Part shown: positions 1 through 64,000 of the stretch, piece by piece
Position numbering within the stretch: the first letter of the stretch is position 1
Layout: every line of letters begins with the position of its first letter
NCBI GenBank assembly: GCA_002839095.1
Contig: PGXL01000001.1
Coordinates: 1-64,000, forward strand
From: Tenericutes bacterium HGW-Tenericutes-2
Lineage (GTDB): Bacteria > Bacillota_I > Bacilli_A > Acholeplasmatales > Acholeplasmataceae
DNA length: 64,000 nucleotides
Reading direction: 5' to 3'
The notes under the pieces: model-generated
Seen by the model: only the letters and a program-made list of their open reading frames with translations
Told to the model about the DNA's origin: nothing
Database searches by the model: none
Translations under genes and position numbers: made by a program

Positions 1-110
1 TAAATTATGTTTTGTTTGTTAATAGCTCTTTTTTGTTTTTTTGTTACTTTTGATACACTCATCATCATTCAGTTTTCAAAGACCTTTTTCGCATGCCTTG
101 TTTGGCGTGC
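1..110 (-). other. rRNA operon leader with boxA-like antitermination site (continues past left edge)
   Basis: The minus strand downstream of two rRNA-type promoters carries, at 68-84, GGTCTTTGAAAACTGAA, which matches the boxA antitermination element found in Firmicutes rRNA leaders. An imperfect hairpin (90-110; GCACGCC with GGCATGC, one mismatch) precedes it. No gene starts inside the window, so a 16S rRNA gene is expected just beyond position 1. That gene is inferred, not seen. Confidence 0.7.
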
Positions 111-116
111 TTTTTA

Positions 117-146
117 ATTCTACCACTAGCAAACTACGTTTGTCAA
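117..146 (-). promoter_or_regulatory. rRNA-type promoter P2
   Basis: TTGACA (141-146), an 18-base spacer and TAGAAT (117-122), reading leftward. The -35 is full consensus. It lies about 100 bases downstream of a second promoter, the tandem P1/P2 arrangement usual for rrn operons. Confidence 0.75.
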
Positions 147-220
147 CACTAAACTTAAACTTTATTCTTTTCGTGTTTTTGTAGTTCCCGTAGGGCTCCT
201 TTTCGGGAGCGACCTTTATC

Positions 221-249
221 ATTCTATAATATTAGACTTGATAAGTCAA
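221..249 (-). promoter_or_regulatory. rRNA-type promoter P1
   Basis: TTGACT (244-249), 17 bases, TATAGAAT with -10 TAGAAT at 221-226, reading leftward. The -10 hexamer is identical to that of P2. A transcript from here would contain a GC-rich hairpin (GCTCC/GGAGC, 195-210) before reaching P2. Confidence 0.7.
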
Positions 250-262
250 TACTTTTGACTAT

Positions 263-300
263 AAAAAAAAGAAATCTTCAAATTGATGATTTGAGAATCT
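263..300 (-). terminator. Rho-independent terminator after the 323-901 gene
   Basis: On the minus strand TCTCAAAT pairs with ATTTGAAGA (one bulge) and is followed by a run of eight T. It sits between the membrane-protein gene and rRNA promoter P1, insulating the two. Confidence 0.65.
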
Positions 301-322
301 CTTTAGGCTGTTATTTTTTTGA

Positions 323-901
323 TTATATACGTGATAAATCAGGGTTTTTGTATATATATGCCTCTTTATACCACTCTTTAAAGAAAATCCATAATCCAAT
401 TTGATATGCCATTAAAAAGAAGGGTATCAAGACAATTGTGGGATTTGATTGATTATTTGGAAGTAAAGATAAGATCTGAACCGATATATAGTAGATAAAT
501 GAAATGATAATTAATGAATAACCCTTGATGGTTAGCAATGGTACTTGAATTGTTTTAACCTCGAGTATCCATAATGTCAACACAACTACCTGTAGGAATA
601 GAAGGATATTAGGCACAAGATGATAGCTTTCTGTGACACCAAAATCAATAACTAAAAACCGAAGGATACCTAAAAGAGCAAATATAAAACTGAATACTTT
701 GATTTTTGGATGCTTCTTTGTCGATAAAAAAAGTCCTATGAATCCGAAGATAATCAATAGATCACCAAATCTAATGAATAAATCAACAGAAGGATAGAAC
801 ATCGGCAAACTAAAAAAAAGAGAGTCAATTTGATTAATCAAGTGGCTAAAGATCGTTAAAGCACAAGAAAGCAAAATGAGCACTATTGACATTTTTTTCA
901 T
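323..901 (-). CDS. Hypothetical polytopic membrane protein
   Basis: 192 residues, mostly hydrophobic, with about five to six predicted membrane helices (around residues 5-22, 42-60, 67-88, 97-113, 124-147 and 157-174) joined by short loops. I recognise no catalytic motif or family. The start is ATG preceded by GGGGGAA at about 6 bases, a plausible ribosome site. It is a single gene between the terminator of the uppS-rseP operon and its own terminator (263-300). Being next to an rRNA operon says little about function. It could be a lineage-specific integral membrane protein. Confidence 0.6.
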   Translation of the reverse strand: MKKMSIVLILLSCALTIFSHLINQIDSLFFSLPMFYPSVDLFIRFGDLLIIFGFIGLFLSTKKHPKIKVFSFIFALLGILRFLVIDFGVTESYHLVPNILLFLQVVVLTLWILEVKTIQVPLLTIKGYSLIIISFIYYISVQILSLLPNNQSNPTIVLIPFFLMAYQIGLWIFFKEWYKEAYIYKNPDLSRI

Positions 902-943
902 ATAATTCCCCCAAACTATACTTATATTTTATCATTTATTGAA

Positions 944-977
944 TAAAAACAAAAGAAAAGAGGATTAAATTATCCTC
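944..977 (-). terminator. Terminator of the uppS-cdsA-dxr-rseP operon
   Basis: GAGGAT-AATTTA-ATCCTC (960-977) followed on the minus strand by TTTTCTTTTGTTTTT. The 5' arm contains the rseP stop codon, so the hairpin begins inside the gene. Confidence 0.85.
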
Positions 978-2538
978 TTATTAGTCTTAATATGTCATTA
1001 TATGTAACAAATACGAATAATCCGAGTAGTAGGAAGAACATCACGTTATTTATTGTATTCTCTATTTTTCTATTCAATGGTTTTCTTGTGACTGCTTCGA
1101 TTCCTAAGAATACGAGTCTTCCACCATCTAAAGCAGGTATCGGTAATAGATTCAATAGTCCTATATTAATGGAAAGGAATGCTGTAAAACCGAGAATCGC
1201 GATAAATCCTTGTGATGTAGTACTACTAACGAGCGAGAATATTCCAATTGGACCGGATAGATCACCTAATCCTAAATTTTCTTGACGATCAAATAGTAGG
1301 CCAAGTGTATTAAATACTTGCATCATATTACTATAGAATGTTTTAAATGGGTAAAGCAATGTATATCCAAAGTTAAATTCTGAGGTTGGTGTGATGCCAA
1401 GTTGGAAGACAATTGCTTGATATCCAAGCTTTCCTAATGCTCTTTCGCTAATCAGTTCATATGTTGTTTCGAGGATTTCTGTACCTCTTAGATAGTTAAC
1501 TGTGATTTCTCCTCGATTGTTTTCTTGGAAGAATTCAATTAAATCATCCCAGCTACCAATAGGATAAGTTACTCCTTCATACTCAATAGAAAGAATTTTG
1601 TCTAACGCTTCTAATCCTCCATCTGAGGATGCTCTACCGAATGCTTGTCCAATAATAACTTCATCACTATATATATTTCCATTGGCATCGATATTTGCAA
1701 ATCCAGCCATTTGGATAATGGTAATGACTGTCACATCAGTTTCTGTATATTCCACGCCCTCACGCGTATAAGATAAGGATAGGGTCACTGAATTTAGCGA
1801 TCTCATGACAGTAGATAAATCATTCCAATCATTAATTTGAACACCATTAATCATAGTAATTTCATCGCCAGGAAGTAATCCAAAACTCTCTGCTGGTGAA
1901 CCAATTGAGACTTGATCAACTACACTAGATTCAAGATTTGGCTTGAAAACAAAGAACCCAACGATTAGAAATAATACAAGTGCGAGGATAAAATTCATCA
2001 TCGGACCTGCAAATATAACTAAGAATCTTTGCCATAGCGTCTTACTCTCAAAGCTTTTTTCTGATGGTGTAATCCACATTTCTTTCTTTTCAGAGAAACG
2101 GTATGTTGCATCTCTTAAAACAGGATATTTTGTTTGATTTCCATCCACATCAATTTCAATGAATAAAGGATTAAAATCCTTTCCATATAAATCAAAGGAT
2201 TTAACAATCCCGATAATATCACTTTGAACAGTATCACTTAAATTAATCTGATATATTTGACCTTGAGTATTTAATTTGATACCGATGACTTGTTCCTTTT
2301 TGATTAGTGCATCATTAATTGATTCACCAGCCATAGAAACAAACCCACCAATAGGAATACTTCTGATGGAATAGATGGTCTCGCCTTTTCTTTTTTGATA
2401 AATTGCTGGTCCCATACCGATTGCAAATTCATGACACAAGATCCCTGCTTTTTTTGCAAAGTAAAAGTGACCTGCTTCATGGATTAAGATAATGACTCCC
2501 AGTACGAGTACAAATACGATTAAATCAACTATAAACAT
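970..2538 (-). CDS. rseP: RIP metalloprotease RseP/RasP (site-2 protease)
   Basis: A membrane-embedded zinc protease that performs regulated intramembrane proteolysis of anti-sigma factors and signal-peptide remnants. The first membrane helix carries HEAGH (His20, Glu21, His24), and the C-terminal helix carries the third zinc ligand in PALDGGR. Between them is a PDZ domain (about residues 210-280) with SPAESFGLLPGDEI. At 522 residues it is about 100 longer than B. subtilis RasP. The extra length lies between the first helix and the PDZ domain and in a second periplasmic-type segment. It is last in the uppS-cdsA-dxr-rseP operon, three bases after dxr, with its ribosome site inside the end of dxr. 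No anti-sigma substrate is visible nearby. Confidence 0.93.
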   Translation of the reverse strand: MFIVDLIVFVLVLGVIILIHEAGHFYFAKKAGILCHEFAIGMGPAIYQKRKGETIYSIRSIPIGGFVSMAGESINDALIKKEQVIGIKLNTQGQIYQINLSDTVQSDIIGIVKSFDLYGKDFNPLFIEIDVDGNQTKYPVLRDATYRFSEKKEMWITPSEKSFESKTLWQRFLVIFAGPMMNFILALVLFLIVGFFVFKPNLESSVVDQVSIGSPAESFGLLPGDEITMINGVQINDWNDLSTVMRSLNSVTLSLSYTREGVEYTETDVTVITIIQMAGFANIDANGNIYSDEVIIGQAFGRASSDGGLEALDKILSIEYEGVTYPIGSWDDLIEFFQENNRGEITVNYLRGTEILETTYELISERALGKLGYQAIVFQLGITPTSEFNFGYTLLYPFKTFYSNMMQVFNTLGLLFDRQENLGLGDLSGPIGIFSLVSSTTSQGFIAILGFTAFLSINIGLLNLLPIPALDGGRLVFLGIEAVTRKPLNRKIENTINNVMFFLLLGLFVFVTYNDILRLIRG

Positions 2539-2541
2539 AAA

Positions 2542-3678
2542 CTACCTCTTTTCATATGCTAGTAGAATTTCTTTTTGGATCAATAGGTCTGTATCGATGA
2601 TTTCATCGATGGTTGGATTCAAGACATTTTTGAAGCTTTCTACGTAATGCATAACTATATTTTCAATTTCTAAAAATTTGATTTTATTTTGAATAAACAG
2701 TTTAACTGCAGCTTCATTCGCTGCATTCATCACTGTTGGCAATAAACCACCTTGAATTCCAACATGAAATGCAAGTTTTAGTAATGGGAATCTTTCGAAA
2801 TCCATTGGCTTGAAGCTTAGATTGTTAAGCTCTAGTTTCTTATTGAAATAGACTCTTTTTGGATAATAAAGTGCGTATAAAATAGGAATTCTCATATCCG
2901 ATACACTTAAGCTTGCTTTAACTGTGCCATCTATGAAATAGGTTAACCCATGTACTACAGATTCTTTATGTAGTACGGTTTCAATCTTATCATATGGAAG
3001 ATGAAAGAGATGATGTGCTTCAATCACTTCTAGTCCTTTGTTCATCATGGTCGCACTATCTATAGTTATTTTAGCCCCCATGCTCCAATTTGGATGCTTT
3101 AATGCTTCCTCAAGTGTAACATCTGTTAATTCTTCTCTGTTTTGGTCTCTAAATGTTCCACCACTTGCAGTAATGACTATTTTTTCGATATTGGATAAAT
3201 CCTCTCCATCCATGGTTTGCCATAGCGCACTATGCTCAGAATCAATTGGATAAAGCTTAACACGATAAGTATCGATTAATTGATTGATATAATCACCAGC
3301 CATCACGAGTGTTTCCTTATTGGCAAGAGCAATATCTTTTCCCGATTGAATCGCTTCAATTGTTGGTCTAAGACCAGCAGATCCTGATAAAGCATTGACT
3401 AGTATACCCTTAATTGGATAGTTAGCGATGTCAATTAATCCTTGGTCACCATAGGTAAATAGGATAGATGGATACTTTAATTGATAGTTCTTTAACTGAC
3501 TTTCATATCTTAGACAAACAATCTCAACCGAAAAACGGTCGAGAATTTGATAATTTGTTTCCTCATGACTTCCAAGAGAAATACCGATTAAATTGAAATC
3601 ATTCGGAGCATTTTCGATGATATCAAGTGTTTGAAGTCCTATCGAGCCTGCAGCTCCTAAAATATAAATATTTTTCAT
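2542..3678 (-). CDS. dxr: 1-deoxy-D-xylulose 5-phosphate reductoisomerase
   Basis: Converts DXP to 2-C-methyl-D-erythritol 4-phosphate using NADPH and a divalent metal, the committed step of the MEP isoprenoid pathway in the cytosol. The N-terminus has the dinucleotide motif GAAGSIGLQT. Further family motifs are ALANKETLVMAG, IDSEHSALWQ (metal-binding Asp/Glu) and the SMGAKITIDSATMMNKGLE segment. Its length (378) is typical. Its ATG overlaps the cdsA stop by four bases (ATGA), so translation is coupled. Upstream uppS consumes the isoprenoid product, so the operon links precursor supply to undecaprenyl carrier synthesis. Use of MEP rather than mevalonate fits acholeplasmas. Confidence 0.95.
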   Translation of the reverse strand: MKNIYILGAAGSIGLQTLDIIENAPNDFNLIGISLGSHEETNYQILDRFSVEIVCLRYESQLKNYQLKYPSILFTYGDQGLIDIANYPIKGILVNALSGSAGLRPTIEAIQSGKDIALANKETLVMAGDYINQLIDTYRVKLYPIDSEHSALWQTMDGEDLSNIEKIVITASGGTFRDQNREELTDVTLEEALKHPNWSMGAKITIDSATMMNKGLEVIEAHHLFHLPYDKIETVLHKESVVHGLTYFIDGTVKASLSVSDMRIPILYALYYPKRVYFNKKLELNNLSFKPMDFERFPLLKLAFHVGIQGGLLPTVMNAANEAAVKLFIQNKIKFLEIENIVMHYVESFKNVLNPTIDEIIDTDLLIQKEILLAYEKR

Positions 3679-4616
3679 ACAATGATTGCTGGATATAATC
3701 TATAAATGAGTAGGAACACAGCTGTCAAAAACATAGCAACAAATAAAACAGAATCAAAACGATCGAGAAGTCCACCATGTCCTGGAAGAATTGTACCAAA
3801 GTCTTTAATATTATAGGTTCTCTTTAAACGAGATGCGACTAAATCGCCTATTTGAGCAAATATACTTGCTAGTAAAGTCACCGGGACAATAATAAGTCCT
3901 TGAACCCAAAGTGGATTACTTTCACCAAGTGTAGAAAAATTGTCTAATAAGGTTTGTTCTCCACCAGCGTTTACAAAATTACCAATCCATGTACCTGGAT
4001 AGAACACAGAGCCGTAAAATAATGCGAATGCAGAACCAATTATTGTAGCAAATATAGTACCCGCGATTGCACCTTCCCATGATTTTTTGGGACTGATATG
4101 AGGAGCTAACTTATGCTTTCCATATTTCATACCAAAAATATATGCGAAAATGTCAGTTGCAGATGTAATGATTAGTAAATAGACGATAAAACGAACACCT
4201 AAGAATCTTAATACAATAATAGAGGCTGCCCCTAAACCGACATAATTAATAATCGTGAGTGCTTTACCCACATCTTCTCCATTAAAATCTCTAAATAAAA
4301 CGAGAAAGCTTAGCAAGATAATTGTAAAAATTGGAATTGTTATGCTTAATGCACCATTTGCTTGTAATGGGTTATGATCAATGTTTCCTAAAACACCACC
4401 TACTGAAAAGAAGGTTGCTAAGGATAATAGCATAATCCCAATTTTTGGAAGCAGTTGAAACTTCTTTTTACTTTCATACATTCGTATCATTTCATGTGAT
4501 GCTATCAATACAAACAAAGACATCAGCACCTGAAATAATTCAAGAAATATTTCAATGCTAACGACTGGTATTAAAATAACAGCGAGTATGATACCTGTAA
4601 TTAATCTATCTCTCAT
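3675..4616 (-). CDS. cdsA: Phosphatidate cytidylyltransferase
   Basis: An integral membrane enzyme making CDP-diacylglycerol from phosphatidic acid and CTP, the branch point of phospholipid synthesis. About eight hydrophobic helices are visible. The C-terminal signature is present: SPKKSWEGAIAG, then GDLVASRLKRTYNIKDFG and the metal-binding end PGHGGLLDRFDSV. Length 313 is slightly longer than the B. subtilis enzyme, with a longer loop around residues 195-235. ATGA overlaps join it to uppS upstream and dxr downstream, giving a translationally coupled operon. uppS, cdsA and dxr are adjacent in many Firmicutes. Confidence 0.95.
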   Translation of the reverse strand: MRDRLITGIILAVILIPVVSIEIFLELFQVLMSLFVLIASHEMIRMYESKKKFQLLPKIGIMLLSLATFFSVGGVLGNIDHNPLQANGALSITIPIFTIILLSFLVLFRDFNGEDVGKALTIINYVGLGAASIIVLRFLGVRFIVYLLIITSATDIFAYIFGMKYGKHKLAPHISPKKSWEGAIAGTIFATIIGSAFALFYGSVFYPGTWIGNFVNAGGEQTLLDNFSTLGESNPLWVQGLIIVPVTLLASIFAQIGDLVASRLKRTYNIKDFGTILPGHGGLLDRFDSVLFVAMFLTAVFLLIYRLYPAIIV

Positions 4617-5287
4617 GCTAATCCTCCAAAACGACGGTGTCTTTTCTGATAACTTTTGATTGCTTTTTTCAATTCTTTTTCTCTAAATGCTGGCCAATGT
4701 ATTTTAGTAAAATAAAACTCTGCGTAAGATGCTTGCCACAATAAGAAATTTGATAATCTTTGTTCACCACTAGTTCGAATTAATAGATCAACTGGCTCTT
4801 TGATCATTAGCTTTTCCTCTAATGATTCCTTAGTTATAGGAAGCTTTGAAGAGTTTACAGCTGTTATGATTTCATCATAAGAACCGTAATCAACAGCAAC
4901 ACATAATTCAAAGCCTACATGGTTTTTTGTTTCATTTGTTATGATATCCATAACCTCTAAGAGCTCCTTTGAGAATCGATCTTTTCTTCCAGCAAAGGTT
5001 ATCTTATAATCGATTTCACTCATTCTATTTCTATTTTCATAGAAAAGTTCAATAGGTTTTGTCATTAAATAGGTAACTTCATCTTCTGGTCTTTTCCAGT
5101 TTTCGGTTGAAAACGCATAGACAGTCAGCTTTTGAATACCTAAATTTTTAGCAATTCTAGCAATACGAAAAAGATTTCGTCCACCTTGATAATGGCCAAA
5201 TGATCTTGGTTGTCCTAATTTTTTTGCCCAACGTCCGTTACCATCTAAAATGATTGCTACATGAGATGGTATTTTTTTATCTATCAC
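4613..5287 (-). CDS. uppS: Isoprenyl transferase (undecaprenyl diphosphate synthase family)
   Basis: A cis-prenyltransferase that condenses isopentenyl diphosphate onto farnesyl diphosphate to make the long-chain lipid carrier. The N-terminal HVAIILDGNGRWAKKLG carries the catalytic Asp, and the C-terminal RTSGEQRLSNFLLWQASY with AEFYF is the family signature. Length is 224. The start is GTG: the only nearby upstream ATG is out of frame, and AAGGTGA lies 7 bases before the GTG. It opens a four-gene coupled operon and has its own promoter because two ABC units separate it from frr. In a wall-less cell the carrier would serve glycan or glycolipid export, which is inference. Confidence 0.93.
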   Translation of the reverse strand: MIDKKIPSHVAIILDGNGRWAKKLGQPRSFGHYQGGRNLFRIARIAKNLGIQKLTVYAFSTENWKRPEDEVTYLMTKPIELFYENRNRMSEIDYKITFAGRKDRFSKELLEVMDIITNETKNHVGFELCVAVDYGSYDEIITAVNSSKLPITKESLEEKLMIKEPVDLLIRTSGEQRLSNFLLWQASYAEFYFTKIHWPAFREKELKKAIKSYQKRHRRFGGLA

Positions 5288-5304
5288 TCATATCACCTTA
5301 ATAC

Positions 5305-5333
5305 ATTATACCGTATTTGCCTTTGTTTTTAAA
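5305..5333 (-). promoter_or_regulatory. Promoter for uppS operon
   Basis: A perfect -10 TATAAT (5305-5310) with a poor -35 TTTAAA at 17 bases (5328-5333). It lies between the terminator of the ABC unit and the GTG start of uppS. Confidence 0.55.
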
Positions 5334-5360
5334 CAGTAAAACTGTTTTAACATATTTCTA

Positions 5361-5410
5361 CAAAAAGAAAAATTGAACTCCAATGAAATGATGACTTTAT
5401 TGGAGTTCAA
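5361..5410 (-). terminator. Terminator of ABC unit 2
   Basis: A 12-bp stem, TTGAACTCCAAT with ATTGGAGTTCAA (5373-5410), followed by TTTTTCTTTTTG on the minus strand. It is a strong intrinsic terminator. Confidence 0.9.
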
Positions 5411-5426
5411 TTGATGTTGATTCATT

Positions 5427-7883
5427 TTAAATATCGTAATAGTTTAATAAAGTCGCAGGTGATTTTCTAAGTAATCTAAACATTGGAATCATTCCAAGCA
5501 ATCCAATAAAGTATATAGCAGCAATGCCAATGATTACACCAACTGGTGTAACTAGGAAATAATAAGACCCTCCAACTAATGCTTCATCGATACGATCAAT
5601 AAAGATAGTAAGTAATATAAATCCTATCACTGAAGATGCAGTAAGTCTTACATATGTTTCTGCAATATATTTTTTCATGATGTCAATTTTTCTCACACCA
5701 AGCGCTCTATAAACACTAATTTCTTGAATTTGAGCTGCCAATGAAGATTTAAGCATGAAATAAATACTTACTATAGAAACGATGATAAGTAATATACCTA
5801 AGACCATCAATGTTCTAAGTCCTAGTAAAAATACTCTACCTTCATTCATAGCATTTTGATATGGCCATGAAAGCTGTATGGATGAGAATGTGTTTTCAAG
5901 GTTTACTATAGTTTTCGCTGGATTTGCTGAATAGATTGAGATATTGATTTGGGTAATTGTATATTGAAATAAACGATAAGTCACATCATTTGCTGGCAGC
6001 AGCATTGTTTCTACAAAGTTATCATCCTCATAGGAGTAAGTTCCTGTAGCATAAACCTTATAATCAATTTCAAAGCGATCTCCATTCGAAAAATCAAATG
6101 TTTCAATTCCTGGATATGAGGACATTAAGGATTCTGGAACTAAAACCTCATAATCGTCTCTTTCTAGGTTGAACGCTTCAGGCATAAAGCCATTTAAGAT
6201 AAATTTTTCATCTCCAATAAATATTTCAGAGGATAAAATATTATGACCATTGTGTGAATTAAAGAAAACTAGCGCTTCTCTCGCGAGATATATTCTTCTC
6301 GCACCAGTATTGACGATACCTGTAATAACAAATGGGCGATCTGGGATATACATGTTTTCAATTTCTCTACCAATGACTTGGTCATAGGTCCACATGCCTG
6401 CTTTTCGAAGTGTGGATGAGTTTCTAGCATAATCGGAAAGAATAATTGAAAAATCTACAGCTATTTCATAGGCATTCTCTGGCAATCTTCCATGTACCAA
6501 ATCAGTTTCTGCAAGATGATCGTGTATGCCTAAAGAAGCATTTAAAAATGGTCTTTGAAGTTCATCGATGGAATCTATTTTAAAAATCATCGGTGATGGC
6601 TTATAAACATTGATAAAGAATGAATCATCGCCCTCTTCTTTCATCGCCATGATGGTTCGATAATTCGCTCCACTTGGTATGACACCATTCGCAGTGATAT
6701 AGCCTTGCTGATCGGAGGTGAATAGCATTCTATTGGACATAACGTTATTAATAAATGGTATACCAAAAGCCATTACCATTCCCATCAAGAAGAATATAGA
6801 TAGCATCAGAGAGGTTTTTTTAGTTAAATGGAACATTCCCTCAATAGCTTGCTTAAAAGCCTTCTTAAGCGATAAAAAGCTGTTATGGTGGGTAATTTTT
6901 TCTATACCTTCAAGCTCAATAAGAGAAAACTCAGTTTCCTCAATCATTTTTTCCTGTTCTTCGCTTGTGAGTTCTCTTTCAATCGTGATATTGGATTCGT
7001 TATTAACGATTCTAACGTTTTTAATCGTTGATCCAACATTCAAATAAAGTGTTTCATTTCTTACAATTAAGGTGACTTCATTTGGCTTAGCTGTTTCTAC
7101 ATCTTCATGATATGCATCGATTTTCCATACTTTATCTTGAATTTTTTGATCTTCCTTTAAATCCTTTAAAAAGATTGTATGATCATCGATTGCATAATGT
7201 GATTTCTTTTCATTTAAATAATCGTTTAAAATCTTACCATCCTTGATTTCTATAATTCGATCTGCATAGTGATTGACAAGATTTTTTTCATGAGTAACTA
7301 AGATAACCAGCTTTTCCTCTGATATCTTTTTGATGATATTCATAATTTCAAATGTGTTTCTTGTGTCTAGGTTTCCAGTAGGTTCATCCGCTAAGATTAC
7401 CTTTGGGTTTTTAACTATCGCTCTTGCTATCGCTATTCTTTGCTGCTGTCCACCAGAGAGCTGATTAATGTATCTTGCTCTAAAATGATGCATCTTAACA
7501 GCCTTTAATGTGTAGAGTACTCGTCTTTCTATTTCTTCTTCATCCTTTAATCCAAGGATTCTTAAGGATAATGCGATGTTTTCATATACTGTGAGTGTAG
7601 GGATTAAGTTGTAATTTTGGAATATATATCCAATGTCTTGGTTTCTGATAGCATCCCAGGTTTGACTACTTCCACTCTTGATGATTTTGTCATCAATGAT
7701 GATGTCTCCAGCACTTGCCTTTTCAAGACCACCCATAATATTTAAGAATGTGGTTTTACCTGAACCGGATTGACCTAAAAGAACAATCAATCCCTTGTTA
7801 GGGAAATCAACTGTAACATCCTTTAACACATTGATTTTATTGTTAATGCCAAAGCTTTTATATAAGTTTTTAATTGATATCAT
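5427..7883 (-). CDS. ABC exporter, fused ATPase-FtsX permease, large subunit (unit 2)
   Basis: 818 residues. Residues 1-225 form a LolD/MacB-type ATPase: Walker [10 protein letters not shown], signature LSGGQQQR, Walker B VILADEP and H-loop VTHEKN. A charged linker (about 225-350) leads to one membrane helix (about 358-378), an extracytoplasmic domain of about 300 residues, and three C-terminal helices (about 690-715, 740-760, 780-800) typical of FtsX/MacB permeases. Such transporters drive lipoproteins, peptides or other molecules out of the membrane, or sense antimicrobial peptides. The substrate here is unknown. The gene follows its smaller partner by three bases, and the two probably assemble as a heterodimer. 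It is a close paralogue of the gene at 10135-12594, ending in NYYDI against SDYDI. Confidence 0.85.
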
Positions 7884-7886
7884 CTG

Positions 7887-10004
7887 TTACACCTCCGCAC
7901 TTTTGCTCAATGTTTCAATCACAGATATTTCATAAATACTTTGATTGAACTTGATTGGTGTAATGATTGTCATATAGGAAAATACAAAGAAGACGATAAG
8001 GATATCGATGGTTTCAATGTATCTTAAACTATTTTGTACTGTTGGTACGAATAGAACTAGGATTAAGCCAAATAATAAAGTTAAAATTGAGCCTATAATA
8101 ATTTGAAGTGACTGTTCAAGGAAGATAAGACGACCTAAAAAGCGTTTGCTAGCTCCAATCGAACGATAGATAGCGAAATCCTTTCTTCTGGTAGCGACCA
8201 TATTTTTAAAGACTACACGTAGTAGCATCAGCATCAATAGACCAACGAAGAAAATCATTAAATATGAGCCTACAGTGAGTACATATCCAAATGAAGAATA
8301 GTCTTGATTTTGAGTGAGTGCTTCATAATAAACGATATACTGACTTTGATCAATAGAGTTTTTTAATCTTGTTCCATCATATCTGTCATATACATTTAAA
8401 ACAATACGATAACGGTGATCAAGTGATGTGAATTCTTCCACCATTTGTTCATAGAGATCTTCACTTAAGAAAATGTCCATAGAAGATTCTGAAAAAATAA
8501 AGCTAGCAGTCACATTGATTTCTTTTTCTTGTTCATATCCTGTGACCATTTTTAATATAGTTGCTCTACTACCCATTCCTGGGTAATTGATATAAGCAAC
8601 TATATTTCCTGAATCCAGGTTACTATCAACAATATAATTTCTGTAAAGATTTACTCTTTCTTCTGATTCAAAGGTATCTAATAATTGCATGGTAACTTTA
8701 TTAACAATAGACTTGAAAACAAAATCAGGGTTAACGAAAAAATCATCATGAAAATATACTGATTTACTCACTCTGCTTGATATTCCGACAAGTGTAAACT
8801 GAAATGGCTCAAAGCCAATCGTTCTTAGGGTTAATGTCTGACCTATTTCGGCATTTAAATATATTTCTAAATCCTCAGAAATTATGACTTCATTGATGTT
8901 TTCAGGGAATCTTCCTTCTAAAATATCACTTTCCTTTAGGACTGCAGTACGTTCGGTGAAAATTCTTGTTCGACCAATCGAAACAAACAATGAAGTGATT
9001 GTTTCATATTCATTCACTTCTTTTACATATCTATTATTTTTAAACATTAAAATTTCTTCATCAGTCAATGCTTTTTGATCTAGTCTTTGAATGATTAACT
9101 GATGCTCACTCGCTTCAATAGAATCAGGGAGTAAGCTATTTTGATGAAATAGACTATTGGTAGTACCATAGATCATAAATGCTAAAAATACAAAAATAAC
9201 TTGTAATAAGAGCATAAATATAAATTTTTTAGGTGCTGCAAATAGGTTTCTAATTGCAATTCCAGTCGTTGTTTTAAAATCAATTCGCTTTTGTTCAACT
9301 GGTTTAGCTTCACTTTTGATTTCTTTAGGTAAAAGCTTAATATCTTCTATAACTTCACCATCACTCATTTTAATTCTTCTAGTTGCATATTTCTCTACTT
9401 CAGCAAAGTGGTGGGTAACCATAACTACTAGCTTATCTGTTGATATTTCATGAAGTAACTTTATGATTTCTTCACCAGTTTTTGAATCTAGGTTACCTGT
9501 TGGTTCGTCACAAAGTATTGCAGGACAATCCTTAGCAAGTGCACGAGCAATAACAGTTCTTTGCTTTTCACCACCCGATAATTTGCTAGCCTTATGATGA
9601 ATTCGATGTGATAGCCCAACTCTATCAATAATTTCTAATGCTCTTTCTTTTCTTTTATCTTCTTCATAGCCTTGAAATTCAAGAGACATTAAAACATTTT
9701 GCAAAACTGTATAGGATTCGATAATATTATAATTTTGAAAAACAAACCCAACATAGGCTGCACGGTAGGCTTCCCATTGTGCGATTGTATAATGAGAAGT
9801 TGGCTCATTAAATAGAAAAAATTCACCCTCTTCAAAGGTATCAAGTCCAGATAGTATATTGAGAAGTGTTGATTTACCAGATCCACTTTCACCTGTAATC
9901 GCAACAAATTCTCCTATTTTGAATTCTAAATTCACTTTTCTCATTCCAACTGCAACGAGTGCGTTGGATTTATAGTACTTTGATACTTGTTCTAGCTTAA
10001 TCAT
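7887..10004 (-). CDS. ABC exporter, fused ATPase-FtsX permease, small subunit (unit 2)
   Basis: 705 residues. The ATPase occupies residues 1-230 (Walker A GESGSGKST, signature LSGGEKQR, Walker B AILCDEP, H-loop VTHHF). Then come a linker, a first helix near 262-283, an extracytoplasmic region of about 290 residues, and three helices at about 580-605, 640-665 and 668-690. It begins the second two-gene unit, with its own promoter upstream (10033-10062), and is followed directly by the 818-residue partner. It is a near-copy in architecture and sequence of the 706-residue protein at 12598-14718. The role is presumably export or membrane-stress defence. No sensor kinase or regulator is adjacent that would point to a bacitracin-type module. 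Confidence 0.85.
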   Translation of the reverse strand: MIKLEQVSKYYKSNALVAVGMRKVNLEFKIGEFVAITGESGSGKSTLLNILSGLDTFEEGEFFLFNEPTSHYTIAQWEAYRAAYVGFVFQNYNIIESYTVLQNVLMSLEFQGYEEDKRKERALEIIDRVGLSHRIHHKASKLSGGEKQRTVIARALAKDCPAILCDEPTGNLDSKTGEEIIKLLHEISTDKLVVMVTHHFAEVEKYATRRIKMSDGEVIEDIKLLPKEIKSEAKPVEQKRIDFKTTTGIAIRNLFAAPKKFIFMLLLQVIFVFLAFMIYGTTNSLFHQNSLLPDSIEASEHQLIIQRLDQKALTDEEILMFKNNRYVKEVNEYETITSLFVSIGRTRIFTERTAVLKESDILEGRFPENINEVIISEDLEIYLNAEIGQTLTLRTIGFEPFQFTLVGISSRVSKSVYFHDDFFVNPDFVFKSIVNKVTMQLLDTFESEERVNLYRNYIVDSNLDSGNIVAYINYPGMGSRATILKMVTGYEQEKEINVTASFIFSESSMDIFLSEDLYEQMVEEFTSLDHRYRIVLNVYDRYDGTRLKNSIDQSQYIVYYEALTQNQDYSSFGYVLTVGSYLMIFFVGLLMLMLLRVVFKNMVATRRKDFAIYRSIGASKRFLGRLIFLEQSLQIIIGSILTLLFGLILVLFVPTVQNSLRYIETIDILIVFFVFSYMTIITPIKFNQSIYEISVIETLSKSAEV

Positions 10005-10032
10005 GACATCACATCCATCTCTTGTAATATTA

Positions 10033-10062
10033 ATTATACCTTTTTTGAATAGTTTTGTTCAA
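10033..10062 (-). promoter_or_regulatory. Promoter of ABC unit 2
   Basis: TTGAAC (10057-10062), 18 bases, TATAAT (10033-10038), about 30 bases upstream of the ATG of the 705-residue subunit. It makes the second unit independent of the first. Confidence 0.7.
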
Positions 10063-10088
10063 TTCTTTCGAGTCGTATCACTAAAATA

Positions 10089-10121
10089 ATCAAAAAGGTC
10101 TAGCTTTTTAAGCTAAACCTC
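10089..10121 (-). terminator. Terminator of ABC unit 1
   Basis: AGGTTTAGCTT-AAA-AAGCTAGACCT (one G-U pair), then TTTTTGATTATTTT on the minus strand. It separates the two ABC units. Confidence 0.85.
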
Positions 10122-10134
10122 AAATGAATAGGCT

Positions 10135-12594
10135 CTAAATATCGTAATCGGAAAGTATTTGTGCTGGTGATTTGGATAATAACCTTGATATAGGGATTAG
10201 ACCTACGAGACCAATTGAATAAATAATTACTACTCCAATGAGGACTCCTTCAAATGATATTAAGAAATAATTAGCACTTCCTATTAACACATTTTGAATC
10301 TCTTTAATCAAGAGTGTTGCGATTAGGTAAAGAGTCAAGCTTGAAAATGTCATTGTAATCAATATCTCGACAAGATATTGCTTAACGATGTCAAATTTCT
10401 TAACCCCTAATGCTCGATAAACGCTAATTTCATAAATCTTCGATGTCATTGAAGCCTTAAGCATAAAGTAAACACATGCAATCGATAAAATGACCAATAA
10501 AATACCTAAAATAATGAATGATTGTAGACCTAGAAGAAAAACTTTTCCTTCATTTGCTGCAATTTGATATGGCCAATCGATTTGTGCAGTTGAGAATAAT
10601 GCATCGATAGCAATCATTGTTCTCTCTGGATTTCTAGATGAAATAGTCACATTTCTTTGATTTGTTGTGTATTGGAAAAGCCTTAATGAAAGATCCTCTG
10701 CTGGTAATAAGATAGTTTGTGAAAAATTCTTTTCTCCTACATATTCATAATATCCAGAAGCATAAACTTGGTAATCAACCTGATATTGTTCTCCACTTTC
10801 GAAATCCCAATCCTCTAAATCTGTATAAAAACCTAAAAATTCCTTAGGAATTAATACTTCATATCGACCTAAGTTAGAATCATAATTGCGTGGTAATCTA
10901 CCTGTGAAAATAAAATCTGGATCATCAACAAACATTTCATAGGAAAGCATTCTTCGATCATCATTTGAACCTAAGAATACCATCGCTTCTCTAGCTGCAT
11001 AAACTCTTTTTGCACCACTATTGACTACAGCAGTTATAACAAATGGTTGCTCTGGTAAATATAGATTAACCACTTCTCTGCCAATAATCATTTCGTAATC
11101 CCAAATACCTGCAGTCTTTAACTGACTGAGGCTTTCTGTATAATCCTCTAGTATTAAGCTATAATCAATTGCAATTTCATACTTATTTTCTGGTAATCTA
11201 CCATATAGCAAATGATTACTTGCTAAATGGTCATGAATACCTAAATCTGCATTGATGTATATTGCGTTTTCACCTAGTAAGTTCGGTGTATTGAATATAA
11301 TTCTTGATCGTCTGTAAATATTGATGTAGAAGGAATCATCTCCTGCTTCTTTCACTGCCTGTAATAGTCGATAGTTAGCACCACTTGATGCAATATATCT
11401 AACATTGATTAGGTTTTCTTGATCACTTACATACATGACGCGCTCAGATTTTACATTCGTTAAAAAAGGAATACCTACTGCTATAACAAAGCCCATTAAC
11501 GCAAAAACGAAAAACATCATTTTTGATTTTTTAGATAGATTAAAGAGTGATAGAAAAGAATTCTTAATGGCCTTTCCTAAAGAAAGGAAAGATCGGTTAC
11601 GCTTTCTATTCTCATCATGAGATAGAATCGATAGATCAAATTCTGAGCCTTTATGGCTCATTTTTACATCACTGGAAAACTGTTCTTTATTGAGCTGAAT
11701 CGTACGATCCTGATTCAGAATCTTGTAGTTTTTAATCGATCCACTGACATCAAGATAAAGTGTTTTATTTCTAACAATCATCGTGATTTTATAGGGAACC
11801 TTTGGTTCATCATCATCACTAAAGAGCTCAACATTCCATTTATTTTCTTTAATCCTCGCATCATCATTTAAATCCTTTAGATAGATGGTGTTATCATCAA
11901 CAAAGTTGTAGTTTGTCTTTTCATTTATGTAATCATTAATGACGATTCCGTCTTTAACTTCAATTATGCGATCTGCATAATGCTTAACTAAGTGCTTTTC
12001 ATGTGATACTAAAATAACGAGCTTATCCTCTGCTATTTTTTGAATAATATTCATCACTTCATACGTGTTTTTAGAATCTAGGTTTCCGGTAGGTTCATCT
12101 GCTAAAATAACCTTTGGATTCTTAACGATTGCTCTAGCGATAGCAACTCTTTGTTGCTGTCCACCAGATAGCTGTGTCGAAAGTCTTCCTCTGAAATTAA
12201 GCATACCCACTGCATCTAGTGTATAAAATACACGTTTCTCAATTTCCTTTTCGTCCTGATATCCAAGAATACGCAAAGACATAGCTACATTCTCATAAAC
12301 AGTTAATTTAGGAATTAAATGATAATTTTGAAAAATATATCCGATATCCTTACTTCTTACATTCCCCCAAGCCTTTTCAGATGTAAGCTTGATGTTTTTT
12401 TCAAACATTTCAATGCTTCCTTCATCTGCAGTTTCTAAGCCTCCAAGAATGTTTAAAAACGTTGTCTTACCGGAACCAGAATGGCCAAGCAAAACAACCA
12501 ACCCTTTTTCAGGGAAGTCGATAGATAAATCTTTAATAACTTTAATTCGATTGTTTTTCCCGAAGGATTTATTTAAATGGTTGACTTTGATCAT
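10135..12594 (-). CDS. ABC exporter, fused ATPase-FtsX permease, large subunit (unit 1)
   Basis: 819 residues with the same plan as 5427-7883. The ATPase is residues 1-225 (Walker [26 protein letters not shown]-loop VSHEKH). A charged linker, one helix near 360-378, a large extracytoplasmic domain and three C-terminal helices follow. The paralogues stay alignable along the whole length, including the extracytoplasmic domain (for example [11 protein letters not shown] against [11 protein letters not shown]), so they arose by duplication of the pair. Its start lies three bases after the 706-residue partner. The substrate is unknown. Divergence in the linker and ectodomain may mean different cargo, which is inference. 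Confidence 0.85.
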
Positions 12595-12597
12595 TAT

Positions 12598-14718
12598 CTA
12601 CACCTCCGTACTGCTTCTCAAGGTATCAATAACTGATATCTCGAAAATCATTCGATTAAATTTAACTGGTGTACTTATTGTCATAAAGCTGAAGATTAAG
12701 AATACAACCAATATATCCAAAATAGATATGAACTTCATTATTGCTTCAACCTTATCGCTAACAAGCACTAAAATCAATACAACGATAAATGTAATTGCAG
12801 TACCTATAATAATTTGTATAACTTGTTCTAATACGACAAGAAAGGATAGAAATCTTTGATTTGCTCCAACGGATCTAAAAATAGCAAAATCCTTACGTCT
12901 TGTAGCGACCATATTTTTAAACACAAATCTAAGCAGTGTGAACATAAACATAGCAACAAACAATATTGAAAGATAAGATGCTACTCTGAGTATGATACCA
13001 AAAGATGATGCCCCAGAATTTGGTGTGAGTATATTGTAGTATACGATATATTCACTTTGATCAATAAGCTTCATCAATCTAGTTCCATCATATTGATCAT
13101 ATACGTTTAAAACGATTTTATAACGATAAGAAGGATCTGTAAAATGCTCTACAAATTCGTCATAGGTATCACTATTGACATATAATGTTCTTTCTCTTTC
13201 GGTGTAAGCATAAGTCGTTTCTAAGGATACATTCAATTCGAGTCCATAGCCTGTTTCCATCACTATAGGTGTGGGTCTCTCTCCAGGTAGAGCATAATAA
13301 ACTGTAGCGAAAGCTTTACCTTCTAATAAATTAAGATCTTTATAAATCATGCGATAATTGGTAACTAAAACATTTGAATTCACATTGTCGGTAATGGTTA
13401 AACCTACGGTTTGGACAATCGATTTAAATATCATTTCCTTATTGCTAAAGAAATCGGGGTGAAAGTAAACAGCACCACTAACCTTGGATGTAATTCCAAC
13501 GATTTGATACACAAATTCTTCGTTATTCGATGTTTTTAATGTGACTGGTTGGTTGATATCAACACCGAGGAAAATGACTAAATCAGCTGAAATAACAACC
13601 TCAGATTCATTCGCTGGAAATCTACCCTTAGATAAATCACTACGCTTTAAAACTTCAATTCTCTCTGAAAAAATAAGTTCTCTATCGATGACTGAAAATA
13701 AGGTGCTAATCGATTCATAATCATTAACTGCTTGAACATATTTTTTAGTTTTAAAGGAATCAATTTCATCTTGAGTAAAGGGCTCATTATTTAACTTTTG
13801 AATAACGAGTTGATGTTCACTTGCTCGAATAGGCTGAGGTGTAATCTGATTTTGATAGGCAAGTGAAGATACAGTTCCATAGATCAAAAAGACTAAAAAG
13901 ACAAATACAAATTGTAATAGCATAAAGAAGACAAAGCGTTTTGGGGTTGCGAAAATATTGCGTAGTGCAATACCAACAGAAGTCCAAAAATAGACTTGTT
14001 TAATTTTCGTTTCTAATTGTTCTTCAATAAGTATTTGCTTTGGTTCTAAATCGATATCCTCGATAATTTCACCATCACTCATTTTAATTCTTCTTGTGAC
14101 ATATTTTTCAACTTCTTCATAGTTGTGTGTCACGATAATCACGAGTTTATCCTGGCTTATTTCATATAAAAGCTTTAATATGTCTTCTGATGTCTTACTA
14201 TCTAGATTACCTGTTGGTTCATCACATAAAATAGCTGGACAATCCTTAGCTAACGCTCTAGCAATAACTGTTCTTTGTTTTTCACCACCAGACAGCTTAC
14301 TTGCACGATGATGCAGACGACTTGTTAAACCAACCTTCTCGATTAACTCAAGTGCACGCTCAATTCTCGTTTCCTTATCATAGCCTTGAAATTCCAATGC
14401 CAAAAGAACGTTTTGATAAACTGTATAGGAATCAATAATATTGTAGTTTTGAAAAACAAATCCTACATACTGAGCTCGATAGCTTTCCCATTCAGCAACC
14501 GTATAATGTGATGTTGGTTTCCCGTATAGAAAAAATTCACCTTCCTCGAAGGTATCTAGTCCACTTAAAATATTTAAGAGCGTAGATTTTCCCGAACCAC
14601 TTTCACCTGTGATTGCTACAAACTCACCAATTTTAAATTCTAAATTGATTTTTCTAATCCCTACTGCAATTAAATCATTAGATTTGTAATATTTTGTTAT
14701 CTGATCTAACTTTATCAT
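12598..14718 (-). CDS. ABC exporter, fused ATPase-FtsX permease, small subunit (unit 1)
   Basis: 706 residues. The N-terminal ATPase has Walker A GESGSGKST, LSGGEKQR, AILCDEP and H-loop VTHNY. One helix near 262-283, an ectodomain and three C-terminal FtsX-type helices follow. The start ATG has AGGTGAT at 5-6 bases. This is the first gene after frr on the minus strand, but it is separated from it by a terminator and has a good promoter of its own, so the unit looks inserted into the ribosomal/lipid gene neighbourhood. It pairs with the 819-residue subunit. Function is unknown beyond export-type MacB/FtsX ABC transport. Confidence 0.85.
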   Translation of the reverse strand: MIKLDQITKYYKSNDLIAVGIRKINLEFKIGEFVAITGESGSGKSTLLNILSGLDTFEEGEFFLYGKPTSHYTVAEWESYRAQYVGFVFQNYNIIDSYTVYQNVLLALEFQGYDKETRIERALELIEKVGLTSRLHHRASKLSGGEKQRTVIARALAKDCPAILCDEPTGNLDSKTSEDILKLLYEISQDKLVIIVTHNYEEVEKYVTRRIKMSDGEIIEDIDLEPKQILIEEQLETKIKQVYFWTSVGIALRNIFATPKRFVFFMLLQFVFVFLVFLIYGTVSSLAYQNQITPQPIRASEHQLVIQKLNNEPFTQDEIDSFKTKKYVQAVNDYESISTLFSVIDRELIFSERIEVLKRSDLSKGRFPANESEVVISADLVIFLGVDINQPVTLKTSNNEEFVYQIVGITSKVSGAVYFHPDFFSNKEMIFKSIVQTVGLTITDNVNSNVLVTNYRMIYKDLNLLEGKAFATVYYALPGERPTPIVMETGYGLELNVSLETTYAYTERERTLYVNSDTYDEFVEHFTDPSYRYKIVLNVYDQYDGTRLMKLIDQSEYIVYYNILTPNSGASSFGIILRVASYLSILFVAMFMFTLLRFVFKNMVATRRKDFAIFRSVGANQRFLSFLVVLEQVIQIIIGTAITFIVVLILVLVSDKVEAIMKFISILDILVVFLIFSFMTISTPVKFNRMIFEISVIDTLRSSTEV

Positions 14719-14745
14719 GTTATCACCTACCTATGTATTTAACAT

Positions 14746-14774
14746 ATTATACTATTTTATTATCTACTAATCAA
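14746..14774 (-). promoter_or_regulatory. Promoter of ABC unit 1
   Basis: TTGATT (14769-14774), 17 bases, TATAAT (14746-14751). It is close to consensus and sits between the frr terminator and the ATG at 14718. Confidence 0.8.
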
Positions 14775-14793
14775 AGGTTTTTTTAAAATTATT

Positions 14794-14822
14794 ATAAAAA
14801 AACCCCCTTTTTTCAAAAGGAG
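14794..14822 (-). terminator. Terminator after frr
   Basis: CTCCTTTT pairs with AAAAGGGG across a short GAA loop (one wobble pair), followed by seven T on the minus strand. It ends the rpsB-tsf-pyrH-frr transcript. Confidence 0.8.
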
Positions 14823-14848
14823 TATGATTTATTCTTCTATTTACAGCC

Positions 14849-15406
14849 TTAAATCTTTAGTAATTCCTCTGATTTAACCTTAACTTCTTCATCCACCTTT
14901 TTAACGAATTTATCAGTATATTCTTGGATATCGGCTAGATATCCCTTTTCATCATCCTCTGATAATCCTAATTTTTTGATGTGGTCGTTTCCATCACGAC
15001 GAACGTTTCTTACACCAACCTTAGCGTGTTCACCCATTCTTTCAATATCTTTAATGAGTTCTCTACGTCTAGTTTCAGTGAGTTGTGGTAAAAATAGTCT
15101 AATTCCTGTTCCATCGTTTTGTGGATTGAGACCTAGGTCAGATGCATAAATAGCATGTTCAATAGATTTCAATGTTGATTTATCGAATGGTTTAATAAAC
15201 AGTTGATTTCCTTCAACTGCAGTAATCGATGAAATCTGTTTAAGTGGTGTATCAACACCATAATATTCTACATGGATTTTATCAAGCAATGCTGGATTCG
15301 CTCTGCCTGTTCTTACTCCAGCAAATTCACGCTTTAAGACCTCAAGGGTCTTTGTCATATGATCTTCAATTTCCATTAAAATCATATCTGCTTGTTCATT
15401 CGTCAT
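14849..15406 (-). CDS. frr: Ribosome recycling factor
   Basis: Splits post-termination ribosomes together with EF-G. 185 residues, the standard length. Recognisable segments are the N-terminal VRTGRANPALLDKI, then PLKQISSITAVEGN and LFLPQLTETRRREL, with the C-terminal three-helix bundle. GGGAGGA precedes the ATG by 7 bases. It lies four bases after pyrH, as in most Firmicutes, and closes the translation operon with a strong terminator. Neighbouring uppS has been displaced by about 9 kb of ABC genes. Confidence 0.97.
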   Translation of the reverse strand: MTNEQADMILMEIEDHMTKTLEVLKREFAGVRTGRANPALLDKIHVEYYGVDTPLKQISSITAVEGNQLFIKPFDKSTLKSIEHAIYASDLGLNPQNDGTGIRLFLPQLTETRRRELIKDIERMGEHAKVGVRNVRRDGNDHIKKLGLSEDDEKGYLADIQEYTDKFVKKVDEEVKVKSEELLKI

Positions 15407-15410
15407 TTGA

Positions 15411-17029
<1,619 letters not shown>

Positions 17030-17080
17030 ATTAAAAATTCCTCCTATTTTTTGATGTTATTTTTATATTTTTTTACAAAT

Positions 17081-17105
17081 AAAGGGGATTATTTTTATCC
17101 CCTTT
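17081..17105 (-). terminator. Hairpin between rpsB and tsf (attenuator-like)
   Basis: AAAGGGGAT pairs with ATCCCCTTT around a 7-base loop, followed on the minus strand only by TTTATTTG. It could be a partial terminator setting the S2:EF-Ts ratio or an RNA-processing/stability hairpin. The T-run is too broken to call it a full terminator. Confidence 0.5.
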
Positions 17106-17112
17106 TTAGCAT

Positions 17113-18075
17113 TTATTTTAAGACGTCAATGAGTTCTGCTTTTTTAAGGGATGAAGTTCCAGTAATCCCACGTTCTTTAGCAAGGTTACGTAGTTCAGCA
17201 ACTGTCATTGCTTCTAAATTAATTGTTTCAGTTACTTTTTCTGAAGCGACTTCTTCTTGAACAACTTCCTCAACAACTGCTTCTTGAACTTTAGGTTCAG
17301 CAGGTGTTTCTACTACTGTTTCTCTAGCTTGTTCTCTTGGCTTGTATGCCTGTCTTTCTCTCTTAGGAGCAGCAGATGTGATTGGTTCGTCTTCGAACTT
17401 CTCAACAACACCACCTTGAGCTTCAATAACAGCATTACCCATTACCCAAGTGATTAGTTTTACAGCACGAATTGCATCATCATTCGCTGGAATGATATGG
17501 TCAACGTCATCTGGATCGCAGTTTGTATCTACGATACCAAATACTGCAATACCTAATTTACGTGCTTCAAGAATTGCATTGCTTTCTTTTCTTGGATCAA
17601 CGATGAAGATTGCTTCTGGAACTTTCTTCATTTCCTTGATACCACCTAAGAACTTTTCAAGACGTTCGCGTTCATGCTTTAATTGAAGAACTTCTTTCTT
17701 AGGAAGTTTTTCAAATACTCCGTCAGCTTCCATTTTGTGTAGATCTTGTAGTCTCTTAATTCTGCGACGAATTGTCTTGAAGTTAGTTAATGTTCCACCT
17801 AACCATCTTTGGTCAACATAAAACTGACCAGTACGGATAGCTTCTTCTTTAACTGCTTCTTGAGCTTGCTTCTTTGTACCGATAAATAGTACCTTACCGC
17901 CATCTTGCACGATGTTAAATAGTGCTTGATAAGCCTTTTCGATTTCTTCAGCTGTCTTTTTTAAGTCAATGATATAAATACCATTTCTAGACGTGAAGAT
18001 GTATGGTGCCATTTTAGGATTCCAACGACGCGTTGCGTGGCCGAAATGTACACCAGACTCCAATAATTGTTTCAT
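17113..18075 (-). CDS. rpsB: 30S ribosomal protein S2 with C-terminal Rho-N/SAP-like extension
   Basis: An essential small-subunit protein. Residues 1-225 are canonical S2, from [22 protein letters not shown] through [19 protein letters not shown] and [19 protein letters not shown]. At 320 residues it is about 70-90 longer than usual. The extension has a low-complexity Glu/Val/Pro-rich linker (about 240-285) and a final 34-residue unit beginning [17 protein letters not shown] and ending KKAELIDVL, which resembles the Rho N-terminal/SAP helix-extended-loop-helix fold. The start is fixed by an in-frame TGA nine codons upstream with no intervening start codon. The Shine-Dalgarno is weak (AGAAGA). 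Confidence 0.95.
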
Positions 18076-18167
18076 TGATTTTCGTTGTTTTCTTCTGTAT
18101 CACTTCAAGCGACCCACCCGAAGGCACTAGGATCTCCAAACATGACACATGCTTATTTTCATAGCCT
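18076..18167 (-). promoter_or_regulatory. Structured rpsB leader (putative S2 autoregulatory leader)
   Basis: About 90 bases of untranslated RNA between the promoter and rpsB. GUGUCA can pair with UGAUAC to close a region holding a UUCG-capped stem (GUGCC-UUCG-GGU) and GGGUCGCUUGAAGUG. The compact fold just before a weak ribosome site suggests feedback control by S2, as known for other r-protein operons. Family assignment is tentative. Confidence 0.5.
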
Positions 18168-18172
18168 GTATA

Positions 18173-18201
18173 AATATAACATATTTAAGTGCCATTTGCA
18201 A
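18173..18201 (-). promoter_or_regulatory. Promoter of rpsB-tsf-pyrH-frr
   Basis: TTGCAA (18196-18201), 17 bases, TATATT (18173-18178). The predicted start near 18166 gives a leader of about 90 bases. Confidence 0.65.
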
Positions 18202-18207
18202 GATAAA

Positions 18208-18248
18208 ACCACCATTTTACCTCTAAAAAGAATGTAAACAATGGTGGT
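18208..18248 (-). terminator. Terminator of the zinc-ribbon gene cluster
   Basis: ACCACCATT (18240-18248 on the complement) pairs with AATGGTGGT (18208-18216) over a 23-base loop, followed by TTTTATCTT on the minus strand. It lies just upstream of the rpsB promoter. Confidence 0.75.
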
Positions 18249-18285
18249 CTTTCTATTTATTCACTTATTTTTTTTAATGTTTTTT

Positions 18286-18633
18286 TTAAATCAGCATGCT
18301 CATATTTCCAAAGTGAAGTGCAAAGCCACCAAATATTAGAAAGAAAACGATCATAAAGATAAAATAGATAACAAAGAATCCAGCATATACAATCACTGAA
18401 ATTAGAGCACCTTTACCAGCAGACTTTGCTGCTTTCGGTCTTTCATCCATCCAAATCAAGTATAGAATAAGCCCAACGATTGGGACGAAGAATCCTAAAA
18501 CTGCATACCCTACTGTCGATTCACTTTCATCATAAACTTTCTTTACAGTTCTATTTGGAAGTGCTTTTCCACAAGATAAACAAATATCTTGATCTTCATT
18601 GACTTCCTTACCGCATGTTGTACAAAAAGGCAT
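18286..18633 (-). CDS. Zinc-ribbon membrane protein, paralogue 3 of 3
   Basis: 115 residues. The N-terminal zinc ribbon has two CxxC knuckles (FCTTCGKE and CLSCGKAL), then a short linker and a hydrophobic block with GYAVLGFFVPIVGLILYLIW, followed by DERPKAAKSAGKGALI and a second long helix. This is the zinc_ribbon_2 plus two-helix plan common in Firmicutes. The conserved FFxPxVGLILxLIW segment is shared with the next two genes. Function is unknown. The topology suggests a small cytoplasmic zinc domain tethered to the membrane. ATG is preceded by GGGGGG at 7-8 bases. It is last in a tandem trio that probably arose by duplication. Confidence 0.75.
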   Translation of the reverse strand: MPFCTTCGKEVNEDQDICLSCGKALPNRTVKKVYDESESTVGYAVLGFFVPIVGLILYLIWMDERPKAAKSAGKGALISVIVYAGFFVIYFIFMIVFFLIFGGFALHFGNMSMLI

Positions 18634-18651
18634 GTGAATACCCCCCTTTTT

Positions 18652-18960
18652 TTAATACATCATTAATCCTGACAGGCTTAATAAAATAACAAATAGGATG
18701 TAACTAACGATACCGACGATAAACCCAATCAGTGCACCCTTACCAGCTGATAATGACGCTCTTGGTCTTTCATCCTTCCAAATTAAATATAAAATTAATC
18801 CAACGATTGGAACGAAGAATCCTAAAACTGCATAGCCTGTTGTAGAGCCTTCTTCTTGAACAGCTTTCTTTGAACCACCTAATTTAAGACTTTTACCACA
18901 TGATAAACAAACATCTTGGTCATCTCTAACTTGAGTACCACAATTTGGACAATAAGCCAT
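18652..18960 (-). CDS. Zinc-ribbon membrane protein, paralogue 2 of 3
   Basis: 102 residues. It begins MAYCPNCGTQVRDDQDVCLSC (two CxxC pairs), followed by a linker, then GYAVLGFFVPIVGLILYLIW, a polar KDERPRASLSAGKGAL loop and a final helix. A strong GGGAGG stands before the ATG. It lies 18 bases upstream of paralogue 3 and 15 bases after paralogue 1. Nearly identical blocks in paralogues 2 and 3 point to recent duplication. Zinc binding is inferred from the four cysteines; no partner is known. Confidence 0.75.
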   Translation of the reverse strand: MAYCPNCGTQVRDDQDVCLSCGKSLKLGGSKKAVQEEGSTTGYAVLGFFVPIVGLILYLIWKDERPRASLSAGKGALIGFIVGIVSYILFVILLSLSGLMMY

Positions 18961-18975
18961 TTTTATTTCCTCCCT

Positions 18976-19242
18976 TTATAAAGCTGATAAAACAATAATA
19001 TTTAAAATAAACCCAATCAGTGCACCAATACCTGAAGCCTTAGATGCCGCTGGTTTTGAATCTCTCCAAATTAGAAAAAGGATAAGACCGACTAAAGGTA
19101 TAAAAAAGCCTAAAATCCCCCAACCAATTTGACTTCCATCTTCAACAACAACCTTCTTTGGTTCCTTTAAATCCGTACCACAAGCAAGACAAACATCTTG
19201 GTCATCTCTTACAGATTCCCCACAATTCGGACAATATGCCAT
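18976..19242 (-). CDS. Zinc-ribbon membrane protein, paralogue 1 of 3
   Basis: I place the start at the ATG encoding MAYCPNCGES (88 residues). An in-frame ATG at 19287 exists, but a TATAAT (19288-19293) abuts it, so a transcript would begin downstream of that codon. GGGGG lies about 8 bases before the chosen ATG. The protein has CPNC and CLAC knuckles, then GWGILGFFIPLVGLILFLIW, RDSKPAASKASGIGALIG and a last helix. It is the shortest of the three and opens the cluster. Function is unknown. Confidence 0.7.
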   Translation of the reverse strand: MAYCPNCGESVRDDQDVCLACGTDLKEPKKVVVEDGSQIGWGILGFFIPLVGLILFLIWRDSKPAASKASGIGALIGFILNIIVLSAL

Positions 19243-19287
19243 TTTTGAAGCCCCCATATCTTTTTCTTTTAATTGTAACATAGACAT

Positions 19288-19293
19288 ATTATA
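19288..19293 (-). promoter_or_regulatory. Likely -10 element for the zinc-ribbon cluster
   Basis: Perfect TATAAT just after the dut stop codon, with no clear -35 at 17 bases. It decides the start of the first zinc-ribbon gene, because the in-frame ATG at 19287 would lie before the transcription start. Confidence 0.45.
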
Positions 19294-19304
19294 AAAAACA
19301 ATGT

Positions 19305-19748
19305 CTAATGACCACTTGATCCAAATCCACCTAAACGTGTGATGTTTTCTGTCTCATCATCTGTCGTTTTTTGATATTGTAGAAATATGCCTTGAGCGAT
19401 TCGTTCACCTTTTTGAATTTGAACAGGTTCGTTTCGCATGTTAACTAAAGGCACCATGATATGACCTTCATTATCTGAATTATTATAGTAGTCGGCATCG
19501 ATTACACCAACACTGTTACTCATCATAAGTCCTCTTTTAATTGCTAATGATGATCTTGGAAACACAAATAAAGCCTCATTTTTAGGCATTAAAACCTTAA
19601 GACCTGTTGGAATTAATTTGATTTCCTGTGGCATGATGGTTACATCTTCGATTGAAGATAGATCATATCCCGCAGACCCTTCAGTAGCTCTTTTAGGAAT
19701 GATTGGATTCATCGCTTTAAATTTATTAATGATTTCAAATTTTCTCAT
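19305..19748 (-). CDS. dut: dUTP diphosphatase
   Basis: Hydrolyses dUTP to dUMP, keeping uracil out of DNA and supplying thymidylate synthesis. 147 residues with the five trimeric dUTPase motifs: AGYDLSS, PRSSLAIKRGL, GVIDADYYNN, RIAQGIFLQ and the C-terminal RLGGFGSSGH. In motif 5 the usual RGxxGFGS becomes RLGGFGSS. It lies 11 bases after xerC and is likely cotranscribed with trmFO-xerC. ung, which removes misincorporated uracil, is a few kilobases upstream. Confidence 0.95.
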   Translation of the reverse strand: MRKFEIINKFKAMNPIIPKRATEGSAGYDLSSIEDVTIMPQEIKLIPTGLKVLMPKNEALFVFPRSSLAIKRGLMMSNSVGVIDADYYNNSDNEGHIMVPLVNMRNEPVQIQKGERIAQGIFLQYQKTTDDETENITRLGGFGSSGH

Positions 19749-19759
19749 GGCAATTCTCC

Positions 19760-20686
19760 TTATGTTTTTTGATTATTTTCTTTTTTCATCATTCTTGGAT
19801 GCGTTGATTTGTATTTCTCTTTTAAGGTTTCTGAGGAAACATGTGTATAAATTTGTGTACTCTTCAAATGCTCATGTCCTAACAATTCTTGAACTACTCT
19901 TAAATCTGCACCATGATTGAGTAACGTTGTAGCAAACGCATGTCTAAGCATATGTGGGTGTATTTTAAAGGTTTCACCAGAGTTTTTAATAATTTGCTTT
20001 AAGATGAGCTGCAATCCCCGTACAGTGAGTGGTGTTCCTTTATAATTAAGAAATACTTCAAGTATGGATACATTCGGTCCTTTGGATAATAGAATCGGTC
20101 TAATATAGGTTAGATAATGCTTAATATCGTTGATAATATTTTCATGCAAGGGTACATAACGATCCTTTGAACCCTTCCCATGGATTAAGATTTGCTCTCT
20201 ATCCAATTGAATATCCTTAATTGTTATGGATGTGATCTCACTTGCACGAAGACCGCATGAAAATAAGAGATCCAGTATTAAATAATTTCTAAATCCTAAT
20301 GGTTTAAATCGATCGATGGATTGAAATAGCATTTCAATTTCGTCATCATTGATAATTTGAGGTAGCTTTCTTGGCACCTTTGGTGTTTCAAGTGTTGTAA
20401 ATATATTAATATCTATTTTTTTATTTTTAATAAGAAAATCGTAAAATGTACGAAGGGATGATATTTTTCTTGCTATCGATTTCTTTGTATACGCTTTGCT
20501 ATCTAAAAAAGCTAGATAATGTCTACCCAGTCTTTCTCTTTTTACATCCAAAAGACCATCAGCAAGCTCTTCTCTCTTAATGAAGTCTTCAAAATCTTTG
20601 ATATCCTTCATATAGCTTGTAATGGTATTTCCAGCATAGTTTTTTTCGATTAACAAATAGTTTTTGAAATCTAGAGCAACATCCAA
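19760..20686 (-). CDS. xerC: Tyrosine recombinase XerC
   Basis: A site-specific recombinase resolving chromosome dimers at dif. 308 residues. The N-terminal SAM-like DNA-binding domain covers 1-90. The catalytic domain has Arg in SCGLRASEI, Lys in HGKGSKDRYVPL, HPHMLRHAFATTLLNHGAD (His, Arg) and the nucleophile Tyr in STQIYTHVS after LGHEHL. The start is TTG, immediately after the trmFO stop, with GGAGG 8 bases upstream inside trmFO. Next to trmFO, this matches the gid-xerC order of Firmicutes, which supports a housekeeping Xer rather than a phage integrase. Confidence 0.9.
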   Translation of the reverse strand: MDVALDFKNYLLIEKNYAGNTITSYMKDIKDFEDFIKREELADGLLDVKRERLGRHYLAFLDSKAYTKKSIARKISSLRTFYDFLIKNKKIDINIFTTLETPKVPRKLPQIINDDEIEMLFQSIDRFKPLGFRNYLILDLLFSCGLRASEITSITIKDIQLDREQILIHGKGSKDRYVPLHENIINDIKHYLTYIRPILLSKGPNVSILEVFLNYKGTPLTVRGLQLILKQIIKNSGETFKIHPHMLRHAFATTLLNHGADLRVVQELLGHEHLKSTQIYTHVSSETLKEKYKSTHPRMMKKENNQKT

Positions 20687-21973
20687 TTACATTTCCTCCT
20701 TATACGCCTTGAGCGCTTCAAGAGATCTTTTTACATAGAGTTCTTTTCTCATTTTTTTATAGTGCTTAAATTCTAATGGTGGAAATAATCCTAGGTTCGC
20801 ATTCATTGGAACAAATGATTTATTTTCAGTAGAGATATATCTAGCCATTGCACCAATCATTGTGACTTCAGGTAATGGTTTTAATGGCTTATTTTCGATA
20901 TAGTTCGCGACCTGAATTGCAGCATTCAATCCTGAAGCTGCACTTTCTACATATCCTTCTACACCACTAATTTGTCCTGCAAAGAATAAATTTGGATATT
21001 CTTTGGTTTGATAGCTAGCATTTAATATTTTAGGACTTTCTAAATAAGTATTACGGTGCATCACACCATATCTTAGAATATTAGCTTCTTCAAGACCTGG
21101 AATCATTCTAATTACCTTTTTTTGTTCATCCCATGTGAGATGTGTTTGAAATCCTACAATGTTATACATGCTTTTTGCTGCATCATCTTGTCTAAGCTGC
21201 ACAACAGCATGTGGTCTTTTCTTACCCTCTTGTTCAAGACCAACAGGCTTCATTGGACCAAAAAGAAGCGTATCAATTCCACGTTCTGCCATCACTTCAA
21301 CTGGCATACATCCTTCAAATACATTATTTTCAAAGTCCTTGAATTCTACTTTTTTTGCATTGATAACCGCAGCATGAAATGCTTCATATTCTTCTTTTGT
21401 CATTGGACAGTTGATATAGGCTGCTTCACCCTTATCATATCTACTTTTTAAATATGCGATATCCATATTAATCGAATTCGCATCAATAATTGGCGCGATC
21501 GCATCAAAAAAATGAAGATGGTCTGTATGAATTAACTCATGAATCGATTTGGACAAAGCATCTGATGCAAGCGGACCTGCACAAATGATAGTTACTTCAT
21601 TTGGATCAATTGATGTCACTTCATCATAGATGACTTCAATATTTGGATGATTCTTAATATGATTTTCAATATATTCTGAAAAAAGCACGCGGTCTACAGC
21701 TAGGCTTGAGCCAGCTGGAACGCTTGCATGATGTGCTGCATTCATAATCAAGGAATTAAATTCCAACATTTCGTGTTTTAATAATCCGACTGCATTATGA
21801 ATATCGTTAGATCTTAATGAGTTTGAACAAACGAGTTCTGCAAAATTCCCGCTCTGATGGGCTGCAGTCATCTTTTTAGGTCTCATTTCATAGAGCTTAA
21901 CTTTGATGTTTTTATTTGCAAGATAGAAAGCAGCTTCACTGCCTGCTAGTCCTGCACCAATTATTTTGACCAT
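20687..21973 (-). CDS. trmFO: Methylenetetrahydrofolate-tRNA-(uracil-5-)-methyltransferase TrmFO
   Basis: An FAD- and folate-dependent enzyme making m5U54 in the tRNA T-loop. It starts MVKIIGAGLAGSEAAFYLA (FAD-binding GxGxxG), with family segments LYEMRPKKMTAAHQ, ELVCSNSLRSND, CMPVEVMAERG, FGPMKPVGLE and LFFAGQISGVEGY. The ATG at 21973 is preferred over an in-frame ATG at 21997. GGTGAT lies before it, and a TATAAT (21989-21994) overlaps the upstream region. Use of methylene-THF links it to the folate transporter 1.5 kb away. It is coupled directly to xerC. Confidence 0.93.
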   Translation of the reverse strand: MVKIIGAGLAGSEAAFYLANKNIKVKLYEMRPKKMTAAHQSGNFAELVCSNSLRSNDIHNAVGLLKHEMLEFNSLIMNAAHHASVPAGSSLAVDRVLFSEYIENHIKNHPNIEVIYDEVTSIDPNEVTIICAGPLASDALSKSIHELIHTDHLHFFDAIAPIIDANSINMDIAYLKSRYDKGEAAYINCPMTKEEYEAFHAAVINAKKVEFKDFENNVFEGCMPVEVMAERGIDTLLFGPMKPVGLEQEGKKRPHAVVQLRQDDAAKSMYNIVGFQTHLTWDEQKKVIRMIPGLEEANILRYGVMHRNTYLESPKILNASYQTKEYPNLFFAGQISGVEGYVESAASGLNAAIQVANYIENKPLKPLPEVTMIGAMARYISTENKSFVPMNANLGLFPPLEFKHYKKMRKELYVKRSLEALKAYKEEM

Positions 21974-22013
21974 TTTATCACCACTTCTATTATACATGAA
22001 AAAGCGCTCCGAT

Positions 22014-22046
22014 ATAAAAAAAACTGCAAGCCTTTTAGACTTGCAG
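22014..22046 (-). terminator. Terminator after the FMN-binding-like lipoprotein
   Basis: CTGCAAG (22040-22046) pairs with CTTGCAG (22024-22030), followed by a T-run on the minus strand. It insulates the trmFO promoter region. Confidence 0.85.
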
Positions 22047-22064
22047 CAATATCTTTTTTTCTAA

Positions 22065-23105
22065 TTAGAAACGACCAATAATAACATCTTCAATCTTAAG
22101 TATTCCAGCAGCCACTAAAGCTTTCTGATAAGACTCAGATTCTCTGGATAATCTAACAGTAGCTCCTGCATAGGTATCAATAGAATTTTGTGCTGTGCGT
22201 GTAGCACCTGCAGCTACATCGACACCAAATTGATTCTTATCATTAATTGAACCTTCATATTTTTCATCTGACCAATCGACAAGTGATAGAACCTCCAGTG
22301 CATTCTTACCTATTAGATAGCTTCTGATTGCACCATAATTACCTGCCCAACCACCAAGACCTGTAAATCCTGTTTTAGCAGTCATTTCTTGTGGAACACC
22401 TGAGGTGAATGTTACACCAAACTTTTCAAGCATTAACTGTACAGATGATGAAGATGAAATCCCTTCTAAAATACCTGTATCTGTAACGACATGTGACCAA
22501 TAGCTCATATTGAAGAAATGCTTTTCAGCAAGTGTAGCCCAATCTGTTGGATTAATCAATGCGCCACCCGAAGTTCTTCTTGTAGGTACCAATAGACCAC
22601 TACCAATGGTTAATACGGATACATTTTGGCTAAAATCAAATGTAGATGGTAGTTTAATTTCATATTGGTATCTAGTGATAGGATCTACCATTAATAAAGC
22701 AACTGTTCCTTCAGCACTTACACCGATTGCGTAAAAGCTCATGAAATCTCCTGTAGTTACTGTGAACATCGAAGTTCCTGCTTGATAATTAGCACCTGGT
22801 GTAGCTGCAACTGGATCAACTGCATAATTGATTTCTGCAGTCGCTTCAGTTACTAAACGACTCTTCCAAACGCCATTACTTAAAATCTGAAAATCCATAG
22901 CTGCGTCAACAATCGTACCATCTTTAGCGATGTATAAGGTTGTCTTAATGTATTGAGTAGCCTCTTCAAATAAAACACCTGACGCTTCTCCATTCCATGA
23001 ATAACCCTCATAGACACCACTATAGTCAACGACTTCTTCTTTAGCACATGCAACCAAGAAGAGGACAGCTGTCAATGTTATAACTAATGTCAATATTTTT
23101 CTCAT
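22065..23105 (-). CDS. Lipoprotein with FMN-binding-like motifs
   Basis: 346 residues with a lipoprotein signal peptide (basic MRKI, hydrophobic core, LVAC with Cys20 as the lipidation site). After the lipid anchor, GVYEGYSWNG and KDGTIVDAAMDF resemble the start of FMN_bind domains. Near the C-terminus two DxxAGAT motifs (DVAAGATRT and DTYAGATVR) resemble the Dxx(S/T)GAT site that ApbE-type flavin transferases modify on Thr. If so, it would be a surface flavin electron carrier like Listeria PplA. I see no apbE, ndh2 or similar gene nearby, so the assignment is tentative. It is a single-gene unit with a strong promoter and terminator. Confidence 0.55.
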   Translation of the reverse strand: MRKILTLVITLTAVLFLVACAKEEVVDYSGVYEGYSWNGEASGVLFEEATQYIKTTLYIAKDGTIVDAAMDFQILSNGVWKSRLVTEATAEINYAVDPVAATPGANYQAGTSMFTVTTGDFMSFYAIGVSAEGTVALLMVDPITRYQYEIKLPSTFDFSQNVSVLTIGSGLLVPTRRTSGGALINPTDWATLAEKHFFNMSYWSHVVTDTGILEGISSSSSVQLMLEKFGVTFTSGVPQEMTAKTGFTGLGGWAGNYGAIRSYLIGKNALEVLSLVDWSDEKYEGSINDKNQFGVDVAAGATRTAQNSIDTYAGATVRLSRESESYQKALVAAGILKIEDVIIGRF

Positions 23106-23141
23106 TTTTTATTTCTCCTTTTTTGTGATATGACAAGGGTG

Positions 23142-23170
23142 ATTATATAAGAAAATGGTAAACATATCAA
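23142..23170 (-). promoter_or_regulatory. Promoter of the lipoprotein gene
   Basis: TTGATA (23165-23170), 17 bases, TATAAT (23142-23147), about 40 bases before the ATG; AAGGAG precedes the start. Confidence 0.8.
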
Positions 23171-23237
23171 ATGATATCATAATGAAATTGGACTTGTTAG
23201 GAATCATTATAATCTATAGCCTTTTCATTATAAATTT

Positions 23238-23266
23238 AATAAAAAAAGACGTAATATTACGTCTTT
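23238..23266 (-). terminator. Terminator of folT
   Basis: Inverted repeat AAAGACGTAAT-ATTACGTCTTT (23245-23266) followed by TTTT on the minus strand. The folT stop codon lies inside the repeat. Confidence 0.85.
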
Positions 23267-23790
23267 AGTTTTTCAGGCTGTAAACTGTATTGCTCGTGGA
23301 ACGGGATAAGCTTTCGATAAAGATCCTTAACCAGAACAAAGATAATAATTGAGTTGAATGGGATTAATGCCATTCTAAGAACTAATAAAGCAAGTGTAGT
23401 CTCTCTCCCAAAATGCATAAATAATGCAAATGTATTGGATAGTGAGACTAATACATAAGTAAGTGGAATAACGTAAGCAAGCTTATAGGGTTGATATCTC
23501 TTATGTAGAAATAAACCTGGTACAATTCCCCAAACCATTGGTCCGATTACAAAGAAGGGTAGATATCCTTGACCTGCAATCATTACACCAATTCCATCAC
23601 CAACAAAACCCATGATTGCTCCATAAACTGGACCAAGGATAATGCTGCCTAATACAATAGGTATTGCATAAAATGGTAATCCGAAGTTTGGAATTCCTAT
23701 TGCGTACTTAAAGAATACATCAATTACGATACTAACTGCAGCAAGTGAAGCTGCCAAAACAAGCTTTTGAATCTGTAAATTCCCTTTCAT
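23257..23790 (-). CDS. folT: ECF transporter S component for folate
   Basis: 177 residues, with about six membrane helices and the N-terminal IQKLVLAASLAAVSIVID plus the GDGIGVMIAGQG loop typical of folate-type ECF substrate-binding subunits. It would capture extracellular folate and hand it to a shared EcfAA'T energising module, which is not in this window. The folate specificity rests mainly on the THF riboswitch directly upstream. The start is the ATG at 23790 (MKGNLQIQK). A longer in-frame start at 23823 lies within the riboswitch expression platform and is rejected. GGAGG stands 8 bases upstream. Confidence 0.85.
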   Translation of the reverse strand: MKGNLQIQKLVLAASLAAVSIVIDVFFKYAIGIPNFGLPFYAIPIVLGSIILGPVYGAIMGFVGDGIGVMIAGQGYLPFFVIGPMVWGIVPGLFLHKRYQPYKLAYVIPLTYVLVSLSNTFALFMHFGRETTLALLVLRMALIPFNSIIIFVLVKDLYRKLIPFHEQYSLQPEKLKT

Positions 23791-23791
23791 G

Positions 23792-23817
23792 AAAAAAGAC
23801 CTCCTATTTTTGAGGTC
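23792..23817 (-). promoter_or_regulatory. THF riboswitch expression platform (SD-sequestering/terminator hairpin)
   Basis: GACCTC pairs with GAGGTC over an 8-base loop. The 3' arm contains the ribosome site GGAGG and is followed by TTTTTT and the ATG. The same hairpin could hide the ribosome site or terminate transcription. Confidence 0.75.
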
Positions 23818-23829
23818 CACCATAATTGC

Positions 23830-23922
23830 TTACAGCGGACGCATTAGAAAACCGCCACTTTCGTGTTCGTTCTAATCCGACATCCCATGATTAGACACTT
23901 AACGCTTTCTAATTACTCTGCA
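23830..23922 (-). promoter_or_regulatory. THF (tetrahydrofolate) riboswitch
   Basis: The minus strand holds the class signature: AGAGTA near the 5' end, GCGTTAAGTGTC, GGGATGTCG and, near the 3' end, GCGTCCGCTG, with intervening P2/P3 stems (TTAG with CTAA; CACGAAAGTG). This matches the folT-leader tetrahydrofolate aptamer of Firmicutes. It begins within a few bases of the predicted transcription start and represses folT when folate is plentiful (established for the class). Confidence 0.9.
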
Positions 23923-23927
23923 TGTTT

Positions 23928-23933
23928 ATTATA
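23928..23933 (-). promoter_or_regulatory. -10 element for the folT riboswitch transcript
   Basis: Perfect TATAAT placed so that transcription would start at about 23921, the 5' edge of the THF aptamer. There is no good -35 at 16-18 bases. Confidence 0.55.
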
Positions 23934-23961
23934 CAAGATTTATTATTATTTCACATCTAAA

Positions 23962-23991
23962 ACGAAAAAAAATGACAATCGCTGTCATTTA
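23962..23991 (-). terminator. Terminator after ung
   Basis: AAATGACA-GCGAT-TGTCATTT (23970-23990 on the complement) followed by a T-run. It overlaps the ung stop codon. Confidence 0.85.
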
Positions 23992-24636
23992 TAGTTCCCA
24001 ATTGATTGGATTGATTTGATGCTTGATTAAGAATTGATTTGTTTTAGAAAAGGGTTTGGATCCAAAAAATCCTCGATGAGCAGACAGTGGAGATGGATGA
24101 ACTGATGTTAGAATTAAATGATTTGGATTATTTAAATAAGCTTTAAATTTAATGGCTTGTGATCCCCAGAGAATAAATACTACTGGAGTATTCTTCAAAT
24201 TAATTTTTTTCACTACTTCTAGAGTAAACTCTTCCCATCCTTTTTTTTGATGGCTCATCGGTTCATGTAAAACAACTGTAAGTACTGTATTGAGCAATAA
24301 CACACCTTGTTTCGCCCAGGACGTAAGATTCCCTGTCGTTGGATACTTGATGGATAGATCATCAACAAGTTCTTTATAAATGTTTTTTAGGCTTGGTGGA
24401 TAGGCTCCTTTTTCGACTGAAAAAGCGAGTCCATGTGCTTGTCCTATATTATGATAGGGATCTTGTCCGATAATAACAACCTTTACTTCATCATAGGGTG
24501 TTAGCCTAAAGCAAGAAAGACGATCATCTTTTGGAGGTAGGATTGTTTTATGTTTGTCCTCTTCCTTAAGAAAATGAACTAATTCTTTGAAGTATGGTTT
24601 ATTTAATTCTTCTTGAATCAAATCATTCCACAACAT
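23989..24636 (-). CDS. ung: Uracil-DNA glycosylase
   Basis: Removes uracil from DNA to start base-excision repair. 215 residues, family 1. The water-activating motif is GQDPYHNIGQAHGLAFSV (catalytic Asp), LLLNTVLTV lies mid-protein, and the C-terminal HPSPLSAHRGFFGSKPF is the His-containing minor-groove loop. The start overlaps the upstream signal-peptidase gene by 8-14 bases, so the two are probably translationally coupled. This is an unexpected partnership, likely read-through of the surface module into a repair gene. Confidence 0.95.
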   Translation of the reverse strand: MLWNDLIQEELNKPYFKELVHFLKEEDKHKTILPPKDDRLSCFRLTPYDEVKVVIIGQDPYHNIGQAHGLAFSVEKGAYPPSLKNIYKELVDDLSIKYPTTGNLTSWAKQGVLLLNTVLTVVLHEPMSHQKKGWEEFTLEVVKKINLKNTPVVFILWGSQAIKFKAYLNNPNHLILTSVHPSPLSAHRGFFGSKPFSKTNQFLIKHQINPINWEL

Positions 24637-25183
24637 CTTGATCTTCCCCTGGTTTTTTCTTGATTAATTTAATAATAACGACAATAATGACAACATTCAA
24701 TACGACTAAGCCTAAGAATATTGGATTTTCAATTAAGATTAAAGCAAAAATAATAACATAGCCAACCCAAGGAATTTTAAATGCTACAACTCCTACAATA
24801 TCTTCATCATATATTGTCCATGGATCTGCGTAATCTCTTCCCTCAGGAACAGTTTCATACGCACGCACACCATCAATGGTTTCAATTGAAAAAATATAAT
24901 GGGTAACTAGCTCTTTTTTTCCATCATTATTTAAATCTACTCTAAAGGTAATTGGGTCACCAATTTCTAATTCATCTAAATTGGCCTTTGTTGAAATAAC
25001 AATATCACCAACATTATAAACAGGTTCCATCGATGGAGTAAGGACTGCAAATCCCTTAAAACCAATGATATCCATTGTTTTATTTGGAGCAATCACCTCA
25101 AGTGCAATAAAGATAAAAAGGATCGAAGTGATTGTATAAAAGATGATATTCAATATTTTTTTCTTTAAGCTTTGATTTTCCAT
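24623..25183 (-). CDS. Signal peptidase I, archaeal/ER (SipW-like) type, copy B
   Basis: 186 residues. An N-terminal helix (about 10-30) is followed by the catalytic Ser51 in LTPSMEPVYNVGD and His95 in VTHYIF, which replaces the Lys of ordinary bacterial type I enzymes. This Ser-His pairing defines the S26B/SipW class. The VGVVAFKIPWVGY region and a C-terminal helix with KKKPGEDQ complete the fold. SipW enzymes process TasA/CalY-type matrix proteins, and three such substrates are encoded 3 kb upstream. The ATG at 25183 is preferred to an in-frame GTG at 25189, which touches the AAGG ribosome site. It is coupled to ung. Confidence 0.85.
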   Translation of the reverse strand: MENQSLKKKILNIIFYTITSILFIFIALEVIAPNKTMDIIGFKGFAVLTPSMEPVYNVGDIVISTKANLDELEIGDPITFRVDLNNDGKKELVTHYIFSIETIDGVRAYETVPEGRDYADPWTIYDEDIVGVVAFKIPWVGYVIIFALILIENPIFLGLVVLNVVIIVVIIKLIKKKPGEDQDVVE

Positions 25184-25207
25184 GTTCACCTTAATAAAAG
25201 AAACCTA

Positions 25208-25843
25208 CTATCTAGAAGGTTTACTTTTTTTGTCTTTTTCGTTAATAAAGAAATAATGCACAAGGCCAAGTATCAATACATGCGTACTAAACATAACCAA
25301 GTAACCTCTTAAATTGGATGATGTGAAGTAAATTACACCAATAAATGATGATTCTCTAACAAATTTATAATCGATATTTTCTATTTGATTTGTATTTCTA
25401 ATAAAACCATCAAATGATGTATCAATTTCACCTAAGTTTTCTCTAATATCAACTATGGTTTCAACCCAATATACTTCTGTTGAAAATCTTCCATAAACAA
25501 TAACTTTATCACCAACTTCAATATCATTGATATCGAAGGGATGTACTGTGATTACTCTTTGATATAGTTCTTCATCAAGTTCTTGAGTATTAGGAATTGC
25601 TATTAGATTTGCATATCCTAATAGATTGATTCCACGATTCGGTAGAACCAAAGGAATTGTAATAAATAGAATGTGTAGAGATGCTAAACCAGTAATAATC
25701 CAAAAGATTGTTTTTTTGTTAAATTTAAATTTCTTTTTTTTAGTTTTTCCTGCACTCTCTAGTTGTCTATTCTCACCAATTTCGCTCATTTTTTGCTTTT
25801 TCAGCAATAGAACAAGCTCCTCAGTTGTCATAAAATCAGTCAA
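25208..25843 (-). CDS. Degenerate signal-peptidase-like membrane protein
   Basis: 211 residues with a Lys-rich cytoplasmic N-terminus (KKKKFKFNKK), one helix (about 50-70), an extracytoplasmic region and a second helix near 185-203. The pattern FDINDIEVGDKVIVYG, then WVETIVDI and SSFIGVIYF, runs parallel to the ELEIGDPITF, VTHYIF and DIVGVVAF blocks of the active peptidases on either side. The SMEP serine segment is replaced (LIAIPNTQELDE), and the His position reads Glu-Thr. It is therefore probably catalytically dead, perhaps a substrate adaptor or regulator. The start is TTG with GGATGTGAT upstream. Confidence 0.6.
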   Translation of the reverse strand: MTDFMTTEELVLLLKKQKMSEIGENRQLESAGKTKKKKFKFNKKTIFWIITGLASLHILFITIPLVLPNRGINLLGYANLIAIPNTQELDEELYQRVITVHPFDINDIEVGDKVIVYGRFSTEVYWVETIVDIRENLGEIDTSFDGFIRNTNQIENIDYKFVRESSFIGVIYFTSSNLRGYLVMFSTHVLILGLVHYFFINEKDKKSKPSR

Positions 25844-25854
25844 GTTATCACATC

Positions 25855-26424
25855 CTATATTTCTGTCGTTTCTACCTTTTCAATTTTTTCTTTCTTGCCT
25901 GATTTCACTAAATAAACGATTGCACCGATAACAATTAAATTTACAGAAACAGCAGCAATTCCAAATGGACTCTTAATAAAATTAACCAATACGCCAAGTT
26001 GACGAATTCTAAATCCATAAACCCCAATAATATCTGAATCTCTTAAGATCCATGTATCTGGTGTAGTACTACCATAACGATTGGTTCTAAATATGCGATC
26101 TCCATCGTTATTTTCAGTAATTGTGTGTATGTAATGTGTAACAGTTTCTTTTGTTCCGTTATAGTCAATATCAGCCTTAAAGGTAATAATATCACCAACC
26201 TCTAATTTGTCAGGGTTAGGATTCCAAACAATAACCATGTCATCAACATCAATGACTGGCTCCATGCTCTCTGTTAGGACAACATAAGGTTTAAATTGAA
26301 AAACCTTGATTGTCATGTCAGGAATAAATAATTCAAGTAATATATAGAGAACTAATAAGCCAGAAAATATAAAAAATGCGATAGTTCCTACTGTTTTAAG
26401 TGTTTTCTTCGTTTCTGTTTTCAC
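25855..26424 (-). CDS. Signal peptidase I, archaeal/ER (SipW-like) type, copy A
   Basis: 189 residues: an N-terminal helix (about 12-33), Ser53 in LTESMEPVIDVDD, His97 in VTHYIHTI, the downstream DSDIIGVYGFRIRQLG block and a C-terminal helix ending in a Lys/Glu tail. It is a class S26B enzyme cleaving signal peptides on the outer face of the membrane. The start is GTG with AGGGGA about 10 bases upstream. It opens the operon S26B-A, pseudo-peptidase, S26B-B, ung, separated by a terminator from the substrate operon. Two diverged catalytic copies may divide labour among the substrates. Confidence 0.87.
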   Translation of the reverse strand: MKTETKKTLKTVGTIAFFIFSGLLVLYILLELFIPDMTIKVFQFKPYVVLTESMEPVIDVDDMVIVWNPNPDKLEVGDIITFKADIDYNGTKETVTHYIHTITENNDGDRIFRTNRYGSTTPDTWILRDSDIIGVYGFRIRQLGVLVNFIKSPFGIAAVSVNLIVIGAIVYLVKSGKKEKIEKVETTEI

Positions 26425-26479
26425 TATACCAATCCCCTCGAGATAAGTTTTTGAATATCGAAGAAATTATATCACAAAA

Positions 26480-26526
26480 AACAAAAAAAGTTAATAAAAT
26501 CCTGAATAATTAAGGCTATTAACTTT
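26480..26526 (-). terminator. Terminator of the surface-protein operon
   Basis: AAAGTTAATA (26517-26526 on the complement) pairs with TATTAACTTT (26487-26496), reinforced by CCT/AGG, and is followed by TTTTT. It overlaps the stop codon of the repeat protein. A -10 TATAAT for the peptidase operon lies just beyond, near 26467-26472. Confidence 0.8.
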
Positions 26527-28096
26527 AATTGTTAGAATATGGTGCCCAATAGGATTCAGAACCAGTTTCACCCGGAGTGATATTGGTTGAAGTTTGAAGT
26601 GCTATGTAAGCAACATTTTCGTAAATCGCGATATTATTTTGTATATATGTGTTATAGCTTTGATAATATAGAGTTCCAATTCGATTCCAAGCATTATTTG
26701 CGGTGCCTGGTATAACGTTATTATTCGCGTTATTCGCATTTACGACTTTATAAGCATAATTACCGTAGAATGCATAATCATCAAGTGCATAAACATTATA
26801 TGGTTGCCATTCTGATGTGTTGACCACATTCCATGCATTATATGATGTGCCTGGTTCATTTGCATTCGCATTTGTCAGGTTAACTACTTTGTAAAGTAAA
26901 CCATTATGGAAGATATGATTGCCTGTTTCGTATGTATTATATGGCTGATAAGTATCTGTATCCATACGATTCCATGCGTTGTAGGTTGTTTGTGGTGTGT
27001 TTGCATTTGCATTGGTTAAATTGTATGGTTTATAGATTCCACCATTATGAATGACATGATCAGTAACTACATATGTGTTATATGTTTGATAGTTTGGTGT
27101 ATCAATTCGATTCCAAGCATTATATGAAGTTCCTGGGAAGTTAACTTTCGCATTGGCTGCATTGATTGCTTTATAGATTCCACCATTATATTGTACAACG
27201 TCATTTACTTTATAGTTTGCATTGTAGGAATATGTAGGCATGTTATATACTGCCCATGAGTTGTGAGATGAAGGAATATTTCCTGTTGTATAAAACTTAG
27301 CTTTATAGTAAATACCATTATATATGACAATATCATCTTTATTATAGATGGCATAAGTACTCCATTCAATAGATCCTTTGACTCTCCAAGAAGCATTGGT
27401 TCCTGGTGTGACATTTAAATCATATCCTAATGCAGCATAATATAATGTTCCATTATAAGTCACATGATCATTTTGTGCATAGGTTAAATATGGATTCCAT
27501 TCCATGGAACCAATTTGTTTCCAATGAAGTGATGTTCCTGGTTCATTGGTGTTTAGATTATATCCTACTACTGCTTGATAGATCTTGTTGTTATGAATGA
27601 CATAAGAACCTTGGACATAGGTTTGTCCAGTTGACCATGCAATAGAATACATGTTTTGCCAACCAGCTCCATTTGTTCCTGGGATGCTTGAGTTTGCTAC
27701 ACCGGCATTTAAGACACGGTAAAACATTCCTTCATGAAGTACAACATCATTCGCGTAATATGTATTTGTAGGTACATATTCGTGATAAATCTCATTAAAA
27801 GGTCCGTATGGAGCGGATGATGGTGGTGGTGCAGATGCGTAACCTCCACCAATGATTTGGTAGATTTTACCTTCCCACCATACGTAATTTCCTACTGAGT
27901 AGGTTTCGCCAAGTACGTATTCAGGGATACCTTCGATACCACCGACAGCAATTCCCCATTCTCCAATAGGTACTTCTGCTAGAACAGCATCTTGATCACC
28001 AGTAACACTGGATGACCAATATGCGTATGTGGAAGTGATTGTATATGAAAAGGCTATGACTAATGTCATCGATAATATAAACTTAAATTTTTTCAT
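26525..28096 (-). CDS. Secreted protein with ten carbohydrate-binding-module-like repeats and SipW-type signal
   Basis: 523 residues. The signal region MKKFKFILSMTLVIAFSYTI is followed by TYAYWSSSVTGD, an AYW motif typical of SipW-dependent exported proteins. From about residue 60 to the end run about ten units of roughly 45-50 residues, each with an aromatic-rich core of the type TYxxxDxVxYNGxxYKA followed by a Pro-Gly-Thr loop and W (for example NDHVTYNGTLYYAA, NDVVQYNGGIYKAI, TDHVIHNGGIYKPY). The pattern resembles CBM5/12 chitin-binding-type modules. It probably binds polysaccharide or forms an extracellular layer. No catalytic domain is present. GGAGG lies 11 bases before the ATG. Confidence 0.75.
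   Translation of the reverse strand: MKKFKFILSMTLVIAFSYTITSTYAYWSSSVTGDQDAVLAEVPIGEWGIAVGGIEGIPEYVLGETYSVGNYVWWEGKIYQIIGGGYASAPPPSSAPYGPFNEIYHEYVPTNTYYANDVVLHEGMFYRVLNAGVANSSIPGTNGAGWQNMYSIAWSTGQTYVQGSYVIHNNKIYQAVVGYNLNTNEPGTSLHWKQIGSMEWNPYLTYAQNDHVTYNGTLYYAALGYDLNVTPGTNASWRVKGSIEWSTYAIYNKDDIVIYNGIYYKAKFYTTGNIPSSHNSWAVYNMPTYSYNANYKVNDVVQYNGGIYKAINAANAKVNFPGTSYNAWNRIDTPNYQTYNTYVVTDHVIHNGGIYKPYNLTNANANTPQTTYNAWNRMDTDTYQPYNTYETGNHIFHNGLLYKVVNLTNANANEPGTSYNAWNVVNTSEWQPYNVYALDDYAFYGNYAYKVVNANNANNNVIPGTANNAWNRIGTLYYQSYNTYIQNNIAIYENVAYIALQTSTNITPGETGSESYWAPYSNN
26560..27930 (-). repeat. Ten tandem ~140-bp coding repeats
   Basis: In-frame repeats of about 47 codons inside the surface protein. Recurrent blocks encode TSYNAWN and YNGGIYK. 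Several adjacent units (26800-27200) are very alike at the DNA level, so copy number could change by slippage or recombination. Confidence 0.7.
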
Positions 28097-28119
28097 ATAT
28101 TGAACCACCTCCTTATTTG

Positions 28120-28147
28120 CGATAAAAGCAGCTAAATGTTAGCTGCT
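28120..28147 (-). terminator. Intercistronic hairpin in the surface operon
   Basis: A perfect 9-bp stem, AGCAGCTAA-CAT-TTAGCTGCT, followed by TTTTAT. It sits between the second and third genes and is probably a partial terminator or mRNA-stabilising hairpin setting relative expression. Confidence 0.6.
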
Positions 28148-28172
28148 CGTTGTTTTTATGATGTTTGTTAAA

Positions 28173-28727
28173 TTATGGTACTAATATTTCAGCAACTGTA
28201 AATGTAATGTCAAGTGTTAAGGTTGCATTAGCAACATCTTCATAAATTCCTTGATTAGCTGGTTCTGCATAAAATGTAACAGTTACTTCGAGTTCTAGTG
28301 GAACACCTTCAGTAATAGTATGTGTTAATCCACCTGTAACAACTGCACTAAATAGAGCTGTATATTCTGTTTGTTCAGAAAAACCTGCAACACCACCAAA
28401 TGTTAACGCAGATAATGTTAATGTACTTTGAACCCCATCGGCACCTGCTTGTTCAGCATCCCATTCGACAGTAAAGTTTAATACTACAACATTTGTAGAC
28501 TCTAATGCTACTTGATATCCTGTTGGAACCATTGGAAGTAATGTATTATTATCTTCATTTGTCACCACAAATGTTGTTGTTACATCTTTCCCTTCACCAA
28601 TAACTATTGATCCTCCAACAGTACTTGTTCCGCCTTCAACTGAATTTGCCCAAAACGCATATGTGAACCCCGATGTGATCACTGCTAACATAACTAATAA
28701 ACCGATTACTAAACCTCTTTTGTTCAT
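28173..28727 (-). CDS. Exported protein with SipW-type signal (TasA/CalY-like)
   Basis: 184 residues. MNKRGLVIGLLVMLAVITSG is followed by TYAFWANSVEGG (AFW motif), then a beta-rich, Thr/Val-rich body with no cysteine. It closes with a strand-like repeat (LTLDITFTV). Size and design resemble the TasA/CalY family of biofilm matrix subunits that need SipW for maturation, but sequence identity is too low to assign by eye. GGGAGA precedes the ATG. It is the middle gene of the riboswitch-controlled operon and may be a fibre or surface-layer subunit. Confidence 0.65.
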   Translation of the reverse strand: MNKRGLVIGLLVMLAVITSGFTYAFWANSVEGGTSTVGGSIVIGEGKDVTTTFVVTNEDNNTLLPMVPTGYQVALESTNVVVLNFTVEWDAEQAGADGVQSTLTLSALTFGGVAGFSEQTEYTALFSAVVTGGLTHTITEGVPLELEVTVTFYAEPANQGIYEDVANATLTLDITFTVAEILVP

Positions 28728-28768
28728 TTTAAATCTCCCTTTTTCATTTTTATTTTTTATTTTTTGTT

Positions 28769-29347
28769 TTAATCATTGTTTCTTGGAGTAACACTAAATT
28801 TCACGACAAAGCTAATGTCTTCTCCTTTAATGGTGTTATACGCTAATTCCGCATCATCAACATTAACCAACTCAAGGTCTAAACCTCTTTCAACTGCCTC
28901 TTCATTATCTATGGGCTCTAACAATCTAACTACTATTACAACAGTTATTGTACTGTTGAACAGCTCATACTCGAATGAATCTCCACCGCTTGCTATCCTT
29001 ATATCTACAAGGTGTGCGTATGTATCAGATTCACCAATTTTTACCTCAATTGCTTCTACAATTAAATTCATACTTTGAACGAGCGGTTTATCGATGTAGA
29101 CATCATAACTAAATACGACCTGATCAACTTCTCCTTCAAAATAGACACGACCTTCCGGAACTAATCTTCCTGTGAAGCTGTCGCTTGTTTCCAATACTTT
29201 AAGCTCTGCGTCAACTCCGTCGAAACGAATGACCACATTACCGATACTGGATACATCTTGCCAATATGCAAAGGCTGCTGTAGAAGTGAAGCCAAGTGCA
29301 ATAATTAACATGATGATAATTCCTATCGGTATGTATTTCTTGACCAC
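28769..29347 (-). CDS. Exported protein with SipW-type signal, first gene of c-di-GMP-controlled operon
   Basis: 192 residues from a GTG start (29347). AAAGGAGG lies 10 bases upstream; a longer reading frame to 29416 is rejected because it would start inside the terminator hairpin of the leader. MKKYIPIGIIIMLIIALGFT-type signal residues (after V/MVKKY) are followed by AAFAYWQDVSSIGNV (AYW motif). The body is a beta-rich domain of about 150 residues with no known motif. It is probably processed by the SipW-like peptidases encoded 3 kb downstream and may be a minor subunit or anchor for the 28173 and 26525 products. Confidence 0.65.
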   Translation of the reverse strand: MVKKYIPIGIIIMLIIALGFTSTAAFAYWQDVSSIGNVVIRFDGVDAELKVLETSDSFTGRLVPEGRVYFEGEVDQVVFSYDVYIDKPLVQSMNLIVEAIEVKIGESDTYAHLVDIRIASGGDSFEYELFNSTITVVIVVRLLEPIDNEEAVERGLDLELVNVDDAELAYNTIKGEDISFVVKFSVTPRNND

Positions 29348-29368
29348 GACTCTAATCCCTCCTTTGAT

Positions 29369-29405
29369 TAAATAAAATAAAGCCAGCATGTTTTCACACG
29401 CCGAC
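29369..29405 (-). terminator. Leader-proximal terminator hairpin of the surface operon
   Basis: GTCGGCGTG-TGAAAA-CATGCTGGC, nine consecutive pairs with G-U allowed, followed by TTTATTTTATTTAA and then the ribosome site. It lies between the riboswitch and the first gene. Confidence 0.75.
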
Positions 29406-29414
29406 TCTGATGTC

Positions 29415-29493
29415 ATTTAAAATAAAATGCCATATTGTCAAGCGTAGAATGAGAATCCACAAATTGTAGATTTTCTTCTAAATGACAACTGGC
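29415..29493 (-). terminator. Riboswitch-linked terminator competing with the aptamer
   Basis: GCCAGTTGTCA at the 3' end of the aptamer can pair with TGACAATATGGC (29429-29440), followed by ATTTTATTTTAAA. A smaller internal stem (AATCTAC/GTGGATT) extends it. Because the 5' arm is shared with the aptamer, ligand binding and termination look mutually exclusive, predicting an ON switch. Confidence 0.6.
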
Positions 29494-29560
29494 TACCTTG
29501 TATAGGCCCTATAGCTTTGCGTCCCAGGATTTCTCCAGGTTTGCCTTTAACATTTGTGAC
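29483..29560 (-). promoter_or_regulatory. Cyclic-di-GMP-I (GEMM) riboswitch
   Basis: Minus-strand signature in order: GGCAAACC (29538-29545), a stem CCTGGA-GAAA-TCCTGG with a GNRA tetraloop, GGGACGCAAAGC (29514-29525), then GGGCCTA and GGTAGCC (29491-29510). These are the conserved elements of the c-di-GMP-I aptamer, including the tetraloop. It is located just after a consensus promoter and upstream of three exported proteins. c-di-GMP control of adhesins and matrix genes is well established for the class; its presence in a mollicute is unusual. Confidence 0.88.
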
Positions 29561-29589
29561 TGAAAGATGTTATTCACATTTTCCTCTAT

Positions 29590-29618
29590 ATTATATACCA
29601 CACATACGGGTGTGTCAA
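29590..29618 (-). promoter_or_regulatory. Consensus promoter of the surface-protein operon
   Basis: Perfect TTGACA (29613-29618), 17 bases and perfect TATAAT (29590-29595). The spacer holds an inverted repeat (CACAC-CCGTA-TGTGTG type) that could be an operator. The predicted leader is about 235 bases. Confidence 0.9.
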
Positions 29619-29675
29619 CAACAATGCTATAAATATGTTGAATTTGTTTCATTTTTTTACATTTTACTTACATTC

Positions 29676-29710
29676 AAAGAAAAAAAGCGCTGAATCATGT
29701 GATTTAACGC
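29676..29710 (-). terminator. Terminator of gap
   Basis: GCGTTAAATC-ACAT-GATTCAGCGC (one mismatch) followed by TTTTTTTC on the minus strand. Confidence 0.8.
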
Positions 29711-29746
29711 TTTTTTACACTTTTTTTGTTGTTAATAATCTCTTAT

Positions 29747-30763
29747 TTACTTCTTAATCAAACTTGCTAATTTCGTAACAGTTCTAATTAATTGTGCAGT
29801 GTAACTCATTTCATTGTCATACCAAGCCATGACTTTAACAAGTTGGCGATCATCGTAATTCACGATTTGAGTTGTATTTGCATCATATAAAGATCCGTAA
29901 TGTGAACCAATAACATCTGATGATACGATAGGATCAGATACATAAGCTAATGTTTCGTTTGCTGCTTTTTTGAATGCTGCATCAACTTCTGCTAATGTAG
30001 TATGCTTTCTAACTTCAACTGTTAAGTCAACAATTGAACCAGTGATTGTTGGAACACGAAGTGCAGTACCATCTAATCTACCCTTTAATTGTGGTAAGAC
30101 TAAACCGATTGCTTTAGCTGCTCCTGTTGAAGATGGAATAATGCTTTCAGATGCTGCACGTCCTCTTCTTGATGCAATACCTTTTTTATGTGGTTGGTCC
30201 ATTAAGGATTGGTCAGCTGTAAATGCATGAACTGTTGTCATGAATCCACCAACAATACCGAAATTGTCATCTAATACTTTAGCGATTGGAGCTAAACAGT
30301 TTGTAGTACATGAAGCACCACTTAAAATGTCTTCTGTTCCATCTAGTGTGTCATCATTGACGTTAAACACAATTGTCTTCACATTACCAGTTGCTGGTGC
30401 AGAGATTACAACTTTTTTAGCGCCTGCTTCTAAATGCCATCCAGCTTTCACTTCATCAGTGAAGAAACCTGTACATTCTAAAACTACGTCAACACCTAAT
30501 TTACCCCATGGTAATTCTTTAGGATCTTTTTGGCTGAAGATTGGAATCTTTTTACCATCTACAATTAAATCAGTACCTTCATAACTTACTGAGTTTAATT
30601 TGAAATTCCCTTGTGCTGTGTCATACTTTAAAAGGTATGCTAAAGTTTCAGCATCTGTTAAATCGTTAATACCGACTACATCGAATGTAGGATTGTCTGC
30701 CATCAATCTGTAAGCAAGACGACCAATACGGCCAAAACCATTAATTGCTACTTTTATTGCCAT
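29747..30763 (-). CDS. gap: Glyceraldehyde-3-phosphate dehydrogenase
   Basis: The NAD-dependent glycolytic enzyme making 1,3-bisphosphoglycerate. 338 residues. The N-terminal nucleotide motif is [13 protein letters not shown], the catalytic Cys lies in [12 protein letters not shown], the catalytic His in [10 protein letters not shown], and [19 protein letters not shown] and [12 protein letters not shown] are conserved. GGAGGA precedes the ATG. It is monocistronic, while pgk and tpiA are in a separate operon 23 kb away. A cre-like site lies upstream (30856-30869), consistent with CcpA control. Confidence 0.97.
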
Positions 30764-30803
30764 AATTTAATTTCCTCCTAGGATTGTTTTATTCATCGAC
30801 TAT

Positions 30804-30831
30804 ATTCTACCATTTTATCCGCCAATTTCAA
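30804..30831 (-). promoter_or_regulatory. Promoter of gap
   Basis: TTGAAA (30826-30831), 16 bases, TAGAAT (30804-30809). A TATAGT immediately downstream is an alternative -10. Confidence 0.6.
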
Positions 30832-30855
30832 ATATAATGAAACCGTGTTCATGAA

Positions 30856-30869
30856 TGTAAACGTTTTTC
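30856..30869. promoter_or_regulatory. cre-like site between gap and the CYTH gene
   Basis: TGTAAACGTTTTTC matches the CcpA consensus TGWAANCGNTNWCA at 12 of 14 positions. It lies 25 bases upstream of the gap -35 and could act on gap, on the divergent CYTH gene, or on both. Confidence 0.5.
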
Positions 30870-30947
30870 CTTCCTTTTAGAACCTTGATTTGATATAATA
30901 TAAGCGGCATAATGATTTAGGCAAAGAAGTTGGAGAAGGTGAGATAC

Positions 30948-31499
30948 ATGAATAAGAATATCGAGATTGAATTTAAGACTGAAATTACAGTCGAAAAGTA
31001 TCAAGAACTACTATCTTTATTTAACCTAGAGAACAATATTTTCAAGCAAGTTAACCATTATTTTGATACGGATGATTATAAGCTAAACCAAGAGAAAATA
31101 GTCCTTCGCATTCGTCAAAAAGGTGAAAATCATTTTAAAGTAACCTTAAAGAGTCAAAGTGAGTTTGGTGCCTTTGAAAGTCATGTATTACTTCAAAAGG
31201 ATCAAGCACTTGATATGATTAAAAATGGATTTAACACAAAAGACTACTTTGATGATATTGATTACTTTGTAACATTTAGAGTTTCTCTGGATAACTATAG
31301 AGTTTCAACTCCTTATGAAGGTGGCGTCTTATTTCTAGATCGTTGTGAGTATTGTAATATTACTGACTATGAAGTCGAATATGAAGTAGGCAATTATCAT
31401 GAAGGTGAAAAGCTATTTCATCAGTTTTTAGAGGACCACAATATCCCGTTTGTTCAAACCAAACGAAAGAGTGAACGAGCATTTATATGTAGAAGATAG
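30948..31499 (+). CDS. CYTH domain protein (YjbK-like)
   Basis: 183 residues from the ATG at 30948 (GAGAAGGTGAG upstream). MNKNIEIEFKTEI carries the ExExK motif that starts the CYTH beta-tunnel. Further charged strands follow (ENHFKVTLKSQ, VLFLDRCEY, DYEVEYEVGNY), ending with KRKSERAF. CYTH proteins hydrolyse triphosphates such as tripolyphosphate using acidic and basic side chains inside the barrel; the Firmicutes YjbK group has unclear physiology. It is divergent from gap and ends in its own terminator. Confidence 0.8.
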   Translation: MNKNIEIEFKTEITVEKYQELLSLFNLENNIFKQVNHYFDTDDYKLNQEKIVLRIRQKGENHFKVTLKSQSEFGAFESHVLLQKDQALDMIKNGFNTKDYFDDIDYFVTFRVSLDNYRVSTPYEGGVLFLDRCEYCNITDYEVEYEVGNYHEGEKLFHQFLEDHNIPFVQTKRKSERAFICRR

Positions 31500-31518
31500 T
31501 TTAGGCTATCTTTTTTTT
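31494..31518 (+). terminator. Terminator after the CYTH gene
   Basis: AGATAG-TTTAGG-CTATCT followed by a T-run; the 5' arm lies in the last codons and stop. Confidence 0.8.
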
Positions 31519-31577
31519 ATATTTTTATTTCATTATTTCTTCTGTTTTGCTATAATTAAACAAGCAGGAGATTAACT

Positions 31578-32831
31578 ATGTCAATCATGAAAAACATAAT
31601 GAAACAAAATATTTTAGTACCTATTATTTTTAGTATTTTGTTCATCATTACCTTTACAATTGAACCTATTGATCAAATCATCGATGGATTTATTAAAATT
31701 TTAATGAGTCCAAGTATTTTGGTATCTGACTATTTATTCGTCGGTGGTTTATCAGCAACCTTATTAAACGTTTCCTTAACCGTTCTTTTAAACCTATACC
31801 TACTAAAACGCTTGAATCTTAAAATGACTGGTCCAATATTCGCCTGCTTATTGACTATTGCAGGATTTGCCTTCTTCGGTAAGAATTTATTCAATGCGCT
31901 ACCTCTTTATTTAGGTATCTATTTATACGCTAAGGCTACGAAAACTGAGATGAAAAATTATGTCTTGGTTCTACTGCTTTCATCTGGTATTTCACCCATT
32001 GTAAGTTATTTAATCTACGGGGTAGGATTACCATTTTATCAATCGATTCCACTTGGTATCATCGTTGGTATTTTTGTTGGTTTCATTCTTCCAGCATTTA
32101 ACGCACACGCAATCAAATTCCATCAAGGATATAATCTTTATAATACAGGATTTTCCATGGGTGTAATTTCCATGATGTTAACTGGTATTATTTCCGTATT
32201 TACCACAATTAATCGACAAGTAGATGTCAATAATGCATTCCACTTTGAATTACTTTATGCAACGATCATTGTTTCAGTTTTATTAATTATTGCAGCTTAT
32301 ATCATGGATCCTAAGGTTCATCTTAAGTATCCATTGATATTAAAAAAGTCTGGACGTTTAATCACAGATTTTTCAGCGATAGCAGGTAAGGAAGCTACGA
32401 TGTTAAACATCGGTATTATGGGTTTATTATCGATAGTCTTAGTCTTAGGGTTAGGGATTCAAATCAATGGACCTGTGATGGGAGCTATTCTCACGATTGT
32501 CGGGTTTGCTGCTTTTGGTAAGCATCCTAGGAATTCAATACCTGTAGTTATAGGTGCAATTCTTGCAGTAGCGCTCACTCCAATGGAGCTAACCTTAGGT
32601 CCAATTCTTGCAATATTTTTCGTAACAGGTCTCGCCCCACTCGCTGGACAATATGGTTTCTTTGCTGGAATACTCGCAGGATTCGTTCATTTATTAATTA
32701 CACCACTTGCTTTACAATTCCAAGGTGGGTTTGACTTATATAATAATGGCTTTGCTGCTGGATTTGTTGCGGCTGTATTATCCTCACTATTTGCTATCAT
32801 TAAACCAGATACCGACACTAAGCCTATCTAG
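31578..32831 (+). CDS. DUF1576-type polytopic membrane protein
   Basis: 417 residues with about 11-12 hydrophobic segments. The two halves share motifs: MTGPIFACLLTIAGFAFFGK against INGPVMGAILTIVGFAAFGK, and FHQGYNLYNTGFSMG against FQGGFDLYNNGFAAG. This indicates an internal duplication as in many transporters. The pattern matches the DUF1576 family of Firmicutes as I recall it; substrate and function are unknown. AGGAGA lies 6-7 bases before the ATG and TATAAT is about 22 bases upstream. Confidence 0.7.
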   Translation: MSIMKNIMKQNILVPIIFSILFIITFTIEPIDQIIDGFIKILMSPSILVSDYLFVGGLSATLLNVSLTVLLNLYLLKRLNLKMTGPIFACLLTIAGFAFFGKNLFNALPLYLGIYLYAKATKTEMKNYVLVLLLSSGISPIVSYLIYGVGLPFYQSIPLGIIVGIFVGFILPAFNAHAIKFHQGYNLYNTGFSMGVISMMLTGIISVFTTINRQVDVNNAFHFELLYATIIVSVLLIIAAYIMDPKVHLKYPLILKKSGRLITDFSAIAGKEATMLNIGIMGLLSIVLVLGLGIQINGPVMGAILTIVGFAAFGKHPRNSIPVVIGAILAVALTPMELTLGPILAIFFVTGLAPLAGQYGFFAGILAGFVHLLITPLALQFQGGFDLYNNGFAAGFVAAVLSSLFAIIKPDTDTKPI

Positions 32832-32886
32832 ATAGTTCAAAAAGCCTAGATTTTATCTAATTAAAGCCATTATACGTAATATAACA

Positions 32887-32915
32887 TTGACAATGACTGA
32901 TAATAACTTTATAAT
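32887..32915 (+). promoter_or_regulatory. Consensus promoter of the 32950 gene
   Basis: TTGACA (32887-32892), 17 bases, TATAAT (32910-32915): a perfect sigma-A-type promoter. Confidence 0.9.
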
Positions 32916-32949
32916 ATTATATGTAAGTATTTATACGATGGAGGACCAT

Positions 32950-33357
32950 ATGAAAGAAAGAAGTTTACTTTATTTTATTACAGCTGTGGTTTCAAGTGTA
33001 CTTTTCCTTGTTGCCCTATTGATTAGAACACAACCATGGTTTATCATGTACGGTTCTCATGCACTACCAAGTTTATATACATTATTCATCCCTGTAGTTT
33101 TATTATGGATTGGTTGGTATTTTCAAAATAAAGGCTTTCTGCTTTCTGCATCCATTTTCTTATCAGTTATCCTCACAATGTTTTGGGATAAATCAGCAGG
33201 CGTTTTAAATGGTGATATTCATGTAATAAGTGCTTATGCTCCAGGAGTTAAAACAGCATTCGTCTTAGGATCCATGTTAATGATCGGAACATTCGCATTA
33301 GGATTTTATACCTATATGAAATCTGAATTAGAAAAAGAGAAAGTTGTAACTGAGTAA
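32950..33357 (+). CDS. Hypothetical four-helix membrane protein
   Basis: 135 residues starting MKERSLLYFITAV, with GGAGG 5-6 bases upstream. A longer frame from 32887 is rejected because its start codon is the -35 box. Four helices (about 5-25, 37-53, 60-78, 100-122) end in a charged tail (KSELEKEKVVTE). I recognise no family motif. Strong expression is predicted from the consensus promoter, and a bidirectional terminator follows. Confidence 0.65.
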   Translation: MKERSLLYFITAVVSSVLFLVALLIRTQPWFIMYGSHALPSLYTLFIPVVLLWIGWYFQNKGFLLSASIFLSVILTMFWDKSAGVLNGDIHVISAYAPGVKTAFVLGSMLMIGTFALGFYTYMKSELEKEKVVTE

Positions 33358-33373
33358 ATATCAAAAAATGAAT

Positions 33374-33404
33374 AAAATAAAAAGGAACCGAAGTTCCTTT
33401 TTTT
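33374..33404. terminator. Bidirectional terminator between convergent genes
   Basis: AAAGGAAC-CGAA-GTTCCTTT (33381-33400) with T-rich sequence on the 3' side in both directions. It serves the 32950 gene and spx. Confidence 0.9.
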
Positions 33405-33406
33405 AT

Positions 33407-33871
33407 TTAATGCGTATGTTGTATATCTTTTTTTATTTCATCAAAATAGCGTCTAAGCGCACTTTGATAGTCACAGTGTTCACCTTGAGGACAATCAACG
33501 CACATAATCAATTCTCTAAGTCTTCTAGGAATGAATACGCGAATCTCTTCATCATTATAACCTACTTGCATCTTATCGCCATCAATCATGATAGGTCTTT
33601 TTAAGACACTTGGATTGTTGATAATGAACTTTTTAAGTTCACTAATTTTCATATCTTCAACATCTAAAGATTCTTCTTTAAAAATCTTTGATCTTGTTGA
33701 TATAATATCCTCAAATCCGTTCTCAGCGTTTTCAAGCATGCGATCGATATCCGCTTCTGTTATACGCTGGTTAAATAGGTTTTTTTCTTCATAAGGTATC
33801 TTATGATCATCAAGCCACTTTTTCGCTTTCCGACATGACGAACAACTTGGGGTTGTAAAAATAGTAATCAT
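33407..33871 (-). CDS. spx: Spx/ArsC-family transcriptional regulator with Cys-rich tail
   Basis: Spx binds the RNA polymerase alpha C-terminal domain and reprograms transcription under thiol stress. The redox switch CSSC (Cys10, Cys13) follows FTTPS, and KRPIMIDGDKMQVGYNDEEIRVF with FIPRR matches the Spx C-terminal half. Length is 154 against the usual ~131. The extra C-terminus contains three further cysteines (CVDCPQGEHC) that could add a metal site or second disulfide. GGAGG precedes the ATG. It has its own promoter and a roughly 70-base structured leader. Which Spx paralogue group it belongs to cannot be told by eye. Confidence 0.85.
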   Translation of the reverse strand: MITIFTTPSCSSCRKAKKWLDDHKIPYEEKNLFNQRITEADIDRMLENAENGFEDIISTRSKIFKEESLDVEDMKISELKKFIINNPSVLKRPIMIDGDKMQVGYNDEEIRVFIPRRLRELIMCVDCPQGEHCDYQSALRRYFDEIKKDIQHTH

Positions 33872-33940
33872 TGTCTTCCTCCTTTGAGAGATAGGTTTTA
33901 GCCTACAGCACTTTGTGTTCTTGCATGGGTTGCCCCGTTG
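33872..33940 (-). promoter_or_regulatory. Structured spx leader, class unknown
   Basis: About 68 bases between promoter and ATG with successive small hairpins: GGG-GCAA-CCC, CAC-AAA-GTG and TAGG-CTAAAA-CCTA, the last just before the ribosome site. I could not match it to a known riboswitch class. Confidence 0.4.
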
Positions 33941-33944
33941 CTTA

Positions 33945-33973
33945 ATTATATAATTATTTAGAGAATTTTACAA
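33945..33973 (-). promoter_or_regulatory. Promoter of spx
   Basis: TTGTAA (33968-33973), 17 bases, TATAAT (33945-33950). Confidence 0.75.
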
Positions 33974-34084
33974 CCTGTGAAAACGTTTTTCCTATCATTT
34001 TACACATTTTGTACATACCATTAGTCTTTTGATAAAGTAATGCGTTATAATAGAAGAAACTAAAAGAGCGAAAGGAATCATAAC

Positions 34085-35851
34085 ATGTCAAAATGGGACT
34101 TATCAACTTTTTATCCAAATTTAGAGGCTTGGGATGCAGATTTAGTCAAAATGTCCGAGCATATCGATTTACTTGCTACCTATCAAGGTAAGCTTGGCGA
34201 GCTAGAAAGCTTCAATGCTTTTCTTGAATCTGAAGAAAGAGCATTAAAGCTTTTATATAGACTTTATGCATATATTCATTTAAATAGCGACTTAAATTTA
34301 AAGGATCAAGTGAAGTCATCAAAAAATCAACAAATGCTACTAACTCTTTCTAAATTGAACCAAAAAACTTCTTTTGCTAAGCCTGAGATGATTGCTATTG
34401 GTGAAGAAAAGATTATGAGTTTTGTAAGTTCAAGTGATTTCTTAAAGACTTACACTTTTGAAATGAGAAAACTCTTTATGCAACAAAAGCATGTGTTATC
34501 TGGAGATCAAGAAAGCTTGCTAGCTAATTTTGGTCCAACCCGCAGCATTCCTGCTTCCTTGTATCAAGCACTTGCTATCGTAGATAGAAGTGATGAAAAA
34601 GTGACTTTATCTAATGGTGAAGAGATTACAATTACTCAATCCAATTTTCGTTCACTTCTTCCTGAAGTACCTACAGCTGATGATCGTCGCAAAGTCTTTG
34701 AGGCTGCCTTCAAGAGATATAAGGATAATAAAGCAGCATTTGCTAGCACCTATAATTTAGTGCTTCAACAGCTTGCAGCTAACTATAAATCAAGAAATTA
34801 TAGTTCTTCTTTAGAAGCTGCACTAGATGTCAATAACATCCCAACAACAGTTTTTCATAATTTAAAGGATGCTGCATATGAAAATACAGCTCCAATTAAG
34901 AGATATATAGCATTAAGAAAGAAACATTTAGGACTAGATAAATATCATACCTATGATCGTTTTATGAAGCTAGCAAAGGATGATACGAAATATCCTTTTG
35001 AGATGGCTAGAAATTTATTCTTTGAAGCAATTGCTCATATGAGTGAAGAGTTTACCTCTCATCAAAAAGAAGCGCTTAGAGATGGATTTGTTGACGCTTA
35101 TCCAGCCGATGGCAAAAGAACTGGTGCATACTCCTCAGGCTTTTATGGATTCCATCCATATATCTTATTAAATCATGATGATACGCTTGATGCAGTCTTT
35201 ACACTTGCTCATGAAGCAGGACATAGTGCACACACCATTTTCTCCAATGAAAATCAGCCAATGCCTACTTCTGACTATACAATCTTTGTTGCTGAAATAG
35301 CTTCAACCTTTAATGAACATATTCTTCTTGATTATCTATTAACAAAGGCAACAACAAAGACTCAAAAGATTGATTTACTAGAAAAAGCGATTGATGGTAT
35401 TATGGCAACCTTCTTTAGACAAACACTATTCGCTACCTTTGAATTCGAAGCGAATCAATTAGTAGAAAAAGGTGTTCCAATTACTGATGAATCCTTATCA
35501 AAAATCATGGTTGATCTCTATAAGCATTATTACGACTTAGATATTACTGAAGAAAATGGTAAGCAATATGTATGGGCGTATATCCCTCATCTATATTACA
35601 CACCTTTCTATGTCTATCAATATTCAACATCCTATAGTGCTTCATTAAAGATTTATGATAACGTGAAGACAAATCAACCAAATGCTATGGAAAACTTTAT
35701 CGGTTTATTAAAATCAGGTGGAAGTGATTTCCCAGTCAACCAAGCAGCTAAAGCTGGTGCTGATTTAACCAATAAGGAAACCTTTATGGCTGTTATTAAG
35801 AGATTTAACAGTCTAATTGATCAACTAGAGAAAGTGCTTGAAGAAAAATAA
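34085..35851 (+). CDS. pepF: Oligoendopeptidase F
   Basis: A cytosolic zinc metallopeptidase of family M3 that degrades medium-length peptides taken up or produced by proteolysis. 588 residues. The zinc motif HEAGH lies in TLAHEAGHSAHTIFS near residue 380, and the third ligand Glu in EIASTFNEH. The C-terminal segment YIPHLYYTPFYVYQYSTSYSAS is typical of the family. CGAAAGGAA precedes the ATG and TATAAT is about 30 bases upstream. A degenerate cre-like element lies between it and spx. It is monocistronic. Confidence 0.95.
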   Translation: MSKWDLSTFYPNLEAWDADLVKMSEHIDLLATYQGKLGELESFNAFLESEERALKLLYRLYAYIHLNSDLNLKDQVKSSKNQQMLLTLSKLNQKTSFAKPEMIAIGEEKIMSFVSSSDFLKTYTFEMRKLFMQQKHVLSGDQESLLANFGPTRSIPASLYQALAIVDRSDEKVTLSNGEEITITQSNFRSLLPEVPTADDRRKVFEAAFKRYKDNKAAFASTYNLVLQQLAANYKSRNYSSSLEAALDVNNIPTTVFHNLKDAAYENTAPIKRYIALRKKHLGLDKYHTYDRFMKLAKDDTKYPFEMARNLFFEAIAHMSEEFTSHQKEALRDGFVDAYPADGKRTGAYSSGFYGFHPYILLNHDDTLDAVFTLAHEAGHSAHTIFSNENQPMPTSDYTIFVAEIASTFNEHILLDYLLTKATTKTQKIDLLEKAIDGIMATFFRQTLFATFEFEANQLVEKGVPITDESLSKIMVDLYKHYYDLDITEENGKQYVWAYIPHLYYTPFYVYQYSTSYSASLKIYDNVKTNQPNAMENFIGLLKSGGSDFPVNQAAKAGADLTNKETFMAVIKRFNSLIDQLEKVLEEK

Positions 35852-35866
35852 TAATTGATGTATAAT
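35838..35866 (+). promoter_or_regulatory. Promoter of the trpS T-box transcript
   Basis: TTGAAG (35838-35843, inside the end of pepF), 17 bases, TATAAT (35861-35866). Confidence 0.75.
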
Positions 35867-35872
35867 GAATGT

Positions 35873-36076
35873 GCAATGAAAAGAAATAGTAGCATGATTA
35901 AAAAATGTCAAGAGAGCTGGGATGGTGGAATCCAGTCATTGGATATCATGTGAATGGGATCTTGGAGCACATAGTAAATCGGCTATAACGATATCGAGGG
36001 CTAGAGTTTTCACTCTAGAACTAAGGTGGCACCGCGTAACATTTACGTCCTTAGATTTATATATCTAGGGACGTTT
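35873..36076 (+). promoter_or_regulatory. T-box riboswitch (Trp) upstream of trpS
   Basis: The T-box sequence AAGGTGGCACCGCG sits at about 36022-36037, preceded by an AGAGAG element and Stem I. A TGG followed by A at 35963-35965 is the likely Trp specifier. The terminator ACGTCCTTAG/CTAGGGACGT plus T-run ends at 36076. Uncharged tRNA-Trp is expected to stabilise the antiterminator and turn trpS on. Confidence 0.93.
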
Positions 36077-36100
36077 TTTTATTAGAATAAGGAGGGCAAA

Positions 36101-37168
36101 ATGATGCCAACTGCTAAAAAGAAAGAAATTAGTAAACCAACAATAAGTGAGCCTGTCAAAGCACCTGCTAAAATGACTTTAGTATCTGGTATTCAACCGA
36201 CAGGAAAGCTTACATTAGGTAACTATATAGGAGCTTTAAGACAATTTGTAAAGCTTCAGGATGAATTAGAGGATACCGAGCTCTTCATTTTTATCGCTGA
36301 CCTCCACGCGATTACCACACCACAGGATAAAACAGAGTTAAGAAAAAGTATTAGAAATGTAGCTGCCCTATATTTAGCTTGTGGATTAAATCCTGAGAAG
36401 GTTAATTTATTTATCCAATCTGAGGTTTTAGAGCATTCAGTATTAGGCTATATTATGGAATCTACAGCTTATGTTGGTGAAATGGAACGAATGACTCAGT
36501 ATAAGGATAAAAAGGGTAAACAAACTGAAGGCATTCGTACTTCACTATTAACTTATCCTGCTTTAATGGCTGCTGATATTTTATTATATGATGCAAATAT
36601 CGTCCCTATTGGAGATGATCAGAAACAACACCTTGAGTTAACTAGAAATCTTGCAGAAAGATTTAATAATCTTTATGGAGAAACATTTGTTGTTCCTGAG
36701 GGCTTCTTCCCAAAGACAGGCGCTAGAATCATGAGTTTATCTGATCCTACGAAGAAAATGAGTAAGTCAGATGAAAATCCTAAATCCTATATCAATCTTT
36801 TAGATGATTTAGGGCTCATACGTAATAAGATTAAAAGTGCAGTTACAGATTCTGATGGAGCAATTAAATATGAACCAAAGAAAAAGCCTGGAATCTCCAA
36901 TTTATTAACAATTTATTCTTCATTAACTGAAGTACCTATTAAGGATATTGAAGATGCCTATAAGGATTCAAACTATCAAACATTTAAGGCTGAATTAGCA
37001 GAAATTGTAGTTGATGCAATTCGTCCGATTCAACAGGAATATTTTAAGATCATCAATGATACCAAGCTCGATGACATCTTAACAGCTGGTGCTGAAAGAG
37101 CAAGATTTGTTGCTCAAAGAAAGATGCAAAAGGTTTATAAAAGAATTGGTTTAGGTCGAATTAAATAG
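36101..37168 (+). CDS. trpS: Tryptophanyl-tRNA synthetase
   Basis: Charges tRNA-Trp. A class I synthetase with the HIGH-like TLGNYIGAL after VSGIQPTG and the KMSKS loop KKMSKSDENPKS. 355 residues, with about 25 extra residues at the N-terminus rich in Lys, Pro and Ala (TAKKKEISKPTISEPVKAPAK) before the usual start of the catalytic domain. AAGGAGG directly precedes the 36101 ATG, so the extension is probably translated. An alternative start at the Met before TLVSGIQ lacks a ribosome site. It is controlled by the T-box leader. Confidence 0.95.
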   Translation: MMPTAKKKEISKPTISEPVKAPAKMTLVSGIQPTGKLTLGNYIGALRQFVKLQDELEDTELFIFIADLHAITTPQDKTELRKSIRNVAALYLACGLNPEKVNLFIQSEVLEHSVLGYIMESTAYVGEMERMTQYKDKKGKQTEGIRTSLLTYPALMAADILLYDANIVPIGDDQKQHLELTRNLAERFNNLYGETFVVPEGFFPKTGARIMSLSDPTKKMSKSDENPKSYINLLDDLGLIRNKIKSAVTDSDGAIKYEPKKKPGISNLLTIYSSLTEVPIKDIEDAYKDSNYQTFKAELAEIVVDAIRPIQQEYFKIINDTKLDDILTAGAERARFVAQRKMQKVYKRIGLGRIK

Positions 37169-37175
37169 AATAAGA

Positions 37176-37205
37176 AAAGGGTTGCTCGATTTTGAGCAAC
37201 CCTTT
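37176..37205. terminator. Bidirectional terminator between trpS and the diacylglycerol kinase gene
   Basis: AAAGGGTTGCTC-GATTTT-GAGCAACCCTTT, with a T-run on the plus strand and a T-rich tract on the minus strand. Confidence 0.9.
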
Positions 37206-37212
37206 TTGTTTA

Positions 37213-38055
37213 TTATTCGTATGACTTTGCAGTAATCATATCTACCGGATATTCAACATCACCATCAACCTGAAGATATGTTGGTTTATCAAATTTGACG
37301 ATAATTTCTGTAGACTTATAAAATTGAATCCATTTTTTAAAGATAACATGACCTCCAAAATAAATAGATGGAAAAATTAACATCAAAATCCATTTTGGAA
37401 CCTTTTTAACAACTACTAAATATAATTCTTTACTATTTCTATGGGCCTTTGGTGCAATCATCATTCCACCACCATAATAAGCACCGTGCATCACACTAGC
37501 AAACCACAGCTTTTCTTCTCTCCATGTCATGCCATTTACAGTAATTTCAGCACCAATAGGTTTAAATTTAGCGAAGCCCTCGAATGCATGTCGAAAATAG
37601 TTGATTTTACTTTTTTTAAATCTCGATGTGTTGACTAAGTGTCCAATATATCCATCAAGACCAGCTCCTGTGCCATTTAAGAAATGTCTGGATTTATCCT
37701 GAAAGGATACACTTGGAAGTCTTCTAATAAATCTCTTGATAGGAACGACTTTATCCTTTGTTTTTAAGCTTCTAATAAAATCATTTCCAGTACCAGCTTG
37801 GTACATAAATATATCTTGCTTGATATCTAAATCGTAGATTCTATTTGCAAGATGGTTAATTGTTCCATCACCACCTACAATAATGATTCGATCTTCTGGG
37901 TTGCACCCAGATGCAAATGCATCCACATCATCAATAGCTAATATATTATAGCTAACAACAGCGTTTCCTTGTTTTCTAAGGTGCTGTATAACTTTGTTGA
38001 TGAATTTTTCATTTTTACCATTTCTTGATAGTGGATTATAAAGTAGTATGTCCAT
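37213..38055 (-). CDS. Diacylglycerol/lipid kinase family protein
   Basis: 280 residues with the DAGK catalytic fold. The N-terminal NPLSRNGKN motif, the nucleotide loop IIVGGDGTINHLAN and AGTGNDFIRSL are diagnostic, and YGGGMMIAPKA lies in the C-terminal domain. DgkB-type enzymes rephosphorylate diacylglycerol released by lipoteichoic-acid synthesis back to phosphatidic acid. An LtaS-like enzyme (41154-43019) and CdsA are encoded in this window, so that recycling role is plausible. YegS-type lipid kinase is the alternative. It follows tyrS by about 9 bases and is cotranscribed under its T-box. Confidence 0.85.
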   Translation of the reverse strand: MDILLYNPLSRNGKNEKFINKVIQHLRKQGNAVVSYNILAIDDVDAFASGCNPEDRIIIVGGDGTINHLANRIYDLDIKQDIFMYQAGTGNDFIRSLKTKDKVVPIKRFIRRLPSVSFQDKSRHFLNGTGAGLDGYIGHLVNTSRFKKSKINYFRHAFEGFAKFKPIGAEITVNGMTWREEKLWFASVMHGAYYGGGMMIAPKAHRNSKELYLVVVKKVPKWILMLIFPSIYFGGHVIFKKWIQFYKSTEIIVKFDKPTYLQVDGDVEYPVDMITAKSYE

Positions 38056-38064
38056 ATTGGCTCC

Positions 38065-39309
38065 TTACTTGAATAGAATCATTGCGTATTTCTTCTTACC
38101 TCTTCTAACAATTGCGTACTCACCATGCATTGCATGCTCTTTGTTTATTACAAATTCAATATCATCCATTTTTAAGTCATTGATCATGATAGCTCCACTT
38201 TGAACAAACGTTCTAGCTTCTCTTTTTGAGGATGCAAGATTGGTTTCTACTAGAACATCAAGTAATCCTTTAGGTTCGTCTATTACAACCTGGTCTAAAG
38301 TTCTTGAAAGCATTTGGAACTCTTGCTTGGATAAATCTGAAAACTCACCTAAAAAGAGTGCATCGGTTACCTTAAGAGCTTGTTTAATCGCTTTTTCACC
38401 ATGAATCAGCTTGACAACCTCGTATGCTAGCTTTTTTTGTGCTTCACGAAACTCAGGCTTTTCCTTTTGTTTTTTAACCAATTCTTCAATTTCAGGTCTC
38501 GATAGTAATGTTAGTTGCTTTAAATAGTTTTCAACATCATCATCAGATGCATTTAGGAAATATTGGTAAACCTCATATGGTGTTGTTAGATTTCCATCTA
38601 GCCATAATGCACCAGATTCACTCTTGCCAAATTTAGAGCCATCTGCCTTTAATAAAAGAGGCGATGATAAACCAATTGCCTTACTATTTTCACCTTCAAG
38701 CTTTCTGATTAATTCTAAGCCTGTGGTAATGTTTCCCCATTGGTCTGAGCCACCAAATTGAAGCTTGCAGTCTAATTCTCTATACAAGTGAAGAAAGTCT
38801 ATCGCTTGAATAAGCATGTATGAAAATTCAGTATATGAAATACCAATTTCTAATCTCTTTTGAACTGTATCTTTAGCAATCATATAATTGATTGAAAAAT
38901 GCTTTCCATAATCTCTTAGGAAAGAGATCATATCTATTTTACCAATCCAATCATAATTATTGACAAATATTGCTTTTTTAGGGTCTAGAAACTGTGATAG
39001 CTGTATCTTAATCTTCTCAGCGTTTAGTAATGACTCCTCAAGTGTTAATAATTTTCTTTCACTGGTTTGTCTTGGGTCTCCGATTAAACCAGTAGCTCCT
39101 CCAATTAATACAATCGGAGTGTGGCCATATTTCTCAAGTAATAGCATTCTAACAACTTGAACTAAATGACCTATGGTTAAAGATTCTCCTGTTGGATCAA
39201 ACCCACAGTAGAACTTAATTTTGTCGTTATCTAGTAAATCTCTTGCTCTTTCTTCATTGCTGACGTCTTTAATTAAGCCACGCCAAAGTAATTCATCATA
39301 TAATTTCAT
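38065..39309 (-). CDS. tyrS: Tyrosyl-tRNA synthetase
   Basis: Charges tRNA-Tyr. A class I enzyme with [13 protein letters not shown] (HIGH region), [23 protein letters not shown] (KMSKS equivalent) and a C-terminal S4-like RNA-binding domain (about 350-414; [19 protein letters not shown]). I prefer the ATG at 39309, because GAGGAG lies 8 bases before it, over the ATG at 39315, which is too close to the ribosome site. It is controlled by a T-box and followed by the lipid kinase gene. Confidence 0.95.
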
Positions 39310-39335
39310 ATTCATATCTCCTCTTGATTTTTAAA

Positions 39336-39525
39336 CAAAAATCGCCCTTAGAAAAAATCTAAGGACGAAAATATTCCGCGGTACCACCTTAGTTCTAGAA
39401 TCAAATTCTAGCACTTAAAATTCATATGATCTCCATAAATGTATTTCAATACTTGTTTTCTCTCCATGTTACACCCTCATGAAGTCTCTAAATTAGGTTT
39501 TCAAGTCTTTACTATTTTTATTTCA
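39336..39525 (-). promoter_or_regulatory. T-box riboswitch (Tyr) upstream of tyrS
   Basis: The minus strand has AAGGTGGTACCGCGG (T-box), and the terminator TCGTCCTTAG/CTAAGGGCGA (39342-39368) followed by TTTTTG. AGAGA and Stem I lie upstream. TAC followed by A (39441-39443) is the likely Tyr specifier. I could not place a convincing promoter; transcription may start in, or read through from, ccpA. Confidence 0.9.
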
Positions 39526-39534
39526 TTGATCGAT

Positions 39535-40530
39535 TTAGTTTGTGGTCTGTCTCTTGACGATATAGTGTGGAAGTGTGATTCGGATATTATCTACATCCTT
39601 TTGATTCATTAACTTCGTTAATAGTCTCATCGACACAGCACCTATATCATATACTGGAACGTCAATAGATGTCAAGGTTGGACGTGATAAAAGTGCATAT
39701 TTTGTATTTTGGAAGCCTGCAACTGCTAAATCCTTAGGAACAAGGCGACCATTATCTCTTGCAATATTCATAAATGATACGGCAATTGAATCTCTTACAC
39801 CGATTGCTGCGTCAACTTTCTTATCAGCAAAGAAGGTGGAGAAGTGTTGACGATTAATATTTGTGTCACCACTGGTTCTAAATATCTTTGGTTCTAGCTT
39901 AGCTTCTTCCATCGCTCTTGTATATCCAGCTTCTTTTTTATCATTGACTGAATATCTTCTAGCGGTTGATAAAAGATATATATTTTGGCGGTGATCATTA
40001 ATCATTAACTTCGTAATTTCATATCCAGCTTTTTCATAATCAATAGATACTGTTGGAACGTCTGGATCATCAGATACGACATTTGCAAATACAAATGGAA
40101 TTCCATTTGAATTGAACATTCTCTTAATATCTTCGACACGCTTTTCATTGAGTTCATCATTCAAATACAAAACACCGTCAACCTGTTCAGCGACAATATC
40201 ATGGAGTGTATCAATAACATCCATATCTTCTCTAATTGCGAAAAGTTTAATAGAGTATTTATAGTTTTGAGCGATATCTGAGATACCTCCAAGCATTTCA
40301 GCTACTGAAGCTCTCGTAATATCGGAGATGACGACCCCTACTGTAGTAGTTTTTCTGCTTGCTAGACCTCTTGCAATAACGTTTGGTCTATATCCAAGCT
40401 CTTTAATTACTTTTAGGACTCTTTGTCTTGTTTCTTCTTTAACCTTTTCAGGGTTGTTGAGTACGCGTGATACTGTTGCAAGCGATACACCTGCAGCACC
40501 AGCTACATCATAAATTGTGGCGTTACTCAT
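39535..40530 (-). CDS. ccpA: Catabolite control protein A (LacI family)
   Basis: 331 residues. The LacI-type helix-turn-helix TIYDVAGAAGVSLATVSRVL and hinge YRPNVIARGLASRKTTT lead into a periplasmic-binding-like effector domain (about 60-331). The HTH and hinge follow the CcpA pattern of Firmicutes. CcpA binds cre sites with Ser-phosphorylated HPr as co-repressor. A 13/14 cre sits within its own promoter, supporting both identity and autoregulation. Another LacI regulator is possible, but no sugar operon is adjacent. Confidence 0.82.
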   Translation of the reverse strand: MSNATIYDVAGAAGVSLATVSRVLNNPEKVKEETRQRVLKVIKELGYRPNVIARGLASRKTTTVGVVISDITRASVAEMLGGISDIAQNYKYSIKLFAIREDMDVIDTLHDIVAEQVDGVLYLNDELNEKRVEDIKRMFNSNGIPFVFANVVSDDPDVPTVSIDYEKAGYEITKLMINDHRQNIYLLSTARRYSVNDKKEAGYTRAMEEAKLEPKIFRTSGDTNINRQHFSTFFADKKVDAAIGVRDSIAVSFMNIARDNGRLVPKDLAVAGFQNTKYALLSRPTLTSIDVPVYDIGAVSMRLLTKLMNQKDVDNIRITLPHYIVKRQTTN

Positions 40531-40569
40531 ATAAAAAAATCACCTCTACATTTCATATTATACAAAATC

Positions 40570-40598
40570 ATTATAGCATTTAATGTAAAGGCTTTCAA
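40570..40598 (-). promoter_or_regulatory. ccpA promoter with embedded cre
   Basis: TTGAAA (40593-40598), 17 bases, TATAAT (40570-40575). The cre TGTAAAGGCTTTCA (plus strand 40584-40597; 13/14 match) overlaps the -35 and spacer, the ideal position for repression. A second palindrome, TGAAAATATTTTCA, lies just upstream at 40607-40620. Confidence 0.8.
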
Positions 40599-40628
40599 GT
40601 GATTTATGAAAATATTTTCATTCGCTTA

Positions 40629-40658
40629 CAAAAAAATAAAAGGGCTATTCGCCCTTTT
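40629..40658 (-). terminator. Terminator of rplS
   Basis: AAAAGGGC-GAATA-GCCCTTTT followed by ATTTTTTTG on the minus strand. Confidence 0.9.
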
Positions 40659-40665
40659 ACCTTGT

Positions 40666-41022
40666 TTACCGTTTTTCTTTAATTCTTGCTGCTTTAGTTG
40701 ATAATGTGCGGATGTAATTTAACTTCGCGCGTCTTACCTTACCACTACGTGCTACCTCAATACGATCGATTGATGGTGAATGTACTGGGAAAGTACGTTC
40801 TACACCGATTCCATAAGATATCTTACGGACCGTAAATGTTTCAGAAACTCCTCCGCCTTGTCTTTTAATGACTAGACCTTCAAACAACTGAATACGTTCG
40901 CGGTTACCTTCTTTAATCTTTACGTATACCTTAACGGTATCTCCAGAGTTAAATACTGGTACTTCCTTGATGTAAGAACTTGTGATCGCAGCGATTAAAT
41001 CTTGACCTTTTAATCTTGACAT
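40666..41022 (-). CDS. rplS: 50S ribosomal protein L19
   Basis: A large-subunit protein at the interface with 16S rRNA. 118 residues. [45 protein letters not shown] and the C-terminal [20 protein letters not shown] are conserved. Although it normally follows trmD in one operon, here it has a separate promoter and leader, because an LtaS-like gene intervenes. Confidence 0.97.
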
Positions 41023-41095
41023 GTTCGACTCACTCTCTTTCTTCCAATGTTCATGTTCCTTGACAGCGGACCATTGTGCTAATTTGATACGGCTT
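41023..41095 (-). promoter_or_regulatory. rplS leader (putative L19 leader RNA)
   Basis: About 75 bases from the predicted start to the ATG, containing ATCAAATTAGCACAATGGTCC and complementary CAATG/CATTG arms. Firmicutes rplS genes commonly carry an L19 leader element; this position and size fit, but I assign the class only tentatively. Confidence 0.5.
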
Positions 41096-41099
41096 TCTT

Positions 41100-41128
41100 A
41101 TTATAACAAAGTTAAAATGAAGTTGCAA
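41100..41128 (-). promoter_or_regulatory. Promoter of rplS
   Basis: TTGCAA (41123-41128), 17 bases, TATAAT (41100-41105). Confidence 0.8.
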
Positions 41129-41153
41129 CCGTTTTATGACTAAATCTTATAGA

Positions 41154-43019
41154 TTAATCAACAATTTTTGGTAAATATGTAGTACGATCGATGAAATAGT
41201 TAGATTGGAACATCTTCTCATATTTATCAATCACCTGATAAACCCAGGTTTTCTTTGCAAGATAGTCTACTGGATCGTTATTTCCAGATAATACCACATC
41301 AAACATAACAACATTTTCACGACTTATCCAGCTTGAAAATGAAAGGATGATTGGTCTATCTTCTTTTTCCTCTAAAAAGATACTTTGACCATAATAGAAG
41401 TCTTGGTAATATGAAATACCTAATAAATCCATAATTGTTGGTGTGATATCATAATGAGATGTTAATGTATCTAGTTCGTTTGAACCAAGTTTTTTACTAT
41501 AAATAATAAATGGCACTTTTTCCATTTCATAAGGTATATCTCTTGTTTCTGGATTTGAGTATTCATAAGTGATTGGAAAACTTGAGTAGTTTTTATGATC
41601 ACTAAATAAAATGATTAATGTGTCCTCTAAAAGATTCTTTTCTTCTAAATCATCTAAAAGAGTGCCTAATCCTTCATCAAAGTTCATTTGTGCAGCAGTA
41701 ATTGTTAATAATTCAATTGGTGCATTTTGATATTTAGGATCATTTGCTAATATATCATAATAAGGCTTAAGCTCTTCACGATATTTATTATGTGGACCAT
41801 GAGGTGTAACTGTCATTACAAAGCTAAAGAATGGATCATCTTGAATTGGGACAATCAAATCTTTAAATTTTTCAAACATAATGGAATCCAATGGCCAATT
41901 ACCATTTTCTTCAATTGCTAGATCCTCAAATGCGTAATATCTTTCAAATCCCATGTTTGGATGAATTTGATCTCTATTAAAGAATGTTTGATAATAATTA
42001 TGAAATGAATTTGCAGTATAACCAAATTCTCCTAAAACATGAGGTAGTGCATTTGTATATGTATTATTCCCAAATGAGTACATAAAGTTATCTGCTTGGA
42101 AATACATCATCGATGTGAGTGATTTAAACTCAGCATCATAAGTATAATTTGATTTTGCTGCTGAATAGAAGTTAGTAAAGCTTATACCTTCGTCATGTAA
42201 TCTGTAATAATTTGGTGTATGTTCTCTTGTGAATGCATAATCCTCACAGGTTTCACACATAATCATAATCACATTTTGTCCTTCAAGGAAACCATATAGC
42301 GCTGATTTTTCAGCAAGAGTTTGTGTAACAACCTGATCAATTTCTTCGATGTAATCATCTGCATATAGTAATGGTTTGATGGCATTACCAGCGTAAGTAA
42401 TTATATCTTTTGTATGATATGTAATGGATCCGAATTTTTGAACAAACAAGCTCTTATCAGCAGGTGTATTAAACACTAAAGCGTCTGTTTCATTAATAAT
42501 ACGAGGACTTAGGAATAAGCCTAGCATTGAGATTAATAAATAAATGGTTCTAAAAACATATCTTTTAGGATTGTTTTCAGGGTGTAGTTTAACAATATGT
42601 TTTAGGAATTTAAAGCTGAATAATAAGAATGCTATAATAATAGCCCATAAAAGTAATCCGTAAGGAGATAATGGGTTATATTTCAAGCCTATCTTCATTG
42701 TATTTTTTCCTGATTCAAGAAGCATTGCTATTGATGTAACATCTTGCTTGAAGAAATAAAGCGTACTATCCGTTAAAAAGAATGTAAACATGATTAAAAT
42801 GTAGATAAAATATGCAAAATATCTGTTTTTATTCTTCTTAATGAAGGAAAGCGTTGAAAGAACAATAGCAACATTAAAGAACGCAATGAGCCAATGCCCA
42901 AAGGTAACTCCAAAGCCATAACGAATAATAAAAATAGCATCAAATGTAAAAACAACAAAAATAATGAATAGGAATTCAACGATTTGGCTGTTTTGTGCTA
43001 TTCTCTTGATGAAATTCAT
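41154..43019 (-). CDS. Lipoteichoic-acid-synthase-like sulfatase-fold phosphoglycerol transferase
   Basis: 621 residues. Five membrane helices fill the first ~190 residues, followed by an extracytoplasmic alkaline-phosphatase/sulfatase domain. Metal and catalytic elements are visible: IMIMCETCED (metal Glu), NYTYDAEFKSLTSM with the nucleophile Thr equivalent, and LFSDHKNYS (metal Asp, His). LtaS transfers glycerol-phosphate from phosphatidylglycerol onto a glycolipid, releasing diacylglycerol. In a wall-less cell it may decorate membrane glycolipids, which is inference. It lies between trmD and rplS, bounded by terminators on both sides, so it is an insertion into a conserved operon. Confidence 0.82.
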   Translation of the reverse strand: MNFIKRIAQNSQIVEFLFIIFVVFTFDAIFIIRYGFGVTFGHWLIAFFNVAIVLSTLSFIKKNKNRYFAYFIYILIMFTFFLTDSTLYFFKQDVTSIAMLLESGKNTMKIGLKYNPLSPYGLLLWAIIIAFLLFSFKFLKHIVKLHPENNPKRYVFRTIYLLISMLGLFLSPRIINETDALVFNTPADKSLFVQKFGSITYHTKDIITYAGNAIKPLLYADDYIEEIDQVVTQTLAEKSALYGFLEGQNVIMIMCETCEDYAFTREHTPNYYRLHDEGISFTNFYSAAKSNYTYDAEFKSLTSMMYFQADNFMYSFGNNTYTNALPHVLGEFGYTANSFHNYYQTFFNRDQIHPNMGFERYYAFEDLAIEENGNWPLDSIMFEKFKDLIVPIQDDPFFSFVMTVTPHGPHNKYREELKPYYDILANDPKYQNAPIELLTITAAQMNFDEGLGTLLDDLEEKNLLEDTLIILFSDHKNYSSFPITYEYSNPETRDIPYEMEKVPFIIYSKKLGSNELDTLTSHYDITPTIMDLLGISYYQDFYYGQSIFLEEKEDRPIILSFSSWISRENVVMFDVVLSGNNDPVDYLAKKTWVYQVIDKYEKMFQSNYFIDRTTYLPKIVD

Positions 43020-43087
43020 AGTAATCCCTTCCTTTCAAAATTCTTGTTTACCAAAAATTTACATTTTTTTACAAATATATTATACAT

Positions 43088-43121
43088 CAAAAAAAATAAT
43101 ATGAGTTAAACTCACACTATT
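43088..43121 (-). terminator. Terminator of the rpsP-trmD operon
   Basis: A 12-bp stem, AATAGTGTGAGT with ACTCATATTATT (two G-U pairs), followed by TTTTTT. It contains the trmD stop codon. Confidence 0.85.
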
Positions 43122-43842
43122 TTTTGATTGGATAGTTTAGTTTTTGTAAAACTTTTTCTTCTTTTTCTGTTAATTCAATTTTATCGATTAAATCTGGTCT
43201 TTTTCGAACTGTTTGCTTAATGGATTCCTCAAATCTATATTGGTCAATTAATTGATGATTACCAGATCTTAAGACCTCTGGAACATGATATCCCTTGTAT
43301 TTTTCTGGTTTTGTGAATTGAGGAAATTTTAGCCAACCATTTTGCAGGCTATCTTCTTCAGCAGAATCCGCATGAATGACATCAGGTATGAGTCTAGTGA
43401 CTGCATCCGTAATAATCATTGCAGGAATTTCACCACCAGTTAACACATAATCACCAATTGATATTTCTTCATCTATTAGTTCTTCAACTCTTGCATCAAT
43501 ACCTTCATAATGACCACATAATAAAATCAAATGTTTTTCCTTAGATAATTCAATTGCTTTTTTTTGATTAAATAGTTTCCCTTGAGGTGACAGCATAATG
43601 ATTTTTGATTCAGGTGTCTTAATCTTTTCAATGCAGTCATAAAATGGTGGAAATGCCATTAACATTCCAACGCCACCACCATATGGAGTATCATCAATCT
43701 TTTTATGTTTATTGTGCGAATAATCTCTAAGCTGATTTAATCTAATATCCACTTGGTTACAAATAATTGCTTTTTTAATAATTGAATTGTCCAAAAAATC
43801 ATTAAAAAACTCTGGAAAAATCGTTACGATATCGATAATCAT
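43117..43842 (-). CDS. trmD: tRNA (guanine-N1)-methyltransferase
   Basis: Makes m1G37 using SAM, protecting the reading frame. 241 residues with the SPOUT trefoil-knot fold: DIVTIFPEFF, YGGGVGMLM, LLCGHYEGIDARV, EISIGDYVLTGGE and the C-terminal LQNGWLKFPQFTKP segment. Its ATG overlaps the rimM stop by four bases. The rpsP-khpA-rimM-trmD order is conserved in Firmicutes. Confidence 0.97.
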   Translation of the reverse strand: MIIDIVTIFPEFFNDFLDNSIIKKAIICNQVDIRLNQLRDYSHNKHKKIDDTPYGGGVGMLMAFPPFYDCIEKIKTPESKIIMLSPQGKLFNQKKAIELSKEKHLILLCGHYEGIDARVEELIDEEISIGDYVLTGGEIPAMIITDAVTRLIPDVIHADSAEEDSLQNGWLKFPQFTKPEKYKGYHVPEVLRSGNHQLIDQYRFEESIKQTVRKRPDLIDKIELTEKEEKVLQKLNYPIKK

Positions 43843-44336
43843 AGTAATCCCTCGATTGGTGTAATAATAATTCTATCCTCCAAGACCTGAGATACAAAAA
43901 CCTTAATGAATGGAATCATCACCTTTTTACCATTTTCTCTTTCAATCTCTAAAAGATGTCCTTGAGGAACTGGTATCAAATGAATGACGCGTCCCACATA
44001 AACATTTTGGTCGGTATAAACGTCCTTATCCAATAAGGATTCGTAGTGATAATCATCATCTTCAAGTTCTTTGGTAACGGACGCATCAGAATATACCTCT
44101 AGCCCTTTATAAGCTAGAATATCGTTGATATCATCATATCCCTTAAATTTAACGATTAGAAGATTTGCTTGTTTTCTTACACGCTCAATTGTAAAAAACT
44201 TCTTTTTACCCTGAATGAGCACATAGACTTCAGCCTTAACGAAAAAGCGGTTAAAATCACTTAAATTGTAGATTTTAACCTCTCCCTTAATGCCGTGTGT
44301 ATTTGTAATTTTACCAATTTGATACATCTTGCTCAT
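43839..44336 (-). CDS. rimM: 16S rRNA processing protein RimM
   Basis: Assists maturation of the 30S head and binds S19. 165 residues: an N-terminal beta-barrel (GKITNTHGIKGEVKIY) and a C-terminal PRC-barrel domain (about 95-165; VGRVIHLIPVPQGHLLEIE, VMIPFIKVFV). It is coupled to trmD by a 4-base overlap and lies 2 bases after khpA. Confidence 0.93.
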   Translation of the reverse strand: MSKMYQIGKITNTHGIKGEVKIYNLSDFNRFFVKAEVYVLIQGKKKFFTIERVRKQANLLIVKFKGYDDINDILAYKGLEVYSDASVTKELEDDDYHYESLLDKDVYTDQNVYVGRVIHLIPVPQGHLLEIERENGKKVMIPFIKVFVSQVLEDRIIITPIEGLL

Positions 44337-44338
44337 CC

Positions 44339-44587
44339 TTAAAACGAGTCAATATCGATTTGAACACGCTTGCCTTCTTTAGAGGCTCCCGCATAGCAAA
44401 TCGTACGCATTGCACTGGCAATCTTGCCACCTTTTCCAATCACACGTCCTAAATCAGCTTCATTGACTAAAAGCTGGATTGTAATCGTGTCGTCGTCACT
44501 TGATAAGATCTTTACTAATACATCGTCAGGGTTAACAACTAATGGCATTATCATATTTTTGATTAATTTTTCAAAATCTACCGCCAT
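44339..44587 (-). CDS. khpA: KH-domain RNA-binding protein KhpA
   Basis: 82 residues with one KH domain. The GxxG loop is VIGKGGKIASAMRTI, preceded by the strand TIQLLVNEADLG. KhpA pairs with KhpB in Gram-positive bacteria to bind many RNAs and influence growth and division. It is located between rpsP and rimM as in B. subtilis (ylqC). GGGGG precedes the ATG. Confidence 0.9.
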   Translation of the reverse strand: MAVDFEKLIKNMIMPLVVNPDDVLVKILSSDDDTITIQLLVNEADLGRVIGKGGKIASAMRTICYAGASKEGKRVQIDIDSF

Positions 44588-44602
44588 GATAAGTTCCCCC
44601 TT

Positions 44603-44845
44603 TTATTTATCTAGTACGCTATACTTCTTGAATAAGCTTTTTACAGTATCTGTAGGTTGTGCACCATTGTCAATCCATTGTTGTGCTTTTGTACCATCCA
44701 CTGCAACTTTACCGATTAAAGGATCATAAGTTCCTAGGATTTCCAAGAATTTACCGTCTCTAGATCTTGTTGATTCGCTTGCTACAACTCTGTAAAATGG
44801 TCTCTTATTTGAACCAAAACGTTGTAGACGTATTTTAACTGCCAT
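44603..44845 (-). CDS. rpsP: 30S ribosomal protein S16
   Basis: 80 residues from MAVKIRLQRFGSNKRPFYRVV. I choose the ATG at 44845 over an in-frame GTG three codons earlier. RDGKFLEILGTYDP is conserved. It is first in the rpsP-khpA-rimM-trmD operon and is expressed from a promoter about 40 bases upstream. Confidence 0.95.
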   Translation of the reverse strand: MAVKIRLQRFGSNKRPFYRVVASESTRSRDGKFLEILGTYDPLIGKVAVDGTKAQQWIDNGAQPTDTVKSLFKKYSVLDK

Positions 44846-44881
44846 AATATTCACTCGCTTTCTTTTTTTATATCCATTACT

Positions 44882-44909
44882 ATTATATACAAAATAATTC
44901 TCCTGTCAA
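44882..44909 (-). promoter_or_regulatory. Promoter of the rpsP operon
   Basis: Perfect TTGACA (44904-44909) and TATAAT (44882-44887) with a 16-base spacer. Confidence 0.85.
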
Positions 44910-44926
44910 GTCTTTTTCCTTAACAG

Positions 44927-45154
44927 TTAAAAATTTACATTCGGATCAAAGAGCTGAGAAGGTCCGATATGCTTAAATCCCTTAACATCCTTTAATTGTT
45001 TTTTTAAATTTGCTTCTATATCTTTATCCCCATAGACAACAGCATATCCTTGTTTTTCAGATACATAGGATATATCAACAGGTAGGGAACGAAGCTTTTC
45101 AATTACATGCTTTCCCTGGTAAAAAACGACATAAGACATCCGATTAGCGTACAT
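44927..45154 (-). CDS. ylbG: YlbG-family protein (DUF2129)
   Basis: 75 residues; the core SYVVFYQGKHVIEKLRSLP and the segment YVSEKQGYAVVYGD match the small YlbG (UPF0298) family. Its function is unknown, but it is usually encoded next to ylbF, as here. The ATG at 45154 has GGAGG 8 bases upstream and overlaps the end of ylbF by 11 bases. A Met five codons later is an alternative start. Confidence 0.8.
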   Translation of the reverse strand: MYANRMSYVVFYQGKHVIEKLRSLPVDISYVSEKQGYAVVYGDKDIEANLKKQLKDVKGFKHIGPSQLFDPNVNF

Positions 45155-45536
45155 GACAGCTTCCTCCTTTTTTAATGATTCCTAGTTTATTTGGTGTTTG
45201 AATGTGAGATGACACTGCTTGAGTCATCTCAAATAAAAATTGGTTCAATTCATCCTGAAATTCTTTTTCTACCTCAAAATAACGTTTAACCTCAGGCTTA
45301 CTATATAATACTGTTTTCGATTCACCAAACTTTTGAACTGCTTCTTTGAAATCTGGATGGTATGCTCCACCTTCAGACATTACTTGATCGTATTTAATTT
45401 TCGCTTCTTGAAATGTATTGATCTCATTTGAATAGAGTTCAAGCATTTTTTGATCGAGATATTTGATTTCTTTATATTTACTGTCCTCTTTGATTTCATC
45501 AAGGACTTGATATGCTTGCATAATTAATTCGGTCAT
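45144..45536 (-). CDS. ylbF: YlbF/YmcA-family regulator
   Basis: 130 residues, all helical, with the Com_YlbF pattern (YHPDFKEAVQKFGESKTVLYSKPEVKRYFEVEKEFQDEL in outline). In B. subtilis YlbF forms a complex with YmcA and YaaT that controls RNase Y mRNA processing and is needed for competence, biofilm formation and sporulation. It ends in KKGGSCHVR with a single Cys. It overlaps the pseudouridine synthase gene by 4 bases upstream. A ComK homologue also occurs in this window, giving a possible functional link. Confidence 0.8.
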   Translation of the reverse strand: MTELIMQAYQVLDEIKEDSKYKEIKYLDQKMLELYSNEINTFQEAKIKYDQVMSEGGAYHPDFKEAVQKFGESKTVLYSKPEVKRYFEVEKEFQDELNQFLFEMTQAVSSHIQTPNKLGIIKKGGSCHVR

Positions 45537-46219
45537 TCTAAATCATTCCTTTCAAATTCAATGTACTCTCCAGGTTTTAAATCTTTCAATTTGAGATTTC
45601 CAATTGAAGTTCTTTTTAATCTTAAGACCTCATAGCCAACTGCTTGAAACATGCGTTTGACTTGATGAAACTTTCCTTCATCTATGATGATAGTAACATG
45701 TTCCTTATCTTTTTTAATATCTAGTGCTTTTGCAAAGTACTCATCATTAAATGCATCCTTGATTAAAATACCCTTTAATAAAGTATTTTGATGGAGAAAT
45801 GGTTTGTCTAGCATCACTTCATATGTTTTTTCAATATGCTTTTTAGGATGCATGATTTGATGAGCAAAATTGCCATCTGTAGTGAGTATTAATAAACCTT
45901 CTGCATCTAAGTCTAATCTACCTGCGATTGCATATTCAAATCTGTTATAGGGTGGTTCTATTAACGATGTAATGACCCTATGCATTGTATCATGATTTGC
46001 TGATAAATAACCAATCGGTTTATAAATCATTAAATGGATATGTTCTTTATAAAACACTTTTTCGCCATCAACATAAACTAAATCTTTATTTGGATCGATG
46101 GAAAGCGTAGGATCAATGACACGAGATTCATTAACAAAAACCTGTTGTGTTTTCAGTAATGATTTAATTTCTTTTCTTGTGCCATATTTTAAGTTACTTA
46201 AGAATTTATCTATACGCAT
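45533..46219 (-). CDS. Pseudouridine synthase, RsuA/RluB family
   Basis: 228 residues. The N-terminal S4 domain (about 1-55) is MRIDKFLSNLKYGTRKEIKSLL-like, and the catalytic domain has AGRLDLDAEGLLILTTDG with the catalytic Asp, then KTYEVMLD and EGKFHQVKRMF. It isomerises a specific uridine in rRNA; 16S (RsuA) or 23S (RluB) cannot be separated by eye. GGAGC precedes the ATG. It is divergent from def. Confidence 0.88.
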   Translation of the reverse strand: MRIDKFLSNLKYGTRKEIKSLLKTQQVFVNESRVIDPTLSIDPNKDLVYVDGEKVFYKEHIHLMIYKPIGYLSANHDTMHRVITSLIEPPYNRFEYAIAGRLDLDAEGLLILTTDGNFAHQIMHPKKHIEKTYEVMLDKPFLHQNTLLKGILIKDAFNDEYFAKALDIKKDKEHVTIIIDEGKFHQVKRMFQAVGYEVLRLKRTSIGNLKLKDLKPGEYIEFERNDLE

Positions 46220-46262
46220 TCAATTGCTCCTTATGATATAATATGAGTGAGGTGTATGAAAC

Positions 46263-46841
46263 ATGATTACTATGAAAAATGTCATTCGCGAAGGTCATAA
46301 AACCCTTGAAACAGTTGCTAAAGAGGTTAAATTGCCTTTAACTCAAGCGGATAAAAAACTACTAAAAGAAATGCTTGAATATGTGAAGAATTCACAAGAT
46401 GATGAAATGGTTGAGAAATACGATTTGAGACCAGCTGTTGGTATTGCTGCTCCTCAGGTCAATGTATCGAAGAGAATGTTTGCAGTCCATGTCACTGATT
46501 TTGATGGAACTCTATATTCCTACGCACTTGTAAACCCTGTTTTAAAGGCAAAAGGAAGTGGAATTATTTATGTTCCGGGTGGTGAAGGTTGTTTAAGTGT
46601 TGATCGCGTTACCGAAGGATTAACACCAAGATATTCATCTGTTACATTTGAAGCACTATCCTATGATATTCCAAGCGGTGAGTTGATACCTGTGGAACTA
46701 TATCTAGAAGGATATGTTGGTATTGTATTCCAGCATGAATTTGATCATATCAATGGAATTATGTATACTTCTAAGCTATTCCCTGAAATACCTAACGCAA
46801 AGCCTGCATTCGAGTATATCAATGAGGAAGAGGCTATTTAA
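46263..46841 (+). CDS. def: Peptide deformylase
   Basis: Removes the formyl group from nascent proteins. 192 residues, type II. All three motifs are seen: GIAAPQV (I), EGCLSV with the Cys ligand (II) and the zinc-binding HEFDH (III). GAGGTG lies 9 bases before the ATG and TATAAT is about 20 bases upstream. It converges with the next gene, overlapping by 8 bases, so the two 3' ends are intertwined without a visible terminator. Confidence 0.95.
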   Translation: MITMKNVIREGHKTLETVAKEVKLPLTQADKKLLKEMLEYVKNSQDDEMVEKYDLRPAVGIAAPQVNVSKRMFAVHVTDFDGTLYSYALVNPVLKAKGSGIIYVPGGEGCLSVDRVTEGLTPRYSSVTFEALSYDIPSGELIPVELYLEGYVGIVFQHEFDHINGIMYTSKLFPEIPNAKPAFEYINEEEAI

Positions 46842-47739
46842 AGATAATTCTAAGTACTTTAATTTGATTCTCTAAAATGTCATCGATGGTGACATTTTTT
46901 GTTTCTTCATTCGGAAATATCTTTTTCGATAGGTCTGTCATTTCATTTTCTTTTTTCTTCTTTTCATTTGTAAAAATTTTCTTGAAAAATCCTACCTTTT
47001 TTGGTTCTTCATTAAAAACAGATTGATGAAATTTATTATCAATCATTAGAAAGCCAGTGTACCTGTCACGAAGCAGTTTTTTAAAGATTGCAATAATATC
47101 TGTCTTTCCATATCCTAGTAACTTTGGATTAAGATCGTGATCAGCATCCTCTGCGAAAAAGGCGCCTATGGATGTTCTTAGTAATCTATATGCTGTCGTC
47201 GTAGATTCATTATTCATCATGATTGCTACAGGATCAAATGCTAGACTTAATGCATTGGATTTAATTTTCTTAAATAAGTAAGCATAGGTGTTCGCTTTAT
47301 AGTTATTGACTGGTAATAAAATAATTTTTTTGCCATTTTTCATTGCTGCATCGACATATGGTTCTAATCTCTTAAAAATGCTATCGTATTCCTGAATAAC
47401 ATCATTGAATTTAGGCAATCTAAAAAATAGATGATTCACCTTAAGCTTATCAGCAACTTTAATCATATATTTAAATTCATCTAAGGAATCAGCATGCTTT
47501 TTATCATCATAGATATCATAAGGCTGAATACCAGTATCTAAAACCGCTATTTTTAGCTTAGCTGTTTTCAATTCCAGCATAATCTTCTTTAAATCACCAT
47601 CGCTTAGTTCAATGATAGGAGATCCGTTATATTTTCTTAAGCAAATATATTCTAATTGATTTTTTTGTGCAATAGCAATTTGTTCCTGAAAGGAAGCTGT
47701 TCCATCATAATCAAAAAATCCTGTAATGTTTGGTTTCAT
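46834..47739 (-). CDS. TIM-barrel protein resembling sugar-phosphate isomerase/epimerase (AP-endonuclease-2 type)
   Basis: 301 residues from the ATG at 47739, which overlaps the methyltransferase stop as ATGA with GGAG 7 bases upstream. The first ~235 residues fit the xylose-isomerase-like barrel (FQEQIAIAQKNQLEYICLR, KIAVLDTGIQ, KIILLPVNNYKAN, LSLAFDPVAIM, GFLMIDNKFHQ). Glu and His metal ligands typical of active isomerases are not obvious. The last ~60 residues are a Lys/Glu-rich tail (FTNEKKKKENE). Function is unknown; it could be degenerate. Confidence 0.6.
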   Translation of the reverse strand: MKPNITGFFDYDGTASFQEQIAIAQKNQLEYICLRKYNGSPIIELSDGDLKKIMLELKTAKLKIAVLDTGIQPYDIYDDKKHADSLDEFKYMIKVADKLKVNHLFFRLPKFNDVIQEYDSIFKRLEPYVDAAMKNGKKIILLPVNNYKANTYAYLFKKIKSNALSLAFDPVAIMMNNESTTTAYRLLRTSIGAFFAEDADHDLNPKLLGYGKTDIIAIFKKLLRDRYTGFLMIDNKFHQSVFNEEPKKVGFFKKIFTNEKKKKENEMTDLSKKIFPNEETKNVTIDDILENQIKVLRIIFK

Positions 47740-48437
47740 AATTTTCTCCACTCATACATTAAAATTCCGCCTGCAACACTCACATTAAGACTTTCAACAT
47801 TTTCCGTTTGGATATGAACAGATTGATCAGATAGTGCTTTGATTGAATCTGATATGCCGTGTCCTTCATTTCCAAGTATTAAAACTGTTTTCTTTGACTT
47901 ATTTACTTCACCGCTTTCGTGGGCATCTGCATAAATAATTTGATAATCATTTTCAATAAAGTTTAGAATTGCTTCTTCTAAGGGTCTTCTTTCTAAATAT
48001 ACATCAAAGATAGCACCTTTGGATGCGCGAATGACTTTTTCATTATAAAAGTCAGCAGACTTTAAGGACACGATGACATGAACAAATCCAAACGCTGCTG
48101 CACTTCTGATCAATGCTCCTACATTATCTGGATCTTGAACATCATCAAGCATTAAAACTTTAGGACTATTTTTTATTGGATTTGTTTTTTTACATACACC
48201 AATCATATCAAAATAGGTTTCAGCTTGCTGCAAGTCATCCATTAAGTCCTTAGTCAGTGTTGTCATGCCTTCAATTTCATCTGTAGTTAATATTTCTACT
48301 AAAGCTTGGACTTCCTTCGCTTTATCAATCAAATGCTTACCATAGACTAAAAACATACCATGTGCATCACGGTATTTTTTTAGCTTTAAATTCTTCCATA
48401 GCTTAAATGATTTATTTTGCTTCGACGTAATGATCAT
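47736..48437 (-). CDS. TrmH/SpoU-family RNA 2'-O-methyltransferase
   Basis: 233 residues. An N-terminal substrate-binding domain (about 1-80; KYRDAHGMFLVYGKHLIDKA) precedes the SPOUT knot with motifs LDDVQDPDNVGALIRSAAAFG, LILGNEGHGIS and ESLNVSVAGGILMYEW. It methylates a ribose in rRNA or tRNA; the YsgA/TsnR-like subgroup is likely, but the target is unknown. It overlaps thiI by 26 bases upstream and the TIM-barrel gene downstream (ATGA), so it is part of a tightly coupled RNA-modification operon. Confidence 0.87.
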   Translation of the reverse strand: MIITSKQNKSFKLWKNLKLKKYRDAHGMFLVYGKHLIDKAKEVQALVEILTTDEIEGMTTLTKDLMDDLQQAETYFDMIGVCKKTNPIKNSPKVLMLDDVQDPDNVGALIRSAAAFGFVHVIVSLKSADFYNEKVIRASKGAIFDVYLERRPLEEAILNFIENDYQIIYADAHESGEVNKSKKTVLILGNEGHGISDSIKALSDQSVHIQTENVESLNVSVAGGILMYEWRKL

Positions 48438-49689
48438 TTTCCATCATTTCCTTTTCATAAAGAGCTAATGCTTCTGATACGGTAAATCCATATTTCGAGA
48501 TATTGAAATTAAAATCCTTTGTTACTTCTAGGGTCTTGATGTTTTGTAGTGCCCCTAAGAATAAATTATCATAATCCATGTCACGTTCATACTTTAATGC
48601 ATAAACTTCCATTGGTCTTGTTGCTGGTGCTTTTGGTACATAAATACTGCAGCAGTCATTGAATGGACGAATTGATATTTGAAATGTATCTATTTTTTTT
48701 GATATATCAACGATTTCTTGTTTATCATAGGTGAGCACTGGTCTTAAAATTGGCATTTTAGTTACTGCCTCAATGACCTGCATGCTATTGAGTGTCTGGC
48801 TTGCGACTTGACCAACAGATTCTCCATTGATTAAGCATAATAGTTTCTTTTTCTTTGCATAGCTCTCAGCTAATCTATACATCATTCTTCTCATTACAGT
48901 TATTATATATGGATCAAACACTTTAGCAAGTATTTCTTCGTGAAGCTTTGTAAATGGAACTAAATGAAGTTTAATCGATCCAGTTGGTGTATAGATGGCT
49001 AGCTTTTTAGTTAAATCAATAACCTTTTGTACTGATTCCAATGGTGTCATCGGAGTGGATTCAAAATGAAACATTTCAATTTCAATTCCTTGTTTCATGG
49101 AAAGATATGCAGCAACCGGTGAATCGATTCCACCACTCATCATCACTAATCCTTTTCCTTGTGTACCAAATGGGAAGCCTCCCATTCCTTTAATGCTTTT
49201 TAAATGTACATACGCTACATCGCTTCTTATTTCGATATTTAATATTTCTTCAGGATTTTTTACATCCACAGTATATTTCTTGTCAGCTCCATTTAAGATT
49301 GGGCTAGCTATTTTTTGTGTAATATCCTGGCTGGTCATCGGAAACTTTTTATCGTGTCTTTTAGTTTCAATTTTCAATCGAACCATTGGAACATCCATTT
49401 CGATGTTCAGGACTTGAATAGCCTTTAAAATAATATCATCTAAATTTGGCTTAGCTACATAAACTATACTAAAGCTATATATACCTGGAATTTGTTTGAG
49501 TCTACTGACTATCTCATCTTCTTCATTTAAATCATAGCTAATAAAGATCCGATCATGTGTAAATTCGTAGGATACATTCATCCCACTTAATCTAGAAACT
49601 AAATGCGCTCTAACCTTCTTAATAAAAAAACCTATATTTCGACCTTTTAGCATCATATCGCCAAAACGGATTAATATTTTCTTTGTCAT
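48412..49689 (-). CDS. thiI: tRNA sulfurtransferase ThiI
   Basis: Makes 4-thiouridine at tRNA position 8 and can donate sulfur for thiamine. 425 residues: ferredoxin-like and THUMP domains (about 1-170), then the PP-loop ATPase GLVMMSGGIDSPVAAYL and the catalytic Cys region FNDCCSIYVPKAPATRP. There is no C-terminal rhodanese domain, as in Bacillus, where a cysteine desulfurase supplies sulfur directly. Whether SufS here fills that role is open. It starts the thiI-trmH operon. Confidence 0.93.
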   Translation of the reverse strand: MTKKILIRFGDMMLKGRNIGFFIKKVRAHLVSRLSGMNVSYEFTHDRIFISYDLNEEDEIVSRLKQIPGIYSFSIVYVAKPNLDDIILKAIQVLNIEMDVPMVRLKIETKRHDKKFPMTSQDITQKIASPILNGADKKYTVDVKNPEEILNIEIRSDVAYVHLKSIKGMGGFPFGTQGKGLVMMSGGIDSPVAAYLSMKQGIEIEMFHFESTPMTPLESVQKVIDLTKKLAIYTPTGSIKLHLVPFTKLHEEILAKVFDPYIITVMRRMMYRLAESYAKKKKLLCLINGESVGQVASQTLNSMQVIEAVTKMPILRPVLTYDKQEIVDISKKIDTFQISIRPFNDCCSIYVPKAPATRPMEVYALKYERDMDYDNLFLGALQNIKTLEVTKDFNFNISKYGFTVSEALALYEKEMMENDHYVEAK

Positions 49690-49746
49690 GTTTTATCACC
49701 ATATCTATTTTAACATATATGATATAATAATTGAGGTGGTGATATC

Positions 49747-50196
49747 ATGAAAAATCAAGAACTATTAGAATCAGCTTTAGCACTTTTAGAAACACAACCT
49801 AATCAAATTTCAGTTCTTTCGAATGCATCCGCTTTTTTAAATGACTCATTCGATCGTCTCAATTGGGTAGGATTTTATTTATTTGATGGCATAAACTTAA
49901 CCGTAGGTCCTTTTCAAGGCCACGTGGCATGCTCAGTCATTCCTTTAGGAAAAGGAGTTTGTGGAGAAGCTGCAGTACTTAAGAAAACGATGGTTATCAA
50001 GGATGTACTCGCACACGATAATCATATCGCATGTGATGCAAATAGTAGAAGCGAAGTTGTTGTCCCAATATTCATCAAAGATAAGCTTTTTGGTGTCTTA
50101 GACGTTGATAGTCCAATTATCAACCGCTTCGATCCTGAAATTGTTGAGTTCCTTGAGGAATTCGTTAAGTTATTAGTAAAAACAATTGACATTTAA
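49747..50196 (+). CDS. Free methionine-(R)-sulfoxide reductase (GAF domain)
   Basis: 149 residues, one GAF domain. The family signatures WVGFYLF, VGPFQGHVACSVIPLGKGVCG and HIACDANSRSEVVVP carry the catalytic cysteines. It reduces free Met-R-sulfoxide in the cytosol, an oxidative-stress repair function. GAGGTGGTGAT precedes the ATG. The next promoter (rpsD) starts inside its last codons. Confidence 0.9.
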   Translation: MKNQELLESALALLETQPNQISVLSNASAFLNDSFDRLNWVGFYLFDGINLTVGPFQGHVACSVIPLGKGVCGEAAVLKKTMVIKDVLAHDNHIACDANSRSEVVVPIFIKDKLFGVLDVDSPIINRFDPEIVEFLEEFVKLLVKTIDI

Positions 50197-50214
50197 TACC
50201 CTATAGGGTAAAAT
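50186..50214 (+). promoter_or_regulatory. Promoter of rpsD
   Basis: TTGACA (50186-50191), 17 bases, TAAAAT (50209-50214). The spacer contains the palindrome TACCCTATAGGGTA. Confidence 0.8.
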
Positions 50215-50220
50215 GAATAG

Positions 50221-50386
50221 CGTCGGTAAAAAGCAGGCAACCTATTTTTTAAAGAGCGATCCCTACCCATTTATGGAGCCCTTAGTAACCTTATACTGCT
50301 TTAAGGTGAACAGAACATCGGGATACCTTTAATTAAAGTATTTTGCAGTTTTTGCCTACCAAAAATAAAAAAGGAGGTAAAAATTT
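50221..50386 (+). promoter_or_regulatory. Long structured rpsD leader
   Basis: About 165 bases. GGTA-AAAA...GCAA near the 5' end can pair with TTGC...TTTT...TACC near the 3' end, closing the whole leader just before GGAGG. CTTTAAGG, CCTTTAATTAAAG and GGGAT elements lie inside. An S4 autoregulatory leader is known for B. subtilis rpsD and is the likely role. I could not match a defined family. Confidence 0.5.
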
Positions 50387-50986
50387 ATGTCACGTTACAC
50401 AGGACCATCATGGAAAATATCACGTCGTTTAGGCTATTCTATTTCTGAAACAGGAAAAGAATTGAAAAAGCGTCCTTATGCACCAGGTCAACATGGACAA
50501 CGTCGTTCTAAGACTAGCGGCTACGGTGATCAACTTCATGAAAAACAAAAAGTTAGATTTACTTATGGAGTATCCGAAAAGCAATTTAGAAAGACTTTCA
50601 ATGAAGCTGACAAGATGAAGGGTAAGCATGGTGAAAACTTCTTGCGTCTACTTGAATCTCGTCTAGATAATGTTGTTTATCGTTTAGGACTTTCTAAAAC
50701 TAGAGCACAAGCGCGCCAATTAGTCAATCATGGACATTTCCTTGTTGATGGCAAGAAAGTAGATATTCCGTCATATCGTCTACAACCAGGCCAAAAAATT
50801 CAACTTAGAGAAACTTCTAAAGGCTTAAAGGTTGTTCAAGAAGCTCTTGAAGGACAATATGCTTCTGTTGAATTCGTATCATTCGATAAGGACACAAATG
50901 TTGGAACATTTGTTCGTTATCCAGAACGTAATGAAATTCTTCAGGAAATCAATGAACAGTTGATTGTTGAATTCTACAACAGATAA
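50387..50986 (+). CDS. rpsD: 30S ribosomal protein S4
   Basis: A primary 16S-binding assembly protein and feedback regulator. 199 residues: [17 protein letters not shown] at the N-terminus, [12 protein letters not shown], then an S4 RNA-binding domain (about 90-150; [22 protein letters not shown]). Strong GGAGG. It is monocistronic with a bidirectional terminator. Confidence 0.97.
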
Positions 50987-50996
50987 CAAAAAAAAT

Positions 50997-51028
50997 AAAA
51001 GATGACTCCTCGGAATCATCTTTTTTTT
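50997..51028. terminator. Bidirectional terminator between rpsD and the 51045 gene
   Basis: AAAAGATGACTCC-TC-GGAATCATCTTTT (one mismatch), with T-runs in both directions. Confidence 0.9.
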
Positions 51029-51044
51029 GTCATTTTTTTCAATT

Positions 51045-51560
51045 TTATTCTGATACTTCAGCAATTAAATTACCTAGATGCACAATTTTCTTTTTATGAT
51101 TACCATCCTCAACTAAAACGTACTGAAATTCATGAATTTCTACGATTTGATAGGATTCCTCTAAGCATGGTTCTTCTATTTTTTGATATAAATAAACAGT
51201 GTGCCCTTCCTTAAACTCAACAAAACTCGTAGGAATTTGATATTTTTTATAACGATAGTACTTTGTGATCTCAGAAACTGTAGCTAATTTATCCCGAAAT
51301 TTTTGAGGAAATGGGATTAGATTATCTGCAGATATAACGCGTACGTTTAGACCAACTAAAGTTTTTTTCAATCTTCCAATATTGCTTAATAATGAGATTG
51401 CAAATAATAAAGAAAATGCAACGTAACACATAGTCCAGAGTAATAAATTTTCTGGATAAATATAAATAACGATTGCTAGAGCAACAGTCGGTGCTATGAG
51501 GAAAAAGATATGTGATTTTACTATTTTTTGTTTCCGATCAGATACAGTCTGGTATAACAT
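51045..51560 (-). CDS. Hypothetical membrane protein, paralogue of the 51606 product
   Basis: 171 residues. Two N-terminal helices (about 18-35 and 40-60) are followed by a soluble beta-rich domain with NVRVISADNLIPFP, YRYKKYQIPTSFVEF and ESYQIVEIHEFQYVLVED. The adjacent 51606 gene has the same plan and corresponding phrases (YRYQGYNIPISFIER, FEILENYRYQYFLIKDE), so they are paralogues. I know no family or function; a membrane-anchored cytoplasmic or surface domain is all that can be said. It is second in the pair. Confidence 0.6.
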   Translation of the reverse strand: MLYQTVSDRKQKIVKSHIFFLIAPTVALAIVIYIYPENLLLWTMCYVAFSLLFAISLLSNIGRLKKTLVGLNVRVISADNLIPFPQKFRDKLATVSEITKYYRYKKYQIPTSFVEFKEGHTVYLYQKIEEPCLEESYQIVEIHEFQYVLVEDGNHKKKIVHLGNLIAEVSE

Positions 51561-51605
51561 TCGTTTACTCCTACTTATAGTTTCATTTTAGCACATCACT
51601 ACAGG

Positions 51606-52112
51606 TCATACAATGGATAAGACTTGTGAAGAGCTAATAATATACTTATGATGATGTTCATCCTTAATGAGAAAATATTGGTAACGATAGTTCTCTAGGA
51701 TTTCAAATGAGTCGTCCGTAGAACCCTTGTAGGTAAAAAATGGATATAGATATGCTTTCTCTTGATCAACACGCTCGATAAAGCTAATGGGAATATTATA
51801 GCCTTGATAGCGATAAACAAGCTGATGATTCTTTTTCCTTATTTCATTGACTTTGATTGTCTTTGGTAATATCAATTCTTCATCATGATTTGAAACGATG
51901 ATTTGCAAACCTTTTACTCTTCTATGGAGCAATTGCCTTATTACATCATGCGCATATATTGAGGAGGTAATAATGATTACAAAAATAAAAACGATAAAAA
52001 GGGTGTGCGCTGTATAAAACCCAATTAAGTGTCCATAAAGGATGACAAGTGTCATCAAAAATAAAACAAAAAAAGTGTCAAATACAAAAAGTTGCCTTCT
52101 ATATCGTCGCAT
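51606..52112 (-). CDS. Hypothetical membrane protein, paralogue of the 51045 product
   Basis: 168 residues from the ATG at 52112 (GGGGGCG 8 bases upstream); an in-frame TTG at 52127 is less likely. The basic N-terminus MRRYRRQ is followed by two helices (about 8-28, 32-55) and a soluble domain ending in DEHHHKYIISSSQVLSIV. It has its own promoter. The stop lies 45 bases before the paralogue start. Function is unknown. Confidence 0.6.
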   Translation of the reverse strand: MRRYRRQLFVFDTFFVLFLMTLVILYGHLIGFYTAHTLFIVFIFVIIITSSIYAHDVIRQLLHRRVKGLQIIVSNHDEELILPKTIKVNEIRKKNHQLVYRYQGYNIPISFIERVDQEKAYLYPFFTYKGSTDDSFEILENYRYQYFLIKDEHHHKYIISSSQVLSIV

Positions 52113-52144
52113 TCCATTCGCCCCCAAAAGATTTTGCTACACCT

Positions 52145-52173
52145 ATTTTACCAATGAAGCATCAAATAGTCAA
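52145..52173 (-). promoter_or_regulatory. Promoter of the paired membrane-protein genes
   Basis: TTGACT (52168-52173), 17 bases, TAAAAT (52145-52150). Confidence 0.7.
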
Positions 52174-52233
52174 CCTATTCTATAAGTATAAATCGACTAA
52201 AATCGTTATGAATTAATAAAAATGAAGTGAATT

Positions 52234-52260
52234 CGAAATAAAAAGACCTATTAGGGTCTT
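52234..52260 (-). terminator. Terminator of the pgk-tpiA operon
   Basis: AAGACC-CTAATA-GGTCTT followed by TTTATTTC on the minus strand. Confidence 0.8.
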
Positions 52261-52273
52261 ATTTATTTCTTAA

Positions 52274-53035
52274 TTACTTCTTTAATGCTGCACGAACTAA
52301 TGTGAGGAATGAATTTGGATCTAAGGATGCACCACCGACAAGTGCACCATCAATATCTGACATTGCAAGTAAGCTATCTACATTCTTAACATTAACCGAA
52401 CCACCATATAATATTCTTATTTGTTCGCTAACTTCTTTACCATATAGTTTTTCTAATACCTTACGGATTGCTATAATCGTATCATTTGCTTGTTCTGGAG
52501 TTGCAGTAACACCAGTTCCAATTGCCCATATTGGTTCATAGGCAACAACTGTTTTTAATGCATTCTCTGAAGTCACATTTAAGTAAGCTTTTTCAATTTG
52601 CTTTTTAACAACCTTATCAGTTGTTCCAGCTTCTCTAATTTCAAGTGACTCGCCAACACAAACAATTGGAGTCAAATCTTGATTGACAGCTGCGATCAAT
52701 TTTAAGTTTACGGTTTCATCAGTTTCATTAAAATAAGCGCGACGTTCACTGTGGCCAACGACAACATAGTCAACACCATAGGATTTTAACATTAAAGCAG
52801 AAATTTCACCTGTATAGGCGCCTTCATCTGCATAATGCATATTTTGTGCACCAATTCTTAAATTTTCACCTTCTCTTTTTACTAAATCACGCAAAAAGAT
52901 AGCTGGCGAACAGATAACTGATTCAACCTTTTCTTTATCTGGAACTTCTACATTGACAGCATAGATGAAGGCAAGCGCATCATCTTTAGTCTTGTACATT
53001 TTCCAGTTTCCTGCAATAATTGGTCTTCTTTTCAT
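52274..53035 (-). CDS. tpiA: Triosephosphate isomerase
   Basis: Interconverts DHAP and glyceraldehyde 3-phosphate. 253 residues from MKRRPIIAGNWKMYK (ATG at 53035, 4 bases after the HPr-like stop). The catalytic Lys is in NWKMY, His in VVGHSERR, Glu in AYEPIWAIGTG, and the phosphate loop is YGGSVN. A longer frame reaching into the HPr-like gene is rejected. It is last in the pgk-xre-HPr-like-tpiA operon. Confidence 0.96.
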   Translation of the reverse strand: MKRRPIIAGNWKMYKTKDDALAFIYAVNVEVPDKEKVESVICSPAIFLRDLVKREGENLRIGAQNMHYADEGAYTGEISALMLKSYGVDYVVVGHSERRAYFNETDETVNLKLIAAVNQDLTPIVCVGESLEIREAGTTDKVVKKQIEKAYLNVTSENALKTVVAYEPIWAIGTGVTATPEQANDTIIAIRKVLEKLYGKEVSEQIRILYGGSVNVKNVDSLLAMSDIDGALVGGASLDPNSFLTLVRAALKK

Positions 53036-53039
53036 AGAC

Positions 53040-53285
53040 TTAACCCAAAATAGAGGATACGTCTTTGATTGCTTCTTCAGCACGTGCTCCTCTTGCAACA
53101 ATACGCACATTTTCTCCATGTGGTACTGCAAGTGACATTAATGCTAAGATTGACTTTAGGTCAATGACCTTATTATGGTAATGTAATTCAATTTCAACTG
53201 CATATTTTGACGCAGTTTGCACAACCTTTGCTGCTAAACTTGCATGCAAACCTTGTGTACTTCTAATCATAATCTCTTTTTCCAT
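53040..53285 (-). CDS. HPr-like phosphocarrier with altered active site
   Basis: 81 residues from MEKEIMIRSTQGLHASLAA (AGAGGAGG upstream). It has the PTS HPr fold: the active-site His14 in GLHA, and the regulatory Ser45 in VIDLKSILALMSLAV, equivalent to HPr Ser46. In HPr the His is followed by Ala-Arg-Pro; here it is Ala-Ser-Leu, so the Arg that supports phosphotransfer and the helix-capping Pro are missing. It may be a Crh-like regulatory variant working with CcpA, or a divergent HPr. Its position between a cupin regulator and tpiA in a glycolytic operon favours regulation, which is inference. Confidence 0.75.
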   Translation of the reverse strand: MEKEIMIRSTQGLHASLAAKVVQTASKYAVEIELHYHNKVIDLKSILALMSLAVPHGENVRIVARGARAEEAIKDVSSILG

Positions 53286-53298
53286 TTTCTTTCCTCCT

Positions 53299-53838
53299 CT
53301 AAAACATAGGTGGGGTGCTAATCCACAAGACTTTAGCACTGTAAGGACTATTATTCATTAAATAGTGTTCCTTGTTAGCTAAATAATAAAATGTCTCACC
53401 TTTTCGAATAACATATCGCTTTTTATTAATTATTAATGTAACTTGCCCCTCTAAAACATAGCCGAATTCTTCACCAGGATGTGGATCATCAATCTCTGAT
53501 TGTCCACCTGGTTCTAAATCAATAATGATAGGCTCCATTTCATATTTTAATGCGTTTGGAACAATCCAGCTAATCATATGCTTTAAATCTAGATTTTCTT
53601 TAACATAAAAGTCTTCTTTTTTATAAACAACGGTAACATCTTCTTCAATACTGAAAAATTCATGAACATCAGTACCTAATACTTCAAGTATAGCAAACAG
53701 GGTTTGCATGGATGGTGATGTTAGGTTATTTTCAAGTTGAGATATATATCCCTTTGTTAATTCCAAGCGATTGGCAAGCTCTTCTTGAGTCAGACTATTT
53801 CCTAATCTTAAAGCACGAATTTTTTTACCTAAATCCAT
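53299..53838 (-). CDS. XRE-family regulator with C-terminal cupin
   Basis: 179 residues. The HTH (about 5-60) has GKKIRALRLGNSLTQEELANRL and TKGYISQLENN. A cupin_2 domain (about 105-175) has HPGEEFGYVLEGQVTLIINKK and RKGETFYYLANKEHYLMNN. PuuR-type regulators of this plan bind small metabolites in the cupin. The ATG overlaps the pgk stop (TAATG) and the HPr-like gene follows after 13 bases, so it is embedded in the glycolytic operon. The ligand is unknown. Confidence 0.85.
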   Translation of the reverse strand: MDLGKKIRALRLGNSLTQEELANRLELTKGYISQLENNLTSPSMQTLFAILEVLGTDVHEFFSIEEDVTVVYKKEDFYVKENLDLKHMISWIVPNALKYEMEPIIIDLEPGGQSEIDDPHPGEEFGYVLEGQVTLIINKKRYVIRKGETFYYLANKEHYLMNNSPYSAKVLWISTPPMF

Positions 53839-55037
53839 TATAGGTCATCAACACATTGGATACCTGGTAGTACCTTACCTTCTAGGTATTCAAGTGAAGC
53901 TCCTCCACCGGTTGAAATGTGAGAGAATCCATCTTGAAGTCCAAATTGAATAACTGCAGCTGCTGAATCTCCACCACCGATAATTGTTGTTGCTTGATCC
54001 TTAATATCTGCTATAGTTTGAGCAATGCTCTTTGTTCCTTCTGAAAATCTTGGGAACTCGAAAACACCAAGTGGTCCATTCCATACAACAGTCTTAGCAT
54101 CCTTAATGAATGATTCGAAAAGTGCAGTTGTTCTTGGCCCAATATCTAATCCCATCTCATCTTGAGGGATAGAGTCAATGTTTCTTACATTTTTTTCTGT
54201 ATTTGGATCAAATGCTTTTCCTGTATATACATCATCACCAAGTTCTATTTTACCATTAGCTATCTTTAATAATTCTTTAGCTAATTCAACTTTATCTTCT
54301 TCTAATAAACTCTTACCAACTTCATAGCCCATCGCCTTAAAGAAGGTGAATGCCATTCCGCCACCAATAATAACCTTATCAGCAATTTTTAATAGGTTTT
54401 GAATCACTTCAATTTTGTCTGAAACTTTAGCTCCACCTAATATTGCAACGAAAGGTCTTTGTGGGTTTTCTAAGGTTCCTCCAATGAAGTTGATTTCTTT
54501 TTCTAATAGGAAGCCAGCAACTGTTTCTTTTATGTTTGCTGCAATTCCTACGTTAGATGCTGCAGCACGATGTGCTGTACCGAATGCATCGTTAACAAAT
54601 ACATCACCAAGAGATGCCCAATATTTACCTAATTCAGGATTATTTTTACTCTCTTTATTACCATCTAAATCTTCAAATCTAGTGTTTTCAAACATAAGGA
54701 CTTCTCCATCCTTAAGCTTTAAAACTGCATCCTCTAATTCCTTACCTCTTGTTACTGGAACAAAGGTAACCTTTTTAGCTAAATGCTCTGATAATCTTTT
54801 TGCTACAACCTCTAAGCTATTCTTTGCCTTGTCAGATTCATCTTTAACACGGCCGAGATGTGAGAAAACAATTGCTCTACCACCATTTTCTAATACATAC
54901 TTAATGGTTGGAAGTGCTTCGACGATTCTATTTTCATCGCTTATTTCCCCATTTTTGAGTGGTACGTTGAAATCCACTCTAATTAATACTTTTTTCCCCT
55001 TGACATCAATATCTCTAATTGTCTTTTTAGCCATCAT
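53838..55037 (-). CDS. pgk: Phosphoglycerate kinase
   Basis: Makes ATP from 1,3-bisphosphoglycerate. 399 residues. [14 protein letters not shown] and SHLGR lie in the substrate domain, GGAKVSDKI in the hinge, and [11 protein letters not shown] and [11 protein letters not shown] in the nucleotide domain. Two adjacent ATGs (55037, 55034) follow AGGAGG; the second has the better spacing. It opens the pgk-xre-HPr-like-tpiA operon, with a cre-like site in its leader. Confidence 0.97.
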
Positions 55038-55054
55038 TTAACCTCCTTGAATGA

Positions 55055-55068
55055 TGTAATCGTTTATA
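55055..55068. promoter_or_regulatory. cre-like site in the pgk leader
   Basis: TGTAATCGTTTATA matches TGWAANCGNTNWCA at 13 of 14 positions. It lies 18 bases upstream of the pgk ATG and downstream of a TATAAT near 55091-55096, a roadblock-type position. A weaker match (TGTAAACATTTTCT) lies further upstream. Confidence 0.55.
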
Positions 55069-55117
55069 TTAAAAACCGCTATTATTATAACACTATTTGT
55101 AAACATTTTCTATAAAA

Positions 55118-55531
55118 TTAAAGATGAAAGTGTTTTACTTTAGTATTTCTAATCTCTTCTAAATATCTAATTTGTTTCTTCAATGTTTTTAATGTTATGT
55201 TTACATAAAGTTCGTGACCACTGTAAAATATGATTTTTGTTTGCTGTTTGAATTCTTCAATCTTAAAAATAGATGCGTAATTGATCCAAACATTATCATA
55301 ATCTCTCGTTCTTTTTGTTGGTATGAGTAAAATGGTGTTTGAGATACATAAAGGAACTTTATGGGAGATTGAAAAATTCGTTTTAATAGCCTTTAAATAT
55401 CCATCATAGGTAAATAGATGTTCTTGACATAATCTCTTGATATAGGCCAAATTACTGCCTTTAATCTGCACATTCATTGTTTCTTGATAAATCATGCACC
55501 CTGTGCTGTTATTAGTTATATATTCAATCAT
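55118..55531 (-). CDS. ComK-family competence transcription factor homologue
   Basis: 137 residues. The central segment FSISHKVPLCISNTILLIPTK with TRDYDNVWINYASI matches the ComK hallmark (ISHKPPI...FPT...WI). ComK activates DNA-uptake genes in Bacillus. This copy is shorter than B. subtilis ComK (192) and lacks its C-terminal tail, like the shorter forms in other Firmicutes. The 55531 ATG lacks a clear ribosome site; a Met 12 codons in is an alternative. It lies just after the malK terminator with no obvious promoter, so expression may be low or by read-through. Confidence 0.75.
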   Translation of the reverse strand: MIEYITNNSTGCMIYQETMNVQIKGSNLAYIKRLCQEHLFTYDGYLKAIKTNFSISHKVPLCISNTILLIPTKRTRDYDNVWINYASIFKIEEFKQQTKIIFYSGHELYVNITLKTLKKQIRYLEEIRNTKVKHFHL

Positions 55532-55546
55532 GATTTGATGAATAAA

Positions 55547-55568
55547 AAAAAGGCCAGTTGGCCTTTTT
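55547..55568 (-). terminator. Terminator of the malK-type gene
   Basis: AAAAAGGCC-AACT-GGCCTTTT followed by a T-run on the minus strand. Confidence 0.9.
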
Positions 55569-55572
55569 AATA

Positions 55573-56724
55573 TTATTCGACTTTCTTAGCAACTTTTTTA
55601 ACTGGCTTATTGTCATCTTCTAATAGAACTAAACGTTGTTCAGTTTCTGGATTGAAGAAATGGCATTTATTCATGTCAAAAGCAAGCTTCATCTTATCGC
55701 CAATGCGTACGCCTGTACGTGCATTAATTGATGCACAACAGTTGTTACCATTGATAGATGTGTAGATGTTAGTTTCAGAACCTAAAAGTTCAGCAACGTC
55801 AACCGTGATATCTAATACAGCACCTGGGTATGTATCCATAACAACTTGTTCATCATGAATATCTTCAGGACGAATACCTAGAATAACTTCTTTACCAACT
55901 AAACCATTTTGTCTTAGGATTTCAAACTTGTCATCAGGAACCATAATTGTATGATCACCAGCAACGAATTTTTGAGTCTTATCTACAACACCACGAACGA
56001 AGTTCATTGGAGGAGTTCCGATGAATCCAGCAACGAATAAATTATTTGGAAAATCATAAATTTGTTTTGGTGCGCCAACTTGCATAATATAACCATCTTT
56101 CATAACGACGATACGGCTTGCCATTGTCATCGCTTCAATTTGGTCATGGGTTACATAAATTGTAGTTGTTTCAATCTTATTATGAAGCTTAATTAATTCA
56201 CCGCGCATTTGCACACGAAGCTTAGCATCAAGGTTTGATAGTGGTTCATCCATTAAGAATACCTTAGCATTACGAACGATTGCTCTACCTAAGGCAACAC
56301 GTTGTCTTTGTCCACCTGATAATGCTTTTGGTTTACGCTTTAAATAAGGAACTAAACCTAAGATTTCTGCTGCTTCATTAACCTTTTCGTTAATGATATC
56401 CTTTGGCATTTTTCTTAATTTTAAACCGAACGCCATGTTATCATATACAGTCATATGAGGATATAACGCATAGGATTGGAACACCATCGCGATATTTCTA
56501 TCTTTTGGTGCTTTGTCATTTACTAGTTCTTCATCGATGTATAATTCGCCTGAAGTGATTTCTTCTAGACCTGCAATCATTCTTAGTGTAGTTGATTTAC
56601 CACAACCTGATGGTCCAACAAATACGATAAATTCTTTGTCTCTGATGTCAAGATTGAAATCGAAGACGGCTTGTACGCCATTTGGGTACACTTTATTAAT
56701 ATCTCTTAATTTTAAAGTAGCCAT
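55573..56724 (-). CDS. Sugar ABC transporter ATPase (MalK/MsmX/UgpC type)
   Basis: 383 residues. The ATPase covers 1-240 (Walker A GPSGCGKST, signature LSGGQRQR, Walker B VFLMDEP, H-loop VTHDQIEAMT). A C-terminal OB/TOBE regulatory domain (about 245-370; LGIRPEDIHDE) is typical of CUT1 importers. It stands alone with no permease or binding protein nearby, so it probably serves several carbohydrate importers elsewhere, like MsmX in Bacillus. It is monocistronic with its own terminator and two TATAAT boxes upstream (near 56740-56760). Confidence 0.9.
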   Translation of the reverse strand: MATLKLRDINKVYPNGVQAVFDFNLDIRDKEFIVFVGPSGCGKSTTLRMIAGLEEITSGELYIDEELVNDKAPKDRNIAMVFQSYALYPHMTVYDNMAFGLKLRKMPKDIINEKVNEAAEILGLVPYLKRKPKALSGGQRQRVALGRAIVRNAKVFLMDEPLSNLDAKLRVQMRGELIKLHNKIETTTIYVTHDQIEAMTMASRIVVMKDGYIMQVGAPKQIYDFPNNLFVAGFIGTPPMNFVRGVVDKTQKFVAGDHTIMVPDDKFEILRQNGLVGKEVILGIRPEDIHDEQVVMDTYPGAVLDITVDVAELLGSETNIYTSINGNNCCASINARTGVRIGDKMKLAFDMNKCHFFNPETEQRLVLLEDDNKPVKKVAKKVE

Positions 56725-56776
56725 GTTTTTCTCCCTTTTTATTACATTATACGAACATTATAGCAATTCTATGGCA

Positions 56777-56800
56777 TAAAAAAAATGTGCAATGTGCACA
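56777..56800 (-). terminator. Terminator after the PucR-type regulator
   Basis: TGTGCA-CAT-TGCACA followed by eight T on the minus strand. The stem is short but strong in U-tract. Confidence 0.65.
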
Positions 56801-56805
56801 CATTT

Positions 56806-57381
56806 TCATTTCATTAGATGATAAATTAAATAGGCATCGCTAAATACTCTGACATCAAAGCCTGTTGTTTGATGAAATTTATCAAGCCGTTGAATTAAAG
56901 TGTTTCTATGAACATATAGTTTTTTAGCTGCTAAGCTCATATTTTGATTAGATTCAAGATATATTTTTATACTTTCTTGCATGACTGAATCATTTAAGTA
57001 TTTACGAAAGATGAATTTTTTCATTTCCGAATCTACCTTATCTAATAAAGCCTTCAAAATCACTTTATCATCTAAATAGACGTATTTATTAAAGGGAATC
57101 ATCTGCAATTTTCTTTGAATAAAATCTTTATGTGTGTTTAAGTCAAACTCATTGTCAAATTGGAATGAGACATAGATACGCAGGTCTGATAGTGTATCAC
57201 TCATCATATTCAATATAATGTCCAAAAAGGAAACGTCTGTTTCCTGTTGGTAGTAAAGATGAATAGCTTTTTGTTCGGTTTCAATTCGATCAAAATTAAT
57301 AAATTCTGAAAATATTGAAACGATCATTTGCTCATCGGATTTGATTTCATTTTTGCTTTCTATAATTAGATAACGTAACAA
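56806..57381 (-). CDS. PucR/CdaR-type helix-turn-helix regulator
   Basis: 191 residues. The C-terminal ~55 residues form the PucR-type HTH (SIKIYLESNQNMSLAAKKLYVHRNTLIQRLDKF). The N-terminal part has no recognised sensor domain. The start is TTG, with AAGGAG 8 bases upstream. It follows the protease pair by 39 bases and is probably in the same transcript, so it may control that module or answer to it. The target is unknown. Confidence 0.8.
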   Translation of the reverse strand: MLRYLIIESKNEIKSDEQMIVSIFSEFINFDRIETEQKAIHLYYQQETDVSFLDIILNMMSDTLSDLRIYVSFQFDNEFDLNTHKDFIQRKLQMIPFNKYVYLDDKVILKALLDKVDSEMKKFIFRKYLNDSVMQESIKIYLESNQNMSLAAKKLYVHRNTLIQRLDKFHQTTGFDVRVFSDAYLIYHLMK

Positions 57382-57420
57382 TGCTTTAACTCCTTCATCA
57401 AATATTCCTATATAAAAGAC

Positions 57421-58182
57421 CTAAGGTGCTAAATAATAAGAATAAAATGCTTTAATAACATCTAGACCGTGTGCATATGTATATCCATTTTCAACTTGGT
57501 ATTGTATTCCAATGATTTCATGATTCATATCAATCATGACTCCACCATTACCAAAGTTATCAGATAATACACTGGTTTTTATATTCACAAGCTCTTGATC
57601 ATCATTATATGAGACTTCAATAATCATTCCCATCGTTAATGCATTAATGATTCTTCTTTGATATCCAATCAGCATTACTGGTTGACCAACAAGTGGTGGA
57701 TACTCAGCAATCTCTAATACACCAAGTATGCGCTGTGAGTTTTTAGCAAACCGAATACCAGATAAACCGAGTTCTAGAGAATCTCTTCTGGTGAATGCTC
57801 GATATGTTCTTCCAAGGTAATCAGATATTTCAATCGATAGAGTCTGTCCTTGATTAATACTTGTTAACTCATATGCTGTCATCACATGATAATTTGCGCT
57901 GTCTTGATAAAAAATGACACCTGATCCATTTCTTGTCTCAAGCAGTAGCCCAAGAGATGAATATACCTTGACTTCAATCATCACACTTGCTACTGAAGAG
58001 GTTAATGTTACACCATTGATAAAGGATTGAAAGTTTTCTAATTGACTGATATCACTTAATATATAATTATCATATTGATTGGCAAGTGCTCTGTACTCTT
58101 CAGTATCTTCTTCAACGACGAAGAATGTACATCCGGAAATAAAGAAGGATAGTAATATTATAATGAATGTGAGTTTTTTCAT
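57421..58182 (-). CDS. Lipoprotein, degenerate trypsin-like (S1-fold) pseudoprotease
   Basis: 253 residues with a lipoprotein signal (FFISGC, Cys18). The body aligns with the protease encoded just upstream: GSGVIFYQDSANYHVMTAYELTS against GSGVIFMEDALYYYVLTNNHVV, LELGLSGIRF against YDLAVVRF, and DNFGNGGVMID against KSGSSGSLVV. All three catalytic positions (His, Asp, Ser) are lost, so it should be inactive, perhaps a partner, inhibitor or substrate-binding subunit. It overlaps the active gene by four bases. Confidence 0.75.
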   Translation of the reverse strand: MKKLTFIIILLSFFISGCTFFVVEEDTEEYRALANQYDNYILSDISQLENFQSFINGVTLTSSVASVMIEVKVYSSLGLLLETRNGSGVIFYQDSANYHVMTAYELTSINQGQTLSIEISDYLGRTYRAFTRRDSLELGLSGIRFAKNSQRILGVLEIAEYPPLVGQPVMLIGYQRRIINALTMGMIIEVSYNDDQELVNIKTSVLSDNFGNGGVMIDMNHEIIGIQYQVENGYTYAHGLDVIKAFYSYYLAP

Positions 58183-58982
58183 GCTTCCTCACCTCCAATG
58201 GTAATACCAACAGCTTCTAGAAATTCAAGTACTTTTTCTACTGGAATTGCAAAGGAAAACTGTGATGTATCACTTGAGTTTGTGAAATTACCTGCATAAA
58301 CAATACCGGCTAGTTGATAATTTTCATTCACTACAAGACTTCCACTGCTTCCTGATTTGACAGGTGCGTCACTTACAAGCACATTAAAATTAACATTAAT
58401 CACATCCGAATTACTACTATCAATATTTATCGATGCATAATCCTTAACAACACCCAAGGTGATGGCATTGATTTGGAAGCTAGGATAGCCTAATACTGCA
58501 AGCTTTGAATTCATTGGAGCATTTTCTGTAGAAAAAGTAATGACCTCTAAAACCACAGAAGTTTTTCTAAATCGAACGACAGCTAAATCATAATCACTTG
58601 AAGATACTGTCTTTGTTGCACTATAATCATTTCCATAGTAATCGCTCACTGTATAAGTAACACTTGATGAACCTGCATAATAAACGACATGGTTATTGGT
58701 TAGTACATAATAATATAATGCGTCCTCCATAAAAATAACACCTGATCCTGTGGTAGAGCCAGTAGATCCAGTAACTGTTTTTTTAACAAGAACGACAGTT
58801 TGAATAGTTTCTGTTGATATATAGTTAAAATAATCAATATAGGATTGATATGTTTCTTTGTTTTCTTCTAGATGAACTTGGTAGTCTGACAAAAGGTCGT
58901 CATAAGTTCTAACTGTTGCACAACCACTGATTGTGATTAGCATCATTAAAACAATGAAGAGTGAGAAAATCTTTTTCATCAA
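58179..58982 (-). CDS. Surface lipoprotein serine protease, trypsin-like (HtrA/S1 type)
   Basis: 267 residues with a lipoprotein signal (ISGC, Cys21). The catalytic triad is seen as His in VLTNNHVV, Asp in SSDYDLAVVRF and Ser in VKSGSSGSLVV, after the GSGVIF strand. There is no PDZ domain, unlike HtrA/DegP. It is anchored to the outer face of the membrane and probably performs surface protein processing or quality control. It is first in an operon with the inactive paralogue and the PucR-type regulator. Confidence 0.85.
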   Translation of the reverse strand: MMKKIFSLFIVLMMLITISGCATVRTYDDLLSDYQVHLEENKETYQSYIDYFNYISTETIQTVVLVKKTVTGSTGSTTGSGVIFMEDALYYYVLTNNHVVYYAGSSSVTYTVSDYYGNDYSATKTVSSSDYDLAVVRFRKTSVVLEVITFSTENAPMNSKLAVLGYPSFQINAITLGVVKDYASINIDSSNSDVINVNFNVLVSDAPVKSGSSGSLVVNENYQLAGIVYAGNFTNSSDTSQFSFAIPVEKVLEFLEAVGITIGGEEA

Positions 58983-59019
58983 GTAACACCTCTTAAGAAT
59001 ATTTTACGCTAAAAGGTAT

Positions 59020-59059
59020 AAATAAAAAAGATATTTGCGAAATTCACACAAATATCTTT
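59020..59059 (-). terminator. Terminator of the suf operon
   Basis: An 11-bp stem, AAAGATATTTG with CAAATATCTTT, followed by TTTATTTAT on the minus strand. Confidence 0.85.
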
Positions 59060-59077
59060 ATTTTGTTTAATCTTTGA

Positions 59078-60487
59078 TTAACCGATTGAGCCTTCCATTT
59101 CAAGCTTAATCAATTGATTTAGCTCGATTGCATACTCCATAGGTAATTCCTTGGCAAACGGTTCAATGAATCCCATAACAATCATTTCAGTTGCTTCAGC
59201 TTCTGTTAAACCTCTACTCATTAAGTAGAATAGCTGTTCCTCAGAAATTTTTGAAACGGTTGCTTCATGCTCTAGGAATACATCGCTATTTCTTACACTG
59301 TTGTATGGAATAGTATCTGAATATGAGAAATCATCTAAAATAATCGTATCACATTCAACGTGTGCCTTTGCACCCTTAGCTTTTTTACCGAAATCAACTT
59401 TACCACGGTAGTTTACCTTACCACCACCACGACTGATTGATTTAGAAATAATTGTTGATGTTGTATTTGGAGCAACATGAATCATTTTAGCTCCAGTATC
59501 CTGCCATTGTCCTTTACCAGCAAACGCAATTGAAATGGTTGTTCCCTTTGCTCTTTCACCAAGTAAAACACAGGATGGATATTTCATATTGACATTACTT
59601 CCTATATTTCCATCAATCCATTCCATATGTCCATTTTCATAAACAAATGCTCTCTTTGTAACTAGGTTGATTACATTGGTAGACCAGTTCTGAATGGTTG
59701 TATAACGACATGTAGCATCCTTTAAAACAACGATTTCAACGATCGCAGCATGTAATGAGTCTTTTCTATAAACAGGTGCTGTACAGCCTTCTACATAGTT
59801 AACTTGAGCACCTTCATCAACAATGATTAGTGTTCTTTCAAACTGACCCATTTGATCAGAATTGATTCTAAAATAGGATTGAAGAGGTTTAGTTACCTTG
59901 ACACCTTTTGGTACATAGATAAATGATCCACCACTCCATACTGCACTATTTAATGCAGCATATTTATTATCTGAAAATGGAATAATTGTTCCAAAATATT
60001 TCTTTACTAAATCTGGATAATCTCTGAGTGCTGTATCTGTGTCTACGTAAATAACACCTAAATCTTCAAGTTCTTTAATTGTGTTATGGTAAACCACTTC
60101 ACTTTCAAACTGAGTAGATACACCTGCTAAGAAATTTCTTTCAGCTTCAGGAATACCTAATTTTTCGAACGTATCCTTAATCGCTGTTGGTACTTCATCC
60201 CAGCTTGTTTCAGCACGATCACTTGCTCTTAAAAAATATGTAAATTCATCAAAATTGATAAATGACAAGTCTGGACCCCATGTAGGATTTTTTAATTCTA
60301 AGAATTTCTTGTAACTCTTTAAGCGGAAATCAAGCATCCATTCAGGTTCTGATTTTGCTTTACTAATTACTCTAATAATGTCTTCATTAAGACCTTTTCC
60401 CGTATCAAATACAGGCTTTGATTCTGTATGGAAACCAAATTGATAGTCTCCGATGATGGAGTCTATTTTCTTTTTGTTATCATCCAT
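59078..60487 (-). CDS. sufB: Fe-S cluster assembly scaffold SufB
   Basis: Core of the SufBCD scaffold that builds Fe-S clusters in the cytosol. 469 residues. The beta-helix core includes [39 protein letters not shown] and [14 protein letters not shown]. The C-terminal [23 protein letters not shown] and [14 protein letters not shown] segments are typical. It overlaps sufU by 8 bases and is last in sufC-sufD-sufS-sufU-sufB. Confidence 0.97.
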
Positions 60488-60926
60488 TTAATTCGTCCTC
60501 CTTTATTTTTAATATACCCTGCTCGGCAGCTTTCCAAGCAAGTGTTGCACACTTCACGCGTGCTGGAAATTGTGCTACGCCTTGATAAACAACTGCATCA
60601 CCTTTTAGAATTTCTGGATTGAAAGGATAGCCCTTAATCAACTCATAAAATTCGTGAAGAATGGAAATTGATTCATCAAGTGTTTTATTCATGAGAGTTT
60701 CGCTCATGACACTTGCACTTGAACAGCATATAGAACAACCTGTCCCTTGATGCAAAATATGCGTGATTACATGATCCTGGATTTTAAGTTGAACAGTCAT
60801 TTCATCCCCACAACTTGGGTTGTTTAAATGAACAGTCATGTAACTGTTATCTGCTACAAATCCTTTGTTTTTAGGATTCTTATAATGTTCCATAATCACT
60901 TGTCTATATAAATGTTCGATATTCAT
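60480..60926 (-). CDS. sufU: SufU zinc-dependent sulfurtransferase
   Basis: Accepts sulfur from SufS and passes it to the SufBCD scaffold. 148 residues, NifU-N/IscU-like fold with the three conserved cysteines in [18 protein letters not shown] and RVKCATLAW, and Asp in the first motif. The insertion of about 20 residues before the last Cys (typical of SufU against IscU) is present. It overlaps sufB. Confidence 0.95.
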
Positions 60927-60935
60927 GTCTACTCC

Positions 60936-62141
60936 TTAAAACGATAAAAAGAAATTTTTTGCAGCAATTATACTGCTTACGAATACATCACAATCAGTGA
61001 TGTCATTATAAAGATGAAATGATGCACGTAATGTTGAATTTACACCTAAGAATTTACTGACAAGCTGTGCACAATGGTGCCCTGCTCTTACACTCACTTT
61101 GTGTGTGTCTAGCATGGTTGCTATATCATGCGGATGTACTCCATCTACGTTGAATGTAATGACTGGATTATCTGCACTTCTGTTGTAGATTGTTATTCCT
61201 TCAACTTGGCTTAGTTTATCTAAGGTATATTTGTGTAATGCTGCAGTGTGCTCATGGAGTTCTTCAAAGCCGATTGACTCGATATAACGAACTGCTGCTG
61301 CTAATCCTATTGCTCCACTAATCACGGGTGTTCCTGCTTCAAAACGAAGTGGTGTATCCTTCCAGGTTGCTTGATCTTTAGAGACTTCATCAGCCATTTC
61401 TCCACCATATTCAAATGGTTCAAGCGAATTGAGAAGATTCTTTTTTCCATAAAGAACACCGACTCCTGAAGGTCCAAACATTTTGTGACCAGAAAAAGCG
61501 AGATAGTCAACACCTAGGTCTTTCACATCAACTTTCATATGTGGTACTGATTGTGCTGCATCTAAAATGACTGTAGCATTTTTTTGATGTGCAAGCTTTG
61601 TGATTTCTTTGATTGGTGTTAGATAACCCATGACATTGGAGACATGTGTAATAGCTACCACCTTGGTTTGATCACTAAGTACTGACTTAAAGTTATCTAC
61701 TGTAATTCTTCCCTCTTGAGTTAATGGAATGTAGATAAGCTTAGCGCCTGTCTTCTTCGCTGCCATCATCCATGGAAGTAATGATGAATGATGCTCAAGT
61801 TCACTTGTGATGATTTCATCACCAGGTTTTAGACTATCACGTAGTGCATTTGCAACGAAATTAAGCGCTGAGGTTGTTCCTCTAGTGAAGATGACTTCCT
61901 CATTGTTTGCGTTAATAAAACGCGCTACAGTTGCTCTTGCTTCTTCAAATAGTCTTGTTGCTTCATATGCTAAATCGTAGGCTCCGCGGTGTACATTTAC
62001 CCCTAAAGACATATAATAGTGATCAATTTGATCAATCACTGATTTGACCTTTAGTGATGATGCTGCAGAGTCTAGATAGGTTAGCTTAGGTTGTTTTTGA
62101 TAGACTGGGAAATCCTGTCTAATCTTTGATACAGATATCAT
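60936..62141 (-). CDS. sufS: Cysteine desulfurase SufS
   Basis: A PLP enzyme releasing sulfur from cysteine. 401 residues, group II. The PLP Lys is in FSGHKMFGPSGVGVLYG, and the persulfide Cys in RAGHHCAQ. TRGTTSALNFVA and ELEHHSSLLPW are family motifs. It overlaps sufD by 4 bases and precedes sufU by 9. Confidence 0.96.
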   Translation of the reverse strand: MISVSKIRQDFPVYQKQPKLTYLDSAASSLKVKSVIDQIDHYYMSLGVNVHRGAYDLAYEATRLFEEARATVARFINANNEEVIFTRGTTSALNFVANALRDSLKPGDEIITSELEHHSSLLPWMMAAKKTGAKLIYIPLTQEGRITVDNFKSVLSDQTKVVAITHVSNVMGYLTPIKEITKLAHQKNATVILDAAQSVPHMKVDVKDLGVDYLAFSGHKMFGPSGVGVLYGKKNLLNSLEPFEYGGEMADEVSKDQATWKDTPLRFEAGTPVISGAIGLAAAVRYIESIGFEELHEHTAALHKYTLDKLSQVEGITIYNRSADNPVITFNVDGVHPHDIATMLDTHKVSVRAGHHCAQLVSKFLGVNSTLRASFHLYNDITDCDVFVSSIIAAKNFFLSF

Positions 62142-63013
62142 ATTCTTGAATTGACGACATGCACAAATCTTTCCTTGAGAGGCTCATCGTCGATTTCATC
62201 GACAATTGGGCGAATGAATCCATTAATAATCAGTTTTTCTGCTTCTTTTTGGGTTAACCCTCTGCTTCTTAAATAGAATAATACGTCTTCTTGAATCTTG
62301 CCGATTGTTGCTCCATGTCCAGCCTTGACATCATATTCATCGATGAGAAGGATTGGATTGACTTCAACACTAGCCGTATCAGATGTAATAATTCCCTTTA
62401 AGGTTTGGAACGCATTGGCATTCTTCATCCCCTTTTCAATTTTTTCTACGCCATTTAATACAATTTTACCATTTTTATTGGCAATTCCGATATTCGTCAT
62501 GTCACCATATGTATTTGGTGCATTGTGAGTAATATGAACATCGATAGTTTGGTTGTTGTCAAATGATGATACTGCAACAGCTCTCATTTTGACTTCAGCA
62601 CCTTCACCAGCTAAATTAACACTTAGCTTAGCGACGAGCACATCACTAACAAATCCACCGATAAGCTCTAATTTTGAATCTCTTTCAGCCTTGAAATTGT
62701 GTTCAAGAACTGCTTTTTTACTTGATAATTCGCTAACAAGCAAGTATTTGACTATGCTATTAGGCTTTGCTATCAAGTTAAATTTGTAATTATTTTCGTC
62801 TGTGTCATTGCTTGCAAGCTCTAAAATTATTTTAACACTTGTATTTTCTAGGACAACAATTTCAAAGGATTCATTGTTGTCATCAGCTACTGTAATTTTG
62901 ATGGGATCTTGATATTGGGTATTTTTGGGAATTGTAAGTGTTTGATTTTGATATGTGAATCCCAAGGGTAATTTAGAGGTTACCTCGTGGTTTTTAATAA
63001 CAATCGACTTCAT
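62138..63013 (-). CDS. sufD: SufD-like Fe-S scaffold component
   Basis: 291 residues, shorter than typical SufD (~420). Its C-terminal half matches the SufB/SufD beta-helix family (ANAFQTLKGIITSDTASVEVNPILLIDEYDVKAGHGATIG in outline) and its end LRSRGLTQKEAEKLIINGFIRPI is the SufBD signature. The N-terminal helical region is reduced. It forms a heterodimer with SufB on SufC. The overlaps with sufC (1 base) and sufS (4 bases) show tight coupling. Confidence 0.93.
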   Translation of the reverse strand: MKSIVIKNHEVTSKLPLGFTYQNQTLTIPKNTQYQDPIKITVADDNNESFEIVVLENTSVKIILELASNDTDENNYKFNLIAKPNSIVKYLLVSELSSKKAVLEHNFKAERDSKLELIGGFVSDVLVAKLSVNLAGEGAEVKMRAVAVSSFDNNQTIDVHITHNAPNTYGDMTNIGIANKNGKIVLNGVEKIEKGMKNANAFQTLKGIITSDTASVEVNPILLIDEYDVKAGHGATIGKIQEDVLFYLRSRGLTQKEAEKLIINGFIRPIVDEIDDEPLKERFVHVVNSRI

Positions 63014-63780
63014 TATTCTTCGCCTACAACAAAATCAATTCCTAGTTCCTCTTTTACCCATTCATAACCATTCTTATCAATTTTACCAATTAATTCTTGT
63101 CCTCCACTTAACACAATCTTGCCATCAATCATGATGTGTACATTTGTAGGTTTGATATGATCTAAAATACGTTGATAATGGGTAATTAAAATGCACCCGA
63201 ATTCGCTATTTACAAGACTGCTTACGTTTTCTCCAACAATCTTTAATGCATCGACATCTAGTCCAGAATCGATTTCATCTAATATTGCAAATTTTGGCTT
63301 TAATACCTTCAATTGAAGAATTTCATTTCTTTTTCTTTCTCCACCACTAAAACCTTCGTTTAGGTAACGATGGGCAAGATCTGCTCTCATTTTGAGTTCT
63401 TCAACTGTTTTTTCATATTTAATTGCGAATTCAAAAAGACCAACTTCTTTTCCTGAAGTCGCTTTGAGGGCTTGACGCATAAAATCGCTATTGGTAACTC
63501 CTGGCACTTCTGCAGGATATTGCATTGCTAAAAAAAGACCAGCACGTGCTCTTTCATCAACTTCCATTTCGAGAAGGTTCTTACCATCTAGAAATGCACT
63601 ACCTTCTGTTACTTCATATTTTGGATGACCCATGAGCGCACTAGCAAGTGTAGACTTACCTGTACCATTAGGACCCATGATTGCGTGTACTTCGCCAGAA
63701 TTAACTATTAAGTTAACTCCCTTTAGTATTTCTTTTCCTTCAATTCCGACGTGAAGGTTGTTAATTTCTAATTTTGCCAT
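63013..63780 (-). CDS. sufC: Fe-S assembly ATPase SufC
   Basis: 255 residues from MAKLEINNLHVGIEGKEIL (ATG at 63780, AAGGAGG upstream; a longer frame to 63804 is rejected). An ABC ATPase without membrane domain: Walker A GPNGTGKST, signature FSGGERKR, Walker B FAILDEIDSGLD, H-loop ITHYQ. It drives conformational change in SufBD. It is first gene of the operon. Confidence 0.97.
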   Translation of the reverse strand: MAKLEINNLHVGIEGKEILKGVNLIVNSGEVHAIMGPNGTGKSTLASALMGHPKYEVTEGSAFLDGKNLLEMEVDERARAGLFLAMQYPAEVPGVTNSDFMRQALKATSGKEVGLFEFAIKYEKTVEELKMRADLAHRYLNEGFSGGERKRNEILQLKVLKPKFAILDEIDSGLDVDALKIVGENVSSLVNSEFGCILITHYQRILDHIKPTNVHIMIDGKIVLSGGQELIGKIDKNGYEWVKEELGIDFVVGEE

Positions 63781-63808
63781 GATATGACCTCCTTGATTTT
63801 CCATAACT

Positions 63809-63814
63809 ATTATA
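63809..63814 (-). promoter_or_regulatory. -10 element of the suf operon
   Basis: Perfect TATAAT about 30 bases upstream of the sufC ATG. The -35 at 17 bases (TAGCAA) is weak. Confidence 0.55.
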
Positions 63815-64000
63815 TAACATTAGGGTGTTTATTGCTATTTATATGCTAATTTATAATTTTCGGTAAATCGGGAAACGTTTTCAATGAAAATTTTATGTAA
63901 ATTTACATGATTTTTCATTCAATATGTAATATAATATGAGTGTAGTTAAGTTTCCTTTTCTAATAACGAAACTACACTTTATGTATTTTTCTCCCAAAAA
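63815..64000 (+). other. Intergenic region with cre-like site and a probable rightward promoter and leader
   Basis: No gene is visible. GGGAAACGTTTTCA (63871-63884) matches the cre consensus at 12 of 14. TATAAT near 63931-63936 reads rightward, and downstream TGTAGTT can pair with AAACTACA (about 63941-63976), a structured leader for a gene beyond the right edge. The element may also affect suf. Confidence 0.45.

Follow-up and report, generated by a model that had tools for sequence, protein, structure and literature searches.

A c-di-GMP-I-class riboswitch precedes genes for candidate surface-fiber proteins and SipW-type peptidases in a wall-less bacterium

Introduction

The tapA-sipW-tasA operon of Bacillus subtilis and the sipW-tasA-calY operon of Bacillus cereus are matrix operons, and in the Bacillus cereus group a triple-tandem c-di-GMP-I riboswitch precedes a collagen-adhesion gene. 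TapA and TasA are substrates of SipW (PMC7395162). In the open-access literature, we found no prior report of SipW or TasA together with c-di-GMP riboswitches and nothing on a c-di-GMP system in Mollicutes or Izemoplasma (subscription papers were outside the scope of the search). The open-access papers on Mollicutes that we consulted treat c-di-AMP as the main cyclic dinucleotide, and c-di-GMP goes unmentioned in those consulted on free-living wall-less lineages.

Here, we analyze a 64,000-nucleotide stretch of DNA (the window) from Tenericutes bacterium HGW-Tenericutes-2, for which an original prediction had proposed a self-contained, second-messenger-switched matrix or adhesin system with its own SipW-type signal peptidases. 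The sequence observation behind that proposal is confirmed and its interpretation is supported in part, the exceptions being the single switched unit and the matrix or adhesin role as they were stated. We think it probable, by a modest measure, that the locus is an operon of a c-di-GMP-I-class riboswitch regulon of free-living Mollicutes, in which an ON switch governs SipW-cut fiber proteins and a polysaccharide-binding coat.

Results

All features of the locus lie on the minus strand (Table 1). The perfect promoter of the original prediction is present, and its proposed c-di-GMP-I aptamer passes the covariance-model check, scoring 63.3 bits against RF01051 (gathering threshold 35; E = 4.8e-10; full model, positions 1-87). 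The pocket residues G20 (in the GGCAAA block) and A47 (in GACGCAAA) are both present. Position 92, the ligand-pairing base of Vc2, is occupied by U. C92 is the specificity residue, and the Rfam threshold can be passed without it; because it is absent here, we file the RNA by family only and keep ligand specificity apart; c-di-GMP is a presumptive ligand, to which the family name, given U92, lends more certainty than is due. Among 88 aptamers of this family, position 92 is U in 60 and C in 28, the host genome having both pocket types (four U92 and three C92, with a C92 aptamer at C38:164846); in the ten aptamers examined from elsewhere in the class, the base is C92 without exception. This unexpected U92 majority may mean that affinity or ligand differs. 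G20 is found in 88/88, and a cGAMP riboswitch acting through A20 was rejected on that count.

Table 1. Features of the locus, with positions in the window
Feature	Position	Strand	Basis
Sigma-70-type promoter, TTGACA-17-TATAAT	29590..29618	-	12/12 consensus matches; kept 5' of aptamer in sister species
c-di-GMP-I (GEMM-I) riboswitch aptamer, G20, U92	29481..29555	-	Rfam RF01051; position 92 from alignments
Terminator 1, predicted to form without ligand	29419..29493	-	Pairing energy, leader fold, sister leaders
Terminator 2, between terminator 1 and ribosome-binding site	29369..29408	-	13 pairs, T-run
P1, exported protein, AFA/YW junction, TasA-fiber-like predicted fold	28769..29347	-	
P2, exported protein with TYA/FW junction, suggested TasA-like beta sandwich	28173..28727	-	
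Intrinsic terminator 3' of P2, AGCAGCTAACATTTAGCTGCT + TTTATC	28127..28147	-	
P3, exported protein with TYA/YW junction, CBM5/12 repeats (at least 7)	26525..28096	-	Pfam PF02839
Promoter TTAACT-17-TATAAT with TG, 5' of SipW1 (P4)	26466..26494	-	Kept in most sister species
P4, SipW-type signal peptidase 1 (Ser53-Met54, His97)	25855..26424	-	TIGR02228
P5, degenerate SipW paralogue, catalytic Ser and His missing	25208..25843	-	Profile comparison; kept in genus
P6, SipW-type signal peptidase 2	24623..25183	-	TIGR02228; invariant Ser and His

The aptamer's own 3' strand doubles as the 5' arm of terminator 1 (GCCAGTTGTCA, 29493-29483), whose 3' arm (TTGACAATATGGC, 29441-29429) is followed by ATTTTATTTT. 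The duplex is worth -14.4 kcal/mol (p = 0.007 against shuffles) and is part of the minimum-energy fold of the leader, and the energy model favors the terminator form over the aptamer form by 9.3 kcal/mol. Of 68 leaders, 43 have a terminator built from the aptamer 3' strand (p ≤ 0.05), altered sequences still pairing; among the 15 window-type leaders, the pairing is non-significant in three (L104, L107, and L113) and marginal in a fourth (L103). This double use of the 3' strand predicts an ON switch, and the same device is described for pilM, an experimentally studied ON switch (PMC9262584). Terminator 2 is present in 12 of the 15 leaders, and its 5' arm could also anneal to the terminator 1 3' arm; 133 of 5000 permutations gave compensatory pairing as good, relatedness not being removed, and this candidate anti-terminator is only suggestive. 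The energy model leaves terminator 2 folded in either state, which makes a second regulatory step uncertain. The likely true start of P1 is the GTG at 29347, preceded by AAAGGAGGG.

The claim that three genes carry an AYW/AFW motif after the signal helix is borne out: each product has its junction (AFAYW, TYAFW, and TYAYW in P1, P2, and P3, respectively) after a hydrophobic helix, and since the strict motif after a charge-free hydrophobic stretch is found in 3/3 here and in 0/120 other open reading frames of the genome, it is not a chance occurrence. The model for SipW-dependent signal peptides, TIGR04088 (cut-off 19), scores P1 at 13.6 and P3 at 10.1, both below the cut-off, and 9 of 16 P1 orthologues match it below E = 1 (best, 0.006). 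The aromatic junction is there, yet the curated model makes no claim on P1 or P3. TasA/CalY membership by sequence was rejected: PF12389 has no match in the host genome or 20 relatives (the Bacillus subtilis control matches), and sequence searches matched neither TasA nor CalY nor any protein of solved structure. Structure models of mediocre quality (mean pLDDT 68 for P1 and 73 for P2) place P1 on TasA 8aur (Foldseek E = 1.2e-3, Z = 6.3, 4.0 Å over 125 residues) and P2 on TasA 5of2 (Z = 6.3, 4.1 Å over 122 residues), a Z near 6 being possible for a common beta sandwich as well. The first structural matches of these small, beta-rich proteins, which are kept as a pair, include TasA and donor-strand pilins, and TasA-like folds are suggested, not proven. 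P3 matches CBM5/12 (PF02839) with E = 3.5e-24 and 85 bits (cut-off 26.2) in seven stretches, and in sister species it is full-length, ∼95 residues long, or absent. Another member of the regulon has weak GLUG-like repeats. The matrix or adhesin role is based on CBM repeats and a weak match to the TasA-like fold; with TIGR04088 scores below cut-off and PF12389 absent, it is unsupported in the form originally proposed.

P4 and P6 score 63.3 and 67.8 bits against TIGR02228 (cut-off 51.85), and in their alignment S53, M54, D62, D78, and H97 are invariant, a catalytic Ser with His replacing Lys. Against the Bacillus SipW equivalog NF046067 (cut-off 190), they reach 46.5 and 50.6 bits; they are SipW-like, not Bacillus SipW itself. 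P5 has no direct family match, TIGR02228 included, and is homologous to P4 and P6 by profile comparison (hhalign probability 97.1%); since the catalytic Ser and His are missing in every species aligned, an active P5 peptidase was rejected. The three SipW-family genes first proposed are hence two peptidases and a degenerate, conserved paralogue. An ordinary signal peptidase I is encoded elsewhere in the host genome (C31:122131-122781, 89 bits), which makes the SipW-type enzymes extra and their proposed dedication plausible.

In nearly all sister species, a terminator hairpin follows P2 at the same place with different stem sequences, and in most of them a promoter (TTAACT or TTAACA-17-TATAAT with TG, 10 or 11 of 12 matches) precedes the SipW1 gene. 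Together, these suggest that the RNA controls mainly the fiber-like proteins and that the self-contained switched module originally envisaged is probably not a single unit.

RF01051-class riboswitches number seven in the host genome and two to seven in each of 20 genus members examined. At all five host sites with a readable downstream gene (the window, two on contig C38, and one each on C31 and C40), the next gene encodes an exported protein, in four of the five with the aromatic-junction motif. The aptamer and gene arrangement are kept in 15 sister species. Further afield, an aptamer lies 5' of the P1 homologue in 13 of 14 named contigs, among them those of Izimaplasma HR2 and strains zrk2 and zrk7, the remaining contig having only ∼125 bases 5' of that homologue. 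Of 117 SipW-family genes, 77 have such a riboswitch no more than 10 kb away on their own strand; none has one at that distance on the opposite strand, and most of the others are on contigs without a riboswitch. The association of riboswitch, SipW, and aromatic-junction protein recurs across the family.

The genome search for GGDEF and EAL proteins proposed at the outset returned 28 and 8 matches, respectively, and GGDEF is present in 58 of 61 relatives. In 20 GGDEF domains read, the diagnostic Hypr position, which we take to be Ser in the cGAMP-making Hypr enzymes, is Asp in 19 and Asn in one; Hypr-type cyclases were not seen among them, and no cGAMP source is therefore evident. The wall-less host of the original prediction holds up, in that a search found no penicillin-binding transpeptidase (PF00905) in the host genome, in 19 further members of the genus, or in five family members outside it, and the nearest cultured relative is Peloplasma aerotolerans of the class Mollicutes, whose small, non-motile cocci lack a cell wall (PMC11122141). 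It should be noted that the non-motile coccoid form of this species counts against our main reading, as does its description (PMC11122141), which makes no mention of GGDEF, c-di-GMP, biofilm, or adhesion.

Discussion

In the mechanism that we favor, low levels of the second messenger would leave the aptamer 3' strand free to pair with its downstream complement, forming an intrinsic terminator that halts transcription in the leader; at high levels, the ligand would hold the 3' strand in the aptamer, terminator formation would be blocked, and P1 and P2 would be made, while a degree of read-through would extend to P3, with its CBM repeats. The adjoining SipW-type peptidases, probably always present by virtue of their own promoter, would cut the signal helices at the AxA/aromatic-aromatic junction, and the freed aromatic N-terminus would probably serve as the donor strand for fiber assembly, as in TasA. 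The outcome would be a fibrous, polysaccharide-binding, presumably adhesive coat on a wall-less cell.

The strongest competitor, still clearly the less likely account, is that the exported proteins form no fibers and instead act as single adhesins, capture carbohydrates, or build an S-layer-like coat, whether released or kept at the membrane. The composition of P3, mainly repeats typical of chitin or cellulose binding, would fit this, as would the GLUG-like repeats and the weakness of the TasA match; the small size, beta-rich character, and joint conservation of P1 and P2, with TasA and donor-strand pilins among their first structural matches, argue for fibers. Slightly more doubtful is the version first proposed, a single self-contained operon whose substrates and peptidases are all under the riboswitch. 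The genes do form one same-strand block kept together in the genus, the second type of locus (on C38) has no clear terminator plus promoter before its first SipW gene, and the terminator after bsaA is read through in Clostridium perfringens (PMC7395162), but the position-conserved, sequence-divergent hairpins after P2 and the promoter before SipW1 weaken this version.

We consider it improbable that the U92 aptamers have a much lower affinity for c-di-GMP or sense another cyclic dinucleotide (e.g., 3',3'-cGAMP, whose A would face U92), the two pocket types of one genome then serving different ligands or thresholds. The U92 majority with G20 throughout, the coexistence of both types in the host, and the uniform C92 of the other-family aptamers point that way, and for the G20A/C92U double mutant of Vc2, c-di-AMP binding (PMC7288161) and far weaker binding of c-di-GMP (PMC9049102) are reported. 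Against it, crystal structures exist for the C92U single mutant of Vc2 (3MUR and others; PMC10671752), position 92 is described as less conserved within the class (PMC9049102), and the GGDEF domains read carry Asp or Asn at the Hypr Ser position. That the locus is an artefact of annotation or of chance, with a spurious aptamer beside unrelated membrane proteins, has a negligible probability: we found nothing in its favor, the covariance score and the motif-free background stand against it, and it is refuted by conservation, which extends to 15 sister species and 13 distant contigs.

With c-di-GMP-I switches before the genes of exported, probably fiber-forming proteins, and with special peptidases for their release, wall-less cells therefore seem to time an outer protein coat by a second messenger. 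If the riboswitch regulon and the 28 GGDEF domains do work together in this way, a sessile/planktonic-type decision would have survived, or been rebuilt, after loss of the wall. More speculatively, and on balance we doubt it, such a fibrous coat may replace the wall in free-living Mollicutes, U92 and C92 ON switches in one genome answering different cyclic dinucleotides or c-di-GMP thresholds such that sets of surface fibers appear in order. Cultured strains for testing are on offer (Peloplasma aerotolerans M4Ah, and zrk2 and zrk7 with complete genomes), and what had been a specificity mutant made in the laboratory becomes, with the natural U92 aptamers, an evolutionary case that can be tested.

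Like the Bacillus matrix operons, the locus sets an ER/SipW-type peptidase beside exported aromatic-junction substrates with a beta-sandwich fold, here suggested; unlike in those operons, the substrates are preceded by a c-di-GMP-I riboswitch, the two peptidases are accompanied by a dead paralogue, PF12389 members are missing, and the host is wall-less. Tandem aptamers before a surface protein gene recall the triple-tandem riboswitch of the Bacillus cereus group, but in this family there are up to four in one relative (G033), and the proteins downstream are of the SipW-dependent type. The sipW-bsaABCRSD locus of Clostridium perfringens (PMC7395162) likewise combines SipW with a fiber-forming substrate, the fibers here being putative, and has a terminator between the structural gene and the rest, and hence uneven expression; unlike the present locus, it is controlled by a two-component system, with no riboswitch, in a walled clostridium. 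The Geobacter pilM riboswitch is also a GEMM-I ON switch whose terminator sequesters the aptamer 3' strand, including the ligand-pairing base, but it senses cGAMP, has A at position 20 and C at 92, and belongs to other genes in another phylum; the description consulted mentions no second terminator, unlike the leader in the window (PMC9262584). With Vibrio cholerae Vc2 (3IRW, 3MUR; PMC10671752, PMC9049102), the aptamer shares class, G20, and A47, and it differs in a natural U92 that matches the laboratory C92U mutant.

A c-di-GMP-I riboswitch ahead of exported proteins and SipW-type peptidases

The locus (table below) is headed by a perfect sigma-70 promoter, TTGACA-17-TATAAT, and an aptamer that scores 63.3 bits (E 4.8e-10) against RF01051, the c-di-GMP-I riboswitch model with a gathering score of 35, so that both elements of the original prediction are borne out. 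Also as proposed there, the three exported proteins P1-P3 carry an aromatic junction at the end of the hydrophobic helix (AAFA/YW, FTYA/FW and STYA/YW, respectively); the strict motif is found in 3/3 of them and in none of 120 further ORFs of this genome (>=100 aa, taken from the remaining window, the 6 kb that follow it and 20 GGDEF loci). The model of SipW-dependent signals, TIGR04088, scores P1 at 13.6 and P3 at 10.1, below its cut-off of 19, and weakly matches 9 of 16 P1 orthologues. Pfam returns nothing for P1 or P2; P3 consists of CBM5/12 repeats, matched in seven stretches (E 3.5e-24). A longer P1 ORF starts upstream of the ribosome-binding site. The gene after P6 encodes uracil-DNA glycosylase.

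Features of the locus and neighbouring riboswitches in the window
Feature	Position	Strand	Remark
Sigma-70 promoter	29618-29590	minus	heads the region
c-di-GMP-I aptamer	29555-29481	minus	RF01051
Terminator 2	29408-29379	minus	ahead of ribosome-binding site
P1	28769-29347	minus	exported protein; likely GTG start at 29347 after AAAGGAGGG
P2	28173-28727	minus	exported protein
P3	26525-28096	minus	exported protein
SipW1 promoter	26494-26466	minus	TTAACT/TTAACA-17-TATAAT type with TG
P4 (SipW1)	25855-26424	minus	SipW-type peptidase
P5	25208-25843	minus	peptidase paralogue
P6	24623-25183	minus	SipW-type peptidase
Tetrahydrofolate riboswitch	23831-23922	minus	72.2 bits
Small membrane-protein gene	23257-23823		preceded by tetrahydrofolate riboswitch
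T-box leader	35867-36055	plus	115.8 bits

The membrane protein behind the tetrahydrofolate riboswitch looks like an ECF-type transporter component.

Where three SipW-family peptidase genes had been expected, P4 and P6 pass TIGR02228, with Ser53, Met54, Asp62, Asp78 and His97 invariant in an alignment of 13, whereas P5 is a paralogue only (156 columns aligned to P4/P6, hhalign 97.1%) and is without Ser and His in every species aligned. Conservation at 36 to 85% identity marks P5 as a dead paralogue that is being maintained, not a gene in decay, and we infer that it binds substrates or acts in regulation. An ordinary signal peptidase I is encoded elsewhere in the genome (contig C31:122131-122781, 89 bits), and the SipW-type enzymes are therefore additional to it. 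In one sister species (G017, L112:4015-4581), the first SipW-type peptidase looks inactive, since DTM replaces SM and Tyr replaces His.

No PF12389 (TasA/CalY) member was found in this genome or in 20 relatives (Bacillus subtilis control positive), and profiles of P1 and P2 retrieved nothing of substance from the PDB by sequence. Structure comparison nevertheless brought TasA close to the top, as the original prediction would have it, with mediocre models (pLDDT 68 for P1, 73 for P2): among 350,000 chains searched with Foldseek, the TasA fibre ranked second for P1 (E 1.2e-3), behind the donor-strand pilin CfaB, and TasA ranked fourth for P2, and a second aligner gave Z 6.3 for each over 122 to 125 residues. 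As Z values near 6 are common among beta-sandwiches, this is a hint, not proof, that P1 and P2, two different proteins, share a TasA-type fold. A fibre or matrix role is predicted for the exported proteins.

Leader terminators and the reach of the switch

About 40 to 55 bases beyond the aptamer 3' strand, GCCAGTTGTCA, lies its complement, TTGACAATATGGC, followed in turn by ATTTTATTTT. This duplex (terminator 1) has a predicted energy of -14.4 kcal/mol in the window (p 0.007 versus shuffles). Of 15 window-type leaders, 11 have it at a significant level and L103 is marginal, while L104, L107 and L113 lack it; across 68 leaders, 43 have a terminator built from the aptamer 3' strand at p <= 0.05, their arms varying in sequence yet still pairing. 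Folded without constraints, the window leader has terminator 1 in its minimum-energy structure. Imposing the aptamer costs 9.3 kcal/mol of stability up to that point, which ligand and co-transcriptional order would need to make up. In its terminator built from the aptamer 3' strand, the leader has the arrangement of the pilM ON switch, whose terminator takes up the base that pairs with the ligand (PMC9262584); by analogy, the leader probably works as an ON switch. Terminator 2 is present in 12 of the 15 leaders; once released, the 3' arm of terminator 1 could pair with the 5' arm of terminator 2, which would create a double lock. Only 133 of 5000 permutations pair as well as the own-species arms, but the permutations leave relatedness in, and for this reason the double lock is kept as an idea.

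In nearly all sister species P2 is followed by a terminator hairpin whose stem sequence varies, and most of them have a TTAACT or TTAACA-17-TATAAT promoter with TG, or else a TACACA variant, ahead of SipW1. The riboswitch therefore likely controls P1-P2 and, through read-through, P3, with the peptidases as a separate unit; of the self-contained switched module first proposed, the riboswitch ahead of P1-P2 stands, but the terminator and the SipW1 promoter probably set the peptidases apart from it.

A regulon in wall-less bacteria

Seven RF01051 matches occur in the genome (2.30 Mb, 52 contigs, 99.9% complete). Besides the aptamer ahead of P1, a tandem pair on contig C38 precedes a 240-aa protein with the helix end TFYG, followed by TYAWL and TFAWF proteins, a SipW-type peptidase, an AAA_5 ATPase, a DUF2357 protein and a second SipW-type peptidase; a third C38 aptamer, downstream of that operon, lies ahead of VYAWF and FTYAWF proteins. 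The aptamers of contigs C31 and C40 have a TYAFW protein and an exported protein with an SWGWF segment downstream, respectively, and that of C10 (L034:263-342) runs into the contig end, a break that may stem from a repeat-rich surface protein gene. The ATPase has an N-terminal membrane segment and the DUF2357 protein is a coiled-coil; the pair lies between SipW-type genes of the riboswitch operon in L032:10662-14099 (C38) and at the same positions in L115, L116 and L117, and resembles McrBC/CoCoNuT-like systems although it sits in a secretion locus. A related genus (G033, L117:2425-2876) has an operon headed by four tandem aptamers.

RF01051 riboswitches are present in 41 of 61 relatives' genomes and in all 20 genus members. 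In these 41 genomes, 77 of 117 SipW-family genes have a riboswitch within 10 kb on their own strand, and none has one within that distance on the other strand (rough chance expectation, about 3%). As far as contigs allow, 15 sister species keep the order aptamer-P1-P2-(P3)-SipW-P5-SipW, P3 being full-length, about 95 aa or absent, and in 13 of 14 more distant named contigs with P1, including Izimaplasma HR2, zrk2 and zrk7, the aptamer is upstream (the fourteenth has only about 125 bases there). By an automatic test, the first gene carries the motif in 39 of 65 leaders followed by 700 or more bases, a set partly biased by some loci chosen for SipW genes; most other first genes encode the 240-aa TFYG protein of a second locus type, in which no terminator-plus-promoter separation before SipW is clear. 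The c-di-GMP-I riboswitches are thus a regulon, not one operon.

Searches with P1 place the same locus in named Acholeplasmataceae MAG contigs and in Peloplasma aerotolerans M4Ah (class Mollicutes), a species of cell-wall-less cocci (PMC11122141). The transpeptidase domain PF00905 is absent from this genome and from the 24 genus or family members searched. The second-messenger enzymes that the original prediction called for are there, with 28 GGDEF and 8 EAL matches, and GGDEF is present in 58 of 61 relatives.

In Vc2, C92 base-pairs with the ligand. With positions assigned from the published Vc2 sequence, all 88 distinct aptamers have G20, but at position 92 there are 60 with U and 28 with C (four U and three C in this genome), a placement that rests on the P1 helix of the RNA, which starts one base after 92 in both groups where visible; 10 of 10 aptamers from other families of the class have C. 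The equivalents of C92 are C87 in Cd1 and C75 in pilM (PMC9262584). The Vc2 G20A/C92U double mutant binds c-di-AMP, and c-di-GMP much more weakly (PMC7288161, PMC9049102), and C92U crystal structures exist (PMC10671752). The ligand is most likely c-di-GMP because of the GGDEF and EAL content; the U92 aptamers could still have a lower affinity or bind another dinucleotide.

The original observation was right, and there is more to it than first noted: wall-less bacteria have a conserved regulon of c-di-GMP-I riboswitches that is apparently unpublished. Its components are of known kinds; what is new is their combination, the host and the U92 pockets.
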